Origin: an uncultured Alcanivorax sp.
GTDB lineage: Bacteria > Pseudomonadota > Gammaproteobacteria > Pseudomonadales > Alcanivoracaceae
Reading direction: 5' to 3'
Length of the DNA: 58,253 nucleotides
Assembly: GCA_913055795.1 (NCBI GenBank)
Contig: CAJXLA010000005.1
Span: forward strand, 1-58,253
The notes below the pieces were generated by a model, which was not told the origin of the DNA, made no database searches, and worked only from the letters and a program-made list of their open reading frames with translations. Below are positions 1 through 58,253 of this stretch, piece by piece (position 1 is the first letter of the stretch; the number at the start of each line of letters is the position of its first letter). The position numbers and the translations under genes were made by a program.

Positions 1-1
1 G

Positions 2-1120
2 CTAATGTGAAAGACGCAGATGTTCAACGAAGCCTGGGTTTTCAGATGGAAGAGTCTGCTCCAATTCTTGTCCCTGTACTGTTGTCGTGGCAACGAGTGT
101 GCCCGCACCCGATTGCTCACCGGCTTCCAGAGTAATCTCGGCGAGACCGTTCGCATCAGTTAGTGCGGTGCCTGCTTCGCTTGCAAAGCTTCCGACACTA
201 TTGGTTGTTTCGAAAGAAACGACCGTTCCCTTGACGGGGTTGCCATCCGGACCCGTGACGGTCGCCTGGACGTTGCCGGAGACCGATTCCGTGATAGGAT
301 CAGCCGCCGTGCCAATGGCGTTACCGCCTACATCAACCAAGTCGAGCGCGAGCTGATCAACAGCTCCACCGCCACCAGTTGTCCCGGCATTGACCTGAAA
401 ATCGATCGATTGTTGCAGCTGCTCACCATCAACCTCCGCCGTTGCGACCAGCGAACTCGCTCCGGTCCCTTCGCCAGCTCTGACCGTTATAGAAGCCACC
501 CCACTGTTATTGGTAACGGCACTCCCAGAGGCTGGGTCCAGAACGCCAACGCTGCCTTCTTGCCCTTGCAAGGAAAATTCCACGGCTTTTTGCTCTACCG
601 GATTCCCCTCCGGGCCAACCACAGTAGCTCTTGCTTCAGCGGGCGTTGATCCGGTAACCGGGTTTTCTGCGGTGCCAATGTCATTACCGTCGGCATCCAT
701 CAACGCCAAACCTATCGAGTTCGCTTCAAGCTCTTGATCGCCTTGGTTTGCGCTCTGCAGCTGATCATTACAAAGGATACGATCAGTGCTTGTTGGGTCC
801 GAGGACTCCAGATTGTTTTTACGATTAGTGCCAAACGCGCAGTTTGATGCTCCGCTGACGGACAGGCTGAGTTGGTAGTTTTCACTCGAAAGAAGTTCTT
901 GTTTAAAACTTTTCGTGGTGTTGCTATTAAATGTTAGATCGTCACTGGAAAAGCTAGCGCCTACGGAGACCGAATCCCCCGAGTCCAGGCCTTCAACGGA
1001 GACAGCGGGTTTGACCTCCTTGACGAGGTCTTCGCTGTCCGACCCCCCATTACAGGCCATCAGCCCGAAGGTCACGGCCAGGATAGCCAGGCTTTTCGTG
1101 AAAAGGTTTACGTTACCCAT
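2..1120 (-). CDS. Ig-like (Big_1/invasin-type) repeat lipoprotein, C-terminus possibly disrupted
   Basis: The 372-aa product starts with a lipoprotein signal (lipobox LMAC, Cys23), so it is probably a lipidated envelope protein. After a linker it carries two bacterial Ig-like units, at about residues 135-245 and 255-355. They share phrases such as A.VTGPDGNPV, LTDANGLAEITL and LVATT.V.G. Proteins of this type are usually surface or adhesion proteins; the function here is inferred. An AAGGTGA ribosome site precedes the ATG. The second unit departs from the first at its last strand: unit 1 ends QQSIDFQVNAG, unit 2 ends QTLPSENPG and stops 13 residues later. A neighbouring frame stays open to the window edge, so a frameshift or assembly indel is possible. 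Base composition looks lower in GC than the neighbours. Confidence 0.75.
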   Translation of the reverse strand: MGNVNLFTKSLAILAVTFGLMACNGGSDSEDLVKEVKPAVSVEGLDSGDSVSVGASFSSDDLTFNSNTTKSFKQELLSSENYQLSLSVSGASNCAFGTNRKNNLESSDPTSTDRILCNDQLQSANQGDQELEANSIGLALMDADGNDIGTAENPVTGSTPAEARATVVGPEGNPVEQKAVEFSLQGQEGSVGVLDPASGSAVTNNSGVASITVRAGEGTGASSLVATAEVDGEQLQQSIDFQVNAGTTGGGGAVDQLALDLVDVGGNAIGTAADPITESVSGNVQATVTGPDGNPVKGTVVSFETTNSVGSFASEAGTALTDANGLAEITLEAGEQSGAGTLVATTTVQGQELEQTLPSENPGFVEHLRLSH

Positions 1121-1228
1121 TTGTTCACCTTTTTGTGATTTGATCCGAAGCTTTTTAGCTTCTCTGCTCTAAATTTTTGTTTTTACGCATGGTGACACGC
1201 GGATCCCTTTGCAAGGGCCGCACCGGAA

Positions 1229-1747
1229 CTAGAAACGCCAGGATACACCGGCAGACGGCCCGCGCAGGGTGACATTGCCAATGTCGTAATAGCGCATGAA
1301 CTCCGCGTTGATCCCGAAGTGGTCACCCAGTTCAATATCCAGCCCCACACCCAGTGCAACGCCATCGGCGCTGGATGAACCGGTGCCGCCGGTGGGGCTG
1401 GTAACAGTGTCCTCGACTCTTGAGGGCCCGAGCGCCAGATAGGGTGAGAAAGCGCCCATTTCGTACCGGGCGCGGACCAGGGCCGTCAGGATATAGTCGT
1501 GTTCAAAACTGTAACCAAATTCTTCTGTAGCCTCCGGTGTCGTACCTACCCGTAGCTCGCTGGCGAAGTAATCATTCATGTCAGCACCCAGGCGCAAGAA
1601 GACTTCATCGGTCTCCAGCCTTTCGCTCTGCGCCCTGTAAAAGCGATTGTCCTGCTCGAGTTGAGCATAGTTGAGCCCCACCCAGCTCTCGGACCACGCC
1701 AGACCCGATACCGTGAGGCCCACAACCAATACAAGAATTCGTTTCAT
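1229..1747 (-). CDS. Outer-membrane beta-barrel protein
   Basis: A 172-aa protein with a Sec signal peptide (MKRILVLVVGL...GLAWS), alternating amphipathic strands and a C-terminal Phe (SWRF), as usual for outer-membrane barrels. Phrases such as SPYLALGPSRVED and GVGLDIELGDHFGINAEF resemble small OmpW/OmpX-like barrels in the porin-like beta-barrel superfamily. I chose the ATG at 1747 because it gives a clean signal peptide and has GGAG nine bases upstream. An in-frame ATG at 1798 overlaps the upstream stop codon (ATGA) and would add 17 residues, so translational coupling is possible. No substrate can be named. Confidence 0.75.
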   Translation of the reverse strand: MKRILVLVVGLTVSGLAWSESWVGLNYAQLEQDNRFYRAQSERLETDEVFLRLGADMNDYFASELRVGTTPEATEEFGYSFEHDYILTALVRARYEMGAFSPYLALGPSRVEDTVTSPTGGTGSSSADGVALGVGLDIELGDHFGINAEFMRYYDIGNVTLRGPSAGVSWRF

Positions 1748-1794
1748 TCTTACTTTCTCCATCGCCCTGGGGGAAAAGGCCTGGGCGGCCCCCT

Positions 1795-2220
1795 TCATTC
1801 TTGTTCGTCAGACCCGTCGGAGCCTTGTTGCTCGTCGGCCGCCTGCTGTTGCTGATTCGCTTCCGGATTGGCCTTGCGGGTGCGTTGCTCGATGCGGCGC
1901 TGTTGTTCCTGGGCCGGCGTACAGCCCAGGCACCGGCGGAAGGTGGCTTCCGCCGGTGCCAGCACCAGGGTTTCCGCTGCCTGTTTCTCACTGCCGCCCA
2001 GGATGCTGAACGGCAGGGTGGCGGTATAAATCGTCAGCCCCACGCCCGTGGCCAGCAGCAATGCGGGGCGCGCGAAAATGGCGTCACCGATGGTAGCCAG
2101 CTCTCCCGGTTCGTCGTCCACCAGACGCTGCTGGGCGCTGGAGACCGTCGGCGTCATGCCGGCGAGCATCAGGGAGAAGGCGAGTACGGAGCCCAGTACC
2201 GGGCGCTTGGCTCGCTGCAT
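1795..2220 (-). CDS. Small exported/membrane protein with Gln-rich tail
   Basis: A 141-aa protein with an N-terminal signal or anchor (about residues 7-28). A central hydrophobic stretch (about 42-75) contains ARPALLLATGVGL and ATLPFSILGG. A CLGC motif follows, then a charged Gln/Glu-rich tail. The layout resembles a family of about 130-aa gammaproteobacterial proteins sometimes labelled multidrug transporter without evidence. I would treat it as an uncharacterised inner-membrane or periplasmic protein. Its stop overlaps an in-frame ATG of the downstream barrel gene, so the two are probably co-transcribed. Confidence 0.65.
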   Translation of the reverse strand: MQRAKRPVLGSVLAFSLMLAGMTPTVSSAQQRLVDDEPGELATIGDAIFARPALLLATGVGLTIYTATLPFSILGGSEKQAAETLVLAPAEATFRRCLGCTPAQEQQRRIEQRTRKANPEANQQQQAADEQQGSDGSDEQE

Positions 2221-2359
2221 GGTCGTGTCCTCTTGGTTCTTATAGTTAAAGTACTGCTGCCATTGTGGCCGCTAAGTATCTAATATTCCGTCGATTGAAT
2301 CCTAATCTACACGTTTCGCCCACCCCGGGCAATACCCCGCGAGCCGGCCATTGGCGCCG

Positions 2360-3169
2360 TCAACGCTGACAACGGGGGCAATAGACGGTGCCGCGCTGGC
2401 CGTGGCGTACGGCGCGCAGGGTTCGTCCGCACGAGCGGCAGGGCTCGCCGCCACGCCCATAGACGGTGAGCTGCTGGCGGAAATAGCCCGGCGCGCCGCC
2501 CGCGCCGGCGAAATCCCGCAGGGTGGTGCCGCCCACCTCGATGGCCTCGCCCAGCACCGCGCGAATGGTGTCCGCCAGCAAACCATAACGCTTGCGACTG
2601 ATCCGGCCCGCCGCGCGTGCCGGGTGGATGCCCGCACGGAAGAGACTTTCCTGCGCATAGATATTGCCCACGCCCACCAGAATACCGGCATCCATGATGA
2701 AGTCCTTCACCGCCCGTCGCCGGCCCCGCGCCTTGCGATAGAACCATTCCCCATCCACACCCGGGTCCCAGGGTTCGGGCCCCAGCTTGTCCAGCAATGG
2801 ATGGCGGTCCGGCTCGCTGGTCCACAACGCCGCGCCGAAGCGGCGCGGATCGCGCAGGCGCAGGGCGCGGCCGGAATCGAGCACGAGGTCCAGATGATCG
2901 TGCTTGTCCGGCGGTGTATCGGCGACCACCACGCGTAGACTACCGGACATCCCCAGGTGCAGGAGCAACTGGCCTGAGTCCAGATCCAGCAGGAGGAATT
3001 TGGCTCGCCGGCGCACGCCCCGCACGGGTTCGTCGCCCAGTTGCCGGATTTCGTCGGCTATGGGCCAGCGCAGCCGGGGCTCACGCACCCGGGCGCAGAC
3101 CAGGGTCCGGCCTTCCAGCCAGGGGGCAATGCCGCGGCGAGTGGTTTCAACTTCGGGCAGCTCGGGCAT
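2360..3169 (-). CDS. mutM: Formamidopyrimidine-DNA glycosylase (Fpg/MutM)
   Basis: A bifunctional glycosylase/AP lyase that removes 8-oxoguanine and formamidopyrimidines. The 269-aa protein starts MPELPEVET, giving the catalytic N-terminal Pro and the following Glu. It has the conserved Lys loop (RRAKFLLLDL), a helix-two-turn-helix region (VGVGNIYAQESLFRAGIHP) and a C-terminal zinc finger of two CxxC pairs (CRSCG and CPRCQR). Length is typical and all key residues are present. It is divergent from the HyuA-type gene with 62 bp between the starts. Confidence 0.97.
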   Translation of the reverse strand: MPELPEVETTRRGIAPWLEGRTLVCARVREPRLRWPIADEIRQLGDEPVRGVRRRAKFLLLDLDSGQLLLHLGMSGSLRVVVADTPPDKHDHLDLVLDSGRALRLRDPRRFGAALWTSEPDRHPLLDKLGPEPWDPGVDGEWFYRKARGRRRAVKDFIMDAGILVGVGNIYAQESLFRAGIHPARAAGRISRKRYGLLADTIRAVLGEAIEVGGTTLRDFAGAGGAPGYFRQQLTVYGRGGEPCRSCGRTLRAVRHGQRGTVYCPRCQR

Positions 3170-3231
3170 GACGGCCTTGGCGGGTGCTATGATCGGGCGC
3201 CGATTGTAGCGCAGCCAGCGAGAACACAGCG

Positions 3232-5202
3232 ATGACAGCCTGTCTGGGGATTGATACGGGCGGCACTTTTACCGATTTCGTGCTGCTGGAGCCCGATCGA
3301 GTCCGCACCCACAAGGTGCTGTCCTCGCCCGAGGCGCCGGAAGAAGCCATCCTGCTCGGCGTTCGGGAGATGGGGCTGGAGCAGGCCATGGCCGACGGCG
3401 AGCTGGTGATCGTGCACGGCACCACCGTGGCCACCAATGCGGTGCTGGAAGGCCGGGGGGCACGCACCGTGTTCGTCACCAACAGCGGCCTGGAGGAGCT
3501 GCTGCTGATCGGGCGTCAGACCCGGCCCGCGCTCTATGATCTCTGCCCGCCGGCCCGCGCGCACGAACTGGAACCGGATCTGATGCTGGGCGTGGAAACC
3601 CGTCTGGATTCCGGGGGCACGGAGGTGGTGCCGCTGACCGACAAGGCCATTGATCGGCTGGTGCAACGCTTGCGCGCACGCGAGCCCGAAGCCGTCGCCA
3701 TCAATCTGCTGTTCAGCTATCTCAACGACGACGCGGAGCGCCGGCTGGCGGATGCGCTGGAAGCCGAGGGTCTGTTTGTATGTCGCTCGTCGGAGGTGCT
3801 TGCGGTGGCGGGCGAATATGAACGCGGGGTCGCCACCTGGCTGAACGCACGGCTGGGGCCGGGCGTATCCCGGTACATTCGTCGGCTTGATGAAAGCACC
3901 GGCGCGGCGCCGCTGAGCATCATGCAATCCCATGGCGGCACCATTGGCGCCACGGCGGCGGGCGAACAAGCGGTCAATCTGTTGCTCTCCGGCCCGGCCG
4001 GGGGCCTGTGCGCGGCCCGGCAGCTGGGCGACGAACTGGGCACCGACCGGCTTATGACCTTCGACATGGGCGGCACTTCGACGGACGTGGCCCTGATCGA
4101 CGGCGATTTCCGACGCACGCTGGAAGGACGGGTGGGCCCCTGGCCCGTGGCGGTGCCCATGGTGGACATGCACACCATCGGCGCCGGCGGCGGCTCCCTG
4201 GCCCGGCTGGATGAGGCGGGCATGCTGCATGTGGGCCCGCAATCCGCCGGCGCCGATCCGGGCCCGGCCTGCTACAACCGGGGCGGTACCGAACCCACCG
4301 TGACCGATGCCAACCTGATGCTGGGACGTCTACAGCCCGACTATGCGCTGGGCGGGGGGCTGGAACTGTCCGGGGAGGCCGGCGAAGGGGCGGTGACGGC
4401 GCTGGCGGCGCAAGCCGGACTCACCCCGGAACAGGCCGCCAGCGGCATTCTGGATCTGGCTAATGATCACATGGCCCAGGCCCTGCGCGTGATTTCCATT
4501 CAGAAGGGCTACGACCCGGCGGATTTCACCCTGGTGAGCTTCGGCGGTGCCGGCGGGCTCCATGTTTGCGCGCTGGCGGAAGCGCTGGGCATGCACCGGG
4601 CGGCCGTACCCGCCAACAGCGGTGTATTGTCCGCCCAGGGGCTCGCCCGGGCGCCGCGCCAGCGCGAGCTGATCCAGGCCCTGCCCGCCCACGCCGATGC
4701 GGATACCGTGCAACGGCTGGCCATCACGCTTACCACGACCGGGGAAGAACAGCTGCGCGCCGAAGGCGTCACCGACGCGATCGACAGCCACTGGTTCGTG
4801 GATCTGCGCTATCAGGGCCAGTCCTTTCATCTGGACATTCCCTGGGATGGCGACATGACCGCCGCCGAAGCGGCGTTTCATGAAAAGCACGAACAGCGCT
4901 ATGGCCACCGCCTGGAACTGCCCGTGGAGTGGGTGCATGTGCGCGTGCGTCTCGTGGCGCGGCAAAGCACCACGGCGTTGCCGGCACTGACCGAACGCCC
5001 GGACGGCTCGCCCTCCGCCCGGGTCGCCATGGCCGGTCAGCAGGACCCGGTCACCGTATTCGAGCGCGAGCGGCTGGCACCGGGGCAGACCCTGTCCGGA
5101 CCCGCGCTGATCTGCGAGCCGGTTGCCACCACCTGGCTGGCGCCGGGGTGGTCCCTGGAAGTCAGTACCGCCGGTCACCTTTTGTTGTTCCGCCGACATT
5201 AG
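3232..5202 (+). CDS. Hydantoinase/oxoprolinase A-type protein (HyuA family), orphan
   Basis: A 656-aa protein of the ATP-dependent hydantoinase A / 5-oxoprolinase family. It has the N-terminal ASKHA-like phosphate loop (GIDTGGTFTDFVLL), the GTTVATNAVLEG motif, MTFDMGGTSTDVALIDG, and a GAGGGSLA...GP.SAGADPGPACY core. These enzymes normally need a HyuB partner to open hydantoin, oxoproline or related rings. No HyuB gene is adjacent: the next gene is a desaturase 87 bp downstream. The substrate cannot be predicted, and a stand-alone role or a distant hyuB is possible. The stop codon TAG is followed by CAGGCTGTT, which matches the end of the inverted-repeat element at 36168. Confidence 0.88.
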   Translation: MTACLGIDTGGTFTDFVLLEPDRVRTHKVLSSPEAPEEAILLGVREMGLEQAMADGELVIVHGTTVATNAVLEGRGARTVFVTNSGLEELLLIGRQTRPALYDLCPPARAHELEPDLMLGVETRLDSGGTEVVPLTDKAIDRLVQRLRAREPEAVAINLLFSYLNDDAERRLADALEAEGLFVCRSSEVLAVAGEYERGVATWLNARLGPGVSRYIRRLDESTGAAPLSIMQSHGGTIGATAAGEQAVNLLLSGPAGGLCAARQLGDELGTDRLMTFDMGGTSTDVALIDGDFRRTLEGRVGPWPVAVPMVDMHTIGAGGGSLARLDEAGMLHVGPQSAGADPGPACYNRGGTEPTVTDANLMLGRLQPDYALGGGLELSGEAGEGAVTALAAQAGLTPEQAASGILDLANDHMAQALRVISIQKGYDPADFTLVSFGGAGGLHVCALAEALGMHRAAVPANSGVLSAQGLARAPRQRELIQALPAHADADTVQRLAITLTTTGEEQLRAEGVTDAIDSHWFVDLRYQGQSFHLDIPWDGDMTAAEAAFHEKHEQRYGHRLELPVEWVHVRVRLVARQSTTALPALTERPDGSPSARVAMAGQQDPVTVFERERLAPGQTLSGPALICEPVATTWLAPGWSLEVSTAGHLLLFRRH

Positions 5203-5289
5203 CAGGCTGTTTCCATCTGTACGGACCTTTCATTCAAATTTAAAATGGATAGTCTTTGATCAATATCGAAGAGTGGGCTGGACGCAATA

Positions 5290-6474
5290 ATGACGATCCT
5301 GAATGGTTTATTCGCGCCCTCCTGGGTGGAACTGGTATTGATTACGCTGGGCATGACGCATGTGACCATTGTCGCGGTCACGGTCTATCTTCACCGTTAT
5401 TCCGCGCACCGCTCGCTGGAGCTGCACCCGGCGGTGCGGCATTTCTTCCGTTTCTGGCTCTGGCTGACGACGGGCATGAACACCCGGGCCTGGACCGCCA
5501 TTCACCGCAAACACCATGCCCGCTGCGAAACCGAGAACGACCCCCACAGCCCCCAGATCCTGGGCATCGGCAAGGTGCTGGGCGAAGGCGCGGAGTTGTA
5601 CAAGACGGAAGCGGGCAATGAACAGACGCTGGCACAGTACGGTGCCGGCTGCCCGGACGACTGGCTTGAACGCAATCTTTACAGCCGCTTCCAGAGCCGG
5701 GGCATTGTATTGATGCTCGCGATTGATTTGCTCTGTTTCGGTGTCATCGGGCTCACTGTCTGGGCGGTGCAAATGCTCTGGATCCCCGTTTTTGCCGCCG
5801 GGGTGATCAATGGTGTGGGCCACTACTGGGGCTACCGCAATTTCGAATGCGCCGACGCCTCGCGCAACATCGGCCCGCTGGGGCTGCTTATCGGCGGCGA
5901 GGAGCTGCACAACAACCACCATACCTATCCCACCTCCGCCAAACTGTCGGTTCGCGCCTTCGAATTCGACGTGGGCTGGTTCTGGATTCGGACCCTGGAG
6001 ACGCTGCGGCTGGCGAAAGCCAAACGTACGCCGCCGGTGCCACAGTATGAGCAGCAGAAGTCCACCATCGATCTGGACACCCTGCGCGCGCTGGCGCACA
6101 ACCGCTTCCAGGTCATGGCCCGCTACCGGCGGGAGGTCATCCGGCCCGTGTTGCGCGAGGAAAAGGCCCGGGCCTCGGCGGCCGCGCGGGGCGCGATCCG
6201 GCGGGCGAAATCGGTGTTCTGGCGCAACGAACGCCTGCTCGGCGAACGGGAACAACGCCGGCTGGAGCGCGCCCGGGCCTACAGCGAACGCCTGGAAGCC
6301 ATCTATCAGTACCGGCTGCGCCTGCAGCAGATCTGGTCGCGCACCAGTCAGAGCTCCACGGAAACGCTGGACGCCCTGCGCCAGTGGTGCCGGGATGCCG
6401 AGCAGAGCGGTATCGACGCGCTGGAGGATTTCGCCCGGCAACTGCGCGCCTATACCACGCGCGCGTCGGACTAG
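5290..6474 (+). CDS. Acyl-CoA/acyl-lipid delta-9-type fatty acid desaturase
   Basis: A 394-aa membrane di-iron desaturase. The three His boxes are HRYSAH (35-40), HRKHH (72-76) and HNNHH (about 207-211). Hydrophobic segments lie at about 10-33, 52-66 and 140-175. The C-terminal 120 residues are highly charged and helical (many Arg/Glu) and probably cytoplasmic. That tail and the length resemble the Pseudomonas DesA/DesB class that introduces double bonds into saturated acyl chains. It probably adjusts membrane fluidity or supplies unsaturated chains for storage lipid. Its TAG stop lies in the first bases of the repeat that starts at 6471. Confidence 0.9.
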   Translation: MTILNGLFAPSWVELVLITLGMTHVTIVAVTVYLHRYSAHRSLELHPAVRHFFRFWLWLTTGMNTRAWTAIHRKHHARCETENDPHSPQILGIGKVLGEGAELYKTEAGNEQTLAQYGAGCPDDWLERNLYSRFQSRGIVLMLAIDLLCFGVIGLTVWAVQMLWIPVFAAGVINGVGHYWGYRNFECADASRNIGPLGLLIGGEELHNNHHTYPTSAKLSVRAFEFDVGWFWIRTLETLRLAKAKRTPPVPQYEQQKSTIDLDTLRALAHNRFQVMARYRREVIRPVLREEKARASAAARGAIRRAKSVFWRNERLLGEREQRRLERARAYSERLEAIYQYRLRLQQIWSRTSQSSTETLDALRQWCRDAEQSGIDALEDFARQLRAYTTRASD

Positions 6475-6700
6475 CAGACGAGTAGAGCCCCTTGCGCGCG
6501 CCGGCTTTCAGGCTGGTGCGCAATCGAGGCGCCGTTTTGAAGGCGGGCTCGGTCTCGCCTTCAAAACGGCACCCGTGAGTGCGGGCCAGCCTGAAAGCCC
6601 CCGCGCGCGGCCTGAAGTGCCCATCTGCTGCACCTTGTCGCTGGGAAAGGCAAGCACCCTGCCCGTCGCAACCAGCCACACCTGCTGCACGCTTCAGGCC
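6471..6700. repeat. Dispersed structured repeat, copy 1 (degenerate left end, no clear right end)
   Basis: This stretch aligns along its length with 36168-36433. Both contain GCTTTCA.GCTGGT.CGCAATCGAGGCG, then GTTTTGAAGGCGGG or its variant, a GCGGGCCAGCC arm, TGCCCATCTGCTGCAC, and CTGCACGCTTCAGGCC. Nested stems are visible: a perfect 15-bp stem (6531-6545 with 6556-6570) inside a 14-bp stem (6503-6516 with 6586-6599). The left end (CTAGCAG) overlaps the stop codon of the desaturase gene; the right terminal repeat seen in copy 2 is not recognisable here. It carries no credible gene. It fills most of the 400-bp gap before rpmB. Origin and function are unknown. Confidence 0.8.
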
Positions 6701-6772
6701 GGTTTCGGGCTCACCCGTGCCTGGAAATCCGTGGCTCGCTCAGGCTCATGTGTCGTTGGACAATGCTGCATC

Positions 6773-6801
6773 TTGTACCCGGGCCCGGGTTCTGGTATAA
6801 A
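6773..6801 (+). promoter_or_regulatory. Probable sigma-70 promoter of rpmB-rpmG
   Basis: A -35 box TTGTAC (6773-6778) and a -10 box TATAAA (6796-6801) are separated by exactly 17 bp. They lie about 75 bp upstream of the rpmB start and just beyond the dispersed repeat. The match to consensus is good, and strong expression is expected for ribosomal protein genes. Confidence 0.7.
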
Positions 6802-6875
6802 ACGCAGCCCCTTGAGGCCCCACGCCGGGCGCGGGCCGGACCACCGGCCGGAACAACATGATCGGGAGCTCAACA

Positions 6876-7112
6876 ATGTCCAAGGTTTGCCAGGTTACCG
6901 GCAAGCGTCCTCTCGCCGGTAATCACGTTTCGCACGCGAACAACAAGGTGAAGCGCCGGTTCGAGCCGAATCTGCACTATCATCGCTTCTGGGTCGACAG
7001 CGAAAACCGCTTCGTGCGTCTGCGGGTGTCCTCCAAGGGGATGCGCATCATCGACAAGCAGGGCATTGAGCAGGTAATCGCCGATATCCGCGCACGCGGG
7101 GAAAAAGTCTAG
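6876..7112 (+). CDS. rpmB: 50S ribosomal protein L28 (bL28)
   Basis: A 78-aa protein beginning [12 protein letters not shown] and containing [15 protein letters not shown] and [12 protein letters not shown], all diagnostic of bL28. The start at 6876 is preceded by GGGAG; an in-frame ATG at 6858 would add six residues not seen in the family. It lies 9 bp before rpmG, the usual L28-L33 pair, and is transcribed from the promoter at 6773. Confidence 0.98.
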
Positions 7113-7121
7113 GAGAACAGC

Positions 7122-7292
7122 ATGGCCGCCAATCCCATTCGTGAAAAGATCCGCCTGGTGTCCACCGCCGACACCGGCTATTTCTATACGACCACCAAGA
7201 ACAAGCGTACCCATCCGGAAAAGATGGAAACCAAGAAGTTCGACCCGGTGGCCCGCAAGCACGTCACCTTCAAGGAAGCCAAGATCAAATAG
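7122..7292 (+). CDS. rpmG: 50S ribosomal protein L33 (bL33)
   Basis: A 56-aa protein, [19 protein letters not shown] followed by [20 protein letters not shown], ending FKEAKIK: standard bL33. An AGGAG ribosome site lies directly upstream, in the 9-bp gap after rpmB. It lacks the paired CxxC zinc motifs of the zinc-containing form of L33. An intrinsic terminator follows at 7319. Confidence 0.98.
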
Positions 7293-7318
7293 GCGTGTCG
7301 GCGCCCGATCCGCTCCCG

Positions 7319-7346
7319 AAAACCCGGCCTTCGTGCCGGGTTTTTT
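7319..7346 (+). terminator. Intrinsic terminator of rpmB-rpmG
   Basis: The stem ACCCGGC/GCCGGGT with loop CTTCGT is followed by a run of six T. It lies 27 bp after the rpmG stop. The upstream A-run would also let it work weakly on the other strand. Confidence 0.9.
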
Positions 7347-7350
7347 GTGT

Positions 7351-7465
7351 TGAGGCGCGAGGCGCGAGGCGCGAGGCGCGAGGCGCGGCTCAGGGTGAGG
7401 CAGAGCGACTCCGGGTCAACTCTTTTTGTGTGCTCGCCCCTCGTTCCTCGCACCTCGCCCCTTTT
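7351..7465. repeat. Purine/pyrimidine-armed inverted repeat A (rpmG/radC junction)
   Basis: The left arm is about five tandem copies of the heptamer GAGGCGC (7352-7386). The right arm near 7433-7463 reads CTCGCCCCTCGTTCCTCGCACC and then CTCGCCCC. Its reverse complement is again a run of GCGAGG-type heptamers, so the two arms form a long imperfect hairpin around about 45 bases. It lies between the rpmG terminator and the radC stop codon, which it abuts. The layout matches elements at 20625, 41103 and 45041, although the repeat unit differs and no compact GC-rich core hairpin is obvious here. Confidence 0.7.
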
Positions 7466-8138
7466 AAACCCATCCCCGCTCCGCCAGCGAATCCCAGCCG
7501 CCGTCGCCGATCACCAGGTGATCCAGCACGCGCACGTCCACCAGCGCCAGCGCATCCACCAGGCGGCGGGTAATGGAGCGGTCCGATTCGCTGGGCTCCG
7601 CAACGCCCGAGGGGTGATTGTGCGCCAGGATAATGGCGGCGGCATTGTGCTCCAGGCAGCGCCGGACCACCTCGCGCGGGTGCACGGCGGCGCCGTCAAT
7701 GGTGCCGCGGAACAGCTCCTCGAAACCCAGGACCCGGTGCTTGTTGTCCAGAAAAAGACAACCGAAGACCTCGTGCGGATAGGCACGCAACCGCGCCATC
7801 AGAAAACGGCCCGCGTCCTCCGGACGGGTGAGGGTGGCCTCGCGCTCCATTTCCTCGGCCAGCCAGCGCCGGCCCAGTTCCAGGGCTGCCTGGAGCAGGG
7901 CAATGCGCGCGGTGCCCATCCCCGGCAGCTTTTGCAGTCGGGTAACGGGGGCGTCCAGCAGCGCGCGCAAGCTGCCGAACTCCGCCAGCATCCGGCGCGC
8001 GAGATCCACCGCCGTGGTGCCGGGCACGCCGGTGCGCAGAAAAATCGCCAGGAGTTCGGCGTCGCTGAGGCTCTGTGCGCCCCGTTCAAGGAGTTTCTCG
8101 CGCGGCCGCTCAGCGCTGGGCCAGTCCGATATGGCCAT
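7464..8138 (-). CDS. radC: RadC family JAB-domain protein
   Basis: A 224-aa protein with an N-terminal helix-hairpin-helix part ([18 protein letters not shown], about 65-85). A C-terminal JAB/MPN metallo-domain carries the HNHPSG.AEPSESD motif, with an upstream conserved Glu in [10 protein letters not shown]. RadC was once linked to DNA repair, but its biochemical role is unsettled. It is divergent from coaBC, 93 bp away. Its TAA abuts repeat A, so the repeat probably forms the end of its transcript. Confidence 0.95.
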
Positions 8139-8231
8139 GATTCGTCCCTGTGTCAGTGTGTGGTCACTACGCTTCGGCGCCGGGCAGTGCTACCCTAGGC
8201 CCCTCCTGCGGAACGGCAAAGTTAACCCATA

Positions 8232-9431
8232 ATGGAACGACTCGCCAACAAGCGCATCCTGCTCGGCATTACCGGGGGCATCGCTGCCTACAAGGCGGCA
8301 GAACTGGTGCGACAACTGCGTGACGCCGATGCCGATGTGCAGGTGGTGATGACCGAAGCCGCCTGCGAATTCATTACACCACTTACCATGCAGGCGCTAT
8401 CCGGGCATACCGTTCATACCGATCTGCTGGACCCCCGGGCTGAAGCCGGCATGGGGCATATTGAACTCGCGCGCTGGGCCGATCTGATCCTGATAGCGCC
8501 GGCCTCGGCGGATTTCATGGCGCGTTTTGCCCACGGCCATGGCAATGATCTGCTGAGCACGCTCTGTCTGGCCACGGGCGCGCCCATCGCGGTGGCGCCG
8601 GCCATGAACCAGCAGATGTGGGCCGATCGCGCCACCCAGAAGAATCTGCTGATCCTGCAGGAAAAGGGCGTCCATGTGTTCGGTCCGGGCTCGGGGGATC
8701 AGGCCTGTGGCGAAAACGGCGCGGGCCGGATGCTTGAACCGGAAGAGCTCGCGCAGCACGCAGCCGAGGTTTTTGACTATCAGCTGCTCACCGGCAAGCA
8801 TGTGGTCATTACCGCCGGCCCGTCGCGCGAATCCATTGATCCGGTGCGTTACATCACCAACAAGAGTTCCGGAAAGATGGGGTTTGCCCTGGCCGAAATC
8901 GCCGCGGAAGCCGGCGCGCGCGTGACCCTGATCGCCGGGCCGGTGAATCTGCCCACACCCTCGCGGGTCACGCGTGTGGAGGTCATGACGGCCCGGGAAA
9001 TGTACGACGCCGCCCTGGCCGCCGTCGCCGATGACTGCGCCATCTTCATCGCCACGGCGGCGGTAGCGGATTACCGGCCGGCGGTCACGGCGGATCACAA
9101 GATCAAGAAGTCCACCGAGGAAATTCATCTGACCCTGGTGAAGAACCCGGATATCGTGGCGGCCGTGGCCGGCCATGAACACAAACCCTTCACCGTGGGC
9201 TTCGCTGCGGAGACACAGGACGTGATCGCATCGGCCCGCACCAAGCTGGCCAAAAAAGGCCTGGACATGATCGCCACCAATGATGTCTCGGGCCAGAATG
9301 TAGGTTTCAACAGTGACAACAATGCGGTCACCGTGATCTGGCCGGGCGGACACAAGGTGTTGCCCCTGGCGTCCAAACGCCAGATCGCCAAGCAGTTGAT
9401 CGAGTTGATCGGCATTCGCTACCAGGGTTGA
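8232..9431 (+). CDS. coaBC: Bifunctional phosphopantothenoylcysteine decarboxylase / phosphopantothenate-cysteine ligase
   Basis: This enzyme catalyses two successive steps of coenzyme A synthesis. The 399-aa protein has an N-terminal flavin-dependent CoaC domain (about 1-185) with [11 protein letters not shown], the [14 protein letters not shown] region and the PAMNQQMW substrate-binding motif. The C-terminal CoaB domain (about 190-399) contains [26 protein letters not shown] and the KIKK motif. Length and motifs are standard. dut follows after 13 bp, starting the coaBC-dut-algC-argB-slmA run known from Pseudomonas. Confidence 0.97.
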
Positions 9432-9444
9432 ACGAGGATCGGGG

Positions 9445-9897
9445 ATGAAACTGCAGTATCGGGTACTGGACCCGCGCCTGGGGCGCGATTTCCCGCCACC
9501 GGGCCATGCCACCGCGGGCTCGGCGGGGCTGGATCTGCGCGCCATGGTCCGCGACCCGCTGGCGCTCGCACCCGGAGAATCCGTGCTCGTGCCTTCGGGC
9601 ATCGCCATCTATCTCGAAGACCCGGGCTATGCGGGCATGGTGCTGCCGCGGTCGGGCCTGGGGCATAAACACGGCATTGTGCTGGGCAATCTGGTGGGGT
9701 TGATCGATTCCGATTACCAGGGCGAAATCATGATCTCGTGCTGGAACCGGGGCTCCACGGGTTTCACCGTCGAGCCGGGCGAGCGCATCGCGCAGCTGGT
9801 GGTGGTGCCGGTCATGCAGGTGGAGCTGGAAGCCGTGGACGAATTTTCGGACAGCGAACGCGGCGCCGGCGGTTTCGGCCACAGCGGACGCCAATAA
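9445..9897 (+). CDS. dut: dUTP diphosphatase (dUTPase)
   Basis: Hydrolyses dUTP to dUMP and pyrophosphate, keeping uracil out of DNA and supplying dTMP synthesis. The 150-aa trimeric-type enzyme shows all five motifs in order: [26 protein letters not shown] (catalytic Asp), RIAQLVV and [10 protein letters not shown]. It lies between coaBC (13-bp gap) and algC (18-bp gap), so probably in one transcript. Confidence 0.98.
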
Positions 9898-9915
9898 TCA
9901 TCCTCCGGGGGAAGC

Positions 9916-13316
<3,401 letters not shown>

Positions 13317-13326
13317 GGGACAACGC

Positions 13327-13917
13327 ATGAATGAAACCCGACCCTCGCGCAAGGAACAGATTCTGCAGTCGCTGGCGCACATGCTGGAAGCGGAACCGGG
13401 TGAGCGCATTACCACGGCCGGGCTGGCCCGGGAGGTGGGCGTGTCCGAGGCGGCGCTCTACCGGCATTTTCCCAGCAAGGCGAAAATGTTCGAGGGCCTG
13501 ATCACCTTTGTGGAGGAAGCGATCTTTTCGCGGGTGAACCGCATTACCGACGAAACGGAGGGCGCGCTCAATCAGATCGAGCAGATCCTGACGCTGCTGC
13601 TCGGCTTCACCGAGCGCAATCCCGGGATCACGCGACTGCTCACCGGTGACGCGCTGATCGGGGAGAACGAACGCCTGCGCCAGCGCATTCAGCAGTTCTT
13701 CGACCGCCTGGAGAGCCAGCTCAAGCAGATCCTGCGCGATGCCGAGCTGCGGGAAAATCTGCGCACCCGCAGCACGCCGGCGCACACGGCCAATCTGCTG
13801 CTGGCGGTAGCGGAGGGGCATATTGCACGCTTCGTGCGCTCGGGCTTTCGCGATACCCCGAGCAGCGAGTGGACGGAGCAATGGCCGCTGTTACGACCGG
13901 GCATCTTCCGCGAGTAA
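13327..13917 (+). CDS. slmA: Nucleoid occlusion factor SlmA (TetR fold)
   Basis: SlmA binds specific chromosomal sites and blocks FtsZ ring assembly over the nucleoid. The 196-aa protein has an N-terminal TetR-type helix-turn-helix (TTAGLAREVGVSEAALYRHF, about 33-52) followed by FPSKAKMFEGLI and helical dimerisation regions, matching the SlmA/Ttk family in length. The location just after argB is the gene order of Pseudomonas-like genomes. It ends 6 bp from the convergent DUF4124 gene with no visible terminator between them. Confidence 0.93.
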   Translation: MNETRPSRKEQILQSLAHMLEAEPGERITTAGLAREVGVSEAALYRHFPSKAKMFEGLITFVEEAIFSRVNRITDETEGALNQIEQILTLLLGFTERNPGITRLLTGDALIGENERLRQRIQQFFDRLESQLKQILRDAELRENLRTRSTPAHTANLLLAVAEGHIARFVRSGFRDTPSSEWTEQWPLLRPGIFRE

Positions 13918-13923
13918 TCACGC

Positions 13924-14646
13924 TCAGTCGGACGACGACGGCGACGGTTTCGTTGAGCCGGTGTTGCCACTTTCGGTGCCAGCACCGGACCCGCTATCGG
14001 GCGCGATCACCTTGAGCCGCTCAATGATGGGCCTGTATTCCGCGCGGACATCCTGAATGTCCTTCTTGTACTCTTCGATTTCCTTCTTGTACTCCTCGAT
14101 CTGGCTCTGAAAGTGATCAATGGAGTCCTGAACGGACTTGGGCACCTGGTCACCGCGACGCTCGAATTCCGCGGCATTGCTCACCTCGCGGTCGAGCTTT
14201 TCCTTGACACCCTCCAGCGAGTTGCGAGTATAGCTGATGTTCACTTCCAGTGCCTCGATCTGGCGATCGCGCGCGCGGCGAGCGTCGCCGGGGCCGGCAT
14301 AGAGACGCAGCAGTTTCTCGTCTCGTTTCTGCTGTTGCTTTTGCTCGCGCTTGCGTTCCTTTTCCTCCTTGAGCTCCTGTCGCTCCTGCTGGGTCAAAGC
14401 CGGCTCAACCGTGCGAATGACCCGGCCGTTGCGATTAAGCACTTCATAACCTTGCTGGATCGCCTCGTCCGTCAGGGAGCTGCTGATGGAGGTGCTGCCA
14501 TCCTCGCGTTCATAGCGGAAGACCGCGCCCGGCGGCACATCGCGCTGGCCCTTGTTGTCCTGCTGCTGTGCGCCCGTCCACACCGGGGCGGCGGTCAGGA
14601 CGCACAACAGGAGGCCAGGCAGGAGGTTCAAGCGCATGGGCGTCAC
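13924..14646 (-). CDS. Exported DUF4124-type coiled-coil protein
   Basis: A 240-aa protein with a signal peptide ([20 protein letters not shown], from residue 4). A short DUF4124-like unit follows ([22 protein letters not shown], residues about 41-62). The rest is a long charged coiled coil (about 83-220) and a Ser/Gly/Asp tail. The coil contains a tandem [14 protein letters not shown] repeat. Probably periplasmic; no enzymatic motif. The GTG start at 14646 overlaps the pyrE stop (GTGA), the same junction type as rph/pyrE, which suggests translational coupling. An ATG at 14637 is the alternative start. Confidence 0.75.
14061..14100 (-). repeat. In-gene 21-bp tandem duplication
   Basis: CCTTCTTGTACTCTTCGAT (14061-14079) recurs with one change at 14082-14100, a 21-bp period. 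It encodes the repeated EEYKK heptads of the coiled coil in the DUF4124 protein. Confidence 0.9.
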
Positions 14647-15287
14647 TCGGTTCCGTGGGCCCGGCGATACACTTGCATGCCTTCCAGGCCCGGGTTCGTG
14701 GCGTCGTGGTTTTCCAGATACCGGATGATATCCACCATACCCACTATATGTCCGACAGGCACGCCCAGGCTGTGTTCCACTTCCTCGATGGCGGAGGCGT
14801 CGCCCCGGCCACGCTCCTGACGGTCCAGCGCCACAAAGACCCCGGCGAGCCCAGCGGGACTATCGGCCAGCAGCTCCGCCACATCCCGGATAGCCGTGCC
14901 AGCGGTAATGACATCGTCAATCACCAGCACTCGCCCGGCCAGCGGCGCGCCCACAATGTTGCCACCCTCGCCATGATCCTTGGCTTCCTTGCGGTCGAAG
15001 GCCCAGGGATAGTCCCGACCGTATTCTTCAGCCAGCGCCATGGCCACCGCCGCCACCAGGGGAATACCCTTGTAGGCGGGGCCAAAGAGCATATCGAAGT
15101 CTTGCTCGCTGTCCACAATGGCCCGGGCATAGAAGCGCCCCAGCCGTGCCAGCGCATCACCGGTATGAAAGACGCCCGCGTTGAAGAAATAGGGGCTGAT
15201 GCGCCCGGACTTCAGGGTGAACTCCCCGAAGCCCAGCGCACCACGCTCCAGCGCGAAACGGATGAATGCCTCTTGATAGTCTTTCAC
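14643..15287 (-). CDS. pyrE: Orotate phosphoribosyltransferase
   Basis: Joins orotate to PRPP to make OMP in pyrimidine synthesis. The 214-aa protein has [14 protein letters not shown], the [15 protein letters not shown] loop, the [21 protein letters not shown] flexible region and the PRPP-binding motif [13 protein letters not shown]. It starts with GTG, overlapping the rph stop by four bases (GTGA). rph-pyrE is a classic pair. Confidence 0.97.
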
Positions 15288-16000
15288 CAGCCCAGGATAT
15301 GTTGCTGTTTCTGAATGATTTCGCCGATCCCCTTCTCGGCCAGTTCCAGCATGGTCACCGATTGCTCCCGGGTAAAGGGCTCCGCCTCGGCGCTGCCCTG
15401 GATCTCGATAAACCCGCCCTGCTGGTTCATGACCACATTCATGTCGGTATCCGCCACCGAGTCCTCGTCATAGTCGAGATCGAGCACGGGCTGGTTCTGG
15501 TACACCCCCACGGATACCGAGCCCACCAGCCCCAGCAACGGATCCTCTTTGACCTGACCTTTTTCCAGCATGACATTGATGGCGTCCACCAGCGCCACAC
15601 AGGCGCCCGAAATCGAGGCGGTGCGTGTGCCGCCGTCCGCCTGGAGCACGTCACAGTCCAGGGTAATGGTATTTTCGCCCAGGCGCTTGAGATCCACGGC
15701 CGCGCGCAGCGAACGTCCGATCAGCCGCTGGATCTCCACCGTGCGTCCCCCCTGCTTGCCCCGGGCGGCCTCCCGCCCGGAGCGGGTATGGGTGGAGCGC
15801 GGCAGCATGCCGTATTCGGCGGTCAGCCAGCCCTTGCCCTGGCCCTTGAGAAAGCGCGGCACGCCCGGCTCCACCGAGGCGGTACAGAGCACGCGGGTTT
15901 CACCAAAGGACACGAGCACACTGCCTTCGGCGTGCTTGGTAAACTGCCGGGTAAATTCCACGGGACGTAGTTGATCCGCTTCGCGGCCTGAGGGTCGCAT
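15284..16000 (-). CDS. rph: Ribonuclease PH
   Basis: A phosphorolytic 3'-to-5' exoribonuclease that trims tRNA precursors and other RNA 3' ends. The 238-aa protein starts [18 protein letters not shown], like other RNase PH proteins. It contains [32 protein letters not shown] and [16 protein letters not shown]. The start at 16000 has AGGAG five bases upstream; in-frame ATGs further upstream are not family-like. It is divergent from yicC. A TACAAT hexamer (minus strand, 16032-16037) is a candidate -10 box. Confidence 0.97.
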
Positions 16001-16138
16001 GCTCGCTCCTGTAGCGTTGGTAGGACGCGCCATTGTAGCCAAGGCTCGCGCGCTCTGCACGGCGCATGAATTCCGGCAGCGGTGTCTGTAAAATGCCGCT
16101 TTTCGCGTCAATGCGGGCTCGTCGCGCAGGAGCAGGCC

Positions 16139-17643
<1,505 letters not shown>

Positions 17644-17672
17644 AATGGTCGCCCCGATACAGGAGAACCGAA

Positions 17673-17957
17673 ATGGCACGCGTTACCGTTGAAGATTGTC
17701 TGGAACGGCTCGATAACCGCTTCGAGCTGGTACTGGTGGGCAGCAAGCGTGCTCGTCAACTCCAGACCGGTGGCAAGGAACCCCGGGTGGGCTGGGAGAA
17801 CGACAAGCCCACGGTAGTGGCCCTGCGCGAGATCGCCGAGGGGCTGACCAGCTCCGAATCGCTGGAAAGCGAGGCCGCGGCCGGGGCCCAGGAATCCGAA
17901 AGCGGCGAAGCCGTGGACGAACTGGCCCTGCTTACGGAAGCACTGGGCGAGCAATAA
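17673..17957 (+). CDS. rpoZ: RNA polymerase omega subunit
   Basis: The 94-aa protein starts [20 protein letters not shown] and carries ASKRARQL-like [13 protein letters not shown] and [13 protein letters not shown]. Omega helps assemble RNA polymerase through beta-prime and contributes to a (p)ppGpp binding site. A clear AGGAGA ribosome site precedes it. spoT lies downstream in the usual order. Confidence 0.97.
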
Positions 17958-18055
17958 GCGGGCGGGCGCGGTGCGCGCCCAACCCGGCCCCCTTGCGGCG
18001 TCAGCTCCAGGCTTGCCCTGTATGCATCCGAGACTTCGACCCTTGGCGCACGCTA

Positions 18056-20176
18056 TTGCCCTCCATTGAACCCCTCGTCAAACGGCTGAAAAGCTACCTG
18101 GACGACGATCAGATTGATCAGGTCGTGCGCGCCTTCGATTACGCGCAACAGGCCCACGAGGGCCAGTACCGGCGCACCGGTGATCCCTATATCACGCATC
18201 CGCTCGCGGTCGCGCATATCCTCACCGACATGCACATGGATCATGAATCGCTCATGGCCGCCATGCTCCATGACGTCATCGAGGATACCGCCACCAGCAA
18301 GCGCGAACTCGCTTCGCTGTTCAGCTCGGGGGTGGCCGAGCTGGTCGACGGTGTGTCCAAGATCGACCAGATCGAATTCGAGTCGCGCGCCGAACAGCAG
18401 GCGGAAAACCTGCGCAAGATGATGCTGGCCATGACCCGCGATATCCGGGTGGTACTGGTCAAACTCGCCGACCGGCTGCACAACATGCGCACCCTGCACG
18501 CCATGCCGCCGGAAAAACGCAAGCGCATCGCCAACGAAACCCTGGAAATCTACGCGCCCATCGCCAATCGTCTGGGCATGTACAACATGCGCGTGGAATA
18601 CGAGGATCTGGGCTTCAATGCGCTCTATCCCATGCGCGCGGAACGCATCGCCCGGGCGGTCAAGCAGGCGCGCGGGCACCGCAAGGAAATCCTGCGCCAG
18701 CTGCAGGCGAGCATCGAACACTGCCTGGAACAGGAGGGCATCGAGGGTCGGGTGCTGGGCCGGGAGAAACACCTCTACAGCATCTATACCAAGATGAAGG
18801 AACAGCGCAAGCCGTTTGCCGAGATCATGGATGTCTACGGCTTTCGCATCATTGTCGACCGCGTGGACAGCTGCTATCGCGTGCTGGGGGCGGTGCACAA
18901 CTACTACACCCCCATTCCGGGCCGATTCAAGGACTATATCGCCATTCCCAAGACCAACGGCTACCAGGCGCTGCACACCACCCTCAAGGCACACACGGGG
19001 CTGCCGCTGGAGATCCAGATCCGCACCGAGGAAATGGAGGCCATGGCCAACAACGGCATTGCCGCGCACTGGCTCTACAAAGCGGACGAGGACGAGCAGG
19101 GCAGCGGCGCCCCGGGACGCGCCCAGGCCTGGATGAACCGGCTGCTGGAAATGCAGCAGAAGGCCGGCAACTCCATGGAGTTCATCGAGAACGTCAAGGT
19201 GGATCTCTTCCCCGACGAGGTCTATATCTTTACACCCAAGGGCGAAATCAAGGAACTGCCCAACGGCGCCACGCCCGTCGACTTCGCCTATGCCGTGCAC
19301 ACCACTGTGGGCAACACCTGTGTCGCCGCGCAGATCGACGGCCGGCTGGCGGCGCTGTCCACGCCCCTGGAATCCGGGCAGACGGTCAAGATCATTCGCG
19401 CATCGAACGCCCGGCCCAGTCCGGGCTGGCTCAACTTCGTGGTCACCGGCAAGGCACGCTCCAACATACGGCATTTTCTCAAGCACCAGCGCCGCGAGGA
19501 CTCGGTGCAGCTGGGTGAGCGGCTGCTGGAAAAAGCGCTGGCCGAACATGATCTTGATATCAATGATCTGCCCATTGAACGCGTGGTGGCGGAACTGGCC
19601 AGCAATCAGTACGCGTCCCTGGATGACCTGCTGGAGGATATCGGCCTGGGCAACCGGCTCGCGCCGCTGGTGGCACGCAAGCTCGCGGGCTATCCGGAGA
19701 GCGAGCAGGGCGGCGCCACCTCGGACGGCAAGCCCCTGGCCATCCGGGGCACGGAGGGACTGCTGGTGACCTATGCCAAGTGCTGCCATCCGCTGCCGGG
19801 CGACAACATCATCGGCCATCTCAGTGCCGGGCGCGGCATTGTGGTCCACCGCGACAACTGCAAGAATCTGCTGTCCGAAATGCGCGACAACCCGGAGAAG
19901 GCGCTGGCGCTGCACTGGGATTCGGACGTGGATCAGGAATTCAGTGCCGCGCTGCGCATTGAACTGGTCAACAAGAAAGGGGTGCTGGCTACGCTGGCCA
20001 CGCATTTGTCCGAGCTGGGCTCGAACATCGAAACCATTACCATGGCGGAGAAGGACGCCACCCTGACCATCATCCATGTCACCGCCACGGTGCGGGACCG
20101 GGTGCACATGGCGCGGATCATCAAACGCATTCGCACCCTGCCCAATGTGGTCCGGGTCAGCCGTCTGACCGCCTGA
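18056..20176 (+). CDS. spoT: Bifunctional (p)ppGpp synthetase/hydrolase SpoT
   Basis: Makes and degrades the alarmone (p)ppGpp. The 706-aa protein has an HD hydrolase domain ([30 protein letters not shown] written here as HDVIED within about 45-75), a RelA/SpoT synthetase domain ([10 protein letters not shown] and [19 protein letters not shown]), a TGS domain ([20 protein letters not shown]), a zinc/helical region with [10 protein letters not shown] and a C-terminal ACT domain. I place the start at the TTG at 18056, giving [15 protein letters not shown], because it matches Pseudomonas-type SpoT starts. The first in-frame ATG lies inside the HD domain, and no strong ribosome site is visible. 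Confidence 0.95.
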
Positions 20177-20213
20177 ACCGGGGCAAGCGCCCCCGACCCG
20201 TGAGGTTGTGAAA

Positions 20214-20600
20214 ATGCCCAATCGCTCCGTTATCCAGACTGATCAGGCGCCCGAGGCCATTGGTCCCTACTCCCAGGCCATCAAGGTGGGCGATACCGTC
20301 TATCTCAGCGGCCAGATCCCGCTGGTCCCGTCCACCATGACCCTGGTGGACGGCGACATGGACGCGCAGATCCGTCAGGTGTTCGACAACCTGGCGTCGG
20401 TGTGCGAGGCCGCCGGCGGTGCGCTGCGCAATATCGTCAAACTCAACATCTACCTCACCGACCTGAGCCATTTCGGCCTGGTCAATGACTTGATGAGTGC
20501 CTACCTGGATCAGCCCTATCCCGCACGGGCAGCCATTGGCGTAGCGGAATTGCCCAAGGGGGCCGGTGTGGAGATGGATGCGGTTATGGTGATTGACTGA
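20214..20600 (+). CDS. ridA: RidA family enamine/imine deaminase
   Basis: RidA removes reactive enamine or imine intermediates made by PLP enzymes. The 128-aa protein has [21 protein letters not shown], a central [12 protein letters not shown] strand and the active-site segment [20 protein letters not shown] with the conserved Arg and Glu. I chose the ATG at 20214, eight bases after GAGG. A GTG at 20208 would add two residues. It follows spoT by 37 bp, the usual order. Confidence 0.96.
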
Positions 20601-20624
20601 GTGATCAGTCGATGACCAGTCAAA

Positions 20625-20719
20625 AGCCGAAAGACGCAAGCCCAAAGAAAAAATGAGCGGGCCGCGCTCCGCGCGGCCCGGCTTTATCTCTTTCATCTTT
20701 CATCTTTCATCTTTCGGCT
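20625..20719. repeat. Purine/pyrimidine-armed inverted repeat B with GC hairpin (ridA / epimerase junction)
   Basis: The left arm is purine-rich (AGCCGAAAGACGCAAGCCC, then AAAGAAAAAATGAG). The core is a perfect 9-bp stem, GGGCCGCGC/GCGCGGCCC (20659-20679), with loop TCC. The right arm is pyrimidine-rich with three tandem copies of TCTTTCA and ends TCTTTCGGCT, the complement of the left end. Read on either strand it is a GC hairpin followed by a pyrimidine tract, so it should act as a two-way terminator. The right arm overlaps the last codons and stop of the convergent gene. Confidence 0.8.
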
Positions 20720-21541
20720 GGTACGAAGCACCTCTTCGTACCCTGTCCGATAATCCGGATACCGAAGCTCGAAATCCGATTCCTCGATATAGCGGCTGCG
20801 CACGCGCTTGCCCGCCGGTGAACCCTCCAGGGGCAAATCAAGGGGCCGGCCCAGCTGCTCGCCCAGCCAGTTCAGCACCTCGTAATTGAGCACCGGATGA
20901 CGGTCGGTACCCACTACCAGCGAGGGCTGCATCTCGCCCGCCAGCCAGTGCTCACCCAGCCACCTCAGCAGGCGCACGCAATCGGTGCGGTGAATGCGGT
21001 TGCTCCAGCGCAGCGTGGGCGGTTCTTCGCCCTCGTGGATGGCTTCCGCCTGCCGCACCAGGCGCTGACTGTCCGGCCCGTAAATGCCGCTGAAACGCAC
21101 CACTGTGGCCAGCGAGCGGATGGAGATTTCCTCTTCCGCGGCCAGAAGAATCCGGCCATTGTAGCGAGGCGGGCTCGGCGGCGTATCCTCGTCCACTTGC
21201 GCTTCATCATCGCCGTAAACAGCGGTACTGGAGACAAAGATCACGGGTGGCAATGGCTGCTGGCGGGCCAGTTGATCCAGCAGACGCTGCGGCGCGCCCA
21301 GAAAGGCGCGACTGTAGCCCTGCTCGGAACGCTCGCCGGGTGTGAGAATGATATAGACCAGATCCACCCGGTCGGGCGGTAGCAACACCGCGCCGTCGTT
21401 CAGGTCGCAGGAATAGAGATCAATCCCTTCCGGCGCTTCATTGCCGCGGCGAATGGCGCTGACGCGCTGACCCGCATCGCGCCACTCAACCGCCAGGGGC
21501 CGGCCCAGATCGCCCAGGCCGGCTATCAGAATGTGAGCCAC
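20693..21541 (-). CDS. NAD(P)-binding epimerase/SDR-like protein (YeeZ-like)
   Basis: A 282-aa Rossmann protein starting MAHILIAGLGDLGRPLAVEW. It has the extended-SDR features VIFVSSTAVYGDD and VVRFSGIYGP, and an IHRTDCVRLLRWL segment near the C-terminal domain. The catalytic YxxxK of true epimerases is not obvious after the YGDD segment, so its reaction is uncertain. It resembles the YeeZ/GDP-sugar-epimerase-like group of unknown substrate. Its last residues (RKMKDER) are encoded by the pyrimidine arm of repeat B. It is divergent from oxyR, 103 bp away. Confidence 0.8.
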   Translation of the reverse strand: MAHILIAGLGDLGRPLAVEWRDAGQRVSAIRRGNEAPEGIDLYSCDLNDGAVLLPPDRVDLVYIILTPGERSEQGYSRAFLGAPQRLLDQLARQQPLPPVIFVSSTAVYGDDEAQVDEDTPPSPPRYNGRILLAAEEEISIRSLATVVRFSGIYGPDSQRLVRQAEAIHEGEEPPTLRWSNRIHRTDCVRLLRWLGEHWLAGEMQPSLVVGTDRHPVLNYEVLNWLGEQLGRPLDLPLEGSPAGKRVRSRYIEESDFELRYPDYRTGYEEVLRTSRKMKDER

Positions 21542-21644
21542 TGCATTTCTCCTCTGCGGGCCCCGGAATCAACCGCTCAAACAGGGTCCATTCAGCGTTT
21601 CCGGGGGCTTTACTTTGCCGACATAAAGGCTACCTTATGACAGC

Positions 21645-22559
21645 ATGACACTGACAGAATTACGCTATCTCGTCGCCCTCGCCCGCGAACGCCATTTCGG
21701 CCGCGCGGCCGAGGCCAGCCATGTGAGCCAGCCCACGCTCAGCGCCGCCATCCGCAAGCTGGAGGAGGAGCTGGGCATGCCGCTGTTCGAACGCCGTCCG
21801 CGCGAGGTCAAGGTCTCGCCGGAGGCGGAGGCGCTGGTCGCCCAGGCCCAGCGCATTCTCGAACAGGTTGAGCAGCTGGAACAGATGGCCCATGAACGCC
21901 ATGACCAGCTGGGCTCGCCGCTGCGCGTGGGCGCCATCTTCACGGTCGCGCCCTATCTTCTGCCGGTGCTCGTACCCCGCGTACGCGAGGAAGCGCCGGA
22001 GATGCCGCTCTTCATCGAGGAAAACTACACCCATGTGCTGCGCACCAAGCTCGAGCGCGGCGATCTGGACGCGATCATCGTGGCGCTGCCCTTTTCGGGC
22101 GGCGGACTGGTGCGCGCGCGGCTCTATGAAGAGTCGTTCTCGGTGCTGCTGCCCGCGGATCATCCCTGGACCGCCCAGGAGACCATAACCCCGGACCAGC
22201 TGCTGGACGAAACCCTGTTGCTGCTGGGTGAGGGCCACTGCTTCCGTGATCAGGTGCTGGAACTGTGTCCCGCCATTGATTCCGAGCGCCAGAAGAACCT
22301 GGTCCAGATCGAGGGCGGGTCGCTGGAGACGCTGCGGCACATGGTCGCTTCGGGCATGGGCATTACGGTTTTGCCGGACTCGGCCGTCCATCACAACAAC
22401 TATGAAAGCGGTACCTTCGCCGTACGGCCCTTTGTGCAACCGGCGCCGTCACGCACCATTGCGCTGGTCTGGCGCGACAGCTTCCCGCGCCCGCGGGCCA
22501 TCGAAGTACTGCGCCAGGCCGTGCCGAAGGAGGGGCTGATCCCGGGCGCGCTGGGCTGA
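21645..22559 (+). CDS. oxyR: Hydrogen-peroxide-sensing LysR-type regulator OxyR
   Basis: A 304-aa LysR-family activator with an N-terminal winged helix (LARERHFGRAAEASHVSQPT, about 11-30) and an effector domain. The redox pair is present at exactly the canonical numbering: Cys199 in GEGHCFRDQ and Cys208 in VLELC. This strongly supports OxyR, which turns on catalase and peroxidase genes when the disulfide forms. Its stop overlaps the recG start (TGATG), the oxyR-recG pairing also seen in Pseudomonas. Confidence 0.95.
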   Translation: MTLTELRYLVALARERHFGRAAEASHVSQPTLSAAIRKLEEELGMPLFERRPREVKVSPEAEALVAQAQRILEQVEQLEQMAHERHDQLGSPLRVGAIFTVAPYLLPVLVPRVREEAPEMPLFIEENYTHVLRTKLERGDLDAIIVALPFSGGGLVRARLYEESFSVLLPADHPWTAQETITPDQLLDETLLLLGEGHCFRDQVLELCPAIDSERQKNLVQIEGGSLETLRHMVASGMGITVLPDSAVHHNNYESGTFAVRPFVQPAPSRTIALVWRDSFPRPRAIEVLRQAVPKEGLIPGALG

Positions 22560-24622
22560 TGAACAACCGACCGGTCACCGACCTCAAGGGGGCCGGCCCC
22601 CGCCTGGCGGAAAAGCTCGAACGGCTGGGTGTCCACACCTGCGAGGATCTGCTCTTCCATCTGCCCCTGCGCTATCAGGACCGCACCCGGGTAACCCCCA
22701 TAGGCGGATTGCGCCCCGAACAGACAGCGGTCATCGAGGGCAAGATCATGGCCGCGGATGTGGTCTATGGCCGGCGCCGTTCCCTGCTCGTGCGCGTGGG
22801 CGATGGCACGGGCATGATATCGCTTCGGTTCTTCCACTTCAGCGCGGGTCAGAAAGCGTCGCTGGAACCGGGGCGCGCGGTACGGGCCTTTGGTGAAACC
22901 CGACCCGGTGCCTCGGGGCTCGAACTCTACCATCCGGAATATGAAAGCGCCGCCGGGGAACTGGCGCCGCTGGAGAAACGCCTTACCCCGGTCTATCCCG
23001 CCACCGAGGGCGTGTCACAGCCGCTATTGCGTCGGCTGGTGGACCAGACACGGCAAGCCATGGAGCGGGATCCGCCCCGCGATCTGATGCCGCCGTCGCT
23101 GACGGGCGAAAGCGGGCTGCCCACGCTGCAGCAGGCACTGACCACCCTGCATGCCCCGTCCCCGGACGCGGATGTGGAGGCCCTGCTGGCGGGCACTCAT
23201 CCCGCCATCCAGCGCCTGGTGATCGAGGAACTGGTGGCCCACCAGCTGGGCCTGCTGGAGAAACGGGCGGGCCAGCGCTGTTACGAAGCGCCGGTTCTGG
23301 ACGGCGCGCGTCTGATGCAGCAACTGCTGGATAACCTGCCCTTTGAACTCACCGGCGCCCAGCAGCGCGTGATCGACGAAATCCGGACGGATCTGGGCGC
23401 GGGCGAGCCCATGCTGCGCCTGGTGCAGGGGGATGTGGGCTCGGGCAAGACCCTGGTCGCCGCCGCCGCAGCGCTGATCTGCATCGAGAGCGGCTACCAG
23501 GTGGCGCTCATGGCACCCACCGAGGTGCTGGCCGAGCAGCATCTGCAGAACTTTCGGGCCTGGCTGGAGCCGCTGGGCCTGACCGTGGTCTGGCTCGCGG
23601 GCAGTCTCACGCGCAAGGCACGCCATGAAGCACTGGAAGCGATCGCCGAGGGCCGCGCGGCCCTGGTGGTCGGCACCCACGCGCTCTTTCAGGAGAGTGT
23701 GACTTTCCGGCAACTGGGCCTGACCCTGATCGACGAACAGCACCGCTTCGGCGTACACCAGCGCCTGGCCCTGCGCGACAAGGGGCGCCGGGACCAGCAG
23801 GTGGCCCATCAACTGGTCATGACGGCCACCCCGATTCCGCGCACCCTGGCGATGAGCGCCTACGGCGATCTGGACACCTCCGTGATCGACGAACTGCCGC
23901 CCGGGCGAAAGCCCATCGAGACGCTGGCGCTGCCGGACAACCGCCGGGACGAGGTGGTGGAACGGGTGCGCCGCGCCTGCCTGGACGGTGCCCGGGTGTA
24001 CTGGGTCTGTACGCTGATCGAGGAATCCGAGGCGCTGCAGGCCAGTGCCGCCGAGGACAGCGCCGCCGCCCTGGCCGAGGCGCTGCCCGAGCTGGCCGTG
24101 GAGCTGGTGCACGGGCGCATGAAGCCCGCCGACAAGGCCCGGCACATGGAGCGCTTTGCCAGCGGCGACGCGCAGGTGTTGGTGGCCACCACCGTGATCG
24201 AGGTGGGCGTGGATGTCCCCGAAGCCACGCTCATGGTCATGGAAAACGCTGAGCGCCTGGGCCTGGCCCAGCTCCACCAGCTGCGCGGCCGGGTGGGGCG
24301 GGGCGCCGAGCGCAGCTACTGTGTGCTGCTCTATCAGGGCCCGCTATCCGAAACCGCCCGCCGGCGCCTGCAGGTGATGCGCGAAACCAGTGACGGCTTC
24401 CGAATCGCCGAGGAAGATTTGCGCCTGCGCGGCCCCGGCGAATGGCTGGGCACCCGTCAGGCCGGGGATCTGGCCTTTCGCATCGTGGACCTGCTGCGCG
24501 ACGAGCACTGGCTGGAGCCGGCCAGATCCATGGCCGAGCGGTTGCGCCGGGACCACCCCGAGGCTGTGCCCGAACTCCTGCGCCGCTGGGTACGCGGCGG
24601 CGAGGCCTATGCGGAGGTCTGA
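22559..24622 (+). CDS. recG: ATP-dependent DNA helicase RecG
   Basis: Remodels stalled replication forks and branch-migrates recombination junctions. The 687-aa protein has an N-terminal wedge/OB domain (about 1-150), a Walker A motif GDVGSGKT (about 290), a DEQH box in LTLIDEQHRFGVHQR, MTATPIPRT, and the C-terminal TRG-type ends QLHQLRGRVGRG and DLRLRGPGEWLGTRQ. Length and motifs are complete. Translation is probably coupled to oxyR by a one-base overlap of stop and start. Confidence 0.97.
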   Translation: MNNRPVTDLKGAGPRLAEKLERLGVHTCEDLLFHLPLRYQDRTRVTPIGGLRPEQTAVIEGKIMAADVVYGRRRSLLVRVGDGTGMISLRFFHFSAGQKASLEPGRAVRAFGETRPGASGLELYHPEYESAAGELAPLEKRLTPVYPATEGVSQPLLRRLVDQTRQAMERDPPRDLMPPSLTGESGLPTLQQALTTLHAPSPDADVEALLAGTHPAIQRLVIEELVAHQLGLLEKRAGQRCYEAPVLDGARLMQQLLDNLPFELTGAQQRVIDEIRTDLGAGEPMLRLVQGDVGSGKTLVAAAAALICIESGYQVALMAPTEVLAEQHLQNFRAWLEPLGLTVVWLAGSLTRKARHEALEAIAEGRAALVVGTHALFQESVTFRQLGLTLIDEQHRFGVHQRLALRDKGRRDQQVAHQLVMTATPIPRTLAMSAYGDLDTSVIDELPPGRKPIETLALPDNRRDEVVERVRRACLDGARVYWVCTLIEESEALQASAAEDSAAALAEALPELAVELVHGRMKPADKARHMERFASGDAQVLVATTVIEVGVDVPEATLMVMENAERLGLAQLHQLRGRVGRGAERSYCVLLYQGPLSETARRRLQVMRETSDGFRIAEEDLRLRGPGEWLGTRQAGDLAFRIVDLLRDEHWLEPARSMAERLRRDHPEAVPELLRRWVRGGEAYAEV

Positions 24623-24643
24623 ACCTGTTTTTCAGCGACGGAG

Positions 24644-24828
24644 CTATTCCGTGCGCACATCGATCCGGTTTCCGTTGCCCGAGCCGGATTCATCGTCGTC
24701 CGGATCGCGCCGCATGCCGCAGGCAACACATTCCATCCAGACCCTATCGCCCTCGATGCAGCGCTGGATCTTGTCCACGGCGCCACACTCGGGACAGGCC
24801 GCGCCCGCGATGAAACGCCGCTGCACCG

Positions 24829-24832
<4 letters not shown>
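24644..24832 (-). CDS. YheV family zinc-ribbon protein
   Basis: A 62-aa protein beginning [20 protein letters not shown] with a second cysteine pair in [10 protein letters not shown], so a four-Cys zinc ribbon, and an acidic/Gly tail. It matches the small YheV-type proteins of gammaproteobacteria, whose function is unknown. The ATG overlaps the aroE stop (ATGA). It is the last gene of the lysM-to-aroE strand and ends 21 bp from the convergent recG stop; no hairpin terminator is visible there. Confidence 0.88.
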
Positions 24833-27123
<2,291 letters not shown>

Positions 27124-27241
27124 CGAGATCCTGCGCTTCCATCGGCTGGCATGAAAATTCGGGACTTCATGGTGCATGTCAAAAGAGCACACATTATCAT
27201 CAGAGCTCTTGCGGGGCACGCCGGGACTCATCCCCGAATGG

Positions 27242-28318
27242 CTACAGTCGCTGATAGCCGCCCGGCAGACGCTCGATTTGACCCTGAAATTCCAGTTCCG
27301 CCAGCCGTTGCCCCAGCGTGGACGGATCCAGTCCGGTGCGCTCGTGCAGCTGATCCAGATTGTTCACGCCGGCGGTAAAGGCGCCCAGGACAGGATCTTC
27401 GTCTTCCCGTGCCGGTCCTTCAGACTCGGGCGGGTCGGCCGCTTCGGCCACCGTGCGCATGGGCTGCAGCGCCTCGCGCACATCCGCGACGGACTCCATC
27501 CAGCGTGCGCCGTCGCGCAACAGGCCGTGGCAGCCCCGGCTCTGGGGATTCCGGAGGGAACCCGGCACCGCCAGGACTTCGCGGCCCTGTTCCACCGCCA
27601 GCCGCGCGGTAATCAGCGAACCACTGCGGGGCGCGGCCTCGACCACAAGAGTCGCCAGCGACAAACCACTGATAATGCGATTGCGGCGGGGAAAGTGGTG
27701 GGCCCGGGGCGGCGCGCCGGGCGGGAACTCGGTGACCAGGGTGCCGCTTTCCGCGATCCGCTCGGCCAGGGGCTTGTGACGCGCGGGATAGATCCGGTCC
27801 GGTCCCGAACCCAGTACCGCCACCGTGGTGCCGGTTTCCAGGGCGCCTTCATGAGCCCGGCCGTCCACGCCCAGCGCCAGGCCGCTGGTCACCACGAACC
27901 CCGCTTGGGCCAGGCCCCGGGCGAACGCATGGGCATTGACTCGCCCATCCGCGGAGGGATTGCGGGTGCCCACCAGGGCCACCTGGGGTCGGTGCAATAC
28001 GGCCGGGTCGCCACGCACGAAAAGCACCGGTGGCGGTTCGGGAATCTGCATCAACAGGGGCGGGTAGTCCGGCTCGCCCAGTGCCACGACGCGCCAGTCC
28101 GGGTGCTGTTCCAGCCAGTGCTCGTCCGTGCGGTCACGGCTGTCTTCAAGCAGATCGCGGATCCGTCTGCAAGACCAGCCGGCGACTTCACAGGTGACGG
28201 GATCGGTCAGTGCCTCGGACCGGATACTGCCGGCGGCCGCGACCAACCGTGCGACCGAAGGCTGTTTCCATGCGGCCCGGGCCAGACACAGAGACTGGGC
28301 GTGCGCGTGTTCATCCAT
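27242..28318 (-). CDS. dprA: DNA-processing protein DprA
   Basis: Loads RecA on incoming single-stranded DNA in natural transformation and is present in many non-competent bacteria too. The 358-aa protein has an N-terminal helical part and a Rossmann-like core (VALVGTRNPSADGRVNAHAF, VTSGLALGVDGRAHEGAL, VAVLGSGPDRIYPARH). Its C-terminal winged helix (about 300-358) contains NLDQLHERTGLDPSTLGQRL. It sits between lysM and tsaC, as in Pseudomonas. Confidence 0.95.
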   Translation of the reverse strand: MDEHAHAQSLCLARAAWKQPSVARLVAAAGSIRSEALTDPVTCEVAGWSCRRIRDLLEDSRDRTDEHWLEQHPDWRVVALGEPDYPPLLMQIPEPPPVLFVRGDPAVLHRPQVALVGTRNPSADGRVNAHAFARGLAQAGFVVTSGLALGVDGRAHEGALETGTTVAVLGSGPDRIYPARHKPLAERIAESGTLVTEFPPGAPPRAHHFPRRNRIISGLSLATLVVEAAPRSGSLITARLAVEQGREVLAVPGSLRNPQSRGCHGLLRDGARWMESVADVREALQPMRTVAEAADPPESEGPAREDEDPVLGAFTAGVNNLDQLHERTGLDPSTLGQRLAELEFQGQIERLPGGYQRL

Positions 28319-28374
28319 GATTGGCTTCCCTGTCCGTCGCCGGGCAACGGCGACGGCCCCTTATCCCTCAAGCG

Positions 28375-29463
28375 TCAGGGCCTGTTGCCCGGGTTGGTGA
28401 CCACGTCCTTCTTCTTCAGGGGGCGTCTGGATTCCACCACCAGCCCGTAGCTGACCTTGTCGAAAACCCGAAAGAGCAGCAGGCTGCCGGCTTTCACCGA
28501 AGGCAGCGACACCAACTGGCTCGAAACCTCGTCTTCCACCACGCGCTGCGCCTGATACACCGCCAGCATGTTGCCCGGTTTCAGACCATCGCGGCGGCCA
28601 CGATCAATTACCACGACGTCATTCTTGGCCACGGAATTCAGCCGCCCGAAAAAGCGGATAATACTACCGGTCACTTCTTCATCCGGCCCCGAGGGATGGA
28701 AGACGGAGCGCACCTCCTCGCGCTTGCGGGACATGAAGAGCCGGTCATTGTCACGGATCTCCTCGGTGGACGAATGCACGTTGAGCGTGGCGACATCCCC
28801 GTCCACATTGGTAACCCGGGCCTGGGCCACCTGCCGGGCTTCGTAGCCCAGGATCTCGCGAGTCTCCGGATCCACATATTCCTCACCCACGCGGTAGATG
28901 CCGTAGTCGGCGGGACGCTCATTCCAGCGCTTCTGTCGATCGCGCGCATAGATGGTGTCGCGCTGGCCATAGGCGACCCGGCCGTCCTGGCCCCCCACCA
29001 CATTGGGCGCGCTGGCGATTTCCTGGCGAGTAACCACCTGGCCGCTTTGCAGGAAGGGCTGAATTTCCTTGAGCGACACCGAGGCGATGGCGGTGTCCTG
29101 CGGCACTTCCCGCATTTTGGGGGAAAGCTTGACGGTATCGCCTTCCCCGGTGGCTTCGGGCTGGCGGCTGTCTTCACCGCGCTCCATGACAAGTTTGGGT
29201 TCACCGTTGTCGCCCCGTTCGACGTGGATGACGTCGCCGGGATAAATCAGGTGCGGGTTATCAATCTCTTCATTGACGTGCCAGATCTCGGGCCAGCGCC
29301 AGGGACTGTTCAGAAAGGTGGTGGCGATATCCCAGAGGGTGTCGCCTTCCTTGACGTAATAAACGTCCGGATGGTCTTCTTTCAGCGCCACCTGGGCCGA
29401 GGCCGCCCCGAAAGCCAGCAGCAGAACGCCGGCGGTCAGGGCGCGCAGGAGCGAATTCTTCAT
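28375..29463 (-). CDS. Exported LysM-domain protein
   Basis: A 362-aa protein with a signal peptide (about 1-23, AASA|Q) and one LysM unit (about 34-85: VKEGDTLWDIATTF and LIYPGDVIHV), which should bind peptidoglycan in the periplasm. The rest (about 120-362) has short repeats typical of the LysM protein found beside dprA in Pseudomonas-like genomes. No catalytic motif is seen. It heads the minus-strand run lysM-dprA-tsaC-hemF-aroE-yheV. A possible promoter (TTGCTA, 18 bp, TAATAT on the minus strand) lies upstream. Confidence 0.9.
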   Translation of the reverse strand: MKNSLLRALTAGVLLLAFGAASAQVALKEDHPDVYYVKEGDTLWDIATTFLNSPWRWPEIWHVNEEIDNPHLIYPGDVIHVERGDNGEPKLVMERGEDSRQPEATGEGDTVKLSPKMREVPQDTAIASVSLKEIQPFLQSGQVVTRQEIASAPNVVGGQDGRVAYGQRDTIYARDRQKRWNERPADYGIYRVGEEYVDPETREILGYEARQVAQARVTNVDGDVATLNVHSSTEEIRDNDRLFMSRKREEVRSVFHPSGPDEEVTGSIIRFFGRLNSVAKNDVVVIDRGRRDGLKPGNMLAVYQAQRVVEDEVSSQLVSLPSVKAGSLLLFRVFDKVSYGLVVESRRPLKKKDVVTNPGNRP

Positions 29464-29648
29464 GTCCCGATTCCTTTTATCGTTATCGGCGCGCGCGGGC
29501 TCCGGGCCCGACTCAAGACGCGGGTTTGGATCGATATTAGCAACGTGATCATCAGGTTAGCAACCGAATTTCGAGTGCTACTGTAAGTTACGGATGCACC
29601 TGGCCCCACGGGCCCACCGATCGGCCCGCCCCCTGGCGCCGCTGCCCG
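29464..29648. other. Divergent control region between lysM and def
   Basis: No gene is seen here. Two direct copies of TTAGCAAC lie near 29540 and 29560. On the minus strand they fall in the candidate lysM promoter, so they might bind a shared regulator. The rest is GC-rich and unremarkable. Confidence 0.4.
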
Positions 29649-29677
29649 TTGACGCGGCGCCCGTACGGCGCAAAAAT
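29649..29677 (+). promoter_or_regulatory. Candidate promoter of def-fmt-rsmB-trkAH
   Basis: TTGACG (29649-29654) and AAAAAT (29672-29677) are separated by 17 bp, about 60 bp before the def start. The -35 box is 5/6 and the -10 box 4/6 to consensus. Confidence 0.5.
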
Positions 29678-29739
29678 AGCTCTCCGCGATTCGCGCCGGT
29701 TGCCGTCATGCCGGCCCACCCACAGGAGCACCTCCGGCC

Positions 29740-30246
29740 ATGGCTGTACTGGACATTCTCGAATTCCCGGATCCGCGCCTGCGCACCGTGGCCAGGCCCG
29801 TCGAGCAGGTGGACGACGAACTGCGCACCCTGATCGACAACATGTTCGAGACCATGTACCAGGCGCCGGGCATCGGGCTGGCCGCCACCCAGGTCAATGT
29901 ACACAAAAGGGTTCTGGTTATCGATGTCTCCGAAGAGCGTAACGAACCCCGGGTATTTATCAACCCGGAGGTGACCCCGCTGACGGACGAAACCGGTGAG
30001 CTGGAAGAGGGCTGTCTGTCCGTGCCCGGCTTCAACGAGTCGGTCGAGCGCCCGGAGCGCGTCCATGTCCGCGCGCTGGACTACCACGGTGAGCCTTTCG
30101 AGAGGGAAGTGGAGGGCCTGCTGGCGGTCTGTCTGCAGCACGAGCTGGATCATCTCGACGGCCGTCTCTTTGTAGACCACATTTCCCGGCTGAAGCGCCA
30201 GCGCATTCGCAAGAAGCTGGAGAAGCAGCACAAACAGCACGCCTGA
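29740..30246 (+). CDS. def: Peptide deformylase
   Basis: Removes the formyl group from nascent protein N-termini. The 168-aa metalloenzyme shows the three motifs [17 protein letters not shown] (metal Cys) and QHELDHLDG (HExxH). A GGAG-containing leader precedes the ATG. fmt follows, pairing formylation and deformylation in one transcript. Confidence 0.98.
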
Positions 30247-30264
30247 CAGCCCCTCGAGGTGCCC

Positions 30265-31209
30265 TTGCCCGCTCTGCGCATTGTCTTCGCCGGCACACCG
30301 GAATTCGCCACCCCGGCGTTGCGGGCGCTGCTGGACAGTGAACACGAAGTCATTGCCGTGCTCACCCAGCCGGACCGGCCCGCCGGACGCAACCGCCGGC
30401 TCCAGGCCAGCCCGGTCAAGCAGCTCGCCGTCGAGGCCGGTGTGGCGGTGCACCAGCCGGACGGCCTGAAGGACGCGCCAGTACAGCAAGACCTGCATGC
30501 ACTCGCGCCGGACCTGATGGTAGTGGTCGCCTATGGCCAACTGCTGCCCCGCGCCGTGCTGGAGATCCCCGTGCACGGCTGCATCAATATCCACGCCTCC
30601 CTGCTGCCGCGCTGGCGCGGCGCCGCCCCCATCATGCGCGCGCTGCTCGCCGGCGACCGCGTTACGGGCGTAACCATCATGCGCATGGAACCAGGTCTGG
30701 ACACCGGCCCCGTCCTGCTGCAGCGCGAAACCCCGATTGCGGACGACGACACGGGCGGCAGCCTCCATGACCGCCTGGCCGAACTGGGCGCCGGCGCCCT
30801 GACCGAAACCCTGTCCGATCTGACGGCTTATCTGGAAGCCATGCAACACCAGCCGGACGAAGGCGCAACCCACGCGGCCAAGGTAACCAAGGACGAGGCC
30901 CGGCTGGACTGGCACGAGTCCGCGCTTGTGCTGGCGCGCCAGGTCCGGGCGTTCAACCCCTGGCCCGTGGCCTGGATGGACGTGAACGGCCAGGCGGTGC
31001 GGGTCTGGGCGGCCCAGCCGGAAGCGGGCGGCGGCACGCCGGGACTGATTCTGGAGGTGGCCAACTCCGGCCTGCGCGTGGCCACGGGCGAGGGCGTGCT
31101 CTGTATCACGCGGATCCAGTTGCCGGGGAAGGCGGTGATGGATATCGCGTCGATGCGCAACGGACGCCCGGATCTGTTGCTGACCGGCGAGCGGCTCGAT
31201 CATGGCTGA
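30265..31209 (+). CDS. fmt: Methionyl-tRNA formyltransferase
   Basis: Formylates initiator Met-tRNA using 10-formyl-THF. The 314-aa protein has RIVFAGTPEFATPAL, LTQPDRPAGR, the catalytic HGCINIHASLLPRWRGAAPI segment and GVTIMRMEPGLDTGPVL. The start is probably the TTG at 30265 (MPALRIVFAG), five bases after GAGG. A GTG at 30259 overlaps that ribosome site and is less likely. The gene overlaps rsmB by eight bases. Confidence 0.96.
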   Translation: MPALRIVFAGTPEFATPALRALLDSEHEVIAVLTQPDRPAGRNRRLQASPVKQLAVEAGVAVHQPDGLKDAPVQQDLHALAPDLMVVVAYGQLLPRAVLEIPVHGCINIHASLLPRWRGAAPIMRALLAGDRVTGVTIMRMEPGLDTGPVLLQRETPIADDDTGGSLHDRLAELGAGALTETLSDLTAYLEAMQHQPDEGATHAAKVTKDEARLDWHESALVLARQVRAFNPWPVAWMDVNGQAVRVWAAQPEAGGGTPGLILEVANSGLRVATGEGVLCITRIQLPGKAVMDIASMRNGRPDLLLTGERLDHG

Positions 31210-32524
31210 TGCCGCGCGGCGGCGGGCGGTGCGCGTGCTCACAGCCGTACTGCGGGCGCGCGGTGGCGGGGAGAGTCTGCGGGCCGTACTCGCCCGGGAA
31301 CGACCGGGTTTGTCGCCTGCGGACCAGGGCCTGATGGCTGATCTCGCCTTTGGCGTTTGCCGTCATTATCGGCTGCTCGAAGACTGGCTGCACGCGCACA
31401 TGAAAAAACCGCTCAAGGCCGGTGCACGGCCGGTGGAAGTTGCGCTCCTGGCCGGACTCTACGAAGTCTGGTTCACGGACCGCGCCCACCATGCCGTGCT
31501 CAATGCCTGGCCCGATGTCTGCCGCGCGCTCAAGGCACCCTGGGCCACCGGACTCTGCAATGCCCTGTTGCGCAAGGCCAGCGGCCAGGACCCGCGTACC
31601 TATAGCGCGGAACTGGCGCCGGAGATCCGCCACTCGGTGCCGGACTGGCTCTGGCAGGCACTACGCCACGACTGGCCGGAACAGGCGGAAGAACTGCTCG
31701 CACGCAGCAACGATGCTCCGCCGCTGGCGGTGCGCGTGAACCGCCGGCGCTCCAGCCGCGACGCCGTGGCGGCCCGGCTCCAGGCGGCCCATTGGGACGC
31801 CCGGGCGGGGGAGCTGAGCCCGGATTGTCTCTATATCGAACCGGCACGGCCCGTGGACCAGCTACCCGGTTTTGCCGAGGGTCTCTTCAGTGTCCAGGAC
31901 GAGGCGGCCCAGCTGCCCGTTACCCTCATGGACGCCCCCGTCGATGGCCGCATCCTGGACGCCTGCGCCGCGCCCGGCGGCAAGACAGCGCAACTGGCGG
32001 AACATTTTCCGGAGGCGCGGATCACGGCCCTGGAAGCGGACGGCGATCGGCTGCCGCGTGTACAGGACAACCTGGACCGCCTGGCGCTGGCCGCCGAACT
32101 CCTTCACGGCGATGCCACCCGGCCCGACGCCTGGTGGGATGGCGAAGCCTTCGACGCAGTGCTGGTGGACGCCCCTTGTTCCGCCAGCGGCATTCTGCGG
32201 CGTCAGCCGGATAGCAAGTGGCACCGCCTGGCCGGTGATCTGGACGAGCTGGTGCGTTTACAAGGTGAAATCCTGGTTGCATTATGGCCGCTCGTGAAGC
32301 ACGGCGGCATGCTGGTCTATGCCACCTGTTCCCTGCTGAAATCCGAAAACGAGGAACAGGTTCAGCGCTTTCTCGCCGGTCACGCCGACGCGCGCGACGA
32401 CACACCGGAACGGGCCGAAGCGCTGCCAAGCCGGGCGGGCTGTCAGCTACCGCCCGCGAAGGGGGCCCAGGACGGGTTCTTCTTCGCGCGCCTGTGCAAA
32501 TCCGGGAAGGGTTTCGGTCCATGA
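31202..32524 (+). CDS. rsmB: 16S rRNA (cytosine-967 C5)-methyltransferase RsmB
   Basis: Methylates C967 of 16S rRNA. The 440-aa protein has an N-terminal NusB-like helical domain (about 1-140) and a C-terminal SAM-dependent domain. That domain contains [31 protein letters not shown] and the nucleophile motif [16 protein letters not shown]. It sits between fmt and trkA in the usual order. Its stop overlaps the trkA start (ATGA). Confidence 0.96.
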
Positions 32525-33900
32525 AAATCATCATCCTCGGTGCGGGGCAGGTGGGCGGCACCCTCGCGGAAAACCTTTCCGGCGAGCGCAACGACATCAC
32601 GGTGGTGGACCGGGATAGCGCACCGCTGGCCGATCTCGCGGACCGTCTGGATATCAGTACCGTTCAGGGCCACGGCTCGTTTCCGGCCGTATTGAATCAG
32701 GCGGGGGCCGAGGACGCGGACATGCTGATCGCGGCGACCAGCAGCGACGAAGTGAACATGGTCGGCTGCCAGGTGGCCTACAGCCTCTACCGCACGCCTA
32801 CCAAGATCGCGCGCATCCGCGGCACCAATTACACCGGCAAGCACCGCGAACAGCTGTTCCGCAACGAGGCCATTCCCATTGATGTCATCATCAATCCGGA
32901 GCAGCTGGTCACCGACTATATCCGCCGCCTGATCGAACACCCGGGCGCGCTCCAGGTGGTGGATTTCGCCGGCGGGCTGGCCCAGCTGGTGGGCGTGCGC
33001 GCCTTCTATGGCGGCCCGCTGGTGGGCAACGAACTGCGCGAGCTGCGCAAGCACATGCCCAATGTGGATACGCGCGTGGCCGCCATTTTTCGCCGCAACC
33101 GGCCCATCCTGCCGGAAGGCAATACCATCATCGAGGCGGACGACGAAGTCTTTTTCATTGCCGCGCGCAACGATATCCGGGCGGTGATGAGCGAGCTGCG
33201 CCGGCTGGAGCACAGCTACCGGCGCATCGTGATCGCCGGCGGCGGCAACATCGGCTACCGGCTGGCACGCAAACTGGAAGCGCGCTATAACATCAAGGTC
33301 ATTGAGCGCGCGCCTGAGCGCAGTGATTACCTCGCCGAGCAGCTGCAGCGTTCGGTGGTACTGGAAGGACTGGCCACGGACCGGGAACAGTTGCTCAAGG
33401 CCAATATCGAGAACACCGATGTGTTCTGCGCGCTCACCAACGACGACGAGGCCAACATCATGTCCTCGCTGCTCGCCAAGCGCCTGGGCGCACGCAAGGT
33501 CATGACGCTGATCAACAACCCGGCCTATGTGGATCTGGTGCAGGGGCAGGACATCGATATCGCCATTTCCCCCCAGCAGACCACCATCGGCAGCCTGCTC
33601 ACCCATGTGCGCCGCGGCGACGTGGTCAATGTGCATTCGCTGCGCCGGGGCGCCGCCGAGGCCATCGAGGCGGTGGCCCACGGCGACTCCCGCAGCTCGA
33701 AAGTGGTGGGCCGACGCATCGAGGATATTGACCTGCCCGAGGGCACCACCATTGGCGCCATTGTGCGTGAGCGCAAGGTCATCATTGCCCATGATGATGT
33801 GGTCATCGAACCGGACGATCACGTCATCCTCTTCCTCATGGACAAGCGCCGCATCCGTGATGTGGAAAAGCTTTTCCAGGTGGGCTTCACCTTCTTCTGA
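32521..33900 (+). CDS. trkA: Trk system potassium uptake regulatory protein TrkA
   Basis: The cytoplasmic NAD-binding regulator of the Trk K+ channel. The 459-aa protein has two RCK halves, each with a Rossmann loop ([15 protein letters not shown] near the start; [16 protein letters not shown] at about 237), and each followed by a TrkA_C domain. The start at 32521 is set by family similarity and overlaps the rsmB stop. trkH follows 8 bp downstream. Confidence 0.97.
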
Positions 33901-33908
33901 GGTCCGGC

Positions 33909-35360
33909 ATGCATATTGCGCTGATCGCCAGGATTCTCGGACTGCTGCTGATGGTGTTCAGCTTCACCATGATCCCGCCCGTGGTGGTGGCCTGGATCTA
34001 TCAGGACTCCGGCGAAACCGCCTTTCTGATCGCGTTCGGCGTGCTCTTTGCGCTCGGCCTGGCGCTCTGGCTGCCGTTCATGCGCAGCCAGGCGGAGCTC
34101 CAGACCCGCGACGGCTTTCTGGTGGTGACCCTGTTCTGGGCCGTGCTGGGGCTTGCCGGGTCGGTGCCGCTCATGCTCAATGACGCCCTGTCGCTGTCGT
34201 TCACCGATGCCGCCTTCGAAGCCATTTCCGGGCTGACCACCACGGGCGCGACCATTCTGACCGGCCTGGACGAGCTGCCCCGATCCCTGCTGTTCTACCG
34301 CCAGCTGCTGCAGTGGCTGGGCGGCATGGGGGTGATCGTGCTGGCCATCGCCATTCTGCCCATGCTGGGCGTGGGCGGCATGCAGCTCTACCGCGCCGAG
34401 ATTCCCGGCCCCATGAAAGAGGCCAAGCTCACCCCGCGCATCGCTGAAACCGGCAAAGCATTGTGGTATATCTATGTCGCGCTGACTGTTGTTTGCGGCC
34501 TGGCGTACTGGTTCGCGGGCATGGATGCCTTCAATGCCATCTGCTACGCCTTTACCACCATCGGAACCGGGGGCTTCGCTCCCCATGACGCCAGCCTGGG
34601 CCATTTCGACAACGCGGCCATGGACTGGATCGGGACCACCTTCATCTTTCTCGCCTCGCTGAATTTCGCCCTGCATTTCACCGCCTGGCGGGCACGCTCG
34701 CTGGCCGCCTATTTCCTGGATCCGGAATTCCGGTTCTTCCTGGGCATGATCGTGCTCTATGTCTTTATCGCCGCGACCGTGCTGCACTGGTTCGACACCG
34801 AGGGCTCGGGCATCAACGCGTTGCGCCACGCCGCCTTCCAGGTGATGTCCTTTTCCACCGGTACCGGGCTGACCAGTACGGACGCCGCGGCCTGGCCCAC
34901 CTTCCTGCCCTTCATGCTGGTCATGGCCAGCTTCGTGGGCGGCTGTGCCGGCTCCACCGCCGGGGGCATGAAAGTGGTGCGCGGCGCGCTCATGTTTCAC
35001 CAGGGCCAGCGCGAGCTGCGCCGGTTGATCTATCCCACGGGCGTGTTCGCGCTACGCTTTGGCGCCCGGCCCGTGGATGAACGCGTACTCCAGGCGGTGG
35101 CGGGTTTCGTGGGCGTCTATACCCTGATCTCGGTCGCGTCGATGTTGGTGCTCACGGCCACGGGTCTGGACATGGGCACGGCCACCTCGGCGGTGGCCGC
35201 CTCGCTGAACAATCTGGGCGTGGGCATCGAGGGCGTGGCCGACGGCTTCCGCCACCTGCACCCGCTCGCCAAGTGGCTGATGTGTCTGCTGATGTTGCTC
35301 GGCCGGCTGGAAGTCTTTACCTTACTGGTGCTTTTCACGCCCATGTTCTGGCGGCAATAA
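33909..35360 (+). CDS. trkH: Trk system potassium uptake channel protein TrkH/TrkG
   Basis: The membrane channel of the Trk K+ uptake system. The 483-aa protein is mostly hydrophobic with repeated membrane-pore-membrane units. Filter-like segments are visible: [31 protein letters not shown] and NNLGVGIEG. Directly after trkA, so the two partners are co-expressed. It ends FTPMFWRQ, typical of the family. Confidence 0.97.
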
Positions 35361-35421
35361 TCCGTGCTCGCGCAAACCTGTTGAACGCGGGCAACGAGGA
35401 CCATCAACCCGGGGGAGTCAC

Positions 35422-36024
35422 ATGAGTACACACATCCATCCGCACGAGGGCAAGATCAAGCGCAGCGACCGTGAACGGTTGATGGAACAGCGCGGGGTTA
35501 CGCTGTGGTTCACGGGTTTGTCCGGCGCAGGCAAATCCACCCTGGCGGTGGCCACCGAGGAAGCGCTGTACGAGCAGGGTTATCTCACCTATATCCTGGA
35601 CGGCGACAATATCCGCTCCGGCATCAACTCCAACCTGGGCTTCTCCCCCGAGGATCGGACCGAAAACATCCGGCGCATCGCCGAGATCGCCAGGCTCTTC
35701 CGTGATACCGGCATTATCAACCTCACCGCCTTCATTTCCCCCTACCGCGAGGACCGGCAGCTCGCGCGGCGTCTCGCCGACGGCGACTTTATCGAGGTCC
35801 ATGTGGACGCGCCCCTGGATATCTGCGAGGAGCGGGACCCCAAGGGGCTCTACAAGAAGGCCCGCAGCGGCGAAATCAAGGATTTCACCGGCATCGATGC
35901 CCCCTATGAAGCGCCGGAGAAACCCGAGATCTACGTCAATACGGACGAGCAATCCATCGCCGAATGCGTGGAGCACGTGATGGCGTATCTCAAGCACCAT
36001 GCATTTTTGAACAAGTCGCAGTGA
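35422..36024 (+). CDS. cysC: Adenylylsulfate (APS) kinase, stand-alone
   Basis: Phosphorylates APS to PAPS. The 200-aa protein has the P-loop [41 protein letters not shown], and [21 protein letters not shown], ending with [17 protein letters not shown]. It is a single-domain enzyme, and no cysD or cysN lies nearby, so ATP sulfurylase must be encoded elsewhere. It may serve PAPS for sulfate assimilation or for sulfation. A GGGGGAG ribosome site precedes it. Its place after trkAH may be chance. Confidence 0.94.
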
Positions 36025-36167
36025 GCACTTCCTGAACCCCCGGTTGGCGGGCTCCGCGCCTCCCAAGGGGACCATGTTACGGGCTCGCCTGCGGCCTCGC
36101 CCGTCATACTGTCCCGCGCCGAGGTAAAGCAGCTGTAGGGTGCGCCGTGCGCACCATCCCTCTGACC
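36025..36167. other. Intergenic region with short inverted repeats after cysC
   Basis: No gene is seen. Several short hairpins are visible. The clearest is GGTGCGC CGT GCGCACC (about 36139-36155), flanked by TAGGG and ATCCC. I recall similar GTAGGGTGCGC palindromes as intergenic repeats in other proteobacteria, but cannot check that here. ACGGGC and GCCCGT also pair upstream of it. Confidence 0.45.
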
Positions 36168-36433
36168 AGCAGGCTGTTGAAAAACCCTGTGCACGCTCAG
36201 GCTTTCAAGCTGGTTCGCAATCGAGGCGCTCTTTTGAAGGCGGGTGTCCACCCGTCGAAAAAGGGCAACGATGACTGCGGGCCAGCCGGAAAGCCCCGCA
36301 GGGCGTGGCCTGACGTGCCCATCTGCTGCACTTGGTTGCTCGGAAAGGGAACCACCCTGTCGGTCGCAACAAAGTACACCAGCTGCACGCTTCAGGCCAC
36401 GCTGAGCACGCACAGGGTTTTCAACAGCCTGCT
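36168..36433. repeat. Inverted-repeat element (MITE-like), copy 2, 266 bp
   Basis: The ends are near-perfect inverted repeats of about 32 bp. The left reads AGCAGGCTGTTGAAAAACCC then TGTGCACGCTCAG. The right, complemented, reads AGCAGGCTGTTGAAAACCCT then GTGCGTGCTCAG. They differ by one missing A and two substitutions. The interior aligns with 6471-6700 and folds into nested stems. There is no transposase or credible gene inside. Size, terminal repeats and location between genes fit a miniature inverted-repeat element. CTAG follows the right end, and CTAG also begins copy 1. Confidence 0.82.
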
Positions 36434-36444
36434 AGATGCGGCAA

Positions 36445-36479
36445 CCCATAAAGCCCCTGGTAGCCAGGGGCTTTATGGG
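36445..36479. terminator. Strong hairpin between cysC and alkB
   Basis: A perfect 16-bp stem (CCCATAAAGCCCCTGG with CCAGGGGCTTTATGGG) and a TAG loop. It stands between two converging genes and has no long T-run on either side. It is the natural candidate for terminating alkB and/or cysC transcripts. Confidence 0.7.
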
Positions 36480-36530
36480 CAAAAGAAGATGGCTTGTATC
36501 AAATACAGGCTCTGCGGCCCGGGAGCCTGA

Positions 36531-37679
36531 TCAGGCCGCAATCTTGTTCTGTCGCGGCTGCTGCTGGAACAGCTGATCCAGCTCGTTCTCGTAGTAGGCG
36601 CGCACCCTGGGGTTGATGACGCGCTTCCACAGCGGCGGAATCAGCGCCAGCACGAACATGGACGCGTAGCCCCCCGGCAACTGCGGGCTATCTTCGTAGT
36701 GACGCAGCACCTGATAGCGGCGCTTGGCGTACGCATGATGATCCGAATGGCGCTGCAGCTGGAACAACAACAGGTTCGTGAGGAAGTAGTTGGAGTTCCA
36801 GCTGTGCGCGGGCGTGACGCGCTCGTAACGGCCATTGTCCTGGAGCCGGCGGTGCAGGCCATAGTGTTCGATGTAGTTGATCACCTCGAGGGTGGCGGCG
36901 GCCAGCAGCCCCTGAATCACATAGAAAACAACCCCGATCCAGCCCAGCGCCAGACCGAAGACCACAGCCAGGGCGGCGGAAATGGCGTACCACCAGATCA
37001 GCTCGTTGTGCCGGCTGATGAAGGGCTTGCCCTTGCGCTCCAGGTATTTCTTCTCGAGCTTCCAGGCGTTAATGACGTTACGCACCATCGCCCGCGGCAG
37101 AAAATGGTAAACACTCTGGTTGTAGCGGCTCGACGAGGCGTCCTCGGGCGTGGACACATGCACATGGTGACCCCGGATGTGCTCCACCTTGAAGCCCGCG
37201 TAGTTCACCGTGGCGTAGAGGAAACCGCCCGCCCAGTTTTCCAGTTTGGGGTCCTTGTGAATCAGCTCGTGGCCCACATTGATCGCGAGCACGCCACCGA
37301 TAACCCCCGTGGACAGCAGCCAGCCGACCTGGCCCATCAGCGAGAATTCGGTATGGGCGAACGCCCAGGCACAGAAGGCCAGCAAGCCCAGCCAGACGGG
37401 TACGACCATCAGCGTGAACACGCGATAAGTCTTCTCCTGCGACAGGGTCGGAACCTCGGTTTCCTCATCCGGATTCGTGGGATCCTTGCCAATGATGTAG
37501 TCCAGCACCGGAATGATTCCGAAGATAAAGAGGATGGGGAACCAGGCCCAGAAGTCCTGGGTACCATTGTGCACGCCCTGATACCAGGACCAGGGCAGAA
37601 TGGGGACGATGACGAAAATGGACAGATACCCCCACTTCTTGATCTTGAGCATCAAATCCCGGTTCAGGTTCTCGAGCAT
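36531..37679 (-). CDS. alkB: Alkane 1-monooxygenase (integral-membrane AlkB)
   Basis: Hydroxylates the end carbon of medium-chain n-alkanes, using electrons from rubredoxin. The 382-aa protein has six or so hydrophobic segments and the AlkB histidine motifs: HELIH (137-141), EHIRGHH (166-172) and LQRHSDHH (308-315), plus NYIEHYGL (268-275). Rubredoxin and rubredoxin reductase genes are not in this window. A divergent GntR-type gene lies 135 bp away, an arrangement I recall for alkB2 in Alcanivorax. GAGG precedes the ATG by six bases. Confidence 0.96.
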   Translation of the reverse strand: MLENLNRDLMLKIKKWGYLSIFVIVPILPWSWYQGVHNGTQDFWAWFPILFIFGIIPVLDYIIGKDPTNPDEETEVPTLSQEKTYRVFTLMVVPVWLGLLAFCAWAFAHTEFSLMGQVGWLLSTGVIGGVLAINVGHELIHKDPKLENWAGGFLYATVNYAGFKVEHIRGHHVHVSTPEDASSSRYNQSVYHFLPRAMVRNVINAWKLEKKYLERKGKPFISRHNELIWWYAISAALAVVFGLALGWIGVVFYVIQGLLAAATLEVINYIEHYGLHRRLQDNGRYERVTPAHSWNSNYFLTNLLLFQLQRHSDHHAYAKRRYQVLRHYEDSPQLPGGYASMFVLALIPPLWKRVINPRVRAYYENELDQLFQQQPRQNKIAA

Positions 37680-37714
37680 GGCGCACCTCGGTCGCTTTCT
37701 GCATGTACGGGAGC

Positions 37715-37743
37715 ATACTGCCCGCTATTTCTTGAAGTGTCAA
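37715..37743 (-). promoter_or_regulatory. Probable alkB promoter
   Basis: On the minus strand, a perfect -35 box TTGACA (37738-37743) and a CAGTAT -10 box (37715-37720) are separated by 17 bp, about 36 bp upstream of the alkB start. Confidence 0.65.
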
Positions 37744-37744
37744 A

Positions 37745-37786
37745 CAATTCAAGAATTGCTGATTTATGCGGCCGAATCCGGCATAA
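37745..37786. promoter_or_regulatory. Two candidate regulator sites between alkB and the GntR gene
   Basis: CAATTC..GAATTG (37745-37758) lies directly against the alkB -35 box. TTATGC...GCATAA (37764-37786) is a longer palindrome with an 11-bp centre, and it overlaps a CATAAT that may be the -10 box of the GntR gene. Binding by the adjacent regulator is inference. Confidence 0.5.
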
Positions 37787-37814
37787 TGGCAACTTCCGGC
37801 ACAGGAGGTGATTC

Positions 37815-38483
37815 ATGGCAGCACTGCAACCCGCGGCGACACTCAGCGAGCAGATCGCGCAACACCTGGGGCAGCGCATCATCCGGGGCGAACTCGCTCC
37901 GGGCGAGCGACTGCCCGAGCAGGAGCTGTCCCGGGAGCTTGACGTAAGCACTAACTCACTCCGAGAGGCTTTCCGGCTGCTGGAAAAGCAGCACCTGGTG
38001 GAACATCAGGCGCGCCGGGGCGCGCGCGTTCGTCCCGTGTCGGAGGACGAGGTCCGGGATCTGTACGATTTTCTCTTCCTTCTGCTGGGCCACCTGGCCA
38101 GCGAGGCCGCACGGATCTGGCAGCCGGGCGAGATGGACGATCTCGTCAACCTGCTGCCGGAACTCGAACGCCATCACCAGGCGAACGACATCGCCGCCGC
38201 CCACGAGGTGGCGTTCCAGGTGGTTCACCAGGCCCTGCGGTTTGCCCACAACCGTTACCTGCGGGGCGACATCGAGGACCTGTTACCCCTGCTCAAGCGT
38301 TATTCCTATATCGCGCTGCAGGAAGAAACCACGGAATTCGACGTCTCCCTGGCGATCTTCCAGCGGCTCATGGCCAATGTCATGAACCGCGACAGCGAGG
38401 CAGCGGCCGCCGATATTCGCGAATACGGCGCCAATCAGTGCCGCATTGTCCTGCGCGCGGTGGCGAAGCGCTACGCCGCCTGA
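37815..38483 (+). CDS. GntR-family (FadR/FCD-like) regulator, probable alkB regulator
   Basis: A 222-aa protein with an N-terminal GntR winged helix (QHLGQRIIRGELAPGERL, then EQELSRELDVSTNSLREAFR, about 15-58). An all-helical C-terminal domain like the FCD type (about 75-215) contains the HEVAFQVVHQAL region, where metal ligands usually lie. The ligand is probably a fatty acid or acyl derivative; that is inference from the divergent alkB. AGGAGGTG gives a strong ribosome site. A K+/H+ antiporter gene follows 65 bp downstream on the same strand. Confidence 0.88.
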   Translation: MAALQPAATLSEQIAQHLGQRIIRGELAPGERLPEQELSRELDVSTNSLREAFRLLEKQHLVEHQARRGARVRPVSEDEVRDLYDFLFLLLGHLASEAARIWQPGEMDDLVNLLPELERHHQANDIAAAHEVAFQVVHQALRFAHNRYLRGDIEDLLPLLKRYSYIALQEETTEFDVSLAIFQRLMANVMNRDSEAAAADIREYGANQCRIVLRAVAKRYAA

Positions 38484-38548
38484 TCCGGGGCAGCCCCGAC
38501 GCCGGTGGGGCGTTATAATGACACCTTAGTCGCCGGAACCGGGGATCC

Positions 38549-40258
38549 ATGGATAGTTTCCATCTGCTGGTGCTCATCGGCGCCGGCCTGCTGTTTACCG
38601 GTCTGCTGCTGGGCACCCTGAGCCTGCGCTTCGGGGTGCCGTCGTTGCTCGTATTCCTGGTGGTGGGCATGCTCGCCGGCGTGGATGGTCCGGGCGGGCT
38701 CAAGTACGACGACTTTGCCACCGGCTTTCTGGTCAGCAATATCGCCCTGGCCGTGATCCTGCTCGACGGCGGCCTGCGCACCCGGCTGCATGCCTTCCGG
38801 GTGGGACTGAATCCGGCACTCATGCTGGCCGTGCCCGGCGTCATGATGACTGCCGGGCTCGTCGGCGGTTTCGCCGTCTGGCTCACGGGCGTGGACTGGC
38901 GGCTGGCGTTCATGCTCGGCGGCATTATCGCCTCCACGGACGCAGCGGCCGTTTTCAATGTGATCAAGAGTGCCGGGCTGCGGCTAAATGACCGTGTCGC
39001 CAGCACGCTGGAGGTGGAGTCGGGGCTCAATGATCCCATGGCCATCTTCATCACCGTCTCGCTGATTGAACTCTGGCAACAGCAGGGCGGGCAGCCGGGC
39101 TGGACTATTGTGATGGACCTGGTCCGCCAGATCGGGCTGGGCGCGCTGGGCGGGCTGGCGCTGGGCCTGCTGCTGTCGCTGGTGCTGGTGCGGCTGCGCG
39201 GCAACGAGGGGCTGCACGCGCTCATGCTGTGCAGCGGCGGCGCCACCGTCTTTGCCCTGATCAGTCTGATCGGCGGCAGCGGTTTTCTCGCCGCTTATCT
39301 GTGCGGTCTGGTGGCGGGCAACCTGCGCGGCGGCGCCAGTGACAATGTGCTGCGCGCCATGGACTCCATGGCCTGGCTGGCCCAGTCCGCCATGTTCCTG
39401 TTCCTGGGGCTGCTGGTCACGCCTTCGGAGTTGCTGTCCGGACCGCTGCTGGGGGCAGCGGTGGTGATCGCGTTTTTCCTCATCCTCGTCGCCCGGCCGG
39501 CGGCGGTGGCGCTGTGCCTGCTGCCCTTTGATTTCAGCTGGCGCGAGCAGGGTTTTATCGCCTGGACCGGACTGCGCGGGGCCGTGCCCATTGTCTTGGC
39601 GGTCTTCCCCCTGCTGGCCGACGTGGAAGGTGCGCGCTGGGTTTTCAATATCACCTTTGTGGTGGTACTCACCTCGCTACTGCTGCAGGGCTCGAGCATG
39701 GGCCTGATGGCACGCGGGCTGCGCATCACGCTGCCGCCGGCGGCGGAGCCGCGTCAGGCGGTTCCGCTCAAGGGCACCGGGGGACTCATCATGGCACGCT
39801 TTCAGGTGGACCCGGGCTCGCGGGCGGACGGCCGGGATCTGCACCATATCGCGGCGGGTCAGGCGCGAGCCATGGCCGTCACCCGTCATCATCAGACCGT
39901 CAATGCCCGGGACCTGGACATCCTCGAGGCGGGCGATCTGGTCACCTGGTTCTGTACGCCCACGGATCAGGATCACCTCAGCGAGTGGTTCCGCGCCGGT
40001 TCGGCGGAGTTACGGGCCTTTTTCGGGGATTTCACCGTACGCGGCGATGTGAGCGTGGCCGACATGGCCCGGGCCTATGGGCTCACCGATGTGCCCGCCG
40101 CGGACCTGGAGCGCGACCTGGATCAGCTCTTCCAACACAACGCTCGGGGCGCGCCCGTGGTGGGTGACCGTTGCCGACTGGGCGCGTTGGTGCTGCGGGT
40201 ACGCGCCGTGCAGGGCAAGAAGGTCACGCTGGTGGGCGTAACCCTGCCCAGCGAGTAG
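38549..40258 (+). CDS. K+/H+ (cation/proton) antiporter, NhaP2/CvrA type
   Basis: A 569-aa protein of the CPA1 family. Residues about 1-390 hold 12 or so membrane segments with the ion-binding region GGIIASTDAAAVF and ESGLNDPMA, and WTGLRGAVPIVLA later. A cytoplasmic TrkA_C (RCK_C) domain (about 405-480) follows, then a CorC/HlyC-like C-terminal domain (about 490-565). This layout is that of NhaP2/CvrA, which exports K+ under high potassium or low-osmolarity conditions. trkAH, the uptake system, lies 4 kb away. Confidence 0.92.
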   Translation: MDSFHLLVLIGAGLLFTGLLLGTLSLRFGVPSLLVFLVVGMLAGVDGPGGLKYDDFATGFLVSNIALAVILLDGGLRTRLHAFRVGLNPALMLAVPGVMMTAGLVGGFAVWLTGVDWRLAFMLGGIIASTDAAAVFNVIKSAGLRLNDRVASTLEVESGLNDPMAIFITVSLIELWQQQGGQPGWTIVMDLVRQIGLGALGGLALGLLLSLVLVRLRGNEGLHALMLCSGGATVFALISLIGGSGFLAAYLCGLVAGNLRGGASDNVLRAMDSMAWLAQSAMFLFLGLLVTPSELLSGPLLGAAVVIAFFLILVARPAAVALCLLPFDFSWREQGFIAWTGLRGAVPIVLAVFPLLADVEGARWVFNITFVVVLTSLLLQGSSMGLMARGLRITLPPAAEPRQAVPLKGTGGLIMARFQVDPGSRADGRDLHHIAAGQARAMAVTRHHQTVNARDLDILEAGDLVTWFCTPTDQDHLSEWFRAGSAELRAFFGDFTVRGDVSVADMARAYGLTDVPAADLERDLDQLFQHNARGAPVVGDRCRLGALVLRVRAVQGKKVTLVGVTLPSE

Positions 40259-40294
40259 AATCCGACCCTTTGGGGCCAACAGGGGAGATCCGGC

Positions 40295-41113
40295 ATGTCC
40301 AGAGCCTATGCGGGGCATCGAATTGTGATCACGGGCGCGGGCGCCGGCATCGGCGCCCTCATGGCGGAGAAATTCGCCGCACGGGGTGCGGAAGTCATTG
40401 TCACCGCCCGGCGCGAACAAGCGGCGCGCGACGTAAGCGAGCACATCCGCAACAGCGGGGGAGAAGCCTTTCCGTATGTGCTGGATGTCACCGACATCGA
40501 CAGTATCCCCGCCTTCCGCGACAAGCTCCATGCCGAACGCGGACGCATCACCATGTTGATCAACAATGCCGGCGTAGTTTTCGGCGGCGAATTCGAACAG
40601 CTCCCCCTGGCCGATCATCTCAACACCTTCCAGGTGAACACCAATGGCCTGGTGGCCATGACCCATGCCTTCCTGCCGGATCTGATCCAGGCGTCCTCCG
40701 CCTGGCTGGTCAATATCGCCAGTGCCTCGGCCTTTCTGGGGCTGCCCTACGGCAGTTCCTACGCCGCCAGCAAGTGGGCGGTAGTGGGCTTTTCCGAATC
40801 CATCCGCCTGGAAATGCAGATGCGCGAGTTCGACCATGTGGGCGTAACCACCGTCTGTCCCAGCTATATTGCCACCGGCATGTTCGAAGGGGTCAAGACA
40901 CCCCTGTTGTCGCCCATGCTCACCCCGGACAAGGTGGTGCGCTCCATCCTCAAGGGCCTCAAGCGCGGTGATGCCTTCGTCATCGAGCCGCCCATGGCCC
41001 GCTCGGTGGAACTGCTCAAGGGTACGCTGCCACGCGGGATCTGGGATCAGGTCGCCCGGATCACCGGTGTGTCCACGAGTATGTATAGCTGGCGGGGCAA
41101 GAGTCGCAAGTAG
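40295..41113 (+). CDS. Short-chain dehydrogenase/reductase
   Basis: A 272-aa classical SDR with the cofactor loop ITGAGAGIGALMAEKFA, the NNAGV motif (LINNAGVVFGG), an active-site Ser in NIASASAFLG and the YAASK catalytic pair (SYAASKWAVVGF). The arginines after the glycine loop (TARREQ) favour NADP. It lies between the antiporter and an acyl-CoA dehydrogenase, so a fatty aldehyde, acyl or alcohol substrate is plausible but not shown. The last codons and stop (KSRK) fall in the left arm of repeat C. Confidence 0.9.
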   Translation: MSRAYAGHRIVITGAGAGIGALMAEKFAARGAEVIVTARREQAARDVSEHIRNSGGEAFPYVLDVTDIDSIPAFRDKLHAERGRITMLINNAGVVFGGEFEQLPLADHLNTFQVNTNGLVAMTHAFLPDLIQASSAWLVNIASASAFLGLPYGSSYAASKWAVVGFSESIRLEMQMREFDHVGVTTVCPSYIATGMFEGVKTPLLSPMLTPDKVVRSILKGLKRGDAFVIEPPMARSVELLKGTLPRGIWDQVARITGVSTSMYSWRGKSRK

Positions 41114-41205
41114 CAAGTCGAAAGTAGAAAGAAATGAAGAAAGGCCGCGCTTCGCGCGGCCGCTCAATTTTTCTCGCGACTTTGGTCTTTCGACTTTCGA
41201 CTGCG
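41103..41205. repeat. Purine/pyrimidine-armed inverted repeat C with GC hairpin
   Basis: The left arm (GTCGCAAGTAGCAAGTCGAA, then AGTAGAAAGAAATGAAG) is purine-rich and starts inside the SDR gene's last codons. The core is an 8-bp stem, GGCCGCGC/GCGCGGCC (41143-41161), with loop TTC. The right arm (TTTTTCTCGCGACTTTGG, then TCTTTCGACTTTCGACTG) is the imperfect complement of the left. It should act as a terminator between the SDR and the acyl-CoA dehydrogenase gene, both on the plus strand. About 110 bp downstream of it look ordinary. Confidence 0.8.
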
Positions 41206-41316
41206 TCAGGCCCCCGATTTACCGCCGCGCCACGTCGACATGCTTACCCTGTCAATGAGTCTTGCTCCCTGTCCCTGTAAAAACCCCGCCTGACGCTATT
41301 GATACCGAGGTGAGCC

Positions 41317-43131
41317 ATGCCGACCTACCGTACACCGCAACGGGACATGAAGTTTCTGCTGGACGAAGTCTTCGACTTCCCCGCCCATTACCAGCAGCTG
41401 CCCGGCGGGGAGGAGGCTACACCCGACATGGTCAACGCCATCATCGGGGAGATGGGCAAGCTCTGCGAGAACACCCTGGCGCCGCTGTACCAGTCCGGCG
41501 ATGAAGAGGGCTGCAAGCTGGAAAACGGCGAGGTCACCACACCCACGGGGTTCAAGGAAGCGTACCAGGAATACATCAACGGTGGCTGGCAGGGGCTGTC
41601 CCATCCACCCGAATACGGCGGCCAGGGGCTGCCCATGTCGCTGGGGCTGATCAAGCAGGAAATGATGGGCACGGCCAACTGGCCCTTCGCCATGTATCCC
41701 GGCCTCAGCCTGGGCGCGCAGAACACCATCATGATGCATGGCACGGACGAGCAAAAGAACACCTATCTGCCGCCGCTTACCGAAGGCACCTGGGGGGGCA
41801 CCATGTGCCTGACCGAACCCCAGTGCGGCACGGACCTGGGCCAGGTCAAAACCAAGGCGGTGCCGCAGGATGACGGCAGCTACAAGATCGCGGGCACCAA
41901 GATCTTCATTTCCTCCGGCGAGCATGATCTCACCGAAAACATCGTCCATGTGGTGCTCGCGCGCACACCGGGCGCGCCCGAAGGCACCAAGGGCATTTCC
42001 CTGTTCATCGTGCCCAAGTATCTGCCGGGCCATATCGGTGAAAGCAACGGCGTGTCCTGTGGCGCGCTGGAAAAGAAGATGGGCATCAAGGCCTCGGCCA
42101 CCTGTGTCATGAATTTCGACGAGGCGACAGGCTTCATGCTGGGTCCGGAGAATCAGGGCATGGAGTGCATGTTCACCTTCATGAACAGCGCACGCATCGG
42201 CACCGCCATGCAGGGACTCTGTCATGCCGAGCTTTCCTATCAGGGCGCGCTGCCCTATGCGAAGGAGCGCCGGTCCATGCGCGCGCTTTCGGGCAAGAAG
42301 GATCCGGACGCGGTAGCCGATCCGCTGATCGAACACGGCGACGTGCGGCGGATGCTGCTGACCCAGAAAGCCTTCGTGGAAGGCGCGCGGTCCATGCTCT
42401 ATTTCGCCGGCCAGTATGCGGATCACATGGTCGTGGGTATCACCGAGGAAGACAACGACCAATACGAGTACTGGGATGACAAACTCGGCTTCCTCACGCC
42501 CATCCTCAAGGGCTTTCTCACCGAGATGGGTCTGGAGTGCGCCAACCTGGGGATGCAGATCTGGGGCGGTCACGGCTATATCAGTGAAAACGGCATGGAG
42601 CAGATTGCGCGGGACGCGCGCATCGCCACCCTCTATGAGGGCACCACGGGCATTCAGGCGCTGGATCTGCTCGGGCGCAAGGTGCTGTTGCTCACCCAGG
42701 GGCGTTGCGTACGCGATTTCACGGCCCTGCTGACGCGCTTCGGCCGGCGGAATCTGACCCATTCCGAACTGCGGCCCTATGCCTGGAAACTGCTCAAGAT
42801 CGCGGCTCAGTGGAATTACATCACCACACGCATCGGCATGACGGCCCGCAAGGACCGGGACATGGTGGGCACGGCCAGCCATGATTTTCTGATGTATTCC
42901 GGCTACGCCATGATGGCCTATTTCTGGGCCCTGCAGGCGGAAACCGCGCAGCACAAGCTCAACGACGGTGGCGATCAGCCCGAGGACTTCTATCGCGCCA
43001 AGCTGGAGACGGCCGAGTTCTACTTCGACCATCTGCTGCCGCGCGCGTCGGCACACGCCGACGCGGCGCTCAAGCCCACCAAGGGCATCATGCAGATGGC
43101 GGCGGAGCGGTTCTCCTTCGATTACGAATAA
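41317..43131 (+). CDS. Acyl-CoA dehydrogenase (long form with extra C-terminal domain)
   Basis: A 604-aa flavoprotein that should introduce the alpha-beta double bond in acyl-CoA. The N-terminal lid region is followed by FAD/substrate segments (MCLTEPQCGTDLG, GTKIFISSGEHDLTEN) and the catalytic Glu region ATLYEGTTGIQALDLLGRK. The extra C-terminal part (about 470-604) ends KGIMQMAAERFSFDYE. Such long forms include DmdC-like and some fatty acyl-CoA dehydrogenases; chain length cannot be told. GAGGTGA precedes the ATG. The wax ester synthase gene follows 61 bp downstream. Confidence 0.93.
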   Translation: MPTYRTPQRDMKFLLDEVFDFPAHYQQLPGGEEATPDMVNAIIGEMGKLCENTLAPLYQSGDEEGCKLENGEVTTPTGFKEAYQEYINGGWQGLSHPPEYGGQGLPMSLGLIKQEMMGTANWPFAMYPGLSLGAQNTIMMHGTDEQKNTYLPPLTEGTWGGTMCLTEPQCGTDLGQVKTKAVPQDDGSYKIAGTKIFISSGEHDLTENIVHVVLARTPGAPEGTKGISLFIVPKYLPGHIGESNGVSCGALEKKMGIKASATCVMNFDEATGFMLGPENQGMECMFTFMNSARIGTAMQGLCHAELSYQGALPYAKERRSMRALSGKKDPDAVADPLIEHGDVRRMLLTQKAFVEGARSMLYFAGQYADHMVVGITEEDNDQYEYWDDKLGFLTPILKGFLTEMGLECANLGMQIWGGHGYISENGMEQIARDARIATLYEGTTGIQALDLLGRKVLLLTQGRCVRDFTALLTRFGRRNLTHSELRPYAWKLLKIAAQWNYITTRIGMTARKDRDMVGTASHDFLMYSGYAMMAYFWALQAETAQHKLNDGGDQPEDFYRAKLETAEFYFDHLLPRASAHADAALKPTKGIMQMAAERFSFDYE

Positions 43132-43192
43132 AACCGATCGGGCGTCGGGGCTCTGATACACTGGCGCCCGAACCACAGACCAGGGGGCGAAG

Positions 43193-44566
43193 GTGCGCAG
43201 ACTCTCTCCGGTGGACCAGCTCTTTCTGTGGCTGGAACGCCGCCAGCAACCCATGCATGTGGCCGGCCTGCAACTGTTTTCCTATCCGGAAGGGGCCAAG
43301 GCCAACTATGTGCGGGATCTGGCGGAGTCCATGCGCGAGTATACCCAGCCCTCGCCGCCATTCAATCAGCGGCTGGTCCATCGCTGGGGCCAGACCTTCT
43401 GGGACACCGACCAGCAGTTCGATCTGGCCTGTCATCTCCGCCACGAGGCGTTGCCCAAACCCGGTCGCGTCCGGGAATTGCTGACGCTGGTCTCGGCGGA
43501 GCACTCCAACCTGCTCGACCGCCAGCGCCCGCTGTGGCAAGCGCATTTGATCGAGGGGCTGCGCGGGCGGCGGTTCGCGCTCTATACCAAGGTGCATCAT
43601 TCCCTGGTAGACGGCATCGCCGCCATGCGCCTGGGCATGCGCGCGCTGTCCACGGATCCGGACGAACGCAACCTGCCGCCGGTCTGGGCTCAGCCCCAGC
43701 GCCGGCGCAAGAGCGCCAATCTGACCAATCCCGTGGATGTGGCCGGCAGCGTCGCACAGCTCACCTCGACCGCGGGCAAGCAGATTGCCACCGTGCCCAC
43801 GGTGGCCCGGGAGGTGTACCGCGCCACCCAGAAGGCGCGCCATGATCCGGACTATGTCTCCGTATTCCAGGCGCCCCAGAGCATGCTCAACCAGGGCATT
43901 ACGGGTTCGCGGCGTTTCGCCGCGCAATCCTATTCCATGGAGCGGATCAAGGCCGTGGGCCAGCGCGCGGATTGCACCGTCAATGACGTGATTCTGGCCA
44001 TGTGCGGCAGCGCGCTGCGCGAATACCTGATCGGACAGAATGCGCTTCCGGACCAGCCCCTGATCGCCATGGTGCCGGTATCGCTGCGCCAGGATGAAAG
44101 CGACGACGGCAATCAGGTCGCCACCATTCTGGCCAATCTGGGCACCCACATCGCCGATCCGGGCAAACGCCTGGAAGTCATTCGCTCGTCGGTGCGGGAA
44201 GGCAAGGAACGCTACCAGCAGATGAATTCCGAGGAAATCCTCAATTATACGGCACTGACGCTGGCGCCCACGGCCCTGAATCTCATGACCGGTATGGTGC
44301 CGCGCTGGCAGGCGTTCAATGTGGTCATTTCCAATGTGCCGGGGCCGAAGGAACCGCTGTACTGGAACGGCGCGCGTCTGGAAGGCATGTATCCGGTCTC
44401 CATTGTGCTCGACCGGATCGCGCTGAATATCACACTCACCAGCTACATTGATCAGATCGAGTTCGGGCTCATCGCCTGCCGGCGGACGCTGCCCTCCATG
44501 CAACGGCTGCTGGATTATCTCGAACGCAGCCTGTTCGAACTGGAAGTGGCGGTCGATATTCGTTGA
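43193..44566 (+). CDS. Wax ester synthase / acyl-CoA:diacylglycerol acyltransferase (WS/DGAT)
   Basis: Esterifies acyl-CoA to fatty alcohols or diacylglycerol, making storage wax or triacylglycerol. The 457-aa protein has the catalytic HHxxxDG motif as HHSLVDG (135-141), an RPLW motif upstream (RQRPLWQAHLIEGL), the NDV motif (TVNDVILAMCG) and the C-terminal VVISNVPGP...LEGMYPVS. It starts with GTG after a GGGGGCGAA ribosome site. With alkB and the acyl-CoA genes, it suggests storage of carbon derived from hydrocarbons. No phasin or fatty acyl reductase is seen. Confidence 0.95.
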   Translation: MRRLSPVDQLFLWLERRQQPMHVAGLQLFSYPEGAKANYVRDLAESMREYTQPSPPFNQRLVHRWGQTFWDTDQQFDLACHLRHEALPKPGRVRELLTLVSAEHSNLLDRQRPLWQAHLIEGLRGRRFALYTKVHHSLVDGIAAMRLGMRALSTDPDERNLPPVWAQPQRRRKSANLTNPVDVAGSVAQLTSTAGKQIATVPTVAREVYRATQKARHDPDYVSVFQAPQSMLNQGITGSRRFAAQSYSMERIKAVGQRADCTVNDVILAMCGSALREYLIGQNALPDQPLIAMVPVSLRQDESDDGNQVATILANLGTHIADPGKRLEVIRSSVREGKERYQQMNSEEILNYTALTLAPTALNLMTGMVPRWQAFNVVISNVPGPKEPLYWNGARLEGMYPVSIVLDRIALNITLTSYIDQIEFGLIACRRTLPSMQRLLDYLERSLFELEVAVDIR

Positions 44567-44780
44567 GCTCTGCTGCTGGCCCGCCATGGCGGGCGCCGGG
44601 CCGGGCAACTACCGTTCGTCGGCCGCGCTGAAAAACCCATGGTGCTAGCGGGGCTGTCGTCATACACTGTCTTCAGCTGCGGTTCATGGCAGCGATTTAC
44701 GGCAGTTCCCTCCGTGTTACTCCCCGAAAATCCGCTCATGTCGCCCGGCTTTGAAAAAGTTATTTTTGAGGAAAGATTCA
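44567..44780. other. Leader region of the cold-shock gene
   Basis: There is no gene or clear tRNA in these 214 bp. Cold-shock mRNAs usually have long 5' leaders that fold according to temperature, and this space is long enough. An exact promoter is not evident, and a leader structure is inference only. Confidence 0.35.
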
Positions 44781-44984
44781 ATGTCATCAGGTACAGTCAA
44801 GTGGTTCAACGAGTCCAAGGGCTTTGGTTTCATCGCTCGGGACGAAGGCGGCTCCGATGTGTTCGTACATTTCAGTGCCATCCAGGGCTCCGGCTTTCGC
44901 ACTCTGGAAGAAGGTCAGAAAGTGACCTTTGATACCCAGGAAAGCCCCAAGGGTCTGCAGGCCGCCAACGTGGTAGCCGAATAA
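44781..44984 (+). CDS. Cold-shock protein (CspA family)
   Basis: A 67-aa single-domain OB-fold RNA chaperone. It has [19 protein letters not shown] (RNP1), DVFVHFSAI (RNP2) and [17 protein letters not shown]. The ATG at 44781 has GAGGAAAG upstream; an in-frame ATG at 44751 would add ten non-family residues. It is the only gene in its unit and ends at a strong terminator. Confidence 0.96.
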
Positions 44985-45005
44985 GGAAACGCCCCGGCGT
45001 TTCGG

Positions 45006-45035
45006 AAAAAACCCCGCTTCGGCGGGGTTTTTCTT
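45006..45035 (+). terminator. Intrinsic terminator of the cold-shock gene
   Basis: Stem AAAACCCCGC/GCGGGGTTTT with a short TTCG-type loop, followed by TTCTTTTT. It lies 22 bp after the stop codon. Confidence 0.92.
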
Positions 45036-45040
45036 TTTAA

Positions 45041-45122
45041 GGAAAGCGGAAAGACGAAAGAGAAAAGATGAAAGAGGGCACCGCAGGCGCCCTGCTTTAT
45101 TTTTTTGCTACTTTCTTCTCTC
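45041..45122. repeat. Purine/pyrimidine-armed inverted repeat D with GC hairpin
   Basis: The left arm is purine-rich (GGAAAGCGGAAAGACGAAAG, then AGAAAAGATGAAAGA). The core is the stem GGGC.CC/GG.GCCC around GCA. The right arm (GCTTTATTTTTTTGCTAC, then TTTCTTCTCTCGACC) covers the stop codon of the convergent metallophosphatase gene. On the minus strand it reads as a GC hairpin followed by a long CTTTC-rich tract, suited to end that gene's transcript. Confidence 0.78.
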
Positions 45123-46055
45123 GACCGCCACAAACTTCCCCGCATCCAGCTGCTGCTCCCCGTCCCACCGATACGCGACGAGTTTGCCGCCCGGCCGCGC
45201 GACGCTGTAATCCAGGCAGGCTACATTGTCCGCCAGGGGTGCGGGTTTGCCGTCCAACCAGTAGTGGCCCAGGAACACCGGGGGTTCCTCCGCGCCGTAG
45301 TCGAGCTCATAATCCGTCGACACCGGTCGGTCGGGAATATGGGCCTCCGCCGATGTGGGTCCCATGAACAATGAACGATAGGTGTGCGGCCCCGGCTCCC
45401 ACCAGCGTATGCGGATGCGCTGACGGGCCACGCCGTCCTTGTCCCGGAAACTGTGATCTTCCGGCAGTTTGATCTCCTTGCCCTTGAGCAGGATCTCGAC
45501 GGCCCGAAAGACCTCGGTATCCTGACGGCAGGCATCCACCAACAGATCCTGCGTCAACCGGTTGCCCGGGGCCAGGCGGGGTTCGAGCACGGCCAGCGCA
45601 TCCGGATCCCAGCACGCGTGCACCACACGCAAATCCCCCAGATCCAGAAACAGCGGCAGCTCCATGAACCAGTTCAGCACGGCGGGCAGTTCGGCTTCTG
45701 CCTCCCGGTCGCCGAGATAGGCATTGAGAAAGGCGAGGTGGTTGCGAATATTGCGGTTGCTGCGTTGCCGCAGCGTGCCCGGCTGCTCCGGATCCCGGGT
45801 ATGAAAGGCGAGGGCGTTGAACTCGTGGTTGCCCATGACGGCCAGGGCGGCGCCGTTGTCCACCATGGTTCGGGCGAGATTCACCACGGCCCGCTGCTCC
45901 GGGCCCCGGTCCACAAAGTCACCCACGAAGATCGCCTGTCGGGACGGATGCCGCCAACCGTTACCGTCACGCTCATACCCCAGTTTTTCCAGCAGGGTTT
46001 CCAGCGGCACCAGATGGCCGTGAATATCGCCAATCAGATCGTAGCCGGCAGGCAT
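45108..46055 (-). CDS. Calcineurin-like metallophosphoesterase
   Basis: A 315-aa phosphatase with the family motifs in order: GDIHGH (residues about 8-13), GDFVDRGPEQ, MGNHEFN, VHACWD and FLGHYW. It resembles the diadenosine-tetraphosphatase/Ser-Thr phosphatase-like group (PrpE/ApaH-like); the substrate is not predictable. The ATG at 46055 (MPAGYDLIGDIHGH) follows a GAGAG ribosome site; the upstream in-frame extension looks non-coding. Its 3' end lies in repeat D. Confidence 0.88.
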   Translation of the reverse strand: MPAGYDLIGDIHGHLVPLETLLEKLGYERDGNGWRHPSRQAIFVGDFVDRGPEQRAVVNLARTMVDNGAALAVMGNHEFNALAFHTRDPEQPGTLRQRSNRNIRNHLAFLNAYLGDREAEAELPAVLNWFMELPLFLDLGDLRVVHACWDPDALAVLEPRLAPGNRLTQDLLVDACRQDTEVFRAVEILLKGKEIKLPEDHSFRDKDGVARQRIRIRWWEPGPHTYRSLFMGPTSAEAHIPDRPVSTDYELDYGAEEPPVFLGHYWLDGKPAPLADNVACLDYSVARPGGKLVAYRWDGEQQLDAGKFVAVERRK

Positions 46056-46112
46056 GATTCTCTCGAAACGGCTTTTCCCTACTCTAACGCAACCCTGGGT
46101 GTCATGCAGGTA

Positions 46113-46145
46113 CAAACAAAAACAGCCCGTCGGAGCGGGCTGTTC
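46113..46145 (-). terminator. Intrinsic terminator of the cytochrome c peroxidase gene
   Basis: On the minus strand, AACAGCCCG/CGGGCTGTT with a short loop is followed by TTTGTTTG. It lies about 28 bp after the peroxidase stop codon. Confidence 0.85.
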
Positions 46146-46172
46146 CGCCGGATCCTGACGGCCAGAAGAACT

Positions 46173-47165
<993 letters not shown>

Positions 47166-47270
47166 TGATTATAACCTTATAACTATATCTGCTACGGTTG
47201 CGGCGCAAAATATGAGGGATAGCGCGGGCGATTTCAAAAGGCAGGAGCTATGAAAGGGATTAGGTGAAAT

Positions 47271-47954
47271 TTATTGCAGGGGCGACTGATTCAGCTGGTC
47301 TCGGCGGGTACGCCAGTCCGGCAGATGCAGATCCATGAGGCGCTGAAAGCCCGGCCCATGGTTGGCCTCCTCCAGATGGCAGAGTTCGTGCACCACCACA
47401 TATTCGGCGCACTCCGGGGCCACCTTCATCAGCGCCATGTTCAGGTTGATATAGCCCCGGGTGGAGAGACTGCCCCAGCGGGTCTTCATCTTCTTGACGC
47501 GCAATCGCGGGCATTCATGGCCGCGCGCACGGAACCAGGGAAAATGAAGATCGATCCAGTCGGCCATACGGGAACGGGCCTGGCGGCGGTAGCCTTCCTC
47601 CAGCACGCGGGCCACGCGTTCTTCGCTGTGCGGCTCCGGTAATCGGATCTCGATGGCATCGTTGCCGAAATGTATCGAATTCCGGCTTTCGCTCAGAATT
47701 CGTAGCGGAATGCGGCGGCCCAGAAAAAGATGGCCAGCACCGTCCACCAGCCGCGGCGCCGGGGCCGGCACGGGCATCTCCCGCAACCGGCGCGCGATCC
47801 AGTCCCGCCGGCTGGCAACAAAGGCCCGGATATCCGCGTCGCGGATACGCCGGGGCGCGCGCACTTCCAGGCTATGGTCCGGATGGAGCCGCAGCTCCAG
47901 GGTCCGGCGCTTCGAGCGCACCACCCGGTACTCAGGCAGTTCGTCACCGTTCAC
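47271..47954 (-). CDS. YgjP-like (DUF45) zinc metallopeptidase
   Basis: A protein of about 227 aa with the HExxH site in VVHELCHLEEANHGPGFQRL and upstream RVKKMKTRWGSLSTRGYINL, typical of the YgjP/WLM-type metallopeptidase family of unknown substrate. I prefer the GTG at 47954 (MNGDELPEYRVVRSKRR), eight bases after AAAGG. The frame stays open upstream through the inverted-repeat element at 47982-48179. An ATG at 48023 would start inside that element and add 23 residues (DLANPRHD...) encoded mostly by its terminal repeat. Confidence 0.88.
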   Translation of the reverse strand: MNGDELPEYRVVRSKRRTLELRLHPDHSLEVRAPRRIRDADIRAFVASRRDWIARRLREMPVPAPAPRLVDGAGHLFLGRRIPLRILSESRNSIHFGNDAIEIRLPEPHSEERVARVLEEGYRRQARSRMADWIDLHFPWFRARGHECPRLRVKKMKTRWGSLSTRGYINLNMALMKVAPECAEYVVVHELCHLEEANHGPGFQRLMDLHLPDWRTRRDQLNQSPLQ

Positions 47955-47981
47955 AGGCAATGCCTTTGGACTTTTTCCATC

Positions 47982-48179
47982 GGAATCTCTGGGCGGGTCA
48001 TGTCGGGGGTTTGCCAGGTCCATTTTTGTCTGTCTCAAGGCGCGCCGACGCCGCCGTACTCCCTCGGGTAGGAGGCGCAACGCCGAGCCAGACGAAAATG
48101 GGCATGGCCCGAAGGGTTGGTCTCAAAATCGTTGATTTTGAGACCAACAAACCCCCGACATGATCCGTTCAGAGATTCC
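47982..48179. repeat. 198-bp nested inverted-repeat element at the ygjP 5' end
   Basis: The 32-bp ends pair with 29 matches: left GGAATCTCTGGGCGGGTCAT then GTCGGGGGTTTG, right its complement with three changes. Inside, 48020-48036 pairs with 48086-48102 (15/17), and TTGGTCTCAAAATC (48117-48130) forms a perfect 14-bp hairpin with 48134-48147 around GTT. No gene lies inside. It sits three bases from the stop codon of the upstream acyl-CoA ligase and runs into the 5' end of the ygjP-like gene. It is unrelated in sequence to the 36168 element. Confidence 0.85.
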
Positions 48180-48182
48180 CCT

Positions 48183-49814
48183 TCACTCCGCATAGAGATT
48201 GCGCATATTCTTCTTGTCCAGCTTGCCCACACTGGTGCGGGGCAGGCTGTCCACGAAACGGACCTGATCGGGCACACCGTACTTGCTGATGAAGCCCTTG
48301 TCGGCGTCGTCCCTGAGCATGTCCTTGATGGCGTCTTCGGTGACTTCGCCGGATTGCACCACCAGGGCCATGGGGCGCTCGCCCCATTTGTCGTCCGGCA
48401 CCCCGATGACCGCGCATTCGGCCACGGCCTCGTGGCGCAGGATCATGCTTTCCAGTTCGAGCGACGACACCCATTCGCCGCCGGTCTTGATCACGTCCTT
48501 GATGCGGTCGGTAATGCGCAGATAGCCCTCCGGGTCGATCACGCCGATATCACCGGTGTGCAGCCAGCCGCCCTGCCAGAGCCGTTCGGAATTCTCCGGA
48601 TCCTTGAGGTAGCCCTGGGTCAGCCAGGGCCCGCGCGCAACCACTTCCCCCTGGCTTTGACCATCGTGGGGCCGATCATTCATGTCCTCGTCCACCACAC
48701 GGACCTGCATTAGCGGCACGGGACGGCCGGTGCGGGTACGGTAATCGACCTGGGTATCCAGGTCCGCGTTTTCCGCTTCCGGGGGCATAAAGGACAGCGT
48801 CATCAGCGGGCAGGTCTCGCTCATGCCGTAACCGGTGTAGATGTCGATACCGCGTTCCAGGGCCTGCCGGCACAGCGGTTGGGCCAGCGCGGAGCCGCCG
48901 ATAATGACCTTCCAGCCGGAGACATCCACGTTCTTCGCCGCCTCGCTTTGCAGCAGCATCTGGATAATGGTGGGCACGCAGTGCGAGAAGGTGACCTTTT
49001 CGCCCACGAGCAGCTGGAGCAGGGTCTGGGGTTCGTAACGGCCCGGGTAGACCTGCTTTACGCCCATCATGGTCGCCATATAGGGCACGCCCCAGGCATG
49101 CACATGGAACATGGGCGTGATGGGCATGTAGACATCGTCCTGATTGAAACGGCCGTGGCCGCTGCCGGACATGGCATTACGCCCGGACAGGGTATGCAGT
49201 ACCAGTTGCCGGTGACTGAAATAGACCCCTTTGGGCAGGCCCGTGGTGCCCGTGGTGTAAAAGGTGGTGGCGCGTGTATCTTCGGTCAGCTCCGGAAATT
49301 GAAAGCCGGGATCCGCCTTGTCCAGCAGGGCTTCGTATTCGCCCGCCATGTCCAGGCCGGTATCTTCCGGGCCTTCGCCGTCATCAAGCAGCACGAATCG
49401 GTCCACGGTCTCGATACGGTCGCTGAATTCCTCCACGACCGACAGGAATTCCCGGTTCACCAGGATGGCCTTGTCCTCGGCATGATTGATGGTATAGAGC
49501 ATCTGTTCCGGGGACAGGCGCACGTTAATGGTATGCAGGACCGCGCCCATCATGGGAATGGCGAAAAAGGCTTCCAGATAGCGGTGGGTGTCCCAGTCCA
49601 TCATGGCCACCGTGTCACCGGGCTGAATACCCAGATCACTGAGTGCGCTCGCCAGCCGGTGAATGCGCTCGCGCAGATCCCGGTAGGTCATGCGGCGCTT
49701 GTCCGCATAGACGATTTCCTGGTCGGGCGCGGTACGCACGCCGGCGTCGAGGATGTCGCCGATGGTCAGCGCCGGATCCACCGCGGATTCGGTGCGCTCG
49801 ATCTCGATACCCAT
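48183..49814 (-). CDS. Medium-chain fatty acyl-CoA ligase (AlkK/DmdB-like)
   Basis: An AMP-forming enzyme that activates fatty acids to acyl-CoA. The 543-aa protein has the ATP loop FYTTGTTGLPKGVYFSH, the YGMSETCPLM acyl-binding motif, WLHTGDIGVIDPEGYLRITDR and the catalytic Lys end SVGKLDKKNMRNLY. It resembles AlkK-type medium-chain ligases and also methylmercaptopropionate-CoA ligases, which cannot be told apart by eye. It suits a pathway from alkanols and fatty acids to beta-oxidation. fumC lies upstream on the same strand with a 116-bp gap. Confidence 0.93.
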   Translation of the reverse strand: MGIEIERTESAVDPALTIGDILDAGVRTAPDQEIVYADKRRMTYRDLRERIHRLASALSDLGIQPGDTVAMMDWDTHRYLEAFFAIPMMGAVLHTINVRLSPEQMLYTINHAEDKAILVNREFLSVVEEFSDRIETVDRFVLLDDGEGPEDTGLDMAGEYEALLDKADPGFQFPELTEDTRATTFYTTGTTGLPKGVYFSHRQLVLHTLSGRNAMSGSGHGRFNQDDVYMPITPMFHVHAWGVPYMATMMGVKQVYPGRYEPQTLLQLLVGEKVTFSHCVPTIIQMLLQSEAAKNVDVSGWKVIIGGSALAQPLCRQALERGIDIYTGYGMSETCPLMTLSFMPPEAENADLDTQVDYRTRTGRPVPLMQVRVVDEDMNDRPHDGQSQGEVVARGPWLTQGYLKDPENSERLWQGGWLHTGDIGVIDPEGYLRITDRIKDVIKTGGEWVSSLELESMILRHEAVAECAVIGVPDDKWGERPMALVVQSGEVTEDAIKDMLRDDADKGFISKYGVPDQVRFVDSLPRTSVGKLDKKNMRNLYAE

Positions 49815-49878
49815 GAATGCTTCCCCTTGCGTTGTTGTTCGGATCGGGCCGCCGGACGGGCACCGCGGTTATACAATA

Positions 49879-49907
49879 GCGGCTTTTCCGTTTCCGGAAA
49901 ACCGGCC
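49879..49907 (-). terminator. Weak hairpin between fumC and the acyl-CoA ligase
   Basis: TTTTCCG and CGGAAAA form a short stem. There is no T-run, so it may be an RNA end or a pause site rather than a strong terminator. Confidence 0.3.
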
Positions 49908-49930
49908 CGACGCCATCCTGAGGCCCGGAC

Positions 49931-51313
49931 TCAGTCGTTGTCCCGGTGGGGATGGGCCAGTTTGGACGGATCCAGGATCCGTTCCAGTTCGTCGCGCGCC
50001 AGCTCCGTATCCTCTTCGGCCACATCGATAATGGCGCGCCCCTGGGCATAGGCCTTCTTGGCCACGGCGGCCGCCTTTTCATAGCCGATGACCGGATTGA
50101 GTGCGGTCACCAGCACCGGGTTCCGGCCCACACCATCGGCGAGATGGTCCGTATTCACCGTGAAATCATCGATGGCCTTGTCCGCCATGACGGCGCAGCT
50201 GTTCGCGAGCAAATCGATCATGGTCAGCAGGTTGTTCGCCAGCAACGGCAGCATGACATTGAGCTGGAAGTTGCCCGATTGCGCGGCCACCGTATTGGAC
50301 TGATCCAGCCCCATGACTTGCGCGGCGACCATGGCCGACGATTCGGGAATGACCGGGTTCACCTTGCCCGGCATGATGGACGAACCCGGCTGAAGCGCGG
50401 GCAGGGTGATCTCGGCGAGTCCGTGGATGGGCCCGGAGTTCATCCAGCGCAGATCATTGGCGATCTTCATGAGCACCGTGGCCAGCCCGCGCAGCGCCGC
50501 CGACAGTCCCAGGGGCCGGTCCACACCGCTCTGGCCGGCGAAGGGCAGTTCCAGGGGGCGGAAGGGCTGATCCGTATCCTCGGCCAGGGTTTCCGCAAAG
50601 CGCCGGGCGAACTCCGGGTGAGCATTGATGCCCGTACCTACGGCCGTGCCCCCTTGGGGAATGGACAGCAAGCCCATCCGTGCCTGTTCCAGTTGCTCCA
50701 GCGCGTGCTGTAGCTGCAGCACCCAGGTCTGCAGTTCCTGTTCCAGGGTGATGGGCATGGCGTCCATCAGATGAGTGCGCCCGGTCTTGACGGTGTCGTC
50801 CAGCGCTCGGGCGCGCCGGCCCAGGGCATGGATGAGCTTTTCCACCGCGGGCATGAGCTGATGGCTGACTTGCTGAACGCCGCTGACATGAATGGCGGTG
50901 GGAATGACGTCGTTGCTGGACTGGCCCATGTTCACGTCATCATTGGCATGGACCTCCACGCCCGCTTCGACGCAGAGGTGCGCCACCACCTCGTTAACGT
51001 TCATATTGGTGCTGGTGCCCGAACCCGTCTGGAACACATCCACCGGGAACTGCTCATCCTGTTCGCCGTCCGTGATGGCGTTGCAGGCCCCCACAATAGC
51101 GGCCCGCTTGTCTTCCGACAGATCCCCCAGGTCGGCGTTAACCCGGGCGGCGCAGCGCTTGATGCGGGCGACGGCATGAATGAACGCCGGCGGCAAGGGC
51201 TGACCGCTGATGGGAAAGTTGTTGACTGCGCGCTGGGTCTGCGCACCCCAGTACGCATTCGCGGGGACCTGCACATCCCCCAGGGAATCCTTTTCGGTGC
51301 GATACTTGGTCAT
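49931..51313 (-). CDS. fumC: Fumarate hydratase, class II (iron-independent)
   Basis: Converts fumarate and L-malate in the TCA cycle. The 460-aa protein has WGAQTQRAVNNFPIS, SSNDVIPTA, TGRTHLMDAMPI and the signature GSSIMPGKVNPV. Class II enzymes lack the oxygen-sensitive Fe-S cluster. wrbA is 33 bp upstream on the same strand, so the two may be co-transcribed. Confidence 0.96.
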   Translation of the reverse strand: MTKYRTEKDSLGDVQVPANAYWGAQTQRAVNNFPISGQPLPPAFIHAVARIKRCAARVNADLGDLSEDKRAAIVGACNAITDGEQDEQFPVDVFQTGSGTSTNMNVNEVVAHLCVEAGVEVHANDDVNMGQSSNDVIPTAIHVSGVQQVSHQLMPAVEKLIHALGRRARALDDTVKTGRTHLMDAMPITLEQELQTWVLQLQHALEQLEQARMGLLSIPQGGTAVGTGINAHPEFARRFAETLAEDTDQPFRPLELPFAGQSGVDRPLGLSAALRGLATVLMKIANDLRWMNSGPIHGLAEITLPALQPGSSIMPGKVNPVIPESSAMVAAQVMGLDQSNTVAAQSGNFQLNVMLPLLANNLLTMIDLLANSCAVMADKAIDDFTVNTDHLADGVGRNPVLVTALNPVIGYEKAAAVAKKAYAQGRAIIDVAEEDTELARDELERILDPSKLAHPHRDND

Positions 51314-51346
51314 AGCTACTCCGTCGTGGTTCCGGCGCAGGCGGGT

Positions 51347-51949
51347 TCAGCTCGCCTGCTTCTTCGCGATTTCGGCCACATGCGTGCCCTGGAAACGGGC
51401 GATGGCGAGTTCGTCGGAGCTGGGCTGCCGGCTGCCGTCCCCATCGGCCAGGGTGGTGGCCCCATAAGGCGTGCCGCCCTTCACTTCGTCCACGCCGAAC
51501 AGTTCCTGGCAGCTATAGGGAACCCCCACTACGATCATGCCCTGGTGCAGCAGGGTAGTATGAAAGGACGTCAGCGTGGTTTCCTGACCGCCATGCTGAC
51601 TGGCGGTGGAACAGAAGACACTGCCCACCTTGCCGATCAGAGCGCCCTGCTGCCAGAGACCGCCGGTCTGATCCAGAAAGTTGCGCATCTGCCCGCACAT
51701 GTTACCGAAGCGCGTGGGTGTGCCGAAGATCACCGCATCATAATGCGCCAGCTCACCGGGTTCGGCGATGGGCGCGGCCTGATCGGTCTTGGCACCAATC
51801 TGCTGGACCGTCTCCTCAGGCATGGTTTCGGGCACGCGCTTGATTTCCACCCGGGCGCCATCGACTTCGCCTGCGCCTTCGGCAACCGCTTTCGCCAGGG
51901 TTTCCACATGACCCCAGGTGCTGTAATAAAGGACCAGAATCTTCGCCAT
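51347..51949 (-). CDS. wrbA: NAD(P)H:quinone oxidoreductase WrbA
   Basis: An FMN flavodoxin-like enzyme that reduces quinones by two electrons, protecting against oxidative stress. The 200-aa protein starts [20 protein letters not shown] and contains [34 protein letters not shown], and the [17 protein letters not shown] loop. The start is set by family similarity. Confidence 0.95.
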
Positions 51950-52028
51950 GACGACCTCGTTGGCTGTTCCCGAATGCACGCAATCCAGCTTTACGGAACA
52001 GCGAGAAGGCCGTCAACACGGAAAGCAC

Positions 52029-53411
52029 TTATTTCCCGATGCAGAAACTGGAAAAGATATGTCCCAGCAGATCGTCGGCGGTCAAACGCCCGGTGATGGT
52101 CTCCAGCGCCTGCTGGGCCTGACGCAGGTCCTCCGCCAGCAACTCCCCGGCATTGTGCTCGGCGAGTTGACCCCGGCCGGTGCGGATCCAATCCAGCGCT
52201 TGCTCCAGGGAAGCAAGGTGGCGCCGGCGCGCGGAAAAGCGGCTCTCGGCACCTTCCCGGTAACCCGCGGCGCCCTTGAGATGGGTACGCAGCTCAGTCA
52301 GCCCGGCGCCTGTTTGGGCCGAAACCGTAAGGACCGTAGCGGTAGCGCTATCTTCCACCCGAGCCGTTTCCGTTTCGCTCAGGTCACACTTATTGCGCAC
52401 CACGGTTACGGGCATGGACAGATCCGGAAGCGTCGTTTCGCGATCCGGTAAGAGGGCGCGCAGGTCATAGTCGCCCGGCCATTCCCGATCGTCGACCACG
52501 ATCAGCAACCGATCCGCCTGCTCGATTTCACGCCAGGCTCGCTTGATGCCTTCACGCTCTACCTCATCCGGACTTTCTCGCAGCCCGGCCGTATCCACCA
52601 GATGCAAGGGCAGTCCATCGAGCTGAATCTGCTCGCGCAGGACATCGCGGGTGGTACCGGCCACCTCGGTAACAATGGCACTGTCCTGACCCGAGAGCTC
52701 GTTCAGCAGGGAAGACTTGCCGGCATTGGGTCGGCCGGCGATAACCAGTGTCATGCCTTCACGCAACAGCCGGCCCTGTTCCGCCGTGCGCAGCACGGTG
52801 CGGGTCTGTTCCGCAAGCCCATCCAGACGCTCCACCACCCCACCTTCGGCAAGAAAGTCGATGTCTTCGTCGGGAAAGTCGATGGCCGCTTCCACATAAA
52901 CACGCAATTCAATGAGCTGCTCTACCAGCGTATTGACTTCTCCGGAAAACGCCCCCTGCAGCGAGCCCATGGCCGCCCGGGCCGCTTCCTGCGTACCGGC
53001 GTCAATCAGATCGGCGATAGACTCCGCCTGGGCGAGATCCATGCGGTCATTGAGAAAGGCTCGCAGGGAAAACTCCCCCGCTTCGGCCATGCGCGCGCCG
53101 CCACGGAGACAGGTCTGCACGATCTGATCCAGCAGAACCGGGCCACCATGGCCCTGGAACTCAACCACATCCTGGCCGGTAAACGAATGGGGGGCGGGGA
53201 ACCAGAGCACCAGACCCTCGTCGATGACGGCATGGTCCGTGCCATGAAAGGCGGCAAAATGCGCTCGGCGGGGCTTCAGGGTGACGGTGTCCGGCAGCAG
53301 CGTGCGGGCAATCGACGTGGCCTGGTCACCGGAAAGACGCACAATCCCCACGCCGCCACGGCCCGGCGGCGTGGCCACGGCCACAATGGTATCCGAGGTA
53401 TCGGTAATCAT
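52029..53411 (-). CDS. mnmE: tRNA uridine-5-carboxymethylaminomethyl GTPase MnmE
   Basis: Works with MnmG to modify wobble U34 in tRNAs. The 460-aa protein starts with [19 protein letters not shown] (THF-binding domain). It has the G motifs [18 protein letters not shown] and NKCD, and ends FSSFCIGK with the catalytic Cys. It is downstream of yidC in the classic rpmH-rnpA-yidC-mnmE order. mnmG is not in the window. Confidence 0.97.
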
Positions 53412-53423
53412 GACGCCAGTGTA

Positions 53424-53452
53424 GCAGGGCCCGGATTGGTTCCGGACCCTGC
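53424..53452 (-). terminator. Hairpin between yidC and mnmE
   Basis: GCAGGG.CCGGA pairs with TCCGG.CCCTGC in the 48-bp yidC-mnmE gap. It has no T-run, so partial termination or an RNA-processing stem is more likely than full stop. Confidence 0.45.
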
Positions 53453-53459
53453 TCTCCGG

Positions 53460-55217
53460 TCAGACGCCTTCGTTTTCGATCTTGCGGGTAATCAGATACT
53501 GCTGACCGATGGACAACAGGTTGTTGGTCAGCCAGTACAGCACGAGACCGGCCGGGAACCAGAGGAAAAAGACCGTAAAGACAATGGGCATCCATTTCAT
53601 GATCTTCGCCTGGGTCGGATCCGGCGGTGTCGGGTTGAGTTTGGTCTGCAGGAACATGGACGCGCCCATGAGCAACGGCAGGACAAAATAGGGATCAATG
53701 GCGGACAGATCCTGAATCCAGCCGACGAAGGGCGCGTGGCGCAGTTCCACGGATTCCAGCAATACGTAGTAGAGCGCAATGAACACCGGCATCTGCACCA
53801 GAATGGGCAGGCAGCCCCCCAGCGGATTGATCTTTTCCTTTTGATAGAGCTTCATCAGCTCCTGGGACTGTTTCTGCCGGTCGTTCTTGTACTCCTCCCG
53901 GATACGGTTCATCTCCGGAGCGACCTTGCGCATCTTGGCCATGGAACGATAGCTGGTCGCCGAAAGCTTGAAGAACAAGAGCTTGATCAACAGCGTGAGC
54001 AGGATAATGGCAACGCCCCAGTTGCCCACCCCCACGCCGAGGTCGAATTGAATGCCGAAGAGGTCCAGCTTGCCGCTCTGCAGGAAAACCAGGACATGGA
54101 AGATGGGCTCGGAAATAAACCAGAGCCAGCCGTAATCAACGGTCATGTTCAGCCCGGGACTCAGCGCTTCCAGCTTGCGCTGGATCTTGGGTCCGGCGTA
54201 AAAATTGCTTTCCAGGACTTTTTCCTCACCCGGCGCCACCGTGACGGACGGTGAAATGAAGCGCATCAGATAACGGTCACTGTCCGGACGGTACAGGGCT
54301 TCATAACTATGGCTCTGGTTGGCGTCCGGCACCCATGCGGAGACGAAATAGTGCTGCACCATGGCGATCCAGCCGCCGGGCTGGGTCGTGCTCAGGCCAT
54401 CGTCGCGGATATCGCCAAAGTCGAGCTTGTTGTAGGGGGTATCCTCGGTCCAGTAGGCAGCCCCCAGATAGGTGGGCATGGGAATGAGTCCGGTCCGGAC
54501 CCCGGGATCGTCGGAACCACCCCGTTTGATCTGACCATAGAGCGCGCCCTGCCAGTCTTCGTCGCTGCGGTTGCGCACGATATGATCGACACGGATGCGG
54601 TAGCTGCCCCGCTCGAACGTATAGCGCTTGATAATTTCCGCGCCGTTGTCCTGCTGGAGGTAGAGGTTCACCTCGAGGCGTTTGTCCCCTTCGTCGAGAC
54701 TCCAACGCTTGCGCTCGGTCTGCCAGGTGGGCCGTCCGTCCGGTGAATCGGTGCCATCTTCACCTACCAGACCCTGCTGGGCGATATAGGTGCGGGCACG
54801 ATTGTTCTTCAACAGCACAAAGGGTTGGTCCGGGGTGTCAATATCCCGGGGATATTCCGGCAGCGCCAGACGAACGATATCACCGCCACGGCGGTCGATC
54901 TCCAGCTGAAGGACATCGGTGGTGACTTCAATGACCGAGCTGTCCGATTTGTCCTGCTCGCCGGCAGGCCTATCCCGGGCATCGACGTTTTCCGATTGCG
55001 CCTGGGGTGCCGGTGCATCGGGCACGTCACCGCTGTCCGGAACATGGGCCTGGTCCGTATTGGCTTTCGGCGTCGAAGAACCGGACGGCGACGCGGATTG
55101 TTCGGCTACCCGCTCTCCGGACTGCGGAAGATCGCCGTAATCTTCCTGCCAGGAGAGAATCAGTAAATAGCCGACAATGGCGATGCCGGTGATGAGAAGG
55201 GCACGCTGGATATCCAT
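53460..55217 (-). CDS. yidC: Membrane protein insertase YidC
   Basis: Inserts and folds inner-membrane proteins, alone or with SecYEG. The 585-aa protein has an N-terminal membrane segment (about 5-22) and a Ser/Glu/Asp-rich linker. The large periplasmic domain (about 90-345) is followed by the conserved insertase core (WGVAIILLTLLIKLLFFKLS, MPVFIALYYVLLESVELRHA, LKWMP-like MKWMPIVFTVFFLWFPAG). The ATG at 55217 gives the family start MDIQRALLI. yidD, usually between rnpA and yidC, is absent: the gap is only 43 bp. Confidence 0.97.
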   Translation of the reverse strand: MDIQRALLITGIAIVGYLLILSWQEDYGDLPQSGERVAEQSASPSGSSTPKANTDQAHVPDSGDVPDAPAPQAQSENVDARDRPAGEQDKSDSSVIEVTTDVLQLEIDRRGGDIVRLALPEYPRDIDTPDQPFVLLKNNRARTYIAQQGLVGEDGTDSPDGRPTWQTERKRWSLDEGDKRLEVNLYLQQDNGAEIIKRYTFERGSYRIRVDHIVRNRSDEDWQGALYGQIKRGGSDDPGVRTGLIPMPTYLGAAYWTEDTPYNKLDFGDIRDDGLSTTQPGGWIAMVQHYFVSAWVPDANQSHSYEALYRPDSDRYLMRFISPSVTVAPGEEKVLESNFYAGPKIQRKLEALSPGLNMTVDYGWLWFISEPIFHVLVFLQSGKLDLFGIQFDLGVGVGNWGVAIILLTLLIKLLFFKLSATSYRSMAKMRKVAPEMNRIREEYKNDRQKQSQELMKLYQKEKINPLGGCLPILVQMPVFIALYYVLLESVELRHAPFVGWIQDLSAIDPYFVLPLLMGASMFLQTKLNPTPPDPTQAKIMKWMPIVFTVFFLWFPAGLVLYWLTNNLLSIGQQYLITRKIENEGV

Positions 55218-55260
55218 GAGCGGAGTTTTCTTGCGGCGTGGAAAAACGGTGCGCAGTTTC

Positions 55261-55623
55261 TCAGGCTTGGGTACGCTTGGCAAGTAACCGTTGCCAGGCT
55301 TGCTCAAGCTTATGCCGCAGTACGACGGGGTCCGTCGACTCGGGCGGCCGGCGCAACAGCAGCACCACATCCAGGCCGGTCAGATCCGGCGTACGCAGGC
55401 GAAAGCTTTCGCGGCCCAGGCGTTTAACACGATTACGGTCGACAGCCTTCTTGGCCTTGCGGCGGCCCACGACCAGACCCAGGCGGGGATGGTTCAGTCC
55501 GTTTGCCCGCGCGAGCAGAAGAAAGCAGTCCTGGCTGGCACGGAAATCAGGCGCATTGAAGACGGCCTGAAACTGGTGCGGCTCGAGCAGACGGTGCTGT
55601 CTGGGAAAGGAGTAGGGCCGCAC
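55261..55623 (-). CDS. rnpA: Ribonuclease P protein component
   Basis: The protein partner of RNase P, which cuts tRNA 5' leaders. The 120-aa basic protein contains FPRQHRLLEPHQFQAVF and LGLVVGRRKAKKAVDRNRVK with the RNR motif, followed by RLGRESFR. It sits between rpmH (34-bp gap) and yidC. Confidence 0.96.
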   Translation of the reverse strand: MRPYSFPRQHRLLEPHQFQAVFNAPDFRASQDCFLLLARANGLNHPRLGLVVGRRKAKKAVDRNRVKRLGRESFRLRTPDLTGLDVVLLLRRPPESTDPVVLRHKLEQAWQRLLAKRTQA

Positions 55624-55657
55624 CGGAGAGAAAACAAACGCCGTGCAAGCGCTGCCG

Positions 55658-55792
55658 TTATACGCTGAGCCGTTTGCGGCCCTTGGCGCGACGACGCTTG
55701 ATCACGTCACGACCACCCTTCGTGGCCATGCGGGCACGAAAGCCGTGGGTACGTTTGCGCGAGATGTTGCTGGGCTGAAAAGTGCGCTTCAT
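55658..55792 (-). CDS. rpmH: 50S ribosomal protein L34 (bL34)
   Basis: A 44-aa basic protein, [20 protein letters not shown] followed by [20 protein letters not shown] and RLSV, a complete bL34. GGAAGAG lies before the ATG. It heads the rpmH-rnpA-yidC-mnmE run and is transcribed from the promoter at 55828. Confidence 0.98.
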
Positions 55793-55827
55793 GGCTCTTC
55801 CCCATGGGGTTTCGTGAGAGGGCGTGA

Positions 55828-55856
55828 AGTCTAGGCGAGCAATGCGGGGGTGTCAA
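55828..55856 (-). promoter_or_regulatory. rpmH promoter
   Basis: On the minus strand, a perfect TTGACA (55851-55856) and TAGACT (55828-55833) are separated by 17 bp, about 36 bp before the rpmH start. The match to sigma-70 consensus is strong. Confidence 0.8.
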
Positions 55857-56224
55857 TCCGGGGAGCCTCGCTCCCGAGGCAGGGTTCCCCAGGAATTATT
55901 ATATTGAATAAATTATTAGTTATTACTGCTGTTGGGGACGGCGTAATTTGGGGACGGATGGAAAAAATGATTGTATTTCAGGTAGATAGCGGATTAAAGC
56001 CGCTGTATAACCAGTGGGGTCAAGGTGATTACAGCCTGTGGAAGAATACGGGACAAGCGTGGAGGAAAAAGGGTCCCGGGATTATTCACCGGGTTACCCC
56101 GGGATTATCCCTGTGGTTATAAGCAAATTGTCCACAAGGAAAAAAGGTATTTCGGGCTGTGGATAACCCGGCGGCGCGAGGTATAGAATGGACCGCTTTG
56201 CCGTCCATGCAGCAAGGTTGATTC
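55857..56224. other. Probable chromosomal replication origin (oriC)
   Basis: The rpmH-dnaA spacer has the parts of an origin. Near rpmH is an AT-rich stretch (about 55891-55927) suited for unwinding, next to a GC hairpin (55860-55890). Near dnaA are DnaA-box matches: TTATTCACC (56082-56090), TTGTCCACA (56128-56136) and a perfect TTATCCACA on the minus strand (56158-56166). Weaker matches lie at 56037 and 56112. The spacing and orientation resemble the rpmH-dnaA origins of Pseudomonas. An open frame of 90 codons crosses the region but has no family likeness. A TATAGAAT near 56182 may be the dnaA -10 box. Confidence 0.8.
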
Positions 56225-57604
56225 GTGTCGAGAGAGCTCTGGGATCGGTGTCTGCAACGGCTGGAGGAAGAGCTGCCGTCGCAGCAGTACAATATGTGGA
56301 TTCGTCCGCTCCAGGTGGTTGCGTCGGCGGACGGCACCGAGCTGACGCTCTATGCGCCCAACCGGTTCGTGGTGGACTGGGTACGCGACAATTACCTGGA
56401 GCGGGTACGGAACCTGCTGGGTGAGTTGCGCGCGGGAGCGGCGCCGGCAGTGCATCTGGATGTGGGCTCTCACCGGCCGGCGGCACCGGCACGTGAAGAA
56501 GTGAGCCGGGAGGCGGCCCCGGCCGTGGACAGCCCGGACAAGGGCGATACGGCGCCGGTATCCGCGCCGGCGATGAAGCACCGAACGAACCTGGTGAAAA
56601 GCTATACCTTCCAGAATTTCGTGGAAGGCAAGTCCAACCGCATGGCCGCGGCGGCGGCTCAGCAGGTGGCCGAAAACCCCGGCATTCACGGCTACAACCC
56701 GCTGCTGCTTTACGGCGGCGTAGGGCTGGGCAAGACCCACCTCATGCAGGCGGTGGGCAATGACCTGCATGAGCGCAATCCCAATGCTCAGGTGGTTTAT
56801 CTGCACAGTGAGCGCTTCGTGGCGGACATGGTCTCCGCGCTGCGGAATCGCACCATCAACGAATTCAAGCGCTTTTACCGCTCCGTGGATGCCCTGCTGA
56901 TTGACGACATCCAGTTTTTCGCCGGCAAGGAGCAATCCCAGGAAGAGTTTTTCCATACCTTCAATTCCCTTCTGGAGAAGGGCCAGCAGATCATTCTCAC
57001 CTGTGACAAGTTCCCCAAGGAGGTCGAAGGGCTGGAAGAGCGCCTTAAGAGCCGTTTCGGCTGGGGGCTGTCCCAGCCGCTGGAGCCGCCGGAGCTGGAA
57101 ACCCGGGTGGCTATTCTCAAGAAGAAAGCGGAAGCGGCGGGGATTGATCTGCCCAACGAAGGGGCCTTTTTCATTGCCCAGCGGATCCGGTCGAATGTAC
57201 GGGATCTGGAGGGAGCGCTCACGCGCGTTATCGCCCATGTGCGTTTTACCGGGGCCCAGGTGGATATCGGGGTGATCAAGGAAGCGCTGCACGATGTCCT
57301 GGCGGTTCAGGCGCGGCAGGTAAGTGTGGACAACATTCAGCGGAGTGTGGCGGACTACTACAAGATCAAGGTGTCGGATCTGATGTCGCGGCGGCGGAGC
57401 CGCTCCGTGGCGCGTCCGCGGCAGGTGGCCATGGCGCTGACCAAGGAATTGACGACACTGAGTTATCCGGAAATCGGGGATGCGTTCGGGGGCCGCGACC
57501 ACACCACGGTACTGCATGCCTGCCGGAAGGTGCGCGAGCTGGCGGAAGAGGATCCGTCGGTGGAGGAGGACTACCAGAATTTGCTGCGCAGCCTGAATGC
57601 CTAG
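56225..57604 (+). CDS. dnaA: Chromosomal replication initiator protein DnaA
   Basis: Binds DnaA boxes and opens oriC. The 459-aa protein has domain I (about 1-80, [15 protein letters not shown]), a variable linker (about 85-120) and the AAA+ domain ([12 protein letters not shown] Walker [15 protein letters not shown] Walker B). Domain IV carries the DNA-binding signature [15 protein letters not shown]. The start is GTG, common for dnaA. The perfect DnaA box at 56158 lies near its likely promoter, so self-repression is probable. dnaN follows 63 bp downstream. Confidence 0.98.
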
Positions 57605-57667
57605 GGCATCGATTCGTTTTTCATCTCAAGGCGGGTTCTATACCTGTACAAAAAGTAGGGGATTTCT

Positions 57668-58253
57668 ATGAAATTCACGATCAACCGTGAGCAGTTGCTC
57701 AAACCCTTGCAGCAGGTGGCGGGGGTGGTCGAGCGCCGTCAGACATTGCCGGTGCTGTCCAATGTGCTGCTGGAAGTCAGTGACGAGGGGCTGGGCCTCA
57801 CCGGTACCGATCTGGAGTTGGAGCTGGTTGCCCGGGTGAGCCTGGAAGGTGAGAGCCAGGCCGGGGAGACCACGGTACCGGCGCGCAAGCTGGTGGATAT
57901 CGTGAAGAGCCTGCCTGCCCAGGCTGACGTGAAGTTCGAACTGGACGGGGAACGCCTGGTAGTTCGGGCCGGGCGCAGCCGTTTTACCCTGTCGACCCTG
58001 CCGGCCTCGGAATTTCCCCGGCTGGAAGAAGGCGATGGCGGGATCGGTTTCAGCATGGCCCCGGGCACGCTGCGTAGTTTGATCGACCGCACCGCCTTTT
58101 CCATGGCGCAGCAGGATGTGCGCTATTACCTCAACGGGATGCTTTTCGAGCTGAGTTCCGGGCGCTTCCGCGTGGTGGCCACCGATGGTCACCGGCTGGC
58201 GCTGTGTGACGCCGAGGTGCCGGAGCTCAATGAGGAAACCCAGGTCATTGTCC
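57668..58253 (+). CDS. dnaN: DNA polymerase III beta sliding clamp (5' part, cut by window end)
   Basis: The first 195 codons of the clamp that tethers polymerase to DNA. They begin MKFTINREQLLKPLQQVAGV and include RRQTLPVLSNVLLEV, GTDLELE and VATDGHRLAL, diagnostic of DnaN. It reads off the right edge; about half of the usual 367 residues are present. It is probably co-transcribed with dnaA. Confidence 0.97.
   Translation, partial: MKFTINREQLLKPLQQVAGVVERRQTLPVLSNVLLEVSDEGLGLTGTDLELELVARVSLEGESQAGETTVPARKLVDIVKSLPAQADVKFELDGERLVVRAGRSRFTLSTLPASEFPRLEEGDGGIGFSMAPGTLRSLIDRTAFSMAQQDVRYYLNGMLFELSSGRFRVVATDGHRLALCDAEVPELNEETQVIV

Follow-up and report, generated by a model that had tools for sequence, protein, structure and literature searches.

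Gene ends with facing heptad arms

The window, the whole stretch of 58,253 nucleotides analysed here, is contig 5 of an uncultured Alcanivorax sp. assembly (2.78 Mb, 87% complete). The SpoT protein it encodes is 75-82% identical to those of Alcanivorax and Alloalcanivorax and about 60% to those of other families, which places the source in the Alcanivoracaceae. It carries four sites, beginning at 7351, 20625, 41103 and 45041, in which a purine-rich and a pyrimidine-rich arm of short tandem units stand between genes. A sequence-only reading of this DNA had described the layout as recurrent, and our reading of all four sites supports it, as does TRF, which detects period-7 arrays at 7351 and 41103 in both arms, at 20625 in the pyrimidine arm and at 45041 in the purine arm. 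Other parts of that description also hold: three sites lie between convergent genes and one between tandem genes, each overlaps or abuts a stop codon, folding places a GC hairpin in the last three sites and none in 7351, two sites directly follow an ordinary terminator of the other gene, and the assignment of each arm to a gene end is supported.

At 7351, a perfect plus-strand array of GAGGCGC (7352-7387; TRF, 5.1 copies, 100%) follows the terminator (about 7322-7347) of a plus gene ending at 7292. The minus-strand arm (7433-7462; TRF) starts directly after the TAA stop (7464-7466) of RadC, which was identified by NCBIfam. Both arms belong to what we term class II below (GCGAGGN), and the site has no GC hairpin with T-rich tract of the bidirectional-terminator kind.

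The element at 20625 has a left, plus-strand arm (AGCCGAAAGACGCAAGCCCAAAG; 20625-20653) that forms an inverted repeat with its partner and lies 25 nt past the RidA stop (20598-20600). A predicted hairpin of ten G-C pairs (20658-20680) is terminator-like on both strands, and the right, minus-strand arm (20690-20719; three to four copies of GAAAGAT) contains the TGA stop (20693-20695) of the minus gene 20693-21541, so that the heptad array encodes the C-terminal residues of that protein. The protein itself has no NCBIfam match, and its neighbours are oxyR/recG-like genes.

Similarly, the left arm at 41103 (GTCGCAAGTAGCAAGTCGAAAGTAGAAAG; 41103-41131, plus strand; TRF) contains the TAG stop (41111-41113) of an SDR gene and is followed by a predicted hairpin of eight G-C pairs (41143-41161), again terminator-like on both strands, and by a right, minus-strand arm (41177-41202; TRF). 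No minus-strand gene ends there; the next gene, on the same strand as the SDR gene, begins at 41317. The fourth element lies beyond an ordinary terminator (45007-45032, plus strand) that belongs to the upstream plus gene 44781-44984 and is outside the element. Its left arm (GAAAGCGGAAAGACGAAAGAGAAAAGATGAAAG; 45042-45074, plus strand; TRF) leads into a GC hairpin (45075-45093) that is terminator-like on the minus strand, while a shorter plus-strand hairpin (45083-45095) has the T-rich tail; its right, degenerate arm (45103-45124, minus strand) contains the TAG stop (45108-45110) of the minus gene 45108-46055. A T-rich tract thus follows the hairpin on both strands at 20658-20680 and 41143-41161, and at 45075-45095 with different stems for each strand. 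Folded whole, all four elements reach z scores of -2.5 to -5.5 on both strands, with a long interrupted stem possible. At the Rfam gathering threshold the heptad elements match no family; the sole match in the window is a cspA-type thermoregulator leader (RF01766) at 44662-45035, over the small plus gene 44781-44984.

A degenerate heptad at stop codons

Array statistics come from about 1.15 Mb of this genome, with gene ends that rest throughout on a simple hexamer-based caller (1070 genes, 87% coding). Arrays were detected as tandem similarity at lag 7 in intergenic DNA, with coding DNA and three dinucleotide shuffles as controls. We found 67 intergenic arrays, none in coding DNA and none in the shuffles, which excludes chance. 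Likewise, the layout pattern GAAAGNNGAAAGN{30,60}CTTNCNNCTT has 52 matches in the genome versus none for a reversed control. Other lags gave almost no arrays, apart from lag 14, a harmonic, and an unrelated 9-mer. This second dispersed repeat (AACCACAGAGNNCACAGAGNNCACAGAG) has a fixed core, CACAGAG, plus two free bases, and often occurs in facing pairs; it forms about 28 intergenic arrays in the 1.15 Mb (for example, among loci L031-L090, C3:28919-28995, C24:24711-24889 and C10:4098-4408), with no stop-codon rule apparent.

Phase alignment of all period-7 arrays yields one degenerate heptad, GMDAGNN, in which A4 (97%), G5 (98%) and G1 (87%) are nearly fixed and positions 6 and 7 are free. The four units that had been taken as different (GAGGCGC, TCTTTCA, TCGAAAG and GAAAGAC) are this heptad in some rotation or strand. 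Units fall into two classes, I (GAAAGNN/GCAAGNN) and II (GCGAGGN, GCTAGGN), and adjacent units are more similar than random ones (0.64 vs 0.37).

Three sequence-level causes were rejected. G-quadruplexes cannot be the general reason for the arrays because four GGG tracts occur in 1 of 83; an array of stops in all frames is not general, since some units carry TAG or TGA but the common GCGAGGC and GAAAGAC carry none; and the triplex motifs known as TMECO (PMC4666352) have a different G/C motif without a stop-codon rule. As a separate observation, most heptads in all unit families seen appear to contain a stop-like triplet (NAG, NGA or TAA) on the sense strand, as though a stop codon had been the original template.

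The arrays lie in coding-strand orientation, over or near the stop of their own strand. A stop of a same-strand gene lies within 20 nt of 47 of 66 arrays, versus 15.8 expected when arrays are placed at random within the intergenic regions that hold them (at most 27 in 2000 such placements), and inside the array in 23 of 83. TAG is used at 24 of 61 array-associated stops versus 186 of 1058 genes (Fisher p 3e-5), and in 18 of 20 cases it is in register with the heptad. By junction type, arrays are present in 23 of 101 intergenic regions between convergent genes, 26 of 429 between tandem genes and 3 of 143 between divergent genes.

A neutral origin could produce some of this pattern. Among long simple repeats, heptanucleotides are described as the most frequent in the majority of genomes, with slippage proposed as their source, in the summary of Mrazek's work given in PMC4679880. 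If seven is the unit length most prone to polymerase slippage, arrays might grow anywhere and survive only just after stops, where reading frames and promoters are unharmed, as a footprint of tolerance. Their absence from coding DNA, their scarcity between divergent relative to convergent genes, the likeness of adjacent units and the perfection of some arrays (7352-7387) are what such slippage would leave. Yet it explains neither the strict sense orientation at the stop nor the inward pairing of arms of one class, nor a fixed core with free NN common to most loci, nor the dispersed type I family, and we regard it as rather unlikely to be the main cause.

Arms, copies and relatives

Arms that face each other do so inward in 19 cases and outward in none, and the members of a pair always share a class (12 I-I, 7 II-II, 0 mixed). 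The sequence-only reading had proposed a two-way terminator type under selection for arm structure, in which complementary arms are themselves the function at a two-way terminator or RNA 3' end. All four sites do fold strongly on either strand, and the shared unit class of paired arms also suits this proposal, as does covariation of the outermost arm pair (columns 3/120 as UA, AU, CG and UG; score 0.132 vs 0.093, 3/500 shuffles). Within a class, however, agreement at the free positions is no higher than for permuted arms (0.514 vs 0.522, p 0.63), RNAalifold pairs the central hairpin alone, and 45 of 83 arrays have no paired arm detected. Hairpins of -10 kcal/mol or lower are about as frequent after arrays (78%) as after convergent gene ends that lack an array (81%); the terminator is therefore ordinary, and the notion of a distinct terminator type is not supported. 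Since the free positions are unmatched and covariation is limited to the outermost bases, arm complementarity comes mainly from the common unit; there is little sign that pairing of the arms is under selection, the outermost bases excepted. We reject arm pairing as the selected feature and consider it quite improbable that complementary structure is the function of the class.

Two other arrangements of arms were seen. An Alcanivorax-family locus (L110, 3688-3841) has facing CAG-GATN heptads with nearly identical arms, unlike the unmatched arms of the present genome. Here, class II arms sometimes flank a palindromic element of 110-130 bp (ACCCCCTC...GAGGGGT ends) in place of the short hairpin, and this element recurs with about 80% identity (C11:5241-5435, C16:20724-20892 and C11:1805-1966).

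A profile built without the window members nevertheless finds three of the window sites, 41099-41203 (E 3e-22), 20616-20722 (2e-17) and 45042-45124 (5e-14), which indicates that copying is involved and does not support the suggestion that the layout arose other than by copying of one element. The site at 7351 is not found by this type I profile and is a second, hairpin-less class. The family model has 118 matches in the genome, counted as about 66 loci. Its elements align over about 100 bp and their similarity stops at the element ends, and two copies at different junctions 2.6 kb apart are 91% identical over 101 bp. Copies agree only weakly in the order of their interior units (p 0.036); a common format, rather than descent, may account for part of their likeness. 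The elements at 20625, 41103 and 45041 look like members of one scattered family of palindromes, each about 100 bp long and similar to REPs in behavior, and we infer that type I elements arose beside stop codons through insertion or copying.

Mobilization of these elements as REPs by a RAYT was rejected, as the Y1 transposase (Y1_Tnp, PF01797) has no match in the present genome (87% complete); it has none in the congener G001 either and is present in two other genomes (G031 and G003). Separately, inverted GCGGCGGAGATCGGC repeats follow radC in several Alcanivorax genomes (L214, L224, L225, L226 and L230), where they adjoin the start of a putative RAYT-type transposase gene, its identity judged by eye.

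In relatives, the same junctions mostly are without these elements or carry heptads of other units. At the RidA junction the element is missing in five relatives of the same gene order, in which the match to the minus gene ends at residue 272-277 of 282. At the SDR junction, Alcanivorax orthologues mostly end K-G-K-K-stop, several with GAGCTNN or TAGCTNC heptads directly after the stop; at the RadC junction the congener carries CAG-NGGT heptads, and at the fourth junction (45041) the relatives compared have no element. The congener G001 is assembled in short contigs that leave few comparable junctions, among them C6:48589-48698, where its arms are GCGAGNN/GCAAGGG and those of the present genome GAAAGNN. 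That the layout stays while the unit changes, as the sequence-only reading had supposed, is confirmed at an orthologous junction.

Period-7 arrays also occur beyond this genome. A 400 kb sample of an Alcanivorax genome contains 54 intergenic arrays and 2 coding ones, from at least five unrelated unit families, some of them not purine-rich (GACGCCN), and sense heptads abut the stop about 20 times, antisense heptads at most twice. As relatives use GACGCCN or AGTKAAN heptads in the same layout, the purine/pyrimidine character by which the elements were first described is not essential. A genome of another gammaproteobacterial family has 7 such arrays in 400 kb. Four copies of GMRAGNN occur, patchily, in 41 of 370 gammaproteobacterial genomes, a count for which the reversed control is not independent where units are of the GAAAG kind. 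Scores of the type I family model are much lower in relatives, and one Alloalcanivorax-like group has a related form.

Origin, function and known repeats

That the heptad core (GMDAG here; GAGCT, GAGT and GACGC in relatives) is a tandem binding site for a protein or RNA, with an oligomeric reader setting the spacing of seven much as ring proteins bind spaced NAG triplets, would suit the constant core and variable NN of every unit, the same-strand orientation after the stop and the parallel 9-mer class with its own fixed core plus NN, but the unrelated cores of a single Alcanivorax genome would need several readers, we know of no candidate for any of them, and we find this explanation very unlikely.

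We prefer, as somewhat probable, a joint explanation in which the four sites are stop-codon-anchored heptad-repeat elements, those of type I dispersed, whose hairpin terminates transcription and whose arms shield the 3' end. Most often, two heptad arms face each other across an ordinary GC hairpin; a type I element would be inserted or copied beside stop codons, often supplying the stop itself. Transcription arriving from either side would meet the hairpin as a terminator, and the imperfectly paired arms would lengthen its stem and protect the 3' end of the RNA. What the sequences show is the heptad with its period and orientation, the anchoring to stops, the family, the turnover at shared junctions in relatives and the potential to fold; a two-way 3' end and RNA 3'-end protection would be the function.

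A broader proposal can be offered with considerable doubt: stop-locked sense heptad arrays may be a general, sequence-independent class in many bacteria, in which period 7 and orientation are kept, the unit is replaced between lineages, and something active at gene ends (the terminating ribosome, RNA polymerase or a repeat-copying process, for example) reads or makes DNA seven bases at a time. The units counted under it are GGGAATC, GMDAGNN, GAGCTNN, GACGCCN, AGTKAAN and CAGNGGT. The arrays make directly testable an old question, the prevalence of seven-base units among the intergenic repeats of bacteria. Overall, the present genome offers a well-defined repeat class, with roughly 66 loci of type I. 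It can change stop codons and C-termini, and it probably determines where RNA 3' ends lie.

Several known systems invite comparison with these elements. Heptanucleotide STRRs of cyanobacteria are intergenic direct 7-mer repeats at many loci. Bidirectional intrinsic terminators have the same GC hairpin and T-rich flanks on both strands; the classical ones lack heptad arms, and plain examples also exist in this genome (e.g., 45007-45032). Set beside MITEs, which have terminal inverted repeats, a target-site duplication and a parent transposase, the type I element keeps its outer 9-10 bp complementary, and no target-site duplication was seen by eye at its copies. The TAACTGA heptamers of Beggiatoaceae are intergenic direct 7-mer repeats at many loci, mostly just upstream of start codons and almost never in inverted pairs (PMC4679880), whereas our arrays follow stops.

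REP and BIME palindromes of the GTAG and CGTC superfamilies are dispersed at convergent or unidirectional junctions, less than 20 bp from gene 3' ends, with units close together in opposite orientation and termini that supply a TAG stop (PMC3733652). They are palindromes of 20-40 bp tagged GTAG or CGTC at one end, the GTAG ones being thought to be mobilized by specific transposases (PMC3733652). The elements described here are likewise dispersed palindromes at gene 3' ends that supply stop codons; they differ in their length of about 100 bp, their heptad-array arms and an outer end of AGTNGMAAG rather than a tagged 20-40 bp palindrome.

Also among the nearest likenesses are the heptameric repeats of Rehm et al. 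2015 (PMC4692102), GGGAATC in Xanthomonas and GGGGA(C/T)T in Nostoc. In Xanthomonas these form many convergent inverted pairs (70 and 75 per genome), are rare between divergent genes and were read as G-quadruplexes (PMC4692102). Shared with our arrays are the 7-nt intergenic tandem unit, the stop-codon and inward-pair rules, and a coding-strand position that overlaps the stop or lies no more than 50 bp from it. The present genome differs in its other, degenerate unit with few G-tracts suited to G-quadruplexes, in the GC hairpin that often separates the arms, in having one dispersed form, and in a unit that changes between related genera. The same layout built from units unable to form G-quadruplexes, and differing between related genera, speaks against such structures as a general explanation and suggests that what is conserved is the period and the orientation at the stop codon. 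Given the Xanthomonas heptamers and REPs, the earlier statement that no named family exists was too strong. Exact-string and topic searches found no paper on the GMDAGNN unit; the layout resembles known bacterial repeats, and the repeat unit is new.

Follow-up and report, generated by a model that had tools for sequence, protein, structure and literature searches.

A mobile, dyad-symmetric MITE-like element of about 265 nucleotides in Alcanivorax and its probable relatives across the Proteobacteria

The 58,253-nucleotide stretch of an uncultured Alcanivorax genome analysed here (the window in what follows) carries a 264-bp element at positions 36169-36432, which we interpret, with a probability of roughly 0.6, as a MITE-type, non-autonomous transposable element and as a member of a Proteobacteria-wide family of structured, dyad-symmetric elements of about 265 nucleotides. 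The element is mobile, since relatives carry empty sites at 14 of the 34 insertion sites that we compared.

The ends of the window element (36169 and 36432) were set by a boundary table of 44 copies and by the covariance model R2, which scored 219.6 bits on the minus strand and 93.8 bits on the plus strand; the minus strand, the reverse of the orientation chosen in the first-pass annotation of this DNA, serves as the R strand in the models. From the outside inwards, the element consists of an outer inverted repeat of about 31 bp, two imperfect hairpins of about 95 nucleotides each, and a mini-hairpin between them. Inverted-repeat and copy comparison placed the left arm of the outer repeat, which starts with GCAGGCTGTTGAAAAACCC, at 36169-36200 (plus strand) and the right arm at 36402-36432 (minus strand). 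Hairpin A (R-strand hairpin 2; 36200-36295) was delimited by covariation and fold, and hairpin B (R-strand hairpin 1; 36303-36402) by covariation and by its inverted arms at 36303-36339 and 36366-36402. The mini-hairpin CCC-N-GGG (36294-36303) retains its outer C-G pair in 37 of 37 divergent copies (consensus). The motifs CAAGGCG..GCAACGC are conserved in the two large hairpins on opposite strands. A TA dinucleotide flanks the right end (36433-36434), while its left counterpart (36167-36168) has decayed to CA. In its size (264 bp, below 500 bp), its non-coding nature and its terminal inverted repeats of 31-33 bp, the element fits the general description of a MITE.

The first-pass annotation had described near-perfect inverted repeats at 36168-36433 that enclose a structured interior with nested hairpins and no transposase, and this description holds. 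The arms (33 and 32 nucleotides) are 91% identical with a one-base gap, and the two mechanically called open reading frames that cross the element have no match to a Pfam or NCBIfam family. Folded as single-stranded DNA, the 266-bp segment reaches -90.7 kcal/mol, compared with -50.5 ± 3.7 kcal/mol for 200 shuffled versions (z = -10.8), none of which folded as well. Compensatory change across copies, described below, bears out the hairpins.

Two further copies lie in the window, both on the minus strand. The copy at 6471-6702 (R2, 94.8 bits at 6501-6702) is 80% identical to positions 18-231 of the window element. It had been called decayed, which is true of its largely eroded outer repeat but not of the upper stem of hairpin A, where the arms are now perfect complements over 15 bp. 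Its left TA together with its first base forms the TAG stop codon (6472-6474) of a DesA-family fatty acid desaturase gene (5290-6474); the encoded protein ends in an alpha-bundle resembling that of ISL3 transposases (Pfam PF01610, NCBIfam NF049919). The other copy, absent from the first-pass annotation, is found at 47982-48179 (R2, 100.9 bits) immediately downstream of a gene for an acyl-CoA ligase (48183-49814, minus strand); one of its hairpins is shortened and its outer repeat, unlike that of the window element, reads GGAATCTCTG..CAGAGATTCC. The proposal that the element is a dispersed repeat is thus borne out by three copies in the window and at least 40 scored copies in the host genome, and the refuting case of only two copies does not apply.

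The host assembly is a metagenome-assembled genome (MAG) of 2.78 Mb in 169 contigs with a completeness of 86.7%. From 178 candidates at first look, all 40 that were scored (40/40) matched, a count that is a lower bound because many contigs end inside a copy. The end motif GGCTGTTGAAAAA (at most one mismatch) occurs at 93 + 89 places in this genome, compared with 1 + 2 for the reversed control. One and the same genome has several subfamilies with different ends and a common core: a GTGTCC-ended subfamily adjoins or touches CAGGCTG-ended copies at three loci of the host (L002, L024 and L033), and R2 scores 190.6 bits at L033:1234-1497. Shortened forms that have lost one or both hairpins are common. 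Conversely, five copies (L127, L131, L137, L119 and L136) carry extra hairpin sequence within hairpin A and attain lengths of about 290-316 nucleotides. At L140:7129-7358, a copy of the core is enclosed by yet another, third type of outer repeat (GGGCACCTCC-type), in an Alcanivorax strain whose other copies are GGGAGCC- or CAGGCTG-ended.

A search of relatives, as had been proposed, gave BLAST matches in 34 of 94 genomes, the host genome included. Covariance models reached further: across the class, R1 detected relatives of the element in 37 of 369 genomes, which represent 31 of 272 genera, and across the phylum, R2 did so in 104 of 398 genomes, from 57 of 213 genera. The R2 figures count genomes with a match among at most five scored candidates per genome and rest on rough E-values. 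Most full matches measure 261-271 nucleotides. Named hosts are Alcanivorax, Alloalcanivorax, Gilvimarinus and Reinekea (the Reinekea copy being partly masked), and full-length R2 matches occur in plasmid records of Pseudoalteromonas shioyasakiensis, Azotobacter chroococcum, Halomonas sp. PA16-9 and Pseudomonas aeruginosa PA83. The 266-bp window segment itself had no match among plasmid and phage records, nor did the copy L222 among phage records; four exact-match pattern scans of viral contigs and a first pattern scan of genome contigs likewise returned none.

What these copies share is the fold. In 42 full copies from the Alcanivoracaceae and Gilvimarinus, 97.3% of the cells at paired positions can pair, compared with 36-48% for slid partners, and 44 of 81 pairs show two-sided change; none of 500 shuffles came out as high. 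In an alignment of 37 copies across the class (A4), the corresponding values are 93.3% compared with 34-43%, with two-sided change in 88 of 96 pairs. The first-pass annotation had described the interior stems as partly kept despite sequence drift. All these comparisons are to be read in the knowledge that related rows can exceed shuffles and that a structure inferred from the very rows on which it is tested is likely to outperform its slid versions; alignments A1 and A2 were built without four copies having hairpin-tip insertions, and A4 without L161 and L175. In the outer helix of A4 taken alone, every one of the 31 pairs shows two-sided change and 93.7% of cells pair. Its sequence is less constant than that of the core: among 27 divergent rows, identity amounts to 36% in the outer-stem columns and to 53% in the core columns, and the outer repeats differ wholly between lineages, and between subfamilies within one genome, yet remain complementary. 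Hence, the first-pass reading as a MITE-like element stands for its terminal inverted repeats and non-coding nature but is incomplete, the ends not being a conserved recognition sequence.

In the near set, the reverse strand folds better than the forward strand (consensus of -128.5 or -134.7 compared with -93.1 kcal/mol; lower energy in 34 of 42 rows). We had considered, and reject, an RNA-only reading of this difference; the preference vanishes in the divergent copies, in which the R strand is lower in 15 of 27. Among the shared pairs, G.U-compatible combinations prevail in hairpin 1 (42 GU compared with 16 AC) and the converse holds in hairpin 2 (17 GU compared with 31 AC). Likewise, AGGC at positions 51-68 and AAC[GA] at positions 97-118, counted from both ends on opposite strands, occupy all four sites in 37 of 51 copies, compared with a mean of 0.0 in shuffles. 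This motif test, which checked whether R2 merely detects long palindromes, left out L149 (near a contig start), L217 and the short-flank loci L209, L211, L213, L228 and L235. Since motif sites and G.U pairs are mirrored on opposite strands, the element is nearly symmetric under reverse complementation, and this near-symmetry speaks for recognition of two equivalent ends in the DNA rather than for a single RNA.

Direct evidence for movement came from the empty sites that the first-pass annotation had proposed to look for in close strains. We searched 17 Alcanivorax genomes with the joined, element-less flanks of 14 Alcanivorax copies, and 18 genomes with those of another 20 sites, of which 14 belong to the host genome. 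Flanks were contiguous in at least one relative at 14 of 34 sites (11 of 14 in the first set, 3 of 20 in the second), with flank identities of up to 97%; among these is one host-genome site (L014), the other 13 of the 14 host sites tested, including that of the window copy, having no usable empty site in relatives. The compared loci therefore do not carry the element as a fixed part. At L131, the empty site has a lone TA and the element is bordered by TA both left and right, and at L014 a single TA in the empty site corresponds to a TA on either side in the filled site, plus one extra base. The L130 element breaks a reading frame: where it lies, four relatives have the uninterrupted sequence CCC ATG AAG GGC. 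The net length difference was +2 at four sites (L131, L123, L135 and, relative to two of its relatives, L116), 0 at L128 and L041, +1 at L122, L130 and L144, +3 at L139 and L014, and larger (up to +5) or negative at L040, L045 and L121; it thus lay between 0 and +3 at 11 of the 14 sites. A short, commonly 2-bp, target duplication at TA is the commonest reading of these non-uniform changes, although they do not prove it.

TA borders 50 of 85 sides in 44 copies and both sides in 17 of the 44; among 51 divergent copies, 28 have a TA within one nucleotide of both ends. By eye, the base before the left TA is mostly C or T and that after the right TA mostly A or G. At 13 of 50 TA-flanked sides, TA and the first base of the element form the stop codon of an open reading frame of at least 100 codons, compared with a background of 3.0% of all TAs (282/9536) or of 9.1% of intergenic and stop-codon TAs, the latter figure depending on crude ORF calls. 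The divergent set gave 4 of 25 sides, compared with 2.0% and, with the same crude calls, 4.3%. The first base of the element is A or G, so that an insertion at the TA of a TAA or TAG codon restores the stop, which would help to explain why insertions at gene ends are tolerated; survival bias may account for part of the excess. No rule emerged for flanking gene ends and orientations, for which the counts used the same ORF calls.

Two copies hint at how the arms of the element stay matched. Those of hairpin A are exact complements over 15 and 16 bp in the window copy at 6471 and in a Gilvimarinus copy (L143), compared with 4-8 bp in six other copies, and the remade arm is the right one in one of the two copies and the left one in the other. 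The pattern resembles quasi-palindrome correction, a recognised type of mutation, by which one arm would have been copied from the other. Such correction can yield covariation without selection on an RNA, and by implication the conserved mismatched motifs elsewhere may be kept against it.

Under our preferred reading of a MITE-kind element, a transposase or similar enzyme supplied in trans would pair the two symmetric ends, cut at the outer repeat, insert at TA, often within YTAR, and duplicate the TA. The CAAGGCG..GCAACGC inner motifs, with their mirror counterparts on the opposite strand of the second half, would be the likely constant sites of binding or folding, and the outer repeats would be free to change while their arms stay complementary, quasi-palindrome correction, seen in two copies, being one way of keeping them so. 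Whether such an enzyme would read shape or sequence, and the chemistry beyond insertion at TA, are matters of inference, and a phylum-wide conserved fold with changing ends is unusual for a MITE moved by a DDE enzyme. We consider it less likely than not that the copies form a phylum-wide superfamily whose constant, recognised part is the dyad-symmetric pair of folded hairpins, with outer repeats exchangeable as long as they pair and with an enzyme linked to no known insertion sequence.

The freely varying, pairing ends would also be expected if a folded single strand were moved by an HUH enzyme such as RAYT (REP-associated tyrosine transposase) that recognises structure and not end sequence. 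The G.T-compatible pairs on opposite strands in the two halves, as if each half folded on a strand of its own, speak for such single-strand transposition, as do Y1_Tnp (PF01797) proteins in 8 of 10 genomes searched and the absence of a duplication at L128. Against it, Y1_Tnp was found neither in the host MAG (G000; 86.7% complete) nor in G001 (89% complete), and none of 29 Y1_Tnp loci of about 2-3 kb has a BLAST match to the element. IS200/IS605 chemistry, moreover, does not fit a TA at both ends or the duplication of TA seen at some sites, and we consider this route unlikely.

Quite unlikely, in our estimation, is an ordinary MITE that arose by internal deletion from one IS630- or IS5-like insertion sequence, its fold being a by-product of the inverted repeats. 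The TA flanks are in keeping with such an origin, and TTGAAAAA-type ends with a TA target presumably resemble IS630- or IS5-like elements. In a sister-genus genome (G015), moreover, elements of about 152 bp (L046-L064) with several hairpins, CAGGCTGTTGAAAAA-type ends (T1) and TA flanks have their outer 14-16 bp and TA in common with the present family, while their core is unrelated and has no R2 match; this suggests that ends may be common to, or acquired from, other elements that depend on one and the same enzyme, and it likewise accords with our preferred reading. However, the IS630-type domain PF13358 was found in 0 of 7 genomes and the IS4/IS5-type domains PF13586 and PF13340 in 0 of 2 and 1 of 15, respectively, with no matching ends in the PF13340 case. 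The IS630-type, both IS4/IS5-type and the Y1/RAYT enzymes went undetected in the host MAG (86.7% complete). The transposase loci that we did find carry no copy of the element and neither end type as a pair, with two single weak end matches, and around lone T1 ends in G015 and the host genome we recognised no transposon, judging by ORF layout. The idea of a transposase acting from elsewhere agrees with the mobility and the TA flanks, but neither an enzyme nor an autonomous transposon sharing the ends turned up in the families searched (PF13358, PF13586, PF13340 and Y1_Tnp). A dyad core, with its interior, hairpins and mini-hairpin conserved at near-constant length across a phylum, is in addition not what one would expect if a single insertion sequence had simply undergone internal deletion, since a chance deletion joint would not be so conserved.

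A structured RNA or 3' mRNA element of use to the host (a terminator, stabiliser or sRNA) and dispersed by chance would accord with the strong compensatory change, the stable mini-loops (TTCG or GAA), the stop codons abutted by some copies and the better R-strand fold of close copies, but is very improbable given that orientation to the upstream gene follows no rule (22 same, 32 opposite, both sets), that the near set has no excess of 3' ends (31 3' compared with 35 5'), that both strands fold about equally in divergent copies, that sister species have no copies at closely similar loci, that L130 breaks a reading frame and that Rfam offers no match.

The Rfam search gave no gathering match at the window element, and in E-value mode four loci (L116, L117, L124 and L133) and 20 divergent loci had only sub-threshold miRNA, sRNA and viral-type matches nearby; elsewhere in the window, Rfam located a cspA thermoregulator (RF01766; 44662-45035, plus strand, 95.7 bits). 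The accessible portions of the literature (PMC5896051, PMC4853749, PMC10969869, PMC3733652, PMC2267715), with few subscription papers and without ISfinder, describe no family of such size and host range, and searches with sequence strings led to unrelated papers only. If our preferred MITE-kind reading is right, a sizeable share of proteobacterial genomes would carry one old, uncatalogued class of mobile element with a constant fold and changing ends, which would raise the question of which enzyme reads shape instead of end sequence. The family would also provide a marker for intergenic annotation and natural cases of arm-to-arm correction in palindromes.

Among known systems, ERIC, Correia/NEMIS (CREE) and RUP elements all target TA, and no transposase is known for ERIC. 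ERIC is, in the portion of the source available, a short non-coding imperfect palindrome dispersed over Enterobacteriaceae and Vibrionaceae (PMC10969869); it measures 127 bp, unlike the approximately 265 bp found here, R2 did not match an E. coli ERIC locus (L206) at E-values of up to 1, and judged by this model our element is not an ERIC member. CREE and RUP are likewise MITEs with stable hairpins but come from other taxa, and their descriptions, as far as excerpted, mention no constant two-hairpin core (PMC3733652, PMC10969869), so that they are set apart by description and not by sequence. The same kind of distinction applies to QMITE1 and QMITE2 of Coxiella, gammaproteobacterial MITEs with stable folds that also make sRNAs: according to the text available, they have direct repeats of 2-3 or 7-11 nucleotides of variable sequence, and the authors report no orthologues of QMITE1 elsewhere (PMC5896051), so that direct repeats and host range differ. 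REPINs and BIMEs with their RAYTs resemble the present element as dispersed, mostly intergenic, dyad-symmetric hairpin units, but REP units are given in the accessible text as 20-40 bp with a GTAG or CGTC tag (PMC3733652), whereas here the unit has about 265 nucleotides and YTA..TAR flanks, and the host genome, an incomplete MAG, yielded no Y1_Tnp. On the best reading, the element works as ERIC, CREE or RUP do, is moved in trans and constitutes a MITE variant that is new, structured and spread across the phylum.
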